Shown here one piece after another: positions 1 to 38,041 of a stretch of 38,041 bases of DNA (position 1 is the stretch's first letter; each line of letters starts with the position of its first letter). Below the pieces are notes generated by a model, which saw only the letters and a program-made list of their open reading frames with translations, searched no databases and was not told the DNA's origin. The translations under genes were made by a program, and so were the position numbers. Origin of the DNA: Deltaproteobacteria bacterium. GTDB lineage: Bacteria; Myxococcota_A; UBA796; JAFGLY01. Location: contig JAFGLY010000216.1 of NCBI GenBank assembly GCA_016927815.1, positions 1 to 38,041 on the forward strand, written 5' to 3'.

Positions 1-195
1 GCGATTCGGGGCACGTGACGGGTCACCCGGCACCTTCGGTGTCCCCCTCTCCCAGCAGGAGAAGCCACCCAGGACGGCATCTGTACGAGCCTGTTGTCGA
101 GGTTGATCGAGAGGCACTGCCCCATCGTGGTCCTCGTCTTGGGCGACGGCCCGGACGTACGGCTCGAACGGGCCCTGGCGAGCGGCGCGGCCTCG
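1..195. other. Window-edge segment with no supported gene
   Basis: Open frames cross this stretch on both strands, but none shows a recognisable motif or a credible start with a ribosome binding site. Their arginine-, proline- and glycine-rich translations look like GC-driven noise. It lies downstream of the minus-strand gene that ends at 196, so it may hold that gene's 3' flank or the edge of a gene outside the window. Confidence 0.4.
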
Positions 196-834
196 TCAGG
201 GTCGGGCGATCCAGGCGATCGCGGTCGGCGCGAGGCTGCGGCGGTCGCCGCTCCAGACGACGAACGGCCCCCCGTAAACGAGGTTCTGCTCGTAGACGTC
301 GGCGCGGCCCTCGGTGACCGCGGCTGGCACCGGGTCCAGCGGGCCGTCCACACCGAGCCGGATGGACAGCGTCCGGTCCGCCGAACGACCGGAGGCCTCC
401 ACGACCGGGATCCTCAGGCCGTCGGTGGGACGCAGGCGCTCCCGGCCGAGCAGGCGACCCAGCACCCCCTGACCGTGCCGGAGTGCCCGGGCCACCCGCG
501 CTCCCGCCTCGGAGAGCGTCGTCGCGCCGTCCACGCGGGCGATGGCGAGGCGTGCGGTGCCCGGTTCGGGAAGCAGTTCGACCACGCAGTCTCCGGCGTC
601 CCGGTACCGGAGGACGCGGACCTGTGCTGCGAGGCGGGCTCGCCGGGTCGGGTCGAGCCCGTTCCAGATCCCGAAACACGGCACCACCGCGCCGTCGAAC
701 CACGCTCCCCGGGGATCCCTTGGGAACGGCACGGCGAACCGCGGGTCGACCCGAACATCTTCTCCGCACCAGGCCACGGAGGAACCTTGCAGGTCGAGGG
801 GGGTATCCGGTCGGTTCACCAGCACGAGGTCCAC
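196..834 (-). CDS. Hypothetical protein, 212 aa
   Basis: The product is unrecognised. I chose GTG at 834 because it begins the coherent protein-like sequence (VDLVLVNRPDT...). The frame stays open further upstream but there runs antisense to the gene starting at 913 and looks like noise. The protein has no signal peptide or membrane segment. It has alternating hydrophobic stretches (VVELLPEPGTARLAIARV near residues 75-95) and ends in PFVVWSGDRRSLAPTAIAWI. That tail faintly recalls the C-terminal strand of serpins, but too weakly to name a family. It is divergent from the next gene across 78 bases, so the two may share a promoter region. Confidence 0.6.
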   Translation of the reverse strand: MDLVLVNRPDTPLDLQGSSVAWCGEDVRVDPRFAVPFPRDPRGAWFDGAVVPCFGIWNGLDPTRRARLAAQVRVLRYRDAGDCVVELLPEPGTARLAIARVDGATTLSEAGARVARALRHGQGVLGRLLGRERLRPTDGLRIPVVEASGRSADRTLSIRLGVDGPLDPVPAAVTEGRADVYEQNLVYGGPFVVWSGDRRSLAPTAIAWIARP

Positions 835-912
835 GGCGTGCCTCCGGGGCCGCCCGGGTCCGGGCGGATCCGCGTTCTCCGAGCGTAAGGCGGGGACGCG
901 GCTCGGGGTAGA

Positions 913-1974
913 ATGTCGGCTCCCCCCAGCGCCCTGCCGATGCACCGCCTGCCCGCCCTCTCCGACCGGGCCCTCGCCTTCCTCCGAGGCGCGGGTGCCC
1001 AGCGCGCCTCCAGCCCCGATCCGTCCAGGGCCCTCGAAGCCGTGGCCGCCCAGGGGCTGCCGGTGTCCTGCGCGCTCCGGTCCTTCGAAGAGCAGTTCGG
1101 AGGCCTGGCGTTCACGTGTGGACGCCGGTCGATCCTGCTCGGCGTCGGCGCCATGTCCGCCGAGGACCCGGACCTCCGGACGGCTCCGGACGACGACCGC
1201 GTGTTCGTCGGCCGGGAGGACGAGTGGACCGACCTCTCCATGAGCCCCGATGGACGCCTCTGGTCGCACGGACCGGACGGCGCGCCCTGGCCGCTGGCGG
1301 GATCGGCCGCCCGGTACGTCGAGCACCTGGCGCTCCTCGCAACCGTCGAGTCGCTCCTGCCGGATCCGTTCCTGACCGCGCTCCCTCCGGAGGGTCCCTC
1401 GCTCGCGGGCGTGCTCGGGTGGACCCTGGACGCGGGCTCGGACGACCACCTGGCCGCCTGGAGCGGGGCTCCGGGGTGGTTGATCCAACGAGGCCGCGGG
1501 CACCCCTATGCCACGGGGTACGCAGAGCTCCGCTGCGGGAGCCTCGAGGCCGCCGCCGAGATCCTGGTCCACCTGCACCGGGCGCTGCCCGGACTGGGGG
1601 TTGCCGTCACCGGGTGGGTGGGGCGGACCGAGCAGCAGACCGGGCACGAGGGCTGGGGCCGGGTGGGCGTCGAGGTGCCGGAGTTCGAGTCCTGGGCCGA
1701 GGAGCCCGGCGCCCTCGTCTTCGACTACCTGGGCGAAGGGCTCGGGTTCCTCGGGCAGCCCGACCGGCCGGGCACGGTGTGGCTGCTCCCGGTGCGGGAG
1801 GGATGGCGCCTGGAGCAGGTGGTCCTCGCGGGTCCCGAGGCCTCGGACGGCGTGATCCGCTGGGACTCCCACGACGCCCGGCGCTCTCTCACGCGGCTCT
1901 TCCTTCCGGCGCACCCACCCTCCGGGTCCCCCGGGCCGTGGGTGCCTCCCCGGGCACCCTTCGAGGGGACCTGA
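913..1974 (+). CDS. Hypothetical protein, possible SUKH/SMI1-KNR4-like N-terminal region
   Basis: This 353-residue soluble protein has no signal peptide or membrane span. ATG at 913 is the longest start; ATG at 940 is an alternative. Near residues 57-66 the sequence FEEQFGGLAF resembles the E-x-x-FGG-type motif of SUKH (SMI1/KNR4) domains, which in bacteria are often immunity or regulatory proteins. The middle contains a tryptophan- and glycine-rich stretch (GWLIQRGRGHPYATGYAEL, about residues 187-205), and the C-terminus is proline-rich. No toxin gene is adjacent, so an immunity role is not supported by context. It converges with the MscS-type channel gene across 24 bases. Confidence 0.7.
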   Translation: MSAPPSALPMHRLPALSDRALAFLRGAGAQRASSPDPSRALEAVAAQGLPVSCALRSFEEQFGGLAFTCGRRSILLGVGAMSAEDPDLRTAPDDDRVFVGREDEWTDLSMSPDGRLWSHGPDGAPWPLAGSAARYVEHLALLATVESLLPDPFLTALPPEGPSLAGVLGWTLDAGSDDHLAAWSGAPGWLIQRGRGHPYATGYAELRCGSLEAAAEILVHLHRALPGLGVAVTGWVGRTEQQTGHEGWGRVGVEVPEFESWAEEPGALVFDYLGEGLGFLGQPDRPGTVWLLPVREGWRLEQVVLAGPEASDGVIRWDSHDARRSLTRLFLPAHPPSGSPGPWVPPRAPFEGT

Positions 1975-1998
1975 CGGTCCGAGCAGGCCTCGAGGGGT

Positions 1999-2850
1999 CT
2001 ACTCCCGCTCGGTGCCCTCCAGAACCGGCGGCAGCATCCGGTTGAGACGGGCGGGCGGCCCGATCCCCGCGTGCCGGAACGCCTCGCAGACCCGCTCGCT
2101 CACGTCGGTTTCGAACACCTTCTCGAACCGGACGTCGAGCACGTAGGCCTTGGCGCGCAGCCGCCACGCGAAGTACCCGTCCTCGAGGATCTGGCTGACC
2201 AGCACCTCCCAGGGCTTCTCGAGGAAGACGTAGCGGCTCCCCGTCAGGGCTTCGCCCACCAGGCGCCGGGCCAGGGCGAGGTCCTGGTCGATGCCCACGT
2301 GGAAGTCCATCTGCACGAGCATGTCGAGGGCGCCCCAGTTCCCGGACGACACCATGTCGGTCAGGAACTTGTTGTTGGGGATGGTCACCACGTTGTCGTC
2401 GAGCGTGACCAGCCGCACGGAGCGCAGGCCGATGGAGGAGATCTCTCCGTACACCCCCCCGAACGTGACGCGGTCGCCCACCTGGAAGGGGCGATCCACC
2501 AGGATGATGACCCCGGCCACGATGGAGGCTGCGAGGTCCTTCACGGCGAACCCGACGGTGATCGCCACGGTTCCGGTCAACGCCAGCACGACCTCGTCCG
2601 TCAGGCGCATCGCGAACGAGACGGCCGCCACGATGCCCACCAGGTAGACCAGGAACCGCAGCACCGTGCTCACCTGGTTGAGCAGCAGTCGGCGGTCGGT
2701 GAAGCGGTCGCCCAGTCGCACGAAGACCTTGGAGACGATCCGGGCCGCGATCCAGGCCACGACCAGCGCCAAGACGGCAAAAGGCAGGCCCGTCACGCGT
2801 ACGATGTCGAAGAACCCGAGTCCTTCAGGAACGGCGATCGCTGCGTCCAA
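1999..2850 (-). CDS. MscS-family small-conductance mechanosensitive channel
   Basis: This 283-residue inner-membrane channel would open under membrane tension to release solutes. Three hydrophobic segments lie at about residues 20-40, 62-81 and 87-118. The third has the MscS pore-helix pattern (VAITVGFAVKDLAASIVAG), followed by the beta domain with VGDRVTFGGVYGEI (about 124-137) and the IPNNKF turn (157-162). The length matches E. coli MscS. The start is TTG at 2850, with a strong GAGGAGG ribosome binding site overlapping the upstream gene's stop region. The upstream ATPase/coiled-coil membrane gene ends only 9 bases before, so the two are probably co-translated and functionally linked. Confidence 0.93.
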   Translation of the reverse strand: MDAAIAVPEGLGFFDIVRVTGLPFAVLALVVAWIAARIVSKVFVRLGDRFTDRRLLLNQVSTVLRFLVYLVGIVAAVSFAMRLTDEVVLALTGTVAITVGFAVKDLAASIVAGVIILVDRPFQVGDRVTFGGVYGEISSIGLRSVRLVTLDDNVVTIPNNKFLTDMVSSGNWGALDMLVQMDFHVGIDQDLALARRLVGEALTGSRYVFLEKPWEVLVSQILEDGYFAWRLRAKAYVLDVRFEKVFETDVSERVCEAFRHAGIGPPARLNRMLPPVLEGTERE

Positions 2851-2859
2851 GACGCCTCC

Positions 2860-5800
2860 TCATGCACTCTCGACGAGGTGCTTCCGCGCGAGGTACCGGT
2901 AGACCGCCGCGATCCAAGGCACGGCGATGCGGAGCGCTTCGGGCTCGTCCGGTTCGGGTTCCAGCACACCGACATCGGCCAGGTGGCCCAACGTGCGCTC
3001 GGTGGCGACGCGAGGCAGCCTGAGGACGCGAGCGGCGGTGGTCGGATCGAGCCCACCGTGCCAGGCCACGGCCGCGAGCGCGAAGGCGCCGATGTCCGTG
3101 AGCGCTTCGAGCACGCCGAGGTCGGGTTCCTGGAAAAGCCTCAGCTCGAGACGCCTCCCCTCGCAGGGTACCAGGGCGAGCCGCCAGGCGTGGAGTGCCA
3201 CGGCCGGCGATCCGTTCGCGTGATCCCACACGAGGCGCAAGAACTCCGCCCGGGAGGCCACGAACCGCTGGGTACCCGCCAGTGGCCGGTCGTAGGTCAC
3301 CTCGTAGCCGCACGCGCGGACCCGCAACTCCAGGAGCTCGGCGATCTCCTCCTCCGTCCAGGGCTTCAGACGGACCACCTCGGAGAACGGCCAGTCGGCG
3401 CGGCCCGCCCAGGCACCGTACCGGGCCAGGGGGGCGCACGCGGTGGCCATCCACAGGACCGCCGGCCCGGAGTGGTGGACGACGGCCGCGAGGCCCCGCC
3501 ACGCGTCGGCAGCGCCGTCCCCTCGCAGCACGAACCGATCGAACCCGTCCAGGAGCAGCGCCTGGGGCGGGCCCGCGCTCAGGTGAGCCGCCACGGCCTC
3601 CGGCGATCCTTCCTCGGGCAGGCCCAGGGCCGTGGAGAGCCAGCTCACGGCGTCCCGGGCGGAATGCAGGCGTCTGGGCGGAGTGAGGAACTGGGCGGAT
3701 CCGTCCCCTATCCGACGCGCCACGGCTCGGAGCCAGGACGTGCGGCCACTTCCGGGCAGTCCCGCCGCCAGGAGGGTGGCCCGCCCTCCCTTACGCCAGC
3801 AATCCACGGCCGCGTCGACCCGGTCGCGGCCGGGCAGACGATCCACCCGCCAGGGCGCCTCGTCCACGGGACCCGGCTGGAACGCGCCAGCCAGGTCCGG
3901 CGGAAGGGTGGAGGGGCTGGCCGCGCCCACGTCGGCCGTGCGCCGGGCCTTGTGCCGGAACAGGAGGGCCATGAGTCGGCGAGACTGCTCGAACCCCATG
4001 GCGAACCGTCGGCCGGCGGCCGCCACCGTGGAGGCGCCCACGGCAGCCACCGCCACCAGCGCCACCAGGGCCCCCACCGCGCGATCCCGGGAGGCGCGTA
4101 CGGCATTCGCGAACCGCCCTTGGGGCCAGCTCGCGAGGTAGGCGTCCGCGATGGCGGATCGCCATCGGGCCATCTCGCGCCAGACCAGGAGGAACGCCAG
4201 GATGCCGAGCACCCGGTTGGCCAGCCCCAGCAGCATGCCGGTCCCGAATGCGGTCTCGCACGCGCGGAAGAGGATGATCCAGACCAGGACGAGGATGCCC
4301 AGCCGACGCATGGATCCGAGCAGGCGTTCGCCCCACTGGGGCGAGGTCGCCCCGCTGCGCGCCACGGCAGCCCACACGACCCCGCGGTGGGCGAGGTCCA
4401 GCACGAGACGAAACACGGCCACGGCCCAGCAGACCTCGTACAGGAACGCGAGGACGGGGTTCTCCAGGGCATCGGCCAGCACCCAGCCCACGAGCGCCAC
4501 GACCACCACGACGAGGAGCTTGCTGAAGACACCCCGGATCGCCTCGAGGACGGCCCGGCCGATCCGGACGACCACCGGGTTCCAGGAGGTGGTGAGGAGC
4601 GCATCCGACAGGCGCTGCAGCCACCCGGGTCCGCGTCGCGCACCCACCACGCCCACGCCTACCAGTACCCCGAGCCACACCAGCCCCCAGACTCCGGTGA
4701 GGAGGGTGCCGACGTCCAGGAGTGTCTCGCCGGGGTGCGCCCGGAACTCCGAGAAGCGCGCACCGGCCCAGCGACCGCGCATGCCGAGGCGCCTGGCCTC
4801 GATCCCGATCTCCTCCGCGCCTTGAGCCAGGATGCGGGTCCGCTGGCGGCGGGCCTCCATGGGGAGCTTCCCCAAGAGGCCGACCCGCAGGCGGTTGAGC
4901 CGTTCCTCCAGCTCGGCCGCGGCACGAGCCCGAGCGAAGGCCGCCTCCCGCTCGCGGATCGCCAGGTCGGCCGCCTCCTGCTCCAGCTTCCTGGCTTCCT
5001 CGCGGAGCGCTTCCCGATCGCTCTCGGGCACCAGTTCGTTGGCGAGCAGAGCCGGGTCGGGGGCATAGGAGGGGGGACGCGCCAGGCCCTCCAGGTCGGC
5101 GAGAGCAGCCGTCAGGGTGTCCCGTGCCCGCTCCGCCGCGGCGTCCACCTCCGTGAGGAGGCCCTTGACCGCCGGGCGGCCGACCTGGACCTGGTTCGCA
5201 CGCGTCTCCAAGGCGAACGCTTCGTCCAGGCGGGCCGTGCCTTCCGCGATGGCGCCGGCGTCTCGCGAGGCGATCTCTCCCCTGCGCGTGGCGATCTCGG
5301 CCCGAATGCGCTCCAGGCGGGCGCGCTCGGTCGAGAGATCCCGCATCGCCTGGTCTCCGGCCATGCGGGCCTCGGCCAGTGCGCGCTCCTGGGCCTCCCG
5401 CGCGGCCTCGACCTCGGTCTCGGCCGTGAGGCGGGCCTGCTCGGCCGCCTCGACCTCCTGGCGGGCCAGGCGTCGTGCCAGGTCGGCCTCCTCCAGGCGA
5501 CGCCGGGCCTCCTCGGGCTGGTCGAGCCAGGACAGGCGGGCCTCGGTGAGCGCCAGGCGGGCCTGGGTCCGTCGAACCGCATCCGGAGGCGCACCGGCCG
5601 CCTCCGCCCGCAGTGCGTCCGCCTCGACCCGCAACTCCTCCCGGCGGCGCGCGATCGCATCCTCGTCACCCAGGTCCACCACGAAGAGCTCTTCCAGCGA
5701 GAAGGCATCCGGGAGCGTGCCCTGGAGGAGCCCTCGCACGGCGGCGGCCATGGCCTGCACGTCCGCGGCTGCGCCTTCCGCTGGAGCGGGTGCTTCGACC

Positions 5801-5913
5801 ACGGAGCCGTCCGCCACGGGCGCGGCGTCCACGGTGGGCCCGTCCCGATCCTCCTGACCGTAGGCTGGCGTCCGGGCGACGAGCAGTAGGACCAGGCCGA
5901 AGATCCGAGGCAC
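2860..5913 (-). CDS. Exported coiled-coil, multi-pass membrane protein with C-terminal P-loop ATPase
   Basis: The 1017-residue product starts at GTG 5913, where a typical signal peptide begins (VPRIFGLVLLLVARTPAYGQ); a GTG at 5943 is a weaker alternative. A long Glu/Arg/Ala-rich coiled coil spans about residues 90-370, probably in the periplasm. Several hydrophobic segments follow at about 393-425, 455-510, 536-580 and 610-634. A cytoplasmic NTPase comes next, with Walker A GLPGSGRTS (about 715-725), Walker B-like QALLLDGFD (about 783-791), and a C-terminal region resembling a winged helix (about 930-990). It sits directly upstream of an MscS channel. The large periplasmic coiled coil recalls MscK/MscM-type channels, but the ATPase is extra. 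Coupling of ATPase to channel is inferred. Confidence 0.85.
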   Translation of the reverse strand: MPRIFGLVLLLVARTPAYGQEDRDGPTVDAAPVADGSVVEAPAPAEGAAADVQAMAAAVRGLLQGTLPDAFSLEELFVVDLGDEDAIARRREELRVEADALRAEAAGAPPDAVRRTQARLALTEARLSWLDQPEEARRRLEEADLARRLARQEVEAAEQARLTAETEVEAAREAQERALAEARMAGDQAMRDLSTERARLERIRAEIATRRGEIASRDAGAIAEGTARLDEAFALETRANQVQVGRPAVKGLLTEVDAAAERARDTLTAALADLEGLARPPSYAPDPALLANELVPESDREALREEARKLEQEAADLAIREREAAFARARAAAELEERLNRLRVGLLGKLPMEARRQRTRILAQGAEEIGIEARRLGMRGRWAGARFSEFRAHPGETLLDVGTLLTGVWGLVWLGVLVGVGVVGARRGPGWLQRLSDALLTTSWNPVVVRIGRAVLEAIRGVFSKLLVVVVVALVGWVLADALENPVLAFLYEVCWAVAVFRLVLDLAHRGVVWAAVARSGATSPQWGERLLGSMRRLGILVLVWIILFRACETAFGTGMLLGLANRVLGILAFLLVWREMARWRSAIADAYLASWPQGRFANAVRASRDRAVGALVALVAVAAVGASTVAAAGRRFAMGFEQSRRLMALLFRHKARRTADVGAASPSTLPPDLAGAFQPGPVDEAPWRVDRLPGRDRVDAAVDCWRKGGRATLLAAGLPGSGRTSWLRAVARRIGDGSAQFLTPPRRLHSARDAVSWLSTALGLPEEGSPEAVAAHLSAGPPQALLLDGFDRFVLRGDGAADAWRGLAAVVHHSGPAVLWMATACAPLARYGAWAGRADWPFSEVVRLKPWTEEEIAELLELRVRACGYEVTYDRPLAGTQRFVASRAEFLRLVWDHANGSPAVALHAWRLALVPCEGRRLELRLFQEPDLGVLEALTDIGAFALAAVAWHGGLDPTTAARVLRLPRVATERTLGHLADVGVLEPEPDEPEALRIAVPWIAAVYRYLARKHLVESA

Positions 5914-5987
5914 CGTGGCGTCTCCGGGTCGGGCGAGCCCCACAGCCTACCACGTTCCCGGCCAGAGGCGGGCCCGAGCCCGCCGGG

Positions 5988-8693
5988 TCAGTGCGCCTGG
6001 GCCCCCACGGCCACCCGGGTCCAGGGCACCACCTCCACCGGCCCGAGGGTCTCGAGCGGTTTCGCGAGTTCTGCGCCGGCCACGACGGCCACCAGGTGTC
6101 GCCTGGCGGTGAGGCGCTCGGCCAGCGCCCGGTTCACCTCGGCGCGGTCGAGGCGCCGGAGGCGTTCGACGTCCGCGAGCACGTCGAATCCCGTCAGGGC
6201 CCGATCCACGGCCAGCCCCACGCGGCGGCTCACGGTCTCCTGGAGAAACGGCGCACCCCGGACCAGGATGGCGCGCGCCTGGTCGCACTCGGCCTCGGTG
6301 ACCCCGTCGCGACGGGCAGCCTCCACCAGGTCGAGGACGAGCCGGATCGCGTCCAGCGCCTGGTGCGTGTCGGGCGAGATCCACCACCGCCAGGCCCCAC
6401 CCGCACGGCGGGGGCTGTCCCAGGCGTAGGCTCCGTAGGACCACCCCCGCGCTTCTCGGACCTCCTTCATCAGGCGCCCCGAGAAGGAGCCGCCTCCCAG
6501 GACCTCGGTGCCCAGTCTCAAGGCCAGGCGCCAGGGATCCCCCCACGCGCTCCCGGGCAGGCCGCCCATGACCTGGGCTTGCGTGCGATCGGGCTTGTCC
6601 ACGAGGACCAGTCGGATCCCGGGCGACAGCGCGACAACCGACACGAGGGGCTTCCGCGCGGCCTGCCCCTGGACACCGGCGAGCAGGCGCTCGAGGCGCC
6701 CCTCGATGCCGGCGCCGAACGCGCCCGACACGCCGACCACGGCCCCTTCGGACCTGACGTACTGGGCGTGGAACGCCGCGCAGTCGGCGGGTTCGATGCC
6801 CCGGATGCCGGCCTCGGTCCCCACGGGTCCGGCGGCATAGGGATGGCCGGGGCCGTACAGGGCGTCCTCGAAGGCGATCCCCACGAGGTCGGCGTCGTCC
6901 TCGCGGATCGCCCGGAAGCCGTCGAGGGCCTCGTCCTTCAAGCGTTCGATCTCTTCCTCGCAAAACGCGGGATCCGCGAGCGCTTCGGCCACCAGGTCGC
7001 AGAACGCCGGAAAGGCCCCGGAGGGGCAGGATCCGTCGAACGCGAGGGTGTCGCGGTCCACGCTCACGCCCAGGCGGGCACCCAGGCTTTCGAGGGCCTC
7101 CTCGAACGCCTCGCGCGGTCGACCTCGGGTCCCCTTGAGGACGGCGTGGGTCGCGAAGGCCGCGAGCCCCGACCGCTCGGGCGGATCCGAGGCGCTCCCC
7201 ACGGGGAAGGCCAGCCTCAGGTGCACGACGGGCAGGGCGTCGTCCCAGCCCAGCACGGCCGTGGCCCCTCCCAGGGGCTTCAGGACCACCTCGCCGCGTC
7301 CCAGACCGGGGCGTCGCACGCGTCGGTCGGACACGGGGGCGATCCCCGAGGGGCGAGGCACCCGGCGGAGCTTCGGGCTGACGGCTTCCCCGTCCGGTGC
7401 CCGGCCCCCGACCGCGGATCGGCGAGCCGGTACGCAGTACCGGCCACAGACCCGGGCCACGTCGTCCACTCCGACACGTGCGACGGCTGCCAGGGCGTCG
7501 AGGCCGTGGGCCCAGCTCCCGGCCACCACCTGGTAGAGCCCGAGAAAGTCGGCCTTTCCAAAGGCACTCTCCAGGGGGGGCCAGGTGCGGGCCTGGACCT
7601 GGCGAACGGCTCGGGCCACCTCGCCGGAGGTGACCTCGCCCGCGGCGATGCGAGACAACTCGTCCTCCACGGCCTCCAGGAGGATCTCGGCCGAGACCCC
7701 CGGTCGCGCCGAGGCGTCGAGCTCCATCAAGGCCTCCTCCCGAAAGGGGGGCAGGCCCGTGGAGACGCTTCCCGCGAGGCCCCCGTCCACGAGACGACGT
7801 CCGAGACGGCCACAGCGTCCTGCGGTCAGCAAGGCGTCGAGCACCTGGAGCGCGGGGACGTCGGGATGATCCATGCCGGGTGTCCGCCACCCAACGAGAA
7901 GGCGATCCGTGGTGACCGGCAGATCGATCACCTCGAAGCGGGGCGCCTCCTGGACCGGCTCGGGGGGCAGCGCGGGGAGGACCGCCCCCGAAGGCTCGTG
8001 GTCGCCGAACCATCGCTCGAGGAGATCGCGAGCGGCGTCCAGCCCGAGGTCGCCCACGAGGACCACCACGGCCTGGTCGGGCGCGTACCAACGGTCGTAG
8101 AAGGCCCTGCAGTCCTCGACGGTGAGCGCGGCCACGTCCGCGGCGTGCCCGATGGTGGGCCGGCCGTACGGATGGACGCGGAACGCCAGCGCGTGCAGGC
8201 GCTCGGACAGGAGCCCATCCGGGTCGTTGTCCACGCGGAGGCTGCGCTCGTTGAGCACCACCTCCCGCTCGCGGCGGAAGGGCTCCTCCTCCACCAGCAG
8301 GCGCCGCATCCGGCTGGCTTCGAGCCGGGCCACGGTCTCCACCTCGCTGGCCGGCACGGCCACGGTGTACACGGTCTCGTCCAACCACGTCCAGGCGTTG
8401 AGGCCTCGCGCGCCCAGACCCTCGAGGATCTCCGAGTAGCGCCCATCCGGGTAGTCTCGGGTGGCCTTGAACATCATGTGCTCGAACAGGTGGGCGAGCC
8501 CGGTGCGCCCGGGTTCCTCGAGGGCGCTGCCCACCCGGTACCAGGTCTGCCACGCCACCACGGGCGCCTGGGGATCCTCCACCACCAGGGCCGCGAGGCC
8601 GTTGGCCAGGTGAAAGGACCGGACCTCGAGGGTGCCGGTGAACCGGCGGCGTGCACCGCGACGAACCGAAGGGGACACGGGGTGCGGATCCAT
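5988..8693 (-). CDS. M16 family zinc metallopeptidase, single chain (two M16 halves)
   Basis: This 901-residue peptidase carries the inverted zinc motif HLFEH (His68, Glu71, His72) and the distal ligand in EVVLNE (Glu149). The C-terminal half, from about residue 470, is a second M16 homology unit without that motif and with a GGSFSGRLMKEVREARGWSYGAY-type signature. This is the usual active/inactive clam-shell in one chain. I chose ATG 8693 because GGGAGG lies just upstream; the open frame extends further but looks like noise. The N-terminus is arginine-rich (RRGARRRF) with no obvious signal peptide, so it may be cytoplasmic. It ends 74 bases before the coiled-coil ATPase gene and could be first in that operon. 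Confidence 0.92.
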   Translation of the reverse strand: MDPHPVSPSVRRGARRRFTGTLEVRSFHLANGLAALVVEDPQAPVVAWQTWYRVGSALEEPGRTGLAHLFEHMMFKATRDYPDGRYSEILEGLGARGLNAWTWLDETVYTVAVPASEVETVARLEASRMRRLLVEEEPFRREREVVLNERSLRVDNDPDGLLSERLHALAFRVHPYGRPTIGHAADVAALTVEDCRAFYDRWYAPDQAVVVLVGDLGLDAARDLLERWFGDHEPSGAVLPALPPEPVQEAPRFEVIDLPVTTDRLLVGWRTPGMDHPDVPALQVLDALLTAGRCGRLGRRLVDGGLAGSVSTGLPPFREEALMELDASARPGVSAEILLEAVEDELSRIAAGEVTSGEVARAVRQVQARTWPPLESAFGKADFLGLYQVVAGSWAHGLDALAAVARVGVDDVARVCGRYCVPARRSAVGGRAPDGEAVSPKLRRVPRPSGIAPVSDRRVRRPGLGRGEVVLKPLGGATAVLGWDDALPVVHLRLAFPVGSASDPPERSGLAAFATHAVLKGTRGRPREAFEEALESLGARLGVSVDRDTLAFDGSCPSGAFPAFCDLVAEALADPAFCEEEIERLKDEALDGFRAIREDDADLVGIAFEDALYGPGHPYAAGPVGTEAGIRGIEPADCAAFHAQYVRSEGAVVGVSGAFGAGIEGRLERLLAGVQGQAARKPLVSVVALSPGIRLVLVDKPDRTQAQVMGGLPGSAWGDPWRLALRLGTEVLGGGSFSGRLMKEVREARGWSYGAYAWDSPRRAGGAWRWWISPDTHQALDAIRLVLDLVEAARRDGVTEAECDQARAILVRGAPFLQETVSRRVGLAVDRALTGFDVLADVERLRRLDRAEVNRALAERLTARRHLVAVVAGAELAKPLETLGPVEVVPWTRVAVGAQAH

Positions 8694-8804
8694 CGAGGCC
8701 TCCCAGCCGGGGCCGCGGCGCCCGCGCCAGGGCGGCACGCGAGCCCAGCGTCCCAGCGCCCTAACACCCGCCGGCCGGACAGGTGCGGTACCATGGCCCT
8801 GCCC

Positions 8805-8820
8805 CACCTCCCTGGAGGTG
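8805..8820 (+). promoter_or_regulatory. Hairpin containing the ribosome binding site of the peptidase gene
   Basis: CACCTC (8805-8810) pairs perfectly with GAGGTG (8815-8820) around a four-base loop. The second arm is part of the Shine-Dalgarno sequence that serves GTG 8824. In mRNA this would hide the ribosome binding site, suggesting translational control. No other signal such as a U-run or leader ORF was seen. Confidence 0.45.
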
Positions 8821-8823
8821 CCC

Positions 8824-10488
8824 GTGACCCTGATGCCCCTCGCGACCCTGGTACTGCTCGCCGGATGCCCCTCCGGCGATCCCCTTCACAACGCCGACGC
8901 CCGCTACGTCGAGATCCTGGCCCGCTATCACACCGCAGACCGGGATCTCGCCCGCAACGTCCGCAACCGGGATGCCCGCCGCCGCATGAAGGACGCGGAG
9001 GCGGACCTGGTGGCGTTCTTCCAGGATCCGGATCTGACCGCAGCGGTGACCGAGGCACGGCAGGCCACGGAGGGCTCGTCGCTCCGTGTCCGCGGGGACG
9101 CCTGGTGGCGCGAGATCGTGTTCCGGCGCTCCTGGACCCCGGAGGAGAAGGAGCGGGAGAGCGACCTCCTCGCCCGCGTGGATGCGCAGGCCGCGGTGGA
9201 GGCGACCTGGAGCCCGCCCAACTCCAGCCGACGGGTCCCGTTGGCCGGCTACTGGGAGGAGGTGTCCGAGGCCGCCGACGACCTCCCGGCCCCGGTTCGG
9301 GCCGACCTCGCCGCCACGTTCCTGGACGCCCACATGGCGCTGGTGGGCGAGGATCTACAGGAGCTCGTCCGTCTGCGGAACCGGATCGCCCGGCGGGAGC
9401 ATTACCCTTCTTACTGGGAGTTCGCGCTCTACCACGAGGGTCTCGAACCGCGAGACGTGGACACCCTCCTCTCGGAGCTCAAGCCCGTGGTGTGCCCCGT
9501 GAACGAGGCCACCGAGGCCATCGAGGCCACGGAGGCCACTCGGCTGGGTCTGCCGCACGACTGGGTCCATTCCCCCTTCCTGCGACGCTCGTCCGGCCTC
9601 CAATCCGGACGTGAGGAGGCCGAGGCCTGGTTCGACGCCGACCACGCCGAAGACCGAATCCTCACGAGCCTGCGGGAGATGGGCATCGACCTTGCGGGCT
9701 GGCAGGTCTACATCGAGCCCGCGCGCTATGCGCGCAAGGGCGCCTACTCCTTTCCCATCCGACCTCCCGAACGCATCGCCTTCGTGATGGCCGCCGATCG
9801 CCGGTACGACCTCTGGCAGTACGAGGCGCTCGTCCACGAGGCCGCGCACGCCTTCCGCTGGCGCACACTGGTGCCGGAGGCACTGGCCAGCCCGGTGCTC
9901 TGGGATCCCCCCAACGCCTACTCGGAGGGCTTTGCCCAGATCTTCGACCGGATCCTGCTCTCCCCCGCATGGGTCGCCCGGTACATCCCCGATCTTCCCG
10001 CCGACGTGCGCGACGCCCTCGCGACGTGGCGCTTTCGCTCCATGGCCCGCGACATCACCGAAGCCATCGTGGACACCCTGGTGGAGCGAAGGGTCTACGC
10101 CGATCCCGACGACCTGGATGCCCTGGTGCGGGCCTGCCAGGAGATCGGGGCCGAGTGGCATTTCGGGTCGCCCGGAGCGACCCGCACGGGCGCGCCCTGG
10201 TGCGAAGCCCTGGCCACCCCTCTCATCTGGCACTACCCCGCCTACGTCCAGAACTTCGTGTTCTCGTACGTCACCGAGGCCCAGCTCTACGAGGCCCTCG
10301 TCACGGCGGTAGGCGAACCGGTGGGCAACCCGAGCACGGGACCCTGGCTGAAGGCGCTCGTCAAGGACGGTGGTACGACGCCCCTCGCGGATCGCATCGC
10401 CGAAGTCGCTCCGGATCCCGACCGGACGGCGGCTCTCCGGCGTTACCTCCAGGTACCCGAGGCGACCCCTCCCCGGAGCAGGCTGTAG
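8824..10488 (+). CDS. HEXXH zinc metallopeptidase lipoprotein (M2/M3-like)
   Basis: The 554-residue product begins at GTG 8824, preceded by GGAGGTG; an ATG at 8833 is in frame. The N-terminus MPLATLVLLAGC is a lipoprotein signal with a LAGC lipobox, so the enzyme is likely membrane-anchored outside the cytoplasm. The zinc site is HEAAH (His338, Glu339, His342), with a third ligand probably Glu368 in YSEGFAQ. The helical region LRNRIARREHYPSYWEFAL resembles the body of M2 (peptidyl-dipeptidase A) and M3 (oligopeptidase) gluzincins. Residues 227-239 contain an EATEAIEATEAT run encoded by 9-base imperfect repeats. The TAG stop lies inside the left inverted repeat of the adjacent four-helix-bundle cassette. 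Confidence 0.85.
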   Translation: MTLMPLATLVLLAGCPSGDPLHNADARYVEILARYHTADRDLARNVRNRDARRRMKDAEADLVAFFQDPDLTAAVTEARQATEGSSLRVRGDAWWREIVFRRSWTPEEKERESDLLARVDAQAAVEATWSPPNSSRRVPLAGYWEEVSEAADDLPAPVRADLAATFLDAHMALVGEDLQELVRLRNRIARREHYPSYWEFALYHEGLEPRDVDTLLSELKPVVCPVNEATEAIEATEATRLGLPHDWVHSPFLRRSSGLQSGREEAEAWFDADHAEDRILTSLREMGIDLAGWQVYIEPARYARKGAYSFPIRPPERIAFVMAADRRYDLWQYEALVHEAAHAFRWRTLVPEALASPVLWDPPNAYSEGFAQIFDRILLSPAWVARYIPDLPADVRDALATWRFRSMARDITEAIVDTLVERRVYADPDDLDALVRACQEIGAEWHFGSPGATRTGAPWCEALATPLIWHYPAYVQNFVFSYVTEAQLYEALVTAVGEPVGNPSTGPWLKALVKDGGTTPLADRIAEVAPDPDRTAALRRYLQVPEATPPRSRL

Positions 10489-10780
10489 ACCGTAGGCTGT
10501 AGGTTCGAGGGAGAAGGAGCCGCACCTTCCGCAGGGTACGCAGGATGCCGGCGAGGACCTCCCCCGCCTCGATGCGCCCAGCCGAGGCGAAGGCGACGTC
10601 GAGGAAGTGCAGGTCTTCGGCTCCGGAGCTGCGGGCGCCCCCTTCGACGAGGTTCGAGGGGGTCGACACCGCCCCGCGTCGGAGCTGGGCGGTCAGGCCG
10701 AACCTCTCGTGGCGGGGGAAGCGGCGCGTGTGCTCGTACCCCGCGAGGGCCAAGCGGTCTGCCCGTTCAAAGGCTCGCAA
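10361..10780 (-). CDS. Four-helix-bundle protein (23S rRNA IVP type), internally shortened, possibly decaying
   Basis: Residues 11-60 carry the family signature: FPRHERFGLTAQLRRGAVS, then TPSNLVEGGAR and a FLDVAFASAG segment. Similar proteins are encoded in 23S rRNA intervening sequences, and relatives act as Avd accessory proteins in diversity-generating retroelements; neither context is seen here. After FASAGRIE the sequence jumps to GEVLAGILRTLRKV, apparently lacking roughly 20-25 residues of the usual third helix and loop. The start is TTG 10780 with no good ribosome binding site, although the preceding in-frame codons (AYTK) also fit the family and lack a start codon. The last ~50 residues run through an inverted repeat and antisense into the peptidase gene, so the original end was probably near 10510. 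Confidence 0.55.
   Translation of the reverse strand: MRAFERADRLALAGYEHTRRFPRHERFGLTAQLRRGAVSTPSNLVEGGARSSGAEDLHFLDVAFASAGRIEAGEVLAGILRTLRKVRLLLPRTYSLRSTACSGEGSPRVPGGNAGEPPSGRDPERLRRCDPRGASYHRP
10480..10503 (+). repeat. Left inverted-repeat element flanking the four-helix-bundle gene
   Basis: AGGCTGTAG occurs twice in direct orientation (10480-10488 and 10494-10502). The second copy continues as AGGCTGTAGG, which is the exact reverse complement of CCTACAGCCT at 10831-10840. The first copy contains the TAG stop codon of the peptidase gene. Confidence 0.7.
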
Positions 10781-10826
10781 CTTCGTGTAGGCGCACGGCG
10801 TTCCGTACCGGGAGAGCCTCGCCCCA

Positions 10827-10840
10827 ACAGCCTACAGCCT
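10827..10840 (-). repeat. Right inverted-repeat element flanking the four-helix-bundle gene
   Basis: ACAGCCTACAGCCT reads on the minus strand as AGGCTGTAGGCTGT, matching the left element at 10494-10503 over ten bases. With the left element it brackets the four-helix-bundle gene and ends 12 bases from the response-regulator stop codon. Confidence 0.7.
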
Positions 10841-10852
10841 CCCAGCCCAGGC

Positions 10853-11230
10853 CTATTCCATGCGGAGCAGGTGGCGAACCTTGCTGAGGAGTTCGGAGGC
10901 CTCGATGGGCTTGTCCACGAGGTCGCTGACCGGAAGGCTGCTGATGTCGAAGACCTTTGCGGAGGCATCCGCAATGGCGGAGAGCATCAGGATGGGGACG
11001 TCCGGGAGGAGCCCGTGGAGTCTGCGGGCGAGGTGGAACCCCGAGTCCACCTCCTCCATCATGACGTCCACGACGATCAGGTCCGGCTCCTCCTTCTGGG
11101 CGACCTCCCAGCCGTCGCTGGCGGAGTAGGCGGACACCACGCGGAAGCCGGCGTGGGTCAGCACCGTCTCGCAGAACAGGATGATGTTGGGGTCGTCGTC
11201 GATCACGAGGATGGTACGTTCAGGGTCCAT
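10853..11230 (-). CDS. Receiver-only response regulator (CheY-like)
   Basis: This 125-residue single-domain receiver protein has the acidic pair in VIDDDPNI (Asp11-Asp13), phospho-acceptor Asp55 in IVVDVMM, Ser84 in the switch position (LMLSA) and Lys107 in DKP. All key residues are present and there is no output domain, so it probably acts by protein contact or in a phosphorelay. ATG 11230 has GGGAGA five bases upstream; longer readings overlap the divergent kinase gene and look like noise. It is divergent from the kinase-flavoprotein fusion with 163 bases between starts, making it the natural candidate partner for that kinase; the pairing is inferred. Confidence 0.92.
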   Translation of the reverse strand: MDPERTILVIDDDPNIILFCETVLTHAGFRVVSAYSASDGWEVAQKEEPDLIVVDVMMEEVDSGFHLARRLHGLLPDVPILMLSAIADASAKVFDISSLPVSDLVDKPIEASELLSKVRHLLRME

Positions 11231-11357
11231 GAGGTCTCCCGCGTCGGGTGCAGGAGTCCTATCCCGGCCCCGGGGGGCCTTGTCGAGGCGATCCGGCTGC
11301 GCCATGCGCTCGGCCAGCAGGAATGGGCTTCCCCTCCGCACCCTCGTTAGATACCTC

Positions 11358-11374
11358 CAGTCCTTCCCGGACTG
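11358..11374. promoter_or_regulatory. Inverted repeat in the divergent region before the kinase fusion
   Basis: CAGTCC (11358-11363) and GGACTG (11369-11374) are perfect arms around five bases, ending 19 bases before the ATG at 11394. This could be an operator or a 5'-leader hairpin. The length is short, so chance is possible. Confidence 0.25.
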
Positions 11375-11393
11375 CCGCCCCTCGCGAAGCGCC

Positions 11394-13958
11394 ATGCCCG
11401 ACCGGAAAGCACCGAAACATCCCTCCACAAGTGGCTTTCTCGGAGTGCCGCCTCGCGAGGGAGATTCCGAGGACCGTAGCGTCGGGGATCAACGATCCGA
11501 GTTGATGCGGCTGGCCGTCATCGTGGCCCACCAGCTCAAGTCGCCCATGGCGTCGGTCCAGTCCATCCACAACCTCCTGCTCGGGGGCTTCGTGGGGCCC
11601 GTCACCCCCAAGCAGAAGGATCTCCTCGAGCGGGCCAACGCGTCTTGCGCCCGGGGCGCTCTGTTGATCGCCGACCTGTTGAGGTTGCGAACCCTCGACG
11701 GGTTCTCGCAGGACGACCTCGTCCCGTACAACCTGGCCTCTGTCCTCCGAAACGTCCTGGACCGCGTCCGGCCGCTGGCCGAGGCCCGCAAGATCCACCT
11801 CGTGGACCGGGTGACGCTGGACGATCCCGAGCTGTGCTGGGTCCTCGCGGACCCAGCCACCATCGGTGAGATCTTCTACGTCGTCCTCGAGAACGCGGTC
11901 AAGTACACGCCCCCCGACGGGCGCGTGGACGCGGAGCTCCGGTCCGAGGAGACCCCGGCTCCCGAAGGAGGAACGCAGCTTCAGTACGTCGTCGAGGTCG
12001 TGGACACGGGCATCGGCATCCCCAGCGAGGCCCTCCCCCACCTGTTCATGGACTTCTACCGGGCCCCCAACGCCAAGGCCCAGAGCCAGGACGGAACGGG
12101 CCTGGGCCTCGCGTTCGCAGGGCGAGCGGTCGCGCTCCACGGCGGGTCCATCCAGTTGACCCAGGCGGACACGGGCGGCGCACGCGCACTCGTCCGGCTT
12201 CCGGCCGCCCCTCCGTCGTCCCTGGCTCCGCACGAGGTGTCGGTCCGGAGAGGCCTGTCGCGGAGCCGGCACCCCATCTCCCAGCGCGTGGTCGTGGTCG
12301 GTGGCGTGGCGGCGGGCTCCAAGACCGCGGCCAAGGTCATGCGGCTCGACCCGGACGCCGAGGTCACCGTGCTCGAGCGCGGACGGTTCCTCTCCTACGC
12401 CGGCTGCGGACTCCCCTACTACGTCTCGGGGACCGTGCGGGATCAGGCGGCCCTGCTCTCCAGCCCCCTGGGCGACGTCCGGGACTCGGCCTTCTTCCAC
12501 AACCTCAAGAACGTCACCACGTTCGACCTGATCGAGGTCACGGCCATCGATCGCGAGCAGAAGGTCGTGAGCGCCAAGAGCCACGTGGACGGCTCCGTGA
12601 TGCAGCTTCGGTACGACAAGCTGGTGCTGGCCACCGGGGCCTCGGCGGTGAAGACCCCGATGCCCGGCGTGGATCTGAAGGGCATCTACACGCTGCACGG
12701 CGTGGAGGACGCCGAGGCCATCCGGTCCGAGCTCCGCACGTCCTCCGCGAAGGAGGTGCTGATCGTGGGCGGCGGCCTGCTCGGGTGCGAGATCACCGAA
12801 TCCGTGGCCATGCGGGGGTCTCGCATCACGCTCTTGGAACGCGAGAGCCACATCCTGCGCATCGTGGATCCCGAGATCGCCCTCCTGGTGGAATGCCACA
12901 TGCGATCCCACGGTGTCCGGGTGATGACCGACGCCGAGGTGGTCGCCTTCGAGGGCGACACCCGGGTCCGCTCGGTCACCTTGAAGAACGGACTGCGCCT
13001 GCCGTGCGACTTCGTCATCCTCGCCATGGGCGTGAAGCCCAACGTGGCTCTCGCGCAACAGGCCGGTCTGGAGATCGGCACCACCGGCGCCGTGAAGGTC
13101 GATCGGTTCCTGCGCACGTCCGACCCCGACATCTACGCGGCCGGCGACTGCGCGGAGGACTTCCACATCATCACGCAGAAGCCGGTCTGGATCCCGCTGG
13201 GTTCCACGGCGGTCAAGCAGGGCCGGGTGGCGGCCATCAACCTGTGCGGAGGCCAGGAGGCGTTCCCGGGCGTGGTGGGGACCATCGTGCTCAAGGTCTT
13301 CGACTACGCCGTCGGATGCGTGGGGCTCACCGAGCAGGATGCTCGACTCGCGGGGTTCGACCCCATCTCGGCGATCATCTCCGGGCCCGACCACGACCAT
13401 TTCCTGCCCAACTCCCGGACCATCGTCCTCAGGATCGTGGCCGACCGGAAGACCCGACGGCTCCTCGGACTCCAGGGGATCGGACCCGGCGACGTGACCA
13501 AGCGCATCGATGTGGCGGCCGTGGCCCTCACCGCCGGGATGGACCTGGAGGCCTTGAGCCAGCTGGATCTCGGGTACGCGCCCCCCTACGCGCTGGCCAT
13601 GGATACGCTGCTCACAGCGGCCAATGTGTTGCGGAACAAGATCGACGGCGCCTACGAGGGCATCTCCAGTCTCGAGCTGCACCGGCAGATCGCCTCGGGC
13701 CACCCTCCCCTCCTGCTCGACGTGCGCCTGCCCGCCGAGTACCGAGTCTCCCGTCTCCCGGACAGCCTGCATGTGCCGCTCGGTTCGCTGCGCGGGCGCC
13801 TGGACGAGATCCCTCGCGATCGGAACATCGTCCTCGTCGAGAAGATCGGCCTGCGCGGGTACGAGGCCTCGCTCATCCTGAGGAAGGCCGGCTTCCAGGG
13901 GGTGACGGTGCTCGATGGCGGCCTGGACGCCTGGCCGTTCGAGGTGGAGCACCTCTAG
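11394..13958 (+). CDS. Fusion: histidine kinase + CoA-disulfide/persulfide reductase-type flavoprotein + rhodanese-like domain
   Basis: The 854-residue chain has three parts. Residues ~38-265 are a soluble histidine kinase: H-box AHQLKSP (His46), N-box ENAVKYTP (Asn167), DTGIGIP and GTGLGL. Residues ~297-750 are an FAD/NAD(P)H disulfide reductase: GGVAAGSKTAA, redox Cys338 in SYAGCGLPYY as in CoA-disulfide reductase, a second nucleotide fold VGGGLLGCE, and DIYAAGDCAE. Residues ~765-854 are rhodanese-like (LLLDVRLPAEY, GLRGYEA), but the catalytic cysteine position is Glu816. Reductase-rhodanese fusions (CoADR-RHD, Npsr) are known; the added kinase is unusual. ATG 11394 is the chosen start, with a weak ribosome binding site; ATG 11505 would still keep the H-box. 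There is no membrane segment. It presumably senses thiol or persulfide redox state. Confidence 0.9.
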   Translation: MPDRKAPKHPSTSGFLGVPPREGDSEDRSVGDQRSELMRLAVIVAHQLKSPMASVQSIHNLLLGGFVGPVTPKQKDLLERANASCARGALLIADLLRLRTLDGFSQDDLVPYNLASVLRNVLDRVRPLAEARKIHLVDRVTLDDPELCWVLADPATIGEIFYVVLENAVKYTPPDGRVDAELRSEETPAPEGGTQLQYVVEVVDTGIGIPSEALPHLFMDFYRAPNAKAQSQDGTGLGLAFAGRAVALHGGSIQLTQADTGGARALVRLPAAPPSSLAPHEVSVRRGLSRSRHPISQRVVVVGGVAAGSKTAAKVMRLDPDAEVTVLERGRFLSYAGCGLPYYVSGTVRDQAALLSSPLGDVRDSAFFHNLKNVTTFDLIEVTAIDREQKVVSAKSHVDGSVMQLRYDKLVLATGASAVKTPMPGVDLKGIYTLHGVEDAEAIRSELRTSSAKEVLIVGGGLLGCEITESVAMRGSRITLLERESHILRIVDPEIALLVECHMRSHGVRVMTDAEVVAFEGDTRVRSVTLKNGLRLPCDFVILAMGVKPNVALAQQAGLEIGTTGAVKVDRFLRTSDPDIYAAGDCAEDFHIITQKPVWIPLGSTAVKQGRVAAINLCGGQEAFPGVVGTIVLKVFDYAVGCVGLTEQDARLAGFDPISAIISGPDHDHFLPNSRTIVLRIVADRKTRRLLGLQGIGPGDVTKRIDVAAVALTAGMDLEALSQLDLGYAPPYALAMDTLLTAANVLRNKIDGAYEGISSLELHRQIASGHPPLLLDVRLPAEYRVSRLPDSLHVPLGSLRGRLDEIPRDRNIVLVEKIGLRGYEASLILRKAGFQGVTVLDGGLDAWPFEVEHL

Positions 13959-13985
13959 CCCGTCTGTAGGGCCAGGGAGAGGCCC

Positions 13986-15995
13986 TTGGCTGTCCTCCGA
14001 TCCCTGCTTTCTACCTGGCTCACCGTCCTCGCACGGGCATGGCGGTACACGGCGCCCGCCCGTCCCCCGTTTGCGGCCCTGCTCGGGATCCACGCCGTAT
14101 ACCGCGCGATGCTCTGGGGGCGGTTCGCGCACACCGAGAGCCCGCCTTTCTCCTTCATCCTCGAGCGCGAGGGCCCATGGTCCTGCCTGGGTACAGGCCT
14201 GTACGACGCCCTCTTGTCCGCCATCCTGGCCGTCCCCCTCGGCCTCCTGGCCGCGTGGGCAGCGCGTGGGAAGGGCCGTCCAGGCGGGCTCTTGTCAGGC
14301 GCCGTCCACCTGGTGGTCCTCCTGCTCGTGGGCGCGGTGAGTGCGATCCACGCCGACATGCTCTTCGCCATGAACGCCGGCCTCGATGTGGAGGCCCTCA
14401 CCGAGGCCGGCGGTACGCTCGCGCCCGGAGAACTCCTGGCGTACGGCTCGCCGAACGACCTCGTGCTCGTCGGGGTGGGGCCTTTGCTCTGGCTCCTCCT
14501 CGTGCGCCTGCCCCCCCTGGCAGGCATCGTCCGCGACGTGACCGCAGGCTGCTGGACGGTGCTCGCCCTGATCGCCTTCCTCGTCTCCCACGACTCGGTG
14601 CCCCCGCGTCGGGAGGTCGCCCACGCCCCGCTGCTCTTCACCCTGGAGTCGCTGTGGGAGGCGACCCGAACCCCGGCGTGGGCCGCCCTCGAGTTGCCCG
14701 TAGGCGAGGCCCAGCACCGGACCCTGCGCCTTGTGGACCCCCGCTTCCTCCTTCCCGACCGGATGCCTGCCGGGCCACTGGCCACCGCCGGGCCCACTCC
14801 CGGGAGCGCCGGGCCCAATGTGCTCTTCGTGGTCGGCGAGGGGGTGGGGCGGCCGTACGTGTTCGACGTGTCGCGCGGCAACGCGATCCCCATGCCCGTG
14901 CTCCGGCAGTTGGCCGATACCGGGTGGATCCTGGAGAACCACCACGCCAACGCGAACACGAGCCCGCGCTGCCTCTTCGCGCTGTTCAGCGGTCTGTACT
15001 CGGAGCAGGACACGTCCCTGTTCTGCGCCTCGGCGGACGTGGCGATTCCCTCCCTGGCCACCTTCCTGGGCCCGGCGTACGACCGCTTCCTGTTCACGCC
15101 CGGCCGCCTGAAGAGCTACTTCCCGCTCGGGTTCCTCCGCGCTTCCGGCCTCTCGGAGTTGCACGGCTTCGAGGATCTCTCCACGGGGGGCGTGCCCCGG
15201 AAGTCACGCAACGCGCTCGACGAGCGCCGGGTCGTGGATGCCTTCCTCGCACGCCTCGAGCGGGCCCCGGAGCCCTTCCTGGGCGTCTACTACTCCTACG
15301 TCCCCCACTGGCCCTACCACGACTACGGACGAACGTTTCGGATCATTCCGGACAGGAGCAGGCGCGTCCACCGGTACTGCAACGCCCTGCGCCTGCTGGA
15401 CACCCAGATCGGTCGCATGGTGGAGGCGCTCCGGGCCAGGGGTGTCCTGGAGCGCACCCTCGTGGTCTTCGTGGGGGACCACGGGGAGGCCTTCGGCCAG
15501 CACCCGGGCAACCGGACGCACTCTCGCGCGTCCTACGAGGAAAACCTGCACGCTGCGGCGGTCCTCCATTTCCCGTCTCGCCTGCCGCCTTTTCGGGTGG
15601 AGGAGTTCACTACCCACGCGGACCTGCTCCCCACCATCCTCGACACCCTCGGGCTGCCCTGGGATCCGGATCGGCTCCAGGGCGAGTCGATCTTCTCGCC
15701 GTCGTTTGCACGGCGCTACGTGTTCGCGGTGGGCAACGAGCGCACCATCACCGCGATCTCGCAGGAGGGGATCAAGGTGCAGGTCTCGTACAAGACCGAC
15801 AGTTGCAGGGCGTTCGACCTGGACAGCGATCCGGACGAGGAAACCCCGCTCGACTGCGGCCCGTTCACGCAGCAGCGGGATGCCCTCCTCGCGTTCAAGC
15901 GGTTCCAGACCAATGCCCTCCACGCCTACAACGAGGCCCTCCGCGCCGGCACCCCCTGGACCGGTCTGCCGCCCCTCGACGCGTCGGGGCCGTGA
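13986..15995 (+). CDS. Membrane-anchored sulfatase/phosphoglycerol-transferase-like protein
   Basis: The 669-residue product starts at TTG 13986 after a GGGAGAGG ribosome binding site, 27 bases downstream of the kinase fusion, so it is likely in the same operon. The N-terminal ~220 residues hold four to five hydrophobic segments. The C-terminal domain (about 275-640) has the alkaline-phosphatase-superfamily layout: NVLFVVGEGVG with metal-binding acid, a probable nucleophile in NTSPRCLFALFSG (Thr325 or Ser326), and the second metal site GDHGEAFGQH (Asp498, His499). This resembles LTA-synthase and lipid A phosphoethanolamine-transferase families that transfer head groups onto envelope glycans or lipids. 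The substrate cannot be read from the sequence. Thr/Ser rather than Cys argues against a formylglycine sulfatase. Confidence 0.85.
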   Translation: MAVLRSLLSTWLTVLARAWRYTAPARPPFAALLGIHAVYRAMLWGRFAHTESPPFSFILEREGPWSCLGTGLYDALLSAILAVPLGLLAAWAARGKGRPGGLLSGAVHLVVLLLVGAVSAIHADMLFAMNAGLDVEALTEAGGTLAPGELLAYGSPNDLVLVGVGPLLWLLLVRLPPLAGIVRDVTAGCWTVLALIAFLVSHDSVPPRREVAHAPLLFTLESLWEATRTPAWAALELPVGEAQHRTLRLVDPRFLLPDRMPAGPLATAGPTPGSAGPNVLFVVGEGVGRPYVFDVSRGNAIPMPVLRQLADTGWILENHHANANTSPRCLFALFSGLYSEQDTSLFCASADVAIPSLATFLGPAYDRFLFTPGRLKSYFPLGFLRASGLSELHGFEDLSTGGVPRKSRNALDERRVVDAFLARLERAPEPFLGVYYSYVPHWPYHDYGRTFRIIPDRSRRVHRYCNALRLLDTQIGRMVEALRARGVLERTLVVFVGDHGEAFGQHPGNRTHSRASYEENLHAAAVLHFPSRLPPFRVEEFTTHADLLPTILDTLGLPWDPDRLQGESIFSPSFARRYVFAVGNERTITAISQEGIKVQVSYKTDSCRAFDLDSDPDEETPLDCGPFTQQRDALLAFKRFQTNALHAYNEALRAGTPWTGLPPLDASGP

Positions 15996-16000
15996 TCCGC

Positions 16001-16060
16001 CTCTCGACCCGCCCCTGCCCTTCACCCGGCCTGCCGGATGTTCGAGAGCTCCGGCGGGTC
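16001..16060. terminator. Possible bidirectional terminator between convergent genes
   Basis: The convergent gap after the sulfatase-like gene contains CTCTCGA (16001-16007) complementary to TCGAGAG (16042-16048), and GACCCGCC (16006-16013) complementary to GGCGGGTC (16053-16060). The two pairings are mutually exclusive. No T-run follows, so termination is only suggested by position. Confidence 0.25.
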
Positions 16061-16078
16061 ACGGGGGGACGAACGCGC

Positions 16079-17260
16079 CTACCGGGGGCGTGCGACGGGC
16101 CGGGGCGGCCCCTCGGGAAACTCCAGGATCTCCCAGGTGACGAACAGGCGGGGAGGAGCGTCCGTGGACGGTTCGAGGGCCGTGCCGATGGCCACGTGCG
16201 TGCAGGGCTCACACAACAGGTTGGCGCGGTGACCGGGAGACAGCCACACGAGATCCGCGGCGTCCTCGGCGCTGAAGGCTGCGGCCAGATCCTCGTGATG
16301 CCGGGCGCCCGGATGGAAGGCCGCCCGGGCGCGGGCAGCGACTCCCTCGGTGAGGCTCGGCAGCGCGTGGTCCACGATCCCCGCGGCGGCCATGAGGGCG
16401 GAGTGCTCCCGGGCCAGGGGCTCGAACGCGGGAAAGCGGACGAGGGAGGGGAGCCGGGCCGTGGAGCGGCGCTCCTCGAGGGCCCGGTAGAGCGCCTCGG
16501 TGGCCTTGGTGGGGTCGGGGGTCCGGGCCGGGCCGGGCAGGGGCTCCGGCGGTGGGGGCCCGACCTCGACGAACACCTCGAACACGAAGTCCACGCGGGC
16601 TCCTCCCGGAACGGCCTCCACGACCTCCAGGCGGTGCCCGCCCGGCACGTGGAAGGCATCGACCTGGCGGGTGACGCGGTTCGCGAAGGGGAAGGAGCGG
16701 ACGGGGCCCTCCGGTGACGCGACCACCAGCGAGAGGTCCGCGGCGCCCGGCACGTCCACACAGACCGGCAGGACCGCGTCCAGCCCCAGGTCCCGCGGCA
16801 TGGGGTCGATCTCTCCGTAGTGTGGAGAAAACCCGAGGATCCACAGGGTCGTCCCGTCGGAGGACACCCGAGAGGCCAGGCCCACGTCGAGCGCCGCCTT
16901 GGCGCCGAAGGCCTCCTTCGCGCTCCGGACGAGCGGATCCGGGAACGCTCCCTCGTTTTCGATCACGGCGAACCGAGCGTCTCCCGGGAACCCCGCGCGG
17001 GCTGTGGCGGCGGCCAGGGCCCGCGGCGAGATCCGGCTGCCGGGGGTGTCGAAGCCGGCGGCCAACTCCCGGGCGGCGGCGAGGAGGCCTTGATCCCAGT
17101 GGGACCCGGGCAGAACCTCGAGCAGCCTGGCCCCCGACCCGGTCGTGGGCGGGCTCCACCGGTAGCGCACCTCCACGACCTCGGGACCCACGCGTGGGTG
17201 CCCATGGGGCAGACAGGCCGGAGCCAGCCCTGCCGCGAGCAGGATCCAGTTCGGCCTCAC
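16079..17260 (-). CDS. CAP-superfamily (SCP/PR-1-like) lipoprotein
   Basis: The 393-residue product begins at GTG 17260, overlapping the upstream gene's TGA as GTGA, so translation is coupled. The N-terminus ILLAAGLAPAC is a lipoprotein signal with cysteine near residue 16. The central part (about 120-260) is beta-rich and unrecognised. The C-terminal ~130 residues resemble a CAP domain, with REHSALMAAAGIVDHAL and the signature SPGHRANLLCEPCTHVAIG. CAP-domain proteins are usually secreted; in bacteria their roles are mostly unknown. Together with the upstream paralogue-like gene it forms a two-gene lipoprotein operon. It is convergent with the sulfatase-like gene. Confidence 0.75.
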   Translation of the reverse strand: MRPNWILLAAGLAPACLPHGHPRVGPEVVEVRYRWSPPTTGSGARLLEVLPGSHWDQGLLAAARELAAGFDTPGSRISPRALAAATARAGFPGDARFAVIENEGAFPDPLVRSAKEAFGAKAALDVGLASRVSSDGTTLWILGFSPHYGEIDPMPRDLGLDAVLPVCVDVPGAADLSLVVASPEGPVRSFPFANRVTRQVDAFHVPGGHRLEVVEAVPGGARVDFVFEVFVEVGPPPPEPLPGPARTPDPTKATEALYRALEERRSTARLPSLVRFPAFEPLAREHSALMAAAGIVDHALPSLTEGVAARARAAFHPGARHHEDLAAAFSAEDAADLVWLSPGHRANLLCEPCTHVAIGTALEPSTDAPPRLFVTWEILEFPEGPPRPVARPR

Positions 17261-18348
17261 CGTGCGCCCAGCTCGACCTGGACGGCCCATCGGGTGCCGT
17301 TCGCCGTAGCGGCCACGCCCGCCAGGGCACAACGCGCGTCCGTGAGCCGCGCGCGGCTCGGAGGATCCACCAGCCAGGCGCGCACGCAGGCCTCGGGCCC
17401 TTCGCCCGGGCCCGGCGCGCAGGCCAGGGACATGCGACAGGCATCGGCCGACCCCGCGAGGGGCCCGCTCTGTGGGCCGGTCTCGGGAGCCATCCGGTCG
17501 CGGAGGTGGGCACGGGCCGCAGCCGCGAGGAGCGGATCCTCCTCGAGCGGCGCCCGGTCGAGGTGCCGGCGGGCCGCGTCGAGCAGGAGCCAGGTGTCCG
17601 CGGTGGCCTGGCTCGCGGAGGTGGGGGGGACGGGGTGCGGATCGAGAGGGGCGGACAGGGGCGGGTCCAGTTCCACGTAGACGGGGAATGCCGCCTGCAC
17701 GCCCCCGGCGTCCTCCACCTGGAGCCACCAGGCACCGCCGATGTCGAACGTGAGGCCCAGACCCTCGCCCAGCGGCGCCCTCTCCAGGCCCCCGTCCGGG
17801 GCGACCAGCGTGACGGTCACGTCGGGCCCCGCGGGGCCCGGGTCGACCTTCAGGGCGAGATCGGCGCCGCGCACTGCCTGGCGGGGCACCTCGGTCAGGG
17901 CGAGCGTGTGTCGCCCCACCAGGCCCACCCAGGTATCCCCCAGGGGCCCCCGGGCACGGGCGAGGCCCAGGTCATCGCCTGGCTCGAGGGTGGTTTCGAG
18001 CGCGTTCAACACGCGATCTCCGGAGCAGCCGGCAGAGCACCGATCCACGGCCATGTCCACGATCGGGTACGGATAGCCCGCCGCCAGGGCCGCCCACCGC
18101 GCCCGCCACGGGTCGGGTGGCTCGCCATCCAGGAACGCGAGCGCAAGGCCCGACGCCGCACCGGACAGGGACTCCTCCCACGGAAGATCCCGTGCCGTCG
18201 CCGCCACGGCCGCGTCTCGCGGGACACCGTGCTGCGTACCGTACACCGAGGCGTGCGGCGCCACGAGGCGCGGAGGGGCTCCCAGGGCCTCGGGTGTGGG
18301 AGGGCCGGGTCGGGCGCAGGAGACGAGGAAGAGAAGCAGGAACGTCAC
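17257..18348 (-). CDS. Lipoprotein with divergent CAP-like C-terminal region
   Basis: The 363-residue product starts at GTG 18348, where the lipoprotein signal VTFLLLFLVSC begins (cysteine 11). The C-terminal stretch VRAWLVDPPSRARLTDARC followed by ALAGVAATANGTRWAVQVEL parallels the end of CAP domains (aWl.sp.HR..ll...t.vGvG), but the usual histidine is replaced by serine. It may therefore be a degenerate CAP partner of the downstream gene. A beta-sandwich-like middle (VDPGPAGPDVTVTLVAPDGG) and several cysteines fit an exported protein. Its stop TGA overlaps the next gene's GTG. Its start codon lies at the edge of a DNA segment duplicated about 350 bases upstream. Confidence 0.7.
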   Translation of the reverse strand: MTFLLLFLVSCARPGPPTPEALGAPPRLVAPHASVYGTQHGVPRDAAVAATARDLPWEESLSGAASGLALAFLDGEPPDPWRARWAALAAGYPYPIVDMAVDRCSAGCSGDRVLNALETTLEPGDDLGLARARGPLGDTWVGLVGRHTLALTEVPRQAVRGADLALKVDPGPAGPDVTVTLVAPDGGLERAPLGEGLGLTFDIGGAWWLQVEDAGGVQAAFPVYVELDPPLSAPLDPHPVPPTSASQATADTWLLLDAARRHLDRAPLEEDPLLAAAARAHLRDRMAPETGPQSGPLAGSADACRMSLACAPGPGEGPEACVRAWLVDPPSRARLTDARCALAGVAATANGTRWAVQVELGAR

Positions 18349-18520
18349 GGGCCCATCGTAAGCGGACGCGACCTTCGAGGCTCCCCTGGGGTGAACGGCT
18401 CCGAAACCGGCGACAGGGCATCCAGGCGTGCCCTCGTAGCGGCTCGCCCTCGTCTTTCGAGACCGGAGCCTGCCTTGCACCCCTTCCCGGCGATCCTCTT
18501 CTTCCTCCTGCCGTCGGGAA
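18345..18520 (+). repeat. Direct repeat copy 1: duplicated regulatory segment and VirK 5' end
   Basis: This segment aligns with 18697-18865 at an offset of about 350 bases. Both begin TCACGGGCCCATCGT and share near-identical blocks: AAACCGGCGACA, then GGCATCCAGGCGTGCCCTC, GACCGGAGCCTGCC and CACCCCTTCCCGGCGATCCT. The stretch between genes (18349-18823) holds no other complete gene that I recognise. Confidence 0.8.
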
Positions 18521-18552
18521 CGATCGGAACTCGGCAGGTCTCCTGGAGTTGA
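18475..18552 (+). pseudogene. Truncated duplicate of the VirK-type gene 5' end
   Basis: TTG at 18475 occupies the position of the intact gene's ATG (18824) in the duplicated segment. The first residues LHPFPAILFFL match MHPFPAILLFL. The sequence then diverges and stops at TGA 18550 after 25 codons. It is probably the remnant left by a local tandem duplication; expression as a small peptide is possible but unsupported. Confidence 0.55.
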
Positions 18553-18623
18553 GCCAGCAGGGGCGGCAGGTCCCCTCGAGTTGAGCCAGTTCCGCCGAAT
18601 TCTGGCTCAACAGGGGGGGACCC
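18533..18623. repeat. Cluster of GTTGAGCCAG repeats forming a hairpin
   Basis: A 25-base unit occurs at 18533-18557 and 18565-18589 with two mismatches (core GAGTTGAGCCAG). A third, inverted copy of the core follows (CTGGCTCAAC, 18602-18611, with degenerate flank to 18623). The second and third copies form a perfect 10-base stem around a 12-base loop. No T-run follows. The arrangement resembles a short palindromic intergenic element or a protein-binding array. Confidence 0.65.
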
Positions 18624-18696
18624 GGTCGTTCGGGATCGCCCGCGACCCCGGCCCCAGCGACCGTCCCTCTCGGAATCGTTCATCGCGCCGATCCTC

Positions 18697-18865
18697 TCAC
18701 GGGCCCATCGTCATGCGGACGTGGCCTTCCGAAGGTGGCGCGCAACCCTCAAACCGGCGACATGGCATCCAGGCGTGCCCTCTCTCGCGGCTCGCCACCG
18801 AGCTTTCCAGACCGGAGCCTGCCATGCACCCCTTCCCGGCGATCCTCCTCTTCCTCGGTGCCCAT
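18697..18865 (+). repeat. Direct repeat copy 2: segment carrying the intact VirK-type start
   Basis: This is the second copy of the duplicated segment, ending inside the first ~14 codons of the VirK-type gene at 18824. Sequence conservation upstream of the start suggests that the duplicated unit includes the gene's promoter region. Confidence 0.8.
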
Positions 18866-19282
18866 GGAGGCGATCCGGAGCGCCTCGCCTCCTACGAAGC
18901 CATCCTGGCGGCACTCTCGGAGGGCCGAACGGTCCATGTGGTGCTGTACTACCCCGAGTGTAGGCTCCGGGTCGGCGATGCGGTGATGAAACCGCCCGAG
19001 TCGTCGGCGGGGCTCACCTTTGGCGCCTGGGAGGCCTTCGCCCGCGGTGCGGTCGGGAACGACCGGGCCTACCTGACGGTGTCCGAGACCCGCATGGTGG
19101 CCCACGCCCGGCGCGGCCCCGTCTGGAACTACCTGCGCCTGCGGCTCTACGACGACGGCGAGGTGGAGTTGCAGGCCAGGAACATCCTGCCCGCCGACTT
19201 CTCGGTCATCATGGACAACCTCTTCACCTGCGCGATCGACCCGGGCACGGGCAAGGGCGGTGCCTCGTTCTACACGGATTGA
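18824..19282 (+). CDS. VirK-family-like small protein
   Basis: The 152-residue product starts at ATG 18824 with GGAG upstream. The body follows the VirK pattern: LASYEAILAALSEGRTVHVVLYY at about residues 20-42, a cysteine in YYPECRL, a Gly-Leu-Thr-Phe segment (SAGLTFGAWEAF), SETRMVAH, NYLRLRLYDDGEVEL, and a C-terminal cysteine in NLFTCAID. VirK-type proteins are small, usually exported and poorly characterised; the name comes from an Agrobacterium virulence-region gene. The short hydrophobic start (MHPFPAILLFLGAHGG) may be a weak signal peptide. A truncated copy of its 5' end lies about 350 bases upstream. Confidence 0.72.
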   Translation: MHPFPAILLFLGAHGGDPERLASYEAILAALSEGRTVHVVLYYPECRLRVGDAVMKPPESSAGLTFGAWEAFARGAVGNDRAYLTVSETRMVAHARRGPVWNYLRLRLYDDGEVELQARNILPADFSVIMDNLFTCAIDPGTGKGGASFYTD

Positions 19283-19399
19283 CCCGATCCGCACGCACTC
19301 CTCGCCCAGGCCGCAGCATCTCGACCCGCCATCGCCTCGCGTGCGTGACACCCGAGGCTGCTGGCTCATCCATCCGGTTGGAGATGCCTCGACCGGTTC

Positions 19400-19457
19400 G
19401 CCCGCACGCCCCGGCCCCGGACCGCCGCCCTCCCGTTCCCGGCAGGGGCGTGCGGGC
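19400..19457. promoter_or_regulatory. 13-base perfect inverted repeat upstream of the M16 pair
   Basis: GCCCGCACGCCCC (19400-19412) is exactly complementary to GGGGCGTGCGGGC (19445-19457), with 32 bases between. It lies in the 247-base gap between the VirK-type gene and the M16 operon. It could end upstream transcription without a T-run, or structure the 5' leader. The rest of the gap shows no gene. Confidence 0.45.
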
Positions 19458-19529
19458 ACGAACCCCGGTCTTCGGCTCCGCCAGAGCCCGTCCGGTTACG
19501 GTGTCCCTCCCCTGTCGGAGCGACCCCGC

Positions 19530-20873
19530 ATGCCTCTCCTGGCCAGCCTCCTCGCCCTCTCCCTGTCCGCACCGGCTGCCGAGATCCCCGTGCCGGTGCT
19601 CCGAACCGACATCTTCACGCTGTCCAACGGCCTCCAGGTGATCCTGTCCGAGGACCACGACGTGCCGGTGGTGCACGTGGAGGTCTGGTACCACGTGGGG
19701 TCCAAGGACGAGCCGGCCGGACGCACGGGCTTCGCCCACCTCTTCGAGCACCTCATGTTCCAGGGGTCCCGGCAGCACGACCGGGACTACATCCTGTCCC
19801 TGCAGGAGATCGGGGCGGTGGTGAACGGGAGCACCAATACAGACCGGACGAACTACTACGAGCGGGTTCCGGCCGAGGAGCTGCCCCGGGCGCTCTTCGC
19901 CGAGGCCGACCGCATGGGCTGGCTCCTGATCGACGAGGCGCGTCTCGGCAACCAGCGGGACGTGGTCCGCAACGAGCGCCGCCAGAACTACGAGAACCGG
20001 CCCTACGGCGCGGTGCGTCTGGCCTTGCCCGAGCTCTTGTGGCCCGAGGGCCACCCGTACGCCCACCCGGTCATCGGGTCCCACGAGGATCTCGAGGCCG
20101 CCACGCTCTCCGACGTCCGCGACTTCTTCCGCGCCTGGTACACCCCCAACAACGCCACGCTCACGGTCGTCGGCGACTTCGATCCCGCCGAGGCCCGCAC
20201 GCTGGTGGAACGGTTCTTCGGGCCGGTTCCGCGGGGACCGGATCCGCCCTCGCGGGCCGCACCACCGCCGGAGGGCGTCCGGCCCCTGCCGGCCGCCCTC
20301 TCCGGCGCCAAGGAGGTCACGCTCACGCTCCCCGTCCCGGTGCCCAAGGTCTGGATCGCGTACCTCACCCCCGCGCTCTACGCTCCGGGAGACGCCGACC
20401 TCGACCTCCTGGCAGACGTCCTCTCGGACGGGGACGACTCCCGCCTCCACACGGCCCTGGTGCGCGAGAGGAAGGTGGCGCGCGAGGTCCAGGCCATGCA
20501 GTCCTCCTCCCAGTACCAGTCCGTGTTCCTGGTGCAGGCCACGCCGTCCGAGGGGCACACCACGGCCGAGATCGTGGCGGCCGTGGACACGGTGCTGGCC
20601 GACTTGAGCGCCCACCCGCCCACCGAGGAGGAGATCGAGGCCGCCCGAGCGGGGGCCGTGCGGCACATCCTGGAGGGCCTGGGCACGGTGGCCGGCAAGA
20701 GCCGCGCCCTCCAGTCCTACAACCACTTCCTCGGCGAACCCGAAGCGCTCGACCGGGACCTGGAGCGGTACCGCACCGCGACCCTGGCCTCGGTCCGGAA
20801 GGCGCTGCAAACCTGGCTGCCGCCCGATCGCCGCCTCGTGATCCATGTCCAGCCCCAGCAGGTGACGCCATGA
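19530..20873 (+). CDS. Exported M16 zinc metallopeptidase, catalytic subunit
   Basis: The 447-residue product starts at ATG 19530 with a clear Sec signal peptide (MPLLASLLALSLSAPAA, cleavage near residue 17). The zinc motif is HLFEH (His70, Glu73, His74) with distal Glu149 in DVVRNE. The length is that of a one-unit M16B peptidase, which normally works as a heterodimer with an inactive partner. That partner is the next gene, whose ATG overlaps this gene's TGA (ATGA), so subunits are made in equal amounts. It would degrade peptides in the periplasm or at the outer membrane; the substrate is unknown. Confidence 0.95.
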   Translation: MPLLASLLALSLSAPAAEIPVPVLRTDIFTLSNGLQVILSEDHDVPVVHVEVWYHVGSKDEPAGRTGFAHLFEHLMFQGSRQHDRDYILSLQEIGAVVNGSTNTDRTNYYERVPAEELPRALFAEADRMGWLLIDEARLGNQRDVVRNERRQNYENRPYGAVRLALPELLWPEGHPYAHPVIGSHEDLEAATLSDVRDFFRAWYTPNNATLTVVGDFDPAEARTLVERFFGPVPRGPDPPSRAAPPPEGVRPLPAALSGAKEVTLTLPVPVPKVWIAYLTPALYAPGDADLDLLADVLSDGDDSRLHTALVRERKVAREVQAMQSSSQYQSVFLVQATPSEGHTTAEIVAAVDTVLADLSAHPPTEEEIEAARAGAVRHILEGLGTVAGKSRALQSYNHFLGEPEALDRDLERYRTATLASVRKALQTWLPPDRRLVIHVQPQQVTP

Positions 20874-22303
20874 CCGCACGCCTCGCCACCGGGCTCGCCC
20901 TGCTCATGGCCGGATGCGCCCACCCGGTGCCGCCCGACGCCGCCGTCTCGCTGCCCGATCCTCTGCCCCCCCGGCCGTTCCGTCTCCCCGAGATCCATGA
21001 AGGCCGGCTCTCCAACGGCCTTCCGGTGATCGTGGTGGAACAGCACGAGACCCCCATGATCTGGGTCCAGGTGTCCTTTTCCACCGGCGGGTGGGCGGAT
21101 CCGCCGGGCCTGGAAGGCCTGGCCTCGGTCACACTCGACATGATGGACGAGGGGGCCGGCAGCCTCGACGCCGTGGGCCTCTCCCGTTCACTCGACCGGA
21201 TGGCGTCCACGCTGTCCGCCCGGGCTGGCCTGGACAGCGCCGCGGTGACGGCCTCCTGCCTGGCCTGGAACCTGGCGCCCACCCTGGATCTCGTGGCCCT
21301 CGTGCTCCGGCAGCCCACCTTCGCCCCGGCCGAGTGGGGCCTCCTACGGAGCCGTCGCCTCGAGGAACTCAAGGAGGCCGACGATCAGCCCGAGGTCATC
21401 GCCACGCGGGTCCTGGATCGCGTGCTCTACGGCGACGCCTACGCGGGCCGGAGGGCCGAGGAGGCCTCCTACGGCCGCATGGGCCCCGCCGACATGCGCG
21501 CCTTCGCCACCGCCCACCTCCACGCGGGCAACGCGCTGGTGGAGGTCGGCGGCGACACCACGCTCGAGGCGGTGCTGCCGCTCCTCGAGGCCCGGCTGGG
21601 CACCTGGCAGGTCCTGCCTCCGGATCCCGACCCCACCCCCACCGTCCATCCACCCACGTCCGTGACCCTCCACGTGGTGGATCGGCCCGACGCCCCCCAG
21701 TCCGTGGTCCGCGCGGGCCGCTTCGCCGGCCAGCGCACCGATCCGGATCACTGGGCGTTCACCCTCGTCAACCAGGCTCTAGGCGGCCAATTCGCGAGCC
21801 GCATCAACATGAACCTGCGCGAGGACAAGGGCTGGACCTACGGCGCCCGCTCCTCCACCCTGGTCTCGTTCGCGCCCGTGGAGTGGGTGGCCTCCACCTC
21901 GGTGGCCCGCGACGTCACTGCGGACACGGTCCGGGAGATCGTGGGCGAGGTGCAGGGCCTCCTGGGCGACCGGCCGCTCACCGAAGACGAACTCGAGTTC
22001 GCCCGGCGCTCCTTCGTGGGCGGCTGGCCCGCCCGCTTCGAGGAGCCGGGCACCCTGCTGGCACAGGTGGAGGAGATCCGCCGCTACGGGCTGCCTTCCA
22101 CCTGGGTGGAGGACACCCTACCGGGAATCCGCGCCGTCACGCTGGCGTCCGCCGACGCCGCGGCCCGACGTCGCCTCTCCGCAGACGAACTCGTCGTGGT
22201 CGTGGTGGGCGACATGGTTCGGATCCGCCCCTCGCTCGACGCCCTGGGCTGGCCCGTGACCGTCCACGACCGCCGCGGCCGGGCTGTGGAGGGGACACCC
22301 TAG
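20870..22303 (+). CDS. M16 family non-catalytic partner, lipoprotein
   Basis: The 477-residue product starts at ATG 20870, four bases before the end of the catalytic subunit gene. The N-terminus MTARLATGLALLMAGC is a lipoprotein signal (cysteine 16), so it would anchor the complex to a membrane. The M16 fold is evident: LSNGLPVIVVEQHETPMIWV, GLEGLASVTLDMMDEGAG at the zinc-motif position, and FASRINMNLREDKGWTYGA in the second half. The HXXEH residues are replaced (ASVTL), so it is catalytically dead and likely shapes the substrate chamber. This matches known two-gene M16B operons. Confidence 0.93.
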   Translation: MTARLATGLALLMAGCAHPVPPDAAVSLPDPLPPRPFRLPEIHEGRLSNGLPVIVVEQHETPMIWVQVSFSTGGWADPPGLEGLASVTLDMMDEGAGSLDAVGLSRSLDRMASTLSARAGLDSAAVTASCLAWNLAPTLDLVALVLRQPTFAPAEWGLLRSRRLEELKEADDQPEVIATRVLDRVLYGDAYAGRRAEEASYGRMGPADMRAFATAHLHAGNALVEVGGDTTLEAVLPLLEARLGTWQVLPPDPDPTPTVHPPTSVTLHVVDRPDAPQSVVRAGRFAGQRTDPDHWAFTLVNQALGGQFASRINMNLREDKGWTYGARSSTLVSFAPVEWVASTSVARDVTADTVREIVGEVQGLLGDRPLTEDELEFARRSFVGGWPARFEEPGTLLAQVEEIRRYGLPSTWVEDTLPGIRAVTLASADAAARRRLSADELVVVVVGDMVRIRPSLDALGWPVTVHDRRGRAVEGTP

Positions 22304-22317
22304 CCGGGGTCCGCGCC

Positions 22318-22650
22318 TCAGGCCTCCGCCACCGGCCCTCGGGAGGCCTGGAGCTGGGCCTCCGTGACGAGGAACTCCACGCGGCCGGACCCTTCCGGCA
22401 CGTGGACGTCGGCGGCGAATCGCTGGCCGCTGAACGCGCCCATGGTGACGGCGTCCGAGGTGACCCGGACCTCGCCGCGGCAGCAGGGCCAGTCGAAGGG
22501 AATCGAAGCACTGTCCTCGAAGAAGGCGCGGACCGCGAGTTCCACGAGGCCCAGGCGTTGATCGTCCGTGAGGCGGAGCGGGCAGTGCAGGAACACGAAG
22601 CCCCACCGAAGGGGCAGGAAGGACGGGGCGCCGAGGGCGGGTACGGCCAT
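22318..22650 (-). CDS. Small hypothetical protein, last gene of the ptb-buk operon
   Basis: This 110-residue protein is of unrecognised family. ATG 22650 lies four bases after the ATP-grasp gene's TGA, supporting translation from the same mRNA. It contains PLRWGFVFLHCPLRLTDDQR, an alpha/beta pattern, and a Cys-Cys pair (DWPCCRGEV). It has no signal peptide or membrane segment. Operon position is the only clue to function. It converges with the M16 partner gene over 14 bases. Confidence 0.65.
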   Translation of the reverse strand: MAVPALGAPSFLPLRWGFVFLHCPLRLTDDQRLGLVELAVRAFFEDSASIPFDWPCCRGEVRVTSDAVTMGAFSGQRFAADVHVPEGSGRVEFLVTEAQLQASRGPVAEA

Positions 22651-22654
22651 GTCG

Positions 22655-23653
22655 TCAGGGTATCCGCAGATTCGTCGGATCACCACGGCCCTCCCCGCTG
22701 CGTCGGACCCACGCGGCAAGTCGGCGAAACGGCCGCAGGCAGGCCTCCCGGTGGGCCGCCTCGAAGCGTTCGGGGTCGAGACGGGCCAGGCCCTCCAAGC
22801 GGCCCAGGGGCTTGGCGTTGACCTCGATCACCCAGAGGCCGCCCCCTGAGTCGGGGACCACGTCCACGCCCAGTTCGAGCGCCGCCGGGTGATCCGCGGC
22901 CAGGGCTCGGCTCGCCGCGAGGGCGAGGTCGGCGAGCCGGTCGCTCGCGCCGGGCAGGACCTCCTCCACCGGCCGGAGCACGGCACCGCGCGCGGCGTTG
23001 GCGACGGGGTCGTCGGGGCTCCACCGCAGGACCTGGGAGGGCACGGTCCAGCCCCCGTCCTCGCGCCGCTGCACGAGCACCCGCACGCAGGTCCCGGCCG
23101 CACCGGGGGGTGGGGTCACGGCCTGCTGGAGCAGGAGGGGCTCCGCCTCCGCTCCGGCCTCGGGAAGCGGATCGCTCCAAACGACCCGGCGGACGCCGGC
23201 ACCGAGGGTGCCATGCCGGGGCTTCAAGAACCCGGCGCCCCAGGCAGCCAGCGCCTTGCCGAACCGCTCGGGCCGGGTCTCCTGGGGGGGGACCGGCAGG
23301 CCGGCCGCCTCCAGGACCCGCTGGCAGGCCGCCTTGTCGCGGCACAGCTCCGTGAGCGCGGGAGGGTTGCCCACGGGGAGGTCGCCTGCGTCCCGCAGCA
23401 GGGCGAGCCACCCCTGGCGGTGGGAGAACGAGGGGTAGCGGTCATAGCAGGCGACCACGGGTACGTCCTCCACCGCTCGCCACCCGCCTGGGATGGGCTC
23501 ACTGCCCGTGGCGCGCCCCTCACGGAGGACGTCGGAAAAGACCACCCGGATCCCCTCACGGGCGGCCGCGAGGGCGGCGCGGCCCACGGGACGGGCCTCC
23601 GGCGGTGGGCCCGTGTCCCGGCCGAGCCGAACCAGGACGGCGATTCCGATCAC
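22655..23653 (-). CDS. ATP-grasp family enzyme (YheC/YheD- or RimK-like)
   Basis: The 332-residue product starts at GTG 23653, overlapping the buk stop as GTGA. The sequence follows an ATP-grasp ligase: an N-terminal alpha/beta region to ~100, then CRDKAACQRVLEAAGLPVPP (about 104-123), GAGFLKPRHGTLGAGVRRV with the ATP-binding lysine and glycine loop (about 138-156), and VIEVNAKPLG (about 272-281) supplying magnesium ligands. Such enzymes join a carboxylate to an amine or thiol through an acyl phosphate. The specific substrates are unclear. Its place behind an acyl-phosphate kinase is intriguing but may be coincidental. Confidence 0.78.
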   Translation of the reverse strand: MIGIAVLVRLGRDTGPPPEARPVGRAALAAAREGIRVVFSDVLREGRATGSEPIPGGWRAVEDVPVVACYDRYPSFSHRQGWLALLRDAGDLPVGNPPALTELCRDKAACQRVLEAAGLPVPPQETRPERFGKALAAWGAGFLKPRHGTLGAGVRRVVWSDPLPEAGAEAEPLLLQQAVTPPPGAAGTCVRVLVQRREDGGWTVPSQVLRWSPDDPVANAARGAVLRPVEEVLPGASDRLADLALAASRALAADHPAALELGVDVVPDSGGGLWVIEVNAKPLGRLEGLARLDPERFEAAHREACLRPFRRLAAWVRRSGEGRGDPTNLRIP

Positions 23654-24693
23654 GGCCAGTCCAGCGCCGGCTCCTCGCCGTCCAGCACCCTCGCCGCGGC
23701 CGTGGCCAGCGCCTCCATCTCGGCCTCTCCGGGGTAGCCCGCCACGGGTGCGATCCAGGCCACACGCGCGGCGATGTCCCCCACGAGCCTGTCGGATCGC
23801 GCCATCCCGCCGGTGATCAGGATCCCGTCCACCCGCCCGCGGGCCTCAGCCGCGAGCGCACCCACGGCCTTGGCCACCTGGAGGGCGAGGGCGTCGAGTA
23901 CGAGCGCCGCTTGGCCATCCCCTTCCTTGGCGCGCTGCTCCGCCTTTGCGAGGTCCGCGGTGCCCAGGTGGGCCACGAGGCCGGCCTCGGACATCATTCG
24001 GCGTTTGAACGCCGGGATGCAGGCGGGGTCGGCCTCGACGAGGTCGAGCAGCGCCATGGCCGGCAGCCCGCCGGCCCGCCGGGCCGAGAACGGCCCCTCG
24101 TCGGCGGAGTTGTTGACGTCCACCACCCGCCCCTGGCTCACCAGGGCCACGGACACGCCGCTGCCCAGGTGGGCCACCACGAGGACGAGCTCGGCGAGCG
24201 GCCGACCGAGTGCGTCCGCGTGCCGTCGGGCCACGGACCGCACGTTGAGGGCGTGGAAGAGGCTGCGCCGCGGCAGCTCGGGGAGCCCCGTGATCCGGGC
24301 GGCGGGCTCGAGTTCGTCCACCGACACCGGATCCACCACGAACGCCGGGCAGCCGGACCCGGCGGCCAGGGCCGCCGCGAGCGGGGCGCCCAGGTTCGAA
24401 GGATGCTCCGCCAGGACCCGGCCGGCGAGCACGTCGGCCACGAGCCGATCGTCCACGCGCCACGTGCCGGCCCGTACCGGCCGGATCGGCCCACCCCGTC
24501 CGACCACCGCGTGGAGCCGGGCCAGGTCCCACCCGTCCATCGCAGCCCGCACGGCTTCGAGCCGTGCGGCCAGATCCTCTGCAGGAGTGGCCGCGGCGCC
24601 GGCCGGTACCTCCGCCCGATGCACCTCGACCTCCCCGTCGAAGAGCGCGACCCGCGTGGAGCCGCCGCCGGGATTCACGACGAGGATGTGCAC
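23650..24693 (-). CDS. buk: Butyrate kinase
   Basis: This 347-residue member of the acetate/butyrate kinase (ASKHA) fold has the N-terminal phosphate loop ILVVNPGGGSTRVALFDGE, AHLGSGVSVALVSQGRVVDV (about residues 174-193), the butyrate-kinase signature FSARRAGGLP (about 205-214), and an ITGGMARS adenosine motif (about 292-299). It interconverts butyryl (or branched-chain acyl) phosphate and ADP with the acid and ATP. It starts at GTG 24693, three bases after the phosphate butyryltransferase gene, in the standard ptb-buk order. The arrangement suggests butyrate production or branched-chain acid activation. Confidence 0.92.
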   Translation of the reverse strand: MHILVVNPGGGSTRVALFDGEVEVHRAEVPAGAAATPAEDLAARLEAVRAAMDGWDLARLHAVVGRGGPIRPVRAGTWRVDDRLVADVLAGRVLAEHPSNLGAPLAAALAAGSGCPAFVVDPVSVDELEPAARITGLPELPRRSLFHALNVRSVARRHADALGRPLAELVLVVAHLGSGVSVALVSQGRVVDVNNSADEGPFSARRAGGLPAMALLDLVEADPACIPAFKRRMMSEAGLVAHLGTADLAKAEQRAKEGDGQAALVLDALALQVAKAVGALAAEARGRVDGILITGGMARSDRLVGDIAARVAWIAPVAGYPGEAEMEALATAAARVLDGEEPALDWP

Positions 24694-24696
24694 ACC

Positions 24697-25584
24697 CTAC
24701 TCCGCGCCCGCGAGCGCGAGCACGAGGGAGCGTACCCGGGTGTCGGGCGTGTCCGCCCGCGAGAGCATCACGACCGGGCACCGGGCCCCGAGCACCACAC
24801 CGGCCGCACGTGCGCCGCCCACGTAGATGAAGGACTTTCCGAGGAGGTTGCCCGCCACCACGTCCGGGCAGAGCAGGAGGTCCGCCCGGCCCGCCACCGG
24901 GGAGTCCACGCCCTTGGCGGCAGCCGCCGCGGGCGACAGCGCGAGGTCGAGCCCCAGAGGGCCGTCCGTCACGGCCGGCGCGAAGCGCGTTGCCATGGCC
25001 CGGAGCGCCGCTGCGTCGGCCGACGCTGGGATGGCCGGATCCACCTCCTCGTTCGCGGCGAGCAGTGCCACATGCGGAGCCGGGATCCCGATCCGGGCCA
25101 GGTACGCCACCGCGTTCTCGAGGATCCTGGCCTTGGTCTCGAGGTCCGGAAACGGGATCATTCCGCTGTCGGTGAGGAACACCACGCGATCGAGCGCCGG
25201 GATCTCGAACGCGGCGAGGTGGGTGAGGAGCGCTCCGCAGCGCAGGCCGGAGACCCGGTCGAGCACGGCGCGCAGGAAGGCCGGGGTGGGCACGTGACCC
25301 TTGAGGAGCACGTCCGCGGCGCCCTCCCGTACGAGCGCCACTGCGGCCCGCGCGGCCGCTTCGGGTCCGGAGGCCGGGCACACCTCCATGCCGCCGAGGT
25401 CGATCCCCTCCTGGGCGGCAGCAGCCCGGATTGCAGGTTCCTCGCCGCAGAGGAGGGGCATGGCGAGCCCCTGGTCGCGTGCGAGTGCGAGGCCGGCCAG
25501 CACTCCGGGAGAGGCCGCGCCGGCCACGGCCACGCGGCGGGGCGGCAGGCCTGCGAGCGACGCCCGGAGCCGGTCGAATCCCAT
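24697..25584 (-). CDS. ptb: Phosphate butyryltransferase
   Basis: This 295-residue phosphotransacylase-family protein contains RVAVAGAASPGVLAGLALA near the N-terminus, DVLLKGHVPTPAFLRAVLD (about 91-109), the FLTDSGMIPFPDLETKARI segment and GVVLGARCPVVMLSRADT near the end. It converts acyl-CoA plus phosphate to acyl-phosphate and CoA, feeding the adjacent kinase. The length is typical for Ptb rather than the longer Pta. ATG 25584 is the chosen start, with a modest AGGGA upstream. It is first in a four-gene minus-strand operon (ptb, buk, ATP-grasp, small unknown). Confidence 0.9.
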   Translation of the reverse strand: MGFDRLRASLAGLPPRRVAVAGAASPGVLAGLALARDQGLAMPLLCGEEPAIRAAAAQEGIDLGGMEVCPASGPEAAARAAVALVREGAADVLLKGHVPTPAFLRAVLDRVSGLRCGALLTHLAAFEIPALDRVVFLTDSGMIPFPDLETKARILENAVAYLARIGIPAPHVALLAANEEVDPAIPASADAAALRAMATRFAPAVTDGPLGLDLALSPAAAAAKGVDSPVAGRADLLLCPDVVAGNLLGKSFIYVGGARAAGVVLGARCPVVMLSRADTPDTRVRSLVLALAGAE

Positions 25585-25595
25585 GGATGGTCCCT

Positions 25596-25618
25596 GGAGG
25601 GTGGGCCCCCGACCCTCC
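25596..25618. promoter_or_regulatory. Hairpin in the ptb leader / divergent region
   Basis: GGAGGGT (25596-25602) and ACCCTCC (25612-25618) are perfect seven-base arms around nine bases, 12 bases upstream of the ptb start. It may be an operator or a leader hairpin. The 177-base divergent gap to the flippase gene shows no other feature. Confidence 0.3.
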
Positions 25619-25761
25619 GGCGGGCCGCAAGAAGGGCCGCTTGGATAGCCCGATCCCAGGATGATCGCAACGGTGGGCCGACTCGGTCGTCCGGTCCTGT
25701 CCGGGCGACGTCGCCCCGCGGGACGCGATACGGGGAGGCCCCCCATCGCCGGGATCCTGCC

Positions 25762-27087
25762 TTGCCTGCCCCCGACGTGCCGCTCCTCCAGGCTCTCCGG
25801 TCGCGCCTCGGATCCGGCGACCTCAAGGGGCTCTTGCTGCGTGGAGCCGGCGCCGCGTTTGTGATCCAGATCCTGGGCGGGGGCCTCAAGTACCTGCTGG
25901 AGGTGCTCTACGCCCGCTGGACCGGCGCAGAGGGGTTCGGGTCCTTCATCTACGCCGTGAACTGGGCACTCCTGCTCTCCCTGCCCGCGGGCCTCGGGCT
26001 CACGGTGGCCGTGCTGCGCTACGTCCCGGCCTACCTCGAGCAAGGCGACGGGGGCAGGATGCGCGCCCTGATCCGGTGGTCGCGCGGGGTCACCCTCCTG
26101 GCCGGCATCGGGGTGGGCGCCCTCGCGGCGGTCGGGTTCTCGCTCTGGCACCCGACGAGGGTGGACGGCGTCGCGCTGCGAGCCGGCATGGGGCTCGTCC
26201 CCCTGTGGGCCCTCATGGCGCTCCAGCTCGCGCTGGTGCAGGGCACGCGGCGCATCGCGCTCGCCTATGCGCCGTCGGAGGTGCTCCGGCCCCTCTTGGC
26301 CGTGCTCCTGGGTGGAGCCGTCTTCCTCGCGACGGGGCGCCTCACCCCCCTCCTGGCCCTGGCTTGCTTCGGATCCGCGGTGGTGGTCGTGATCGGCGTG
26401 CAGCACGCCGCGATCCGCCGCGCGTTCTCCTCGGTGCCTCGCGGGCGGGCCCGGCCGGCCGTGGCGGAGTGGATGCGGGTGGCGTTGCCGCTCCTGGTCG
26501 CCAACGGATGCTTCATGGCGCTCCAGCGCGTGGACGGGCTCGTGCTGGGCGCCTTCCACGGTGCTCGAGCGGCGGGCCTCTACGAAGGGGCCGCACGCAC
26601 CACCGTGCTCGCCACCACGGTGCTCCTGGCCGTGAGCGCCATCGCGGCGCCCACCATCGGCGCGCTCCACGCCCGGGGCGACCATGCCCAGCTCCAACGC
26701 ATGGTCCGCACGGCCGCCCGGTGGATGCTCCTGCCGTCCCTTGCGCTCGCCTTGGGACTCGTGCTCTTCGCCACGCCGATCCTGCGGCTGTGGGGCCCGG
26801 ATTTCACGGACGCCGCTCCCGCCCTGAGGATCCTCGTGGTGGGCCAACTCGTCAACGCCGCGGTCGGACCGGTGGGGTACCTCCTCTCGCTCACCGGCCA
26901 CGAGCGGCGCGTGGCCCGGGTGTACGCAATCGCGGCTGGCCTGGACCTCGTGCTGTGTCTCCTCCTGGTGCCACCCTTCGGCGCGATCGGCGCCGCCATC
27001 GCCACCTCGGTGGCCACCATCCTCTGGAACCTCTGGATGTTCGCGCTCGTCTGGAAGCACCTCGGCGTGCGATCGTTCGCCCTGTAG
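25762..27087 (+). CDS. Polysaccharide/oligosaccharide flippase (MOP superfamily, Wzx-like)
   Basis: This 441-residue integral membrane protein has about 12 hydrophobic segments. The N-terminus shows GAGAAFVIQILGGGLKYLLE and ARWTGAEGFGSFIYAVNWA, the usual start of Wzx/RfbX-type flippases. A second-half repeat carries YEGAARTTVLATTVLL and LWGPDFTDAAPALRILVVG. It would move lipid-linked glycans across the inner membrane. TTG 25762 is my chosen start (GGGA upstream); GTG 25777 is an alternative. The frame upstream is open but runs antisense to ptb. It is followed after 22 bases by a sulfotransferase, suggesting a small envelope-glycan operon. Confidence 0.9.
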   Translation: MPAPDVPLLQALRSRLGSGDLKGLLLRGAGAAFVIQILGGGLKYLLEVLYARWTGAEGFGSFIYAVNWALLLSLPAGLGLTVAVLRYVPAYLEQGDGGRMRALIRWSRGVTLLAGIGVGALAAVGFSLWHPTRVDGVALRAGMGLVPLWALMALQLALVQGTRRIALAYAPSEVLRPLLAVLLGGAVFLATGRLTPLLALACFGSAVVVVIGVQHAAIRRAFSSVPRGRARPAVAEWMRVALPLLVANGCFMALQRVDGLVLGAFHGARAAGLYEGAARTTVLATTVLLAVSAIAAPTIGALHARGDHAQLQRMVRTAARWMLLPSLALALGLVLFATPILRLWGPDFTDAAPALRILVVGQLVNAAVGPVGYLLSLTGHERRVARVYAIAAGLDLVLCLLLVPPFGAIGAAIATSVATILWNLWMFALVWKHLGVRSFAL

Positions 27088-27109
27088 CCCCCGCCCCCGG
27101 AGACCCGGC

Positions 27110-28036
27110 GTGCCCGTTGATCCCCACCCCCTCGACGTGGTGTTCGTGGCCGGCGCCGGCCGCAGCGGCACCACGCTCCTCGATCTCCTCCTGGGGCAGG
27201 TGCCCGGCTTCTTCTCCTGCGGCGAGCTGGCCTATGTCTGGAGTCGCTCGTTTCGTGAGAACCAACTCTGCGGGTGCGGGGAGACGTTTCGCGCCTGCCC
27301 GTTCTGGACCGAGGTGGCCGACCGGGCCTTCGGGGGCTTCGATCGGCTCGATCTCGACGCGATCGACGGGCTGGCCGCCCGCGTCCACCGGAACCGGTAC
27401 CTGGCGGGCCGGGTGCTCGCGCCAGACGACGGCCGCGCCCTGCTGGCCTACGCGCCCTACGTGAGCCGGCTGCTCCGGGCCATCCGGGCGGTTTCGGGCT
27501 GCGAGGTCCTCGTGGACTCGACCAAGGAGCCCTTCCAGGGCGCGGTCCTGCGCTCCACAGGCGCGCGGGTGGAGGTCGTCCACCTCGTGCGCGACGCCCG
27601 AGCGGTGGCCTTTTCCTGGCAGCGCCGCAAGGTCCGAACCGAGATCCACTGGAAACGCGAGGAGATGGAGGTCTACCCGCCGCGCCGCGTCGCTCTCCAC
27701 TGGGACAAGCGGCTCCTGCAGGTGGAGGCGCTGCGCCTGCTCGGCGTTCCGGTCCAGACCGTGCGCTACGAAGATCTCGTCTCGGACCCCGCATCCACCC
27801 TGCGTCGCGTGCTCGCCGGACTGGGCAGGCCTCGGGCCGACCTGTCCTTTCTCGACGGCCATCGGGTCACCCTCGGGGTGAACCACACGGTCTCGGGCAA
27901 CCCCATGCGCTTCTCCCGGGGGGAGATCACGGTGGCGCCCGACACCGAGTGGCAGTCCAGCATGGATCCGAAGCAGCGGGCACTGGTCACCGCGCTGGGC
28001 CTGCCCTGGCTCCTGCGCCACCGGTACCGGCCGTGA
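27110..28036 (+). CDS. PAPS-dependent sulfotransferase family protein
   Basis: The 308-residue product starts at GTG 27110 with GGAG upstream. The 5'-phosphosulfate loop is AGAGRSGTTLLDLLL (about residues 14-28), and the 3'-phosphate motif is in HLVRDARAVAFSW (about 158-170). The catalytic surroundings include EVLVDSTKEPFQG. The CGELAYVWSRSF segment and CGCGETFRACPFW cysteines match a subgroup of bacterial sulfotransferases with a Cys-rich insert. It would transfer sulfate from PAPS to a glycan or small molecule. Linkage to the flippase gene suggests sulfation of an exported polysaccharide. The acceptor is unknown. Confidence 0.9.
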   Translation: MPVDPHPLDVVFVAGAGRSGTTLLDLLLGQVPGFFSCGELAYVWSRSFRENQLCGCGETFRACPFWTEVADRAFGGFDRLDLDAIDGLAARVHRNRYLAGRVLAPDDGRALLAYAPYVSRLLRAIRAVSGCEVLVDSTKEPFQGAVLRSTGARVEVVHLVRDARAVAFSWQRRKVRTEIHWKREEMEVYPPRRVALHWDKRLLQVEALRLLGVPVQTVRYEDLVSDPASTLRRVLAGLGRPRADLSFLDGHRVTLGVNHTVSGNPMRFSRGEITVAPDTEWQSSMDPKQRALVTALGLPWLLRHRYRP

Positions 28037-28047
28037 GGCATTCCCCC

Positions 28048-28093
28048 CACGTTCGAGGCGGCGTTCTCGGAACCCTTCCGTGTCCTCGACGTG
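28048..28093. terminator. Probable bidirectional terminator hairpin
   Basis: CACGTTCGAGG (28048-28058) pairs with CCTCGACGTG (28084-28093) with one bulged T, between the convergent sulfotransferase and lipoprotein genes. An inner GTTC/GAAC stem may extend it. There is no T-run, so the call rests on the stem and position. Confidence 0.45.
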
Positions 28094-28099
28094 CCCCGA

Positions 28100-29068
28100 T
28101 CAGGGCTCGATCGCGTAGGAGAACTGCGCCGAGACGCCTTTTCCGCCGTTCCCGGCAGGAAACGTGACGGTGTAGAGGCAGGTGCCCTCGGACACGCCCT
28201 CGATCTCGAACCAGCCGTACTCGTGCGTGGTGTCGCCCTGCACCCCATCGCTCCGGTCGCGGACGTCGCAAATCTTCGGGGTATCGGACGCCACGGTCTT
28301 GTCCGTGTCGGCCTGGCAGACCGCGAGGCCACCCACGACGGGCCGGACGTAGAACGGGTTCACGTCGCCCACATCGATGTCCTCGAGCACCCAGGCGATG
28401 GGCTCCTGCACGCCGTCGATCGCGGAGGGCTCCACGATCTCCAGGTGCAGGAAGCTCGCGTCCACGTCGGACACGAGGGTCTCGCTGGCCGTGGCGCTGC
28501 CCACGTCGAAGGCCATGAACTGAGGGCCGCTGTCGGCCTCGTCGAGGGTGACCGCACCCTCCTGGGCCGTGACCGGGTACCAGCCGTACCCGATCACGGA
28601 CTGGCCGTTGGTCATCTCGAAGTCGTAGGGCACGTAGACGTGGTTCTGCACGAGGTAGGCGGCGGTGTCGCCGCTCGCGCACGTGTGTGCGAGCCGGTGG
28701 ACCTCGGGGGTGCGGGCCAGCAGGTTCACCGAGTCGGTGAGCGCGTCGTCGTCCTCGGTCGTGGCCTCCACCGAGAGGAGGGCGTTCCCGTCCCCCACGC
28801 CCTGGACGGTGACGGTCTGGCCCGAGAAGCCGATGACGTCGAGGACGGCGGGGTCGTCGAACGAGGCCCCGTCCACCGTGACGGGCCGATTCGACCCGAC
28901 CTCCCAGACCAGGAGGTCGAGCCGGGCGTTCACCGCCACGGGCTTGTTGAAGTCCGCCACGTCGTCGTCGGACACGTAGGAGAACAGGAGGTTGCCCTCG
29001 TTGCCGGTCAAGCGGGACTGGCACGCCCCGAGCACGAGGAAGGCGAACAGGATCGGGACGCGCGGCAT
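28100..29068 (-). CDS. Hypothetical lipoprotein
   Basis: The 322-residue product starts at ATG 29068, preceded by GGAGGAG four bases away; the upstream ATG at 29080 lacks such a site. The signal MPRVPILFAFLVLGAC ends in a lipobox (cysteine 16). The rest is acidic and beta-rich (VNARLDLLVWEVGSNRPVTV, VLDVIGFSGQTVTVQGVGDG), like immunoglobulin-like domains, with paired cysteines near 210-230 and 290. No family is recognised. Such acidic exported lipoproteins are common in myxobacteria-like genomes. It stands alone between the convergent sulfotransferase gene and the upstream EF-G paralogue, from which a 67-base gap separates it. Confidence 0.82.
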   Translation of the reverse strand: MPRVPILFAFLVLGACQSRLTGNEGNLLFSYVSDDDVADFNKPVAVNARLDLLVWEVGSNRPVTVDGASFDDPAVLDVIGFSGQTVTVQGVGDGNALLSVEATTEDDDALTDSVNLLARTPEVHRLAHTCASGDTAAYLVQNHVYVPYDFEMTNGQSVIGYGWYPVTAQEGAVTLDEADSGPQFMAFDVGSATASETLVSDVDASFLHLEIVEPSAIDGVQEPIAWVLEDIDVGDVNPFYVRPVVGGLAVCQADTDKTVASDTPKICDVRDRSDGVQGDTTHEYGWFEIEGVSEGTCLYTVTFPAGNGGKGVSAQFSYAIEP

Positions 29069-29135
29069 GATCTCCTCCATTCCGGCCTGCAGCAGCACCG
29101 GCCGGACCAGCATGACACGAAATGCCTCGGTCCGC

Positions 29136-31184
29136 CTACCCGGGCGGCACGTCGAACCGGTCGAACTCGCTGGTGAACTGGCCCCGACCCCGGGTGAGGC
29201 TGCGCAGGTCGGTGGCGTATCCGAGCAGGCCCTGGAGCGGGCACTCGGCACGCACCGACGCCATGCCGTGCTCGGTGCTGCTCTCGAGGATGGCCGCCCT
29301 GCGGGCCTGGAGATCCCCGAGGACCGTACCGAGGGCCTCCTCCGGGACCACCACCTCGATCCGCATGACGGGCCCCAGCACGACGCCGCCCGCTGCAGCC
29401 AGGGCGTTGCGTGCGGCCTGGGCCACGGCGATACGGATGGCCTGGGCGGAGGAGGCCGTACCGTACAACTCGACCTCCTCGATGGCCACCGACACGTCCT
29501 GCAGAGGCGCGCCGTCTACCGGACCGCCCACCACGGCGTCCTGGGCGCCATCCCGTACGGCCTGGGCCTGGGCCGCGGACAGGGTTCCCTCGGGTACCAC
29601 CCGGGGGCTCGCCTCGAAACGGATCCCCTCCCCCCGCTCCAGGGGTCCAACCGAGGCCACGGCGCGCGCCTTGAGCTCGATGCGCTTGTTGTCGGCCTCG
29701 ATGGTGTGGTCCACCTCGCCGCCAGCGCGGGCGGTGCTTTGGATCGTCTCGCGAGACACCACGTAGGGGCGTCCGAACCGGAGATCGAGCCCGAACTCGC
29801 GGCGGATCCGCTCCTGCACGATCTGGAGGTGGAGCTCGCCCATGCCACGCAGGATGCGCTGACCGGTGTCGGCATCCTCGACGAGCCTGAGCGTGGGGTC
29901 CTCCTCCTGGACCTTGGCGAGCACGTCGAGCATCTTCTCCTCTACGCGGGTGGACTCGGGTTCGACCGACAGGCCCAGCACCGGATCCCGAGCCACGATC
30001 CGCTCCAGGAGCAGGGGCGTGTCGGGTGCGCAGAGGGTGTCTCCGGTCCCTGCGTAGCGCAGACCGGCCAGCAGCACGATCTGCCCGGCCACCGCGTCGT
30101 CGATCCGTTTCTTGTGGTCGGCGTCCACGTCGAAGACCCGCGCAACCCGCTCCTCGACGTCCCGCCCTGGGATCCAGACCCGATCGCCTGGCGCCAGCCG
30201 CCCCCGGTAGAGGCGGGCGAAGACGTGACGACGGCCCTCCCAGAGTTGGACCTTGAAGGCCAGGGCGCACAGAGGGCCCGTGGGGTCCATGGATACCGTC
30301 ACCTCCACGCCCTCGGGCGTGCGCGCCTGGACGGGTGGGCGTTCCACGGGCGAGGGCAGGTAGCGGAGCACACCGTCGAGCAGTGGCTGGACGCCGACGT
30401 TTCTAAGGGCGGATCCGCCGAACGTGGGGAAGACCTTCCGCTCCAGCGTGGCCTGTCTGAGCGCGCGACGCAGGTCGTCGGCCCCGACCGGACGCTCCTC
30501 CAGGACGACCTCGGCGATGGCGTCGTCGTGATCGGCGAGCAGCAGGGACAGGGCCTCCCGCGCGGCCCGCCAGCGGTCCTGGTACGGTTCGGGCAGGGGC
30601 TCCTCGGTCACCTCCTCCCCCTGGCTGCCACCGAACCGGAGCAGCGTACCGGCGACCACGTCCACGACGCCCTCGGGCACGGGCAGCGAGACCGCTGCGG
30701 GCTCGACGTGCAGGCGGCCTCTCAACGTGTCCAGGACATGGTCGAAGTCGGCGCCGGGCCGGTCCATCTTGTTCACGAAGAACATCGTGGGGATCCGGAA
30801 CCGGCTGGCCTGGCGCCAGACGGTCTCGGTCTGGGGTTCCACGCCGCGGACGCCGTCGAGCACGACGACGGCCCCGTCCAGGACCCGCATGGCACGCTCC
30901 ACCTCGATGGTGAAGTCCACGTGTCCGGGGGTGTCCACGACCTGGATCAGGTGGTCGCGCCAGGGGCACTGGGTGACGGCCGAGGTGATGGTGATGCCGT
31001 GGGCCCGCTCCTCCTCCATCCAGTCCATGTGGGCCTCGCCGTCGTGGACCTCTCCAATCTTGTGGCTGGCTCCCGTGTAGTACAGGATCCGCTCGGTGAG
31101 GGTGGTCTTGCCGGCGTCGATGTGGGCGGCGATGCCGATGTCGCGGACGATCGAGAGGTCGGGAAGGCCTCGTGGGGCGGCCAT
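29136..31184 (-). CDS. Elongation factor G-type translational GTPase (paralogue)
   Basis: The 682-residue GTPase has G1 AHIDAGKTT (21-28), the switch I region [14 protein letters not shown]3 DTPGHVDF, and G4 [14 protein letters not shown] domains II-V follow, including [18 protein letters not shown] and [12 protein letters not shown]. The length is close to canonical EF-G (about 690-700). It is not beside ribosomal protein or tuf genes, so it is likely a second copy rather than the str-operon fusA. Switch I reads A-H-G-I-T-I where most EF-Gs have E-R-G-I-T-I. Its role may be ribosome recycling, stress translation or translocation; the sequence does not decide. ATG 31184 begins the conserved N-terminus. 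Confidence 0.93.
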
Positions 31185-31305
31185 GGCGGGCTCCGGGGAG
31201 TGCCCCTGAGTATCCTCCCGGAGGGTGCTTCGAGGGCCCGGCCGACCCGATTGCCACCGGTGGGGTATCCTCGTCCACGTCCCGGCAAGTCAAGAAGGAG
31301 GCAGG

Positions 31306-31884
31306 ATGACGACCGTGGTGCTGGCCAGTGCATCGCCGCGACGGCGGGCCCTGCTGGAGGCCGCCGGCCTCCAGGTGGAGGTACGGGCAGCCGAACTCGC
31401 GGAGGACTCCTGGCCCGGAGAGGATCCGGTGTCTCGCGCTCGCCGTCTCGCCGAGGCCAAGGCCCGGGCGGTGGCGGCCAGGGTCCCGCCCGATCAGGCG
31501 GTCCTCGGGGCGGACACCGTGGTGGCCCTGGACGGGGTCTGTCGGGGCAAGCCCGTGGACGCGGCCGATGCGGAGCGCACGCTCCGGGCCCTCTCCGGCC
31601 GCTGGCACTCCGTGACCACCGGCTACTGCGTCGTCCTCGGACAGGAGATTCGTCGAGGGCACGTGACCACACGGGTGTCCTTCCGGCCCCTGACGGAGGG
31701 TGTCATCCGGCGGTACGTGGCCTCCGCCGAGCCGCTGGACAAGGCCGGCGCCTATGGGATCCAGGGCCTGGGATCCGCACTCGTGGACCGGGTGGACGGG
31801 TCCTGGTCCAACGTCGTGGGACTGCCGCTCGCTCAAGTGCTCGCGCTGCTCGCGGACCTGGGCGTGGCCCCGGGGGAGGAATAG
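31306..31884 (+). CDS. maf: Maf-family nucleotide pyrophosphatase
   Basis: The 192-residue product starts at ATG 31306 with AAGGAGG five bases upstream. It has the Maf signature VVLASASPRRRALLEAAGL at the N-terminus, GADTVVALDG (about 68-77), GKPVDAADAERTLRALSG, and a C-terminal YGIQGLGSALVDRVDGSWSN segment. Maf proteins hydrolyse dTTP/UTP or modified nucleotides and affect division. It is followed immediately by the YggS gene. Confidence 0.95.
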   Translation: MTTVVLASASPRRRALLEAAGLQVEVRAAELAEDSWPGEDPVSRARRLAEAKARAVAARVPPDQAVLGADTVVALDGVCRGKPVDAADAERTLRALSGRWHSVTTGYCVVLGQEIRRGHVTTRVSFRPLTEGVIRRYVASAEPLDKAGAYGIQGLGSALVDRVDGSWSNVVGLPLAQVLALLADLGVAPGEE

Positions 31885-31914
31885 GTGTGGACCCGTCTCG
31901 AGGAGGCCCGAGGG

Positions 31915-32619
31915 ATGACGGACACGGTCGCTCGACGGCTCGAGGAGGTCCGCGCGCGGATCGATCGGGCCTGCCGCGAGGCGGGTCGGGATCCGGCCGA
32001 GGTTCGGCTGGTGGCCGTCTCCAAGGCCCACCCCGCCCAGGCCGTTCGGGAGGCCCTCGCGGCCGGGCAGGTGGACTTCGGCGAGTCCTACGCCCAGGAG
32101 TTGCGGGACAAGGCGGCCGAACTGGGCGTCGGCCCCTCGGTGGGCGGCACCCGCACACTGCCGGTCTGGCACTTTCTGGGCCCTCTTCAGCGCAACAAGG
32201 TTCGACTCGTGGTGGGCACCGCGGTGCTCGTGCACGCGGTGGACTCCGAGCGTCTCGGGCGCGCGATCCAGGATCGATCGCTGCCCCGGCGCACACCCGT
32301 CCTCGTGGAGGTGAACGTGGGCGGAGAACCCACCAAGCATGGTGTGGATCCGGGGTCGTGCCTGGACCTGTGCCGGGTGCTGCACGGCATGCCGGGCCTC
32401 GACCTGAAGGGGCTGATGTGCATCCCCCCCGCCACCGACGACCCGACCCGTGCGGCGAGGTTCTTCCGCCTCCTCGCGGACCTGGCCGCCGAGGGCCGGG
32501 CACGGGGCCTCCCCCTCGAAAGCCTCTCCATGGGCATGAGCCAGGACTTCGAGGTGGCCGTGGCCTGTGGGGCCACCCACGTCCGAGTGGGAACGGCGAT
32601 TTTCGGCGAGCGGTCCTGA
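31915..32619 (+). CDS. yggS: YggS-family pyridoxal phosphate homeostasis protein
   Basis: This 234-residue alanine-racemase-like TIM-barrel protein has PLP lysine Lys37 in VAVSKAHP, then GQVDFGESYAQEL, VWHFLGPLQRNKVR and VLVEVNVGGEPTKHG. The C-terminal phosphate-binding part is LSMGMSQDFEVAV followed by THVRVGTAIFGER. The family buffers PLP and influences amino-acid balance. ATG 31915 fits the family start and has GAGGAGG upstream; GTG 31885, directly after the maf stop, is a longer alternative. It is co-transcribed with maf. Confidence 0.94.
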   Translation: MTDTVARRLEEVRARIDRACREAGRDPAEVRLVAVSKAHPAQAVREALAAGQVDFGESYAQELRDKAAELGVGPSVGGTRTLPVWHFLGPLQRNKVRLVVGTAVLVHAVDSERLGRAIQDRSLPRRTPVLVEVNVGGEPTKHGVDPGSCLDLCRVLHGMPGLDLKGLMCIPPATDDPTRAARFFRLLADLAAEGRARGLPLESLSMGMSQDFEVAVACGATHVRVGTAIFGERS

Positions 32620-32644
32620 ACCGATCGGATCGCCGGACGGCCGC

Positions 32645-33997
32645 CTATTCCTGGAAGACGAAGCTGGCGGACCGGGTCTCTCCGGGCTTCACCTCGACCA
32701 TCTGGGACTGGGAGAGGCCCGAATCGCGGGACGTCGCACGGATCGTGTACGTGCCGACCGGAACCTCCATGTCCACGATGGGCGTCAGGCCCAGGCGCTC
32801 TCCGCTCAGGAAGATCACGGCGGCCTGGTCGCTCTTGACGGTGATCCGGCCCTTGGGCTCGACGGGAAGCGTGATGGGGCCCGTGGGGGGTGGCGCCGGG
32901 ATCGGGGTGATCGGGCCGATCTCCACGGACGCCGAGGTCGTGGGCGCGGGTTCGGGGGGCGGAGTGTCCCAGAGCGGGGGGCTCTCGGAGGACTCGGAGC
33001 CGGTCGTCGTGCGGCTCCGGGTCGAGCGGGACGTGCTCGTGCGCTCGCGGGGCGCCGGGGGGGGCTCCTCGGCCGCTGGCGACGCCTTGGGCTCGGCAGC
33101 CTCGCCCTCCAAGGCCTCCGTGGGCGTGGGGGAGGCCTCCGTGGGCGTGGGGAGCGCCTCGCTCTCGGGCGTCGCGCCCTCGGGCGCCCCGGGTGCCGCG
33201 CCGGTGAGGTCCACCGACCAGGTCGGTCCCAAACCGGGCTCGGTCCGGTCGGCAGCGTGACGTGCGTACAGCCACCACCCGATCAGGCCCAGCAGCAGGA
33301 TGACCGCACCCAGCAGGATCGTGCGTACGAACAGCCGCGAGGTGAAGGCACGCCCCGCCGGCTCGCGGCGGATGGGCGGCTTGATGAAGCCCCGTGACCT
33401 GGACACGGGCGCCTCCTCGCCCTCACCCGTCCAGGACGCATCCTCCGGAGTGCCAGCCTCCGGCGTGGCCGGCGGTGCGAGCCCTGCCCAGAGCTCCGCG
33501 CCCTCGTCCGAGGTCTCGGTCGTCGCATCGCCCCAGCCGCCTTCGCCGGCCATCGCGCGCGGTGGCGGAACCACCATGGGCTTGCGCTCCCGAATCCGGA
33601 GATCGGGATGCGCCCCCGGAACCGCGCCGGGCACCTCCACGGCAGGCCCGCCGAGGCTCTCCTCGAGATCCTCGTCGAGCACGAGGACGTCCTCTTCTTC
33701 CTCCTCCGCGACCTCCTCGGGGGGAGGCGCGGCGATCCGCTGCCCCGTACCGACGTAGATCCGCGCGGGCCCCTCCCGGACCGGCTCCTCCTCGGTGTCG
33801 TCCGCCGCGAGGGCGCTCAACAGTCCGTCTTCGTCGAAGTCGGATGCCTCCTCCTCCTCCAGGGGGGTGGGGGGAGGTGCCGGCATCCGGATGGAGGGCA
33901 CCTCCTCGTCCACGAAGAGGGCCTCGGGCGCCGCCCGGAACAGCCGGGACCGGGGACGGTTGTCCCCGGGGCCACCGATCCCGCCGGGAGCGGTCAT
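32645..33997 (-). CDS. Membrane protein with PEGA-like C-terminal domain
   Basis: This 450-residue single-pass protein has about 220 N-terminal residues that are acidic and proline-rich and look disordered (LEEEEASDFDEDG; EEEEEDVLVLDEDLEES). A membrane span TILLGAVILLLGLIGWWLY follows (about 228-246). After it come a Pro/Thr/Ser-rich linker with a duplicated PTPTEA unit and a C-terminal PEGA-type beta domain (GRITVKSDQAAVIFLSGERL, TPIVDMEVPVGTYTIRATS). PEGA domains usually lie outside the membrane and bind surface components. The acidic tail would be cytoplasmic. It is the last gene of a three-gene minus-strand group, 61 bases after the HTH-like gene. Confidence 0.85.
   Translation of the reverse strand: MTAPGGIGGPGDNRPRSRLFRAAPEALFVDEEVPSIRMPAPPPTPLEEEEASDFDEDGLLSALAADDTEEEPVREGPARIYVGTGQRIAAPPPEEVAEEEEEDVLVLDEDLEESLGGPAVEVPGAVPGAHPDLRIRERKPMVVPPPRAMAGEGGWGDATTETSDEGAELWAGLAPPATPEAGTPEDASWTGEGEEAPVSRSRGFIKPPIRREPAGRAFTSRLFVRTILLGAVILLLGLIGWWLYARHAADRTEPGLGPTWSVDLTGAAPGAPEGATPESEALPTPTEASPTPTEALEGEAAEPKASPAAEEPPPAPRERTSTSRSTRSRTTTGSESSESPPLWDTPPPEPAPTTSASVEIGPITPIPAPPPTGPITLPVEPKGRITVKSDQAAVIFLSGERLGLTPIVDMEVPVGTYTIRATSRDSGLSQSQMVEVKPGETRSASFVFQE
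33113..33152 (+). repeat. 21-base tandem repeat inside the PEGA-protein gene
   Basis: GGCCTCCGTGGGCGTGGGG occurs at 33113-33131 and again at 33134-33152, a 21-base period. It encodes two PTPTEA heptads in the linker after the membrane span. It is in frame and may vary in number among strains. Confidence 0.75.
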
Positions 33998-34058
33998 GAG
34001 ATGCGCCTCCGCGAGGGTCGCTTCCTGGCGTTCCGATTCGTCACACGCTCTCCCGCCG

Positions 34059-34559
34059 TCACGACGCCAGCCAGAGGGCGGCCAGGGAAGCGGGCATCTC
34101 CGTTCCGGCGGCGATCCGCTCCAACGCTTCGACCTTGTCGGCCGGCACCGTGACCATGATGCCCAACCGGCTGGACACGGTCTTGAGGAACTGCTCCTGC
34201 AGGAGCAGGTTCACGGCACGCCGTGCGATGCGCTCGTCCTCGTCCTCCAGGCCGCGCCACAGGTTGTCCACACGGGTGGCACGGGGGGCCACGATCTTGC
34301 GGGCCACCAGCTCGCGCACCATGGAGCGGAGCACGCCCCTCGCGTGGACGGAGTCGGCCTCGAGACGCCGGCCCGGGGTCCACCAGACCTCCAGTCCGCT
34401 CTCGCCGCGGATCCGCTCCTGCTCGGACTCCTCGAATGCGAGATCTTCCGGCAGGGGGCCACGTGCGGCCAGCACCCGGATGACGTCGAACGGGTGGAGG
34501 CCCAGATGGCCCGCGATGTCCTTGACTCCCAACCTCTGGTACTGCTCGATGATGCCCAT
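34059..34559 (-). CDS. Hypothetical protein with possible N-terminal helix-turn-helix
   Basis: The 166-residue product starts at ATG 34559 with TAGGAG upstream; ATG 34574 would overlap the preceding gene. Residues 10-30 (VKDIAGHLGLHPFDVIRVLA) have the spacing of a helix-turn-helix. The middle is helical (VHARGVLRSMVRELVARKIV) and the C-terminal half includes RIARRAVNLLLQEQFLKTV. It has no membrane segment. No family is recognised; it could bind DNA or be an assembly partner of its neighbours. It lies 8 bases downstream of the coiled-coil gene and is probably co-transcribed with it. Confidence 0.75.
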   Translation of the reverse strand: MGIIEQYQRLGVKDIAGHLGLHPFDVIRVLAARGPLPEDLAFEESEQERIRGESGLEVWWTPGRRLEADSVHARGVLRSMVRELVARKIVAPRATRVDNLWRGLEDEDERIARRAVNLLLQEQFLKTVSSRLGIMVTVPADKVEALERIAAGTEMPASLAALWLAS

Positions 34560-34567
34560 GTCGGCTC

Positions 34568-35584
34568 CTACCATTCGCTGGATCCGCCTCGCCTCAGGAC
34601 GACCTGGACGGGCTTGGAAATTCCCGGAAGGGGCTGGTCCACGCCGTCTCCGTCCCCGGCTTCCTCGGGCACGAGCACGTCCGGATCCACCCAGAACAGG
34701 CGCACGGCCACCCGCGCTGCAGTGAACTCGTGGGCTCGAGCGTACGCGGAGAGGAGCGCGGCCTCCATGGCCTGCTTGATCTCGGGTCCGACCTTGTAGT
34801 CGGCGAGGAGGATCTCCACCGAGAGGGCACCGTCCGATTCCCGCCAGCTCAGCGGCGCGTCGGCGGCGTTCACCTCGCCCAGGGCTCCGCAGATGGCCCC
34901 CAGCCCGCGGTAGGCGAGCAGGGCCGAGAGATCCTCCGGACGTTCGCTCCAGGAGCGGCAGACCTCGTAGCCGACCGGGAACACGAAGGCGATGGCGGCC
35001 GGAACGCCGCCCACCGGGTCGATGGACCCCACGATGGCCACCTCGACGACCTCGCCATCCACCTTGGGCAGGGGCCCCTCCAGGGCGGCGAACACCGGCT
35101 CGAGGACCTTCTTGATCTCCTCGTGGTGGTCGAGCAGCACTCGGCGATAGCCGCCCGGCAGCGTGGCCAGCATCGGCTCCACCTCCCGGAACTTCTCGTA
35201 TTCCTCGATGGCCTCCTTGTTGGCCGGATCCTCGAGGAGACCCTGGATCTCCTTCTGCCGGGCCTCCTGGAGCGCGCCGAGGGCCCCGGCCCGAGCGGCG
35301 ACCATCTCCCGTTCGGCCTGCACCGACCGGAGCAGGGCCTCGTGCTGGCGGTCGAGCACGGCCTTCGGGATCCGCTGGAGCTCCTCGGCCACCTTCTTGC
35401 GCTGGTCGAGGTTCTCCTGGAGCTTCTTGTCGATGAGCGCCAGTTGCTGGCGGAACTTGCCTTCCTCCTCGTCAAGCCCCGAAAGGCGCTTCCGCAGGCG
35501 ATCCTGCTCGTCGGCACTCCACTTCTCGATGGCCTCGAGCTCCGTCGTGAGCCTGGGCCCGGCGGGCCCGTCCTTCTTCGCCAT
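34568..35584 (-). CDS. Coiled-coil protein of unknown function
   Basis: The 338-residue product starts at ATG 35584, with GGAG eight bases upstream. Residues ~15-135 form a heptad-rich charged coiled coil (LRKRLSGLDEEEGKFRQQLA; QRKKVAEELQRIPKAVLDRQ). A globular alpha/beta domain from ~150 to the end contains VEVAIVGSIDPVGGVPAAIAF and LSVEILLADYKVGPEIKQAM. There is no signal or membrane span, so it is cytoplasmic. No family is recognised. First gene of the coiled-coil / HTH-like / PEGA membrane group, it may be a structural or scaffold component. Confidence 0.82.
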   Translation of the reverse strand: MAKKDGPAGPRLTTELEAIEKWSADEQDRLRKRLSGLDEEEGKFRQQLALIDKKLQENLDQRKKVAEELQRIPKAVLDRQHEALLRSVQAEREMVAARAGALGALQEARQKEIQGLLEDPANKEAIEEYEKFREVEPMLATLPGGYRRVLLDHHEEIKKVLEPVFAALEGPLPKVDGEVVEVAIVGSIDPVGGVPAAIAFVFPVGYEVCRSWSERPEDLSALLAYRGLGAICGALGEVNAADAPLSWRESDGALSVEILLADYKVGPEIKQAMEAALLSAYARAHEFTAARVAVRLFWVDPDVLVPEEAGDGDGVDQPLPGISKPVQVVLRRGGSSEW

Positions 35585-35601
35585 GGTACCGTCTCCATTG
35601 G

Positions 35602-35629
35602 AGGGGTGGCAGGATGGGCATCCTACCCC
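35602..35629. promoter_or_regulatory. Imperfect palindrome in divergent intergenic region
   Basis: AGGATG-GG-CATCCT (35611-35624) is a perfect inverted core. With a three-base bulge the outer arms also pair (GGGGT 35603-35607 with ACCCC 35625-35629). It lies 18 bases upstream of the coiled-coil gene start and could be an operator for one or both divergent genes. Confidence 0.35.
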
Positions 35630-35762
35630 ATCGACCCGTCACCTATCCACCCCCCCCGCGCCCGCATCGAACGGGGTCTTCATTCCCGGCCCACTTCCAG
35701 GGTGCTACCGTGGAAGCGGATCCCGCGTTCGGCTTCCTTCCCCCTCCTCCCCGGATGGCCCC

Positions 35763-36434
35763 ATGTGCGGCCGCTTCTCTCTCTCCGTCACGCCCGAGGC
35801 CCTCGCGCGGTTCGTCGCTCTCTTCGCGCTGCCGGCCTTCGGTCCGCGGTACAACATCGCGCCGCTCCAGGCCGTGGGCACGATCCGCCTCCGGGCCGGG
35901 AAGCGCACCTGGCAGGAGGTCCGCTGGGGCATCCCCGCACCTCCGGGCAACCGCTTTCCACGCCCGGTCATCAACGCCCGGGCCGAAACCCTCCTCTCAT
36001 CTCCATTCTTCCGCACGGCTGTCCGATCCGGACGCTGCCTCGTGCCCGCCGACGGCTTCTACGAATGGCGCGCCGAGGGGCGACGGCGCGTGCCGGTCCT
36101 CTTCCGGCGGCCCGGCGGGGAACCGTTCGCGATCGCGGCCCTGGCGGATCGCCGTCCCGAGGGCGAGGCGACCGTGGAGGCCTGCGCGCTCGTCACCTGC
36201 GCGCCCAATGCCGTGGTCGCGCCGATCCACGACCGCATGCCGGCGATCCTCGACCCGGACGCCTTCGAGACGTGGCTCGATCCCGGGGTGCCGTCCGCCG
36301 TCGCCGCCAGGCTGCTCGGGCCGGCGCCGGACGCGCTCCTCGCCCCCTTCCCGGTATCGTCCCGGGTCAACGACGCCCATCACGAGGGCGCGGACCTCTG
36401 GATCCCGGACCCGGTGAGGCCGGGGCCCGCATAG
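35763..36434 (+). CDS. SRAP-family (HMCES/YedK-like) abasic-site protein
   Basis: The 223-residue product starts at ATG 35763, giving the family's MCGRFS N-terminus. Catalytic Cys2 forms a covalent bond with abasic sites in single-stranded DNA. The other conserved elements are YNIAPLQ (about 36-42), WGIPAP, INARAET (about 72-78), ADGFYEW with the active glutamate (about 96-102), and IHDRMPAIL with the active histidine (about 155-163). The length matches the family. No SOS genes are adjacent, and I see no LexA-like box. It is followed by a permease gene after 33 bases. Confidence 0.95.
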   Translation: MCGRFSLSVTPEALARFVALFALPAFGPRYNIAPLQAVGTIRLRAGKRTWQEVRWGIPAPPGNRFPRPVINARAETLLSSPFFRTAVRSGRCLVPADGFYEWRAEGRRRVPVLFRRPGGEPFAIAALADRRPEGEATVEACALVTCAPNAVVAPIHDRMPAILDPDAFETWLDPGVPSAVAARLLGPAPDALLAPFPVSSRVNDAHHEGADLWIPDPVRPGPA

Positions 36435-36467
36435 CCGACGTGATACGGGCCGGGCGCCAGGAAGCCC

Positions 36468-37958
36468 ATGCCCGAACCCGTTCGGCTCACTGCTCGCGTC
36501 CCGCGATCCGCGTGGGTGTTCTCCACCTACTTCGCCGAGGGGCTGCCCTACAGCCTGGTCCGCCAGGTGTCCACGGTCTTCTTCCGAGACGCGGGGACGA
36601 GCCTGGAGGGCGTCGGGCTCACCTCGCTCTACAGCCTCCCATGGGTGTTCAAGTTTCTCTGGGCTCCGCTGGTGGACGCCTTCGGCACCCGGCGCCGGTG
36701 GCTCCTCGCAGCCGAGGGGGCACTCGCGATCGGACTGGTCCTGCTGGCCGGCGCCTCGGCGCTGCCCGGCCCGATCCTGCCCGTGGCGATCGCCTTCCTG
36801 GTCGTGGCCTTCCTCTCCGCCACGCACGACATCGCGGTGGACGGCTTCTACCTCGAGGCCCAGGACCGGACGGCGCAGGCCCGCAACGTGGGCTTTCAGG
36901 CCATGGCCTACCGGTTCGCACTCATCGCGGGAGGGGGAGGCCTCGTGTGGCTCTCCGCCCGGATCGGCTGGCCGGCGGCCTTCGGCTGCGCCGCCATCGT
37001 GTGCCTCGCGCTCCTGGGGTTTCACGCCCGGGTCCTTCCCGACCCCTCGGCCGCCCGCCGGCCGTTCGCGGACCTCGCGAAGATGGCCGTGCGGCCACGG
37101 GTGGTGGGGGTCGTGGGACTGGTGGCGGCCGCGCTGCTGGCCGGGCTGTACGCCCTGGACTGGCGGGTACCCGAGCGCGTGGCCGGCCTCTCGATCCCGG
37201 CCTGGAGCGCGCTCTTCCTGCTCGGGGCGGTGCTGGGGCTCCTCGGGGGCCTGGGTGCGCTCCAGCGCCGCCTCGCCCGAAGTTCGGCACCCTACGCCCG
37301 AGCGTTCCTGGACTGGCTCGACCAGCCGCGCATCGGCGTGATCCTCGTCTTCGTGGTCCTCTACCGGCTGGGCGAGTCCGCCCTCCTGGCCATGGGGTAC
37401 CCCGCCCTCGCCGACTGCGGCCTCACGCGGGCCCAGTACGGGCTCACCTACGGCACTTGCGGCGTGGCCTCTGGGATCGCGGGGGGACTCGTGGGTGGCT
37501 GGCTCATCGGTCGGTACGGGCTCAGGCGCACGATCTGGCCGCTGGTGCTGTCCCAGAACGTGCCCAACCTCCTCTACGCGCTCCTCACCTGGCGACTGGC
37601 GGGCGCGGCTGGGGAGACGGGGCTCGAAGCGTCCATGCTGGCCTGGGTCACGGGGCTGGTGGCGGTGGAGGCCTTCGGAGCCGGCCTGGGCACCGCGGTG
37701 TTCATGGTGTTCGTGATGCGCACCACCCGCCCGGCGTACCGAAGCGCCCACATGGCCATCGCCACGGGCGTGATGAACGTGGCCTCCGCCCTGGCCGGCG
37801 TGGGCTCGGGGTTCCTGGCCGCCCGGATCGGGTTCCCGGCCTTCTTCGGGTGCACGTTCCTCGCGGCCGTGCCCGGGATGGTGTGCATCCCCTTCCTTCC
37901 GCTGCTCGACGATCCCCCGTCGCCGACGTCTCCTCCCGCCCCGCCCGGACGCGGCTAG
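36468..37958 (+). CDS. AmpG-like MFS permease
   Basis: This 496-residue membrane protein has about 12 hydrophobic segments. The N-terminal signature VFSTYFAEGLPYSLVRQVST (about 17-36), LTSLYSLPWVFKFLWAPLVD (about 51-70) and THDIAVDGFYLEA (about 121-133) are characteristic of the AmpG/PAT branch, which imports muropeptides or acetyl-CoA. The C-terminus is a short proline-rich tail. ATG 36468 begins the conserved region. AmpG normally serves peptidoglycan recycling; no recycling enzyme is adjacent, so the substrate is inferred from family only. Its stop overlaps the stop of the convergent partial gene. Confidence 0.88.
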   Translation: MPEPVRLTARVPRSAWVFSTYFAEGLPYSLVRQVSTVFFRDAGTSLEGVGLTSLYSLPWVFKFLWAPLVDAFGTRRRWLLAAEGALAIGLVLLAGASALPGPILPVAIAFLVVAFLSATHDIAVDGFYLEAQDRTAQARNVGFQAMAYRFALIAGGGGLVWLSARIGWPAAFGCAAIVCLALLGFHARVLPDPSAARRPFADLAKMAVRPRVVGVVGLVAAALLAGLYALDWRVPERVAGLSIPAWSALFLLGAVLGLLGGLGALQRRLARSSAPYARAFLDWLDQPRIGVILVFVVLYRLGESALLAMGYPALADCGLTRAQYGLTYGTCGVASGIAGGLVGGWLIGRYGLRRTIWPLVLSQNVPNLLYALLTWRLAGAAGETGLEASMLAWVTGLVAVEAFGAGLGTAVFMVFVMRTTRPAYRSAHMAIATGVMNVASALAGVGSGFLAARIGFPAFFGCTFLAAVPGMVCIPFLPLLDDPPSPTSPPAPPGRG

Positions 37959-38041
37959 CGGCCTCCGCCGCGGCGCCGTACCCACCAGGCCAGGGAGGCC
38001 GAGAGGCCGAAGATCACCGCCAGCAACGGCATGTCCCACAA
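37955..38041 (-). CDS. Partial gene: C-terminus of a membrane-anchored protein
   Basis: The last 28 codons before TAG (37955-37957) are visible and the 5' part lies outside the window. The tail has a hydrophobic stretch (MPLLAVIFGLSASLAWWV) followed by RRRGGGR. That is typical of a C-terminal membrane anchor or last transmembrane helix with a positive inside end, somewhat like CTERM-type anchors, though no diagnostic motif is seen. The stop overlaps the permease stop codon. Confidence 0.5.
   Translation of the reverse strand: MWDMPLLAVIFGLSASLAWWVRRRGGGR

Follow-up and report, generated by a model that had tools for sequence, protein, structure and literature searches.

HoxJ/HoxA-HoxBC and HupT/HupR are H2-sensing systems that comprise a regulatory hydrogenase, a PAS kinase, and a DNA-binding regulator. 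To our knowledge, the known flavin-sensing kinases use PAS domains, and direct reading of the NADH or thiol pool is known for only a few bacterial kinases. NifL and Aer read the redox state of FAD by kinase-like or chemotaxis signaling, with the flavin housed in a PAS domain, according to a 2025 review on flavin redox switches in signaling, in which a keyword search returned no mention of disulfide reductases, rhodanese, or hydrogenase (PMC12540587). Among flavoenzymes, the NADH-dependent persulfide reductase (Npsr) from Archaeoglobus fulgidus (AfNpsr) uses NADH specifically, acts on persulfides as well as polysulfides, and oxidizes NADH with O2; its rhodanese Cys519 has been proposed to accept sulfur and pass it via CoA to the flavin-side Cys42, with the loop TTYGAVR closing over CoA (PMC7969121). 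CoA-disulfide reductase (CoADR; TIGR03385) and the CoADR-RHD from Bacillus anthracis (PDB code, 3ICR) comprise FAD/NAD(P)H domains, a dimerization domain, and an active-site cysteine.

The window, i.e., the whole stretch of 38,041 nucleotides analyzed here, carries at 11394-13958 (+) a single gene that joins a kinase, an Npsr/CoADR-type reductase, and a rhodanese-like domain in one protein of 854 residues, as defined by its reading frame, Pfam matches, and full-length relatives. The same architecture was found in seven further genomes, eight in total, representing 3 of 379 sampled genomes of the window's phylum (the window included), 4 of 297 in Acidobacteriota (G379, G429, G606, and G622), and 1 of 44 in PVC (G380).

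This locus shares with HoxJ and HupT a two-component signaling system tied to [NiFe] hydrogenase genes, but its kinase is fused to a soluble flavoenzyme, its regulator is a receiver alone, and both are linked to a catalytic Hox operon; the hallmark of the HoxJ/HupT type, a regulatory hydrogenase (HoxBC/HupUV) beside a PAS kinase, was not detected in the fused protein or the window genes scanned, the enzyme linked to the fusion in G001 being of the catalytic HoxEFUYH type. With NifL and Aer the protein would share the readout of FAD redox state into signaling, whereas the place of the PAS domain is taken, in the proposed input, by a pyridine nucleotide-disulfide oxidoreductase that has an NADH site and a redox cysteine. 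The resemblance to AfNpsr comprises the reductase-rhodanese order, the flavin-side cysteine (Cys42 there, Cys338 in the window), and the loop over the CoA pocket; in contrast, AfNpsr has no kinase and displays Cys519 where the window protein has Glu816. CoADR and CoADR-RHD likewise resemble it in the FAD/NAD(P)H domains, the dimerization domain, and the active-site cysteine, but the window protein is fused to a kinase, lacks the rhodanese cysteine, and scores below the TIGR03385 cut-off. In the open-access text searched, no earlier account was found of a pyridine nucleotide-disulfide oxidoreductase joined to a histidine kinase; the initial annotation had likewise given no described fusion of a reductase-rhodanese protein to such a kinase.

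Architecture of the fused protein

The reading frame contains 854 codons and zero internal stops, and the Pfam domains HisKA, HATPase_c, Pyr_redox_2, Pyr_redox_dim, and Rhodanese follow one another in this order, each above its gathering cut-off. The initial annotation, made from the sequence alone, had proposed a complete soluble kinase, a complete FAD/NAD(P)H reductase with a CoADR-type Cys338, and a rhodanese-like tail in one uninterrupted frame; the frame, the kinase, and the reductase hold in full, and the tail holds as a domain, its catalytic cysteine being missing.

The kinase half comprises (i) the DHp helices, residues 29-102 (11478-11699 (+)), located by Pfam, alignment, and predicted helices, within which HisKA matches residues 43-102 by a slim margin (27.3 bits against a cut-off of 26.9), and (ii) the HATPase_c domain, residues 153-272 (11850-12209 (+)). 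The sequence motifs of the class are present, namely the phosphoacceptor His46 in AHQLKSP (11529-11531 (+)), the N box Asn167, and the G1 and G2 boxes DTGIGIP and GTGLGLAF, and these residues, as well as Cys338, are conserved in every fused relative whose sequence covers the positions. By every sequence feature tested, the protein is thus a histidine kinase. No PAS domain is detected by Pfam anywhere in the protein, and no sensory domain is recognized in the approximately 28 residues preceding the DHp helices, which are disordered in the model.

A linker defined by alignment, residues 273-296 (12210-12281 (+)), connects the kinase to the FAD/NAD(H) domain, which was identified by Pfam (Pyr_redox_2, residues 298-610, 214 bits; 12285-13223 (+)), PDB match, and alignment. 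This domain contains the active-site Cys338 in YAGCGLPYY (12405-12407 (+)) and the loop SSPLGDVR (12459-12482 (+)), the counterpart of TTYGAVR (60-66) in AfNpsr according to the PDB match, the published structure, and the alignment. The reductase dimerization domain (Pyr_redox_dim, residues 634-737, 53 bits; 13293-13604 (+)) follows, and the rhodanese-like domain, supported by Pfam, PDB match, and alignment, occupies residues 761-847 (13674-13934 (+)). An AlphaFold model of one chain (mean pLDDT 78.9, pTM 0.65), built on an alignment of 12 sequences and for that single chain not certain as to domain packing, places the DHp helices at residues 29-63 and 72-102, with low pLDDT before residue 70, the first 42 residues and linker residues 276-293 at low confidence, and the reductase and rhodanese parts mostly confident.

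The best PDB match of the reductase part is AfNpsr (PDB code, 6PFZ; 477 bits). Cys338 is invariant in the alignment, in all eight fusions and all 23 relatives, and the CoA-covering loop is conserved; where the second strand of the NAD fold ends, the aligned set has an invariant Glu482, generally a residue type that favors NADH over NADPH. The position equivalent to Cys519, occupied in the window by Glu816 (13839-13841 (+)), reads Glu, Gly, Ser, Ser, Ser, Cys, Cys, and Cys across the eight fusions, so that the cysteine is lost in 5/8 fusions versus 1/23 stand-alone homologues (Fisher p 0.002, relatedness ignored), with at least two losses on the tree. Because the rhodanese cysteine is lost in five of the eight and Cys338 is kept in all, the alignment indicates that sulfur loading at the rhodanese is dispensable in the fused form and the flavin-side cysteine is not. 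Judged from its sequence, the protein is not a bona fide Npsr, since the rhodanese cysteine is missing, nor a CoADR equivalog, with a TIGR03385 score of 390.4 bits against a cut-off of 578.8.

The Hox operon and the receiver-only regulator

In G001, the other sampled genome of the window's family, the genes HoxEF, HoxU, HoxY, HoxH, HoxW, fusion, and regulator follow on one strand, with 20 bp from the fusion stop to the regulator start; the fusion sits inside an operon for an NAD-reducing [NiFe] hydrogenase. In the window's genome, the same operon lies on another contig (C188), with a HoxH 73% identical, and Pfam detects no hydrogenase among the window genes scanned. In G133 and in the Acidobacteriota genomes G429, G622, and G606 (in the last across two contigs), the operon ends HoxW-regulator, and the fusion lies elsewhere. 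In all, six of the eight fusion genomes carry a closely related Hox operon (HoxEF-U-Y-H-W) together with a regulator bearing the motif MMEE[VI]D[AS]G. A close HoxH, defined at E ≤ 1e-150, occurs in 20/379 genomes of the window's phylum and 30/297 Acidobacteriota genomes, and in 3/3 and 3/4 of those with the fusion (p 1e-4 and 0.0035 in Fisher tests, 8e-7 when pooled), values that ignore shared ancestry and overstate the evidence, there being about four independent fusion lineages. The top three HoxH matches in Acidobacteriota are those of the three fusion genomes. The fusion occurs without a close Hox in G379, where the neighbors (L071) are a divergent cytochrome c/NrfD/ferredoxin set, and in the PVC genome.

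Directly beside the Hox operon of G001 lies another [NiFe] hydrogenase, accompanied by HdrA-like and HdrC-like genes (L129:5552-13369 (-)). Two Acidobacteriota genomes have, next to the fusion and divergent from it, a small protein-kinase-like gene (L177:7371-8063 (-) and L178:7220-7924 (-)), recognized by eye from the motif NILGRGYQG or NVLGRGYQG and perhaps connected to the fusion functionally. In one of these, TusA/SirA-like, cysteine desulfurase-like, and selenophosphate synthase-like genes, also assigned by eye, lie upstream of the fusion (L178:1789-4882 (+)).

In the window, the response regulator at 10853-11230 (-) is divergent from the fusion across an intergenic stretch of 163 bp (11231-11393); it comprises a receiver alone, of the MMEEVDSG type (Response_reg, 74 bits), with no output domain. 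A receiver is also linked to the fusion in G001 and in the PVC genome. In the relatives compared, the receiver that best matches the window regulator is in most cases the one linked to Hox or to the fusion, as seen in G001, G133, G233, G239, G429, G606, and the PVC genome, and orthologues lie after HoxW in G133, G233, G429, G606, G622, G399, and others. In the two main phyla, receivers linked to Hox or to the fusion have in common the unusual motif MMEE[VI]D[AS]G, from which G437 alone departs (MMEDVDSG); the PVC receiver lacks it. On these comparisons, the regulator is likely the partner of the fused kinase.

Around the window pair, a gene for a 23S rRNA-intervening-sequence (four-helix) protein (10364-10780 (-)) adjoins the response regulator, and a 618-residue reading frame (8632-10485 (+)) contains the metallopeptidase-like motif HEAAH (ALVHEAAHAFRW), with no Pfam match at E 1e-4. 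On either side of the region lies an M16 (insulinase-type) peptidase gene (5991-8807 (-) and 19260-20870 (+)).

Hox operons of this subclade that lack the fusion usually carry a different kinase. A membrane kinase, classed as such by eye from its sequence, lies downstream of the regulator in G547, G487, G404, G539, and G437, and in G233 it is divergent from HoxEF; G399, G465, and G239 show no kinase beside the regulator within the available sequence. Conversely, no such kinase occupies this position in the fusion genomes, with only 0.9 kb available beyond it in G622. The mutual exclusivity of the fusion and an adjacent membrane kinase has a nominal p of 0.03, and the Hox-linked kinases comprise at least two types, none grouping with the fused kinase in the kinase tree. 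Read most simply, these operons would keep the regulator constant and have exchanged its kinase, and hence its input.

A candidate redox input for the Hox-linked regulator

We favor, with moderate confidence, the reading that the fused protein is a soluble kinase for the Hox-linked regulator, which would sense the NADH, flavin, or thiol state through a repurposed Npsr module. A more far-reaching proposal, to which we commit only tentatively, is that a whole Npsr-type flavoenzyme, its sulfur loading abandoned, would serve as the NADH/flavin/thiol input to the two-component control of an NAD-reducing hydrogenase, and would define a new class of redox receptor kinase. In both, the kinase-regulator pairing, the NADH/flavin signal, and the Hox target are those that we infer.

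The predicted input module comprises the entire flavoenzyme, including FAD, the NADH site, the flavin-side Cys338, and probably bound CoA. NADH binding and the reduction state of FAD and Cys338 would alter the reductase dimer, a change that would pass to the dimeric DHp/ATPase part and so to phosphorylation of the receiver-only regulator; since both halves are dimeric in known relatives, a symmetric dimer in which a shift of the reductase moves the DHp bundle is plausible. The regulator would in turn tune Hox hydrogenase expression or activity to the NADH/thiol redox state of the cell, hydrogenase adjustment being its likely role because it belongs to NAD-reducing Hox operons. Any of NADH, O2, persulfide, or CoA might act as the signal. 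The NADH/flavin signal is consistent, by analogy, with the NADH specificity and O2-dependent NADH oxidation of the closest solved relative; counted against the favored reading are the two fusion genomes without this Hox, the location of the window's Hox operon on another contig, the lack of an output domain in the regulator, and the three fusions that keep the rhodanese cysteine. If true, the proposal would connect NADH redox state to phosphorelay signaling directly and testably, and would exemplify clearly how an enzyme becomes a sensor, one tied to a hydrogenase that interconverts H2 and NADH and kept in two phyla, and would suggest how some Myxococcota and Acidobacteriota tune this hydrogenase. 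The protein would then function like a flavin redox sensor kinase, with a different input fold.

The initial annotation had envisaged a one-protein sulfur/redox sensor. Its redox part, control by flavin or thiol state, fits the evidence; its sulfur part, in which sulfane sulfur turnover or persulfidation of Cys338 would set kinase output in response to persulfide, polysulfide, or CoA-disulfide, draws on the persulfide and polysulfide reduction of the nearest characterized relative, on the conserved Cys338 and CoA-covering loop, and on the three fusions with an intact rhodanese cysteine, but we consider it unlikely, given Glu, Gly, or Ser at that position in the window and four other fusions, a linkage that is to Hox, and no sulfur-respiration gene recognized adjoining the window gene or its G001 counterpart.

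Reversing the direction of control, the kinase or its receiver might gate the reductase or NADH oxidase, which would then be the output, as the apparently complete catalytic motifs of the reductase would allow and as would account for a receiver devoid of an output domain; yet ahead of the DHp helices the kinase lacks a separate input domain, and the loss of the rhodanese cysteine suggests relaxed enzymatic duty, which leaves this arrangement improbable. We give similarly little credence to a merely co-localized kinase and reductase that act independently, with a shared anaerobic lifestyle behind the Hox association: the absence of a close Hox from G379 and G380 and the position of the window gene outside the operon would agree with it, but the single-operon layout in G001, the regulator common to Hox operons, and the other kinase beside that regulator where the fusion is absent argue against it.

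Recurrence and origin of the fusion

The architecture is rare but real. Although the window's genome is a draft of 216 contigs, an assembly chimera or a frameshift near the junction, a concern of the initial annotation, has a practically negligible probability and was rejected, because the architecture recurs in the seven other genomes, and homologues at 44-60% identity carry the same uninterrupted kinase-reductase junction in independent assemblies. G001 encodes a full-length fused relative (59% identity), and G133, from a distant family, adds the third fusion of the window's phylum. A scan of GTDB genomes adds one Acidobacteriota and one PVC fusion, and a survey of the Acidobacteriota brings that phylum to four in total, the G622 copy beginning within the kinase at a contig end. 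Among the matches listed from a plasmid collection there are only stand-alone reductases near 37% identity, none covering 80%.

Maximum-likelihood analysis of the reductase-rhodanese part places all seven fusions from the window's phylum and Acidobacteriota in one clade (100/100) adjoining stand-alone reductase-rhodanese proteins, and six kinase sequences of this main clade form one clade in the kinase tree (100/99). Given the matching clades, the trees indicate that the main group derives from a single fusion event, its halves kept together since. The PVC fusion falls outside the seven and groups with stand-alone forms from Bathyarchaeota and Armatimonadota (98/95), possibly representing a second, independent fusion; one origin for all fusions is disfavored, though only marginally (AU p 0.046 for one clade). 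The stand-alone sequence L184 was left out of the second reductase tree. Direct descent of the fused kinase from the Hox-linked membrane kinases is unsupported, the two not grouping in the kinase tree.

The initial annotation had also allowed for homologues that are always two separate genes; instead, relatives are either fused or stand-alone reductases, and the close stand-alone forms from Acidobacteriota, Verrucomicrobia, Atribacterota, Armatimonadota, and PVC have no adjacent kinase. Immediately upstream of the PVC fusion lie the receiver and another kinase gene, which looks PAS-like by eye (L078:5304-6871 (+) for the pair), and on this arrangement two kinases may share one receiver. In G125 (L068:1091-3032 (+)), a stand-alone Npsr displays Asp aligned at the rhodanese cysteine, and a separate rhodanese-like gene follows immediately downstream.
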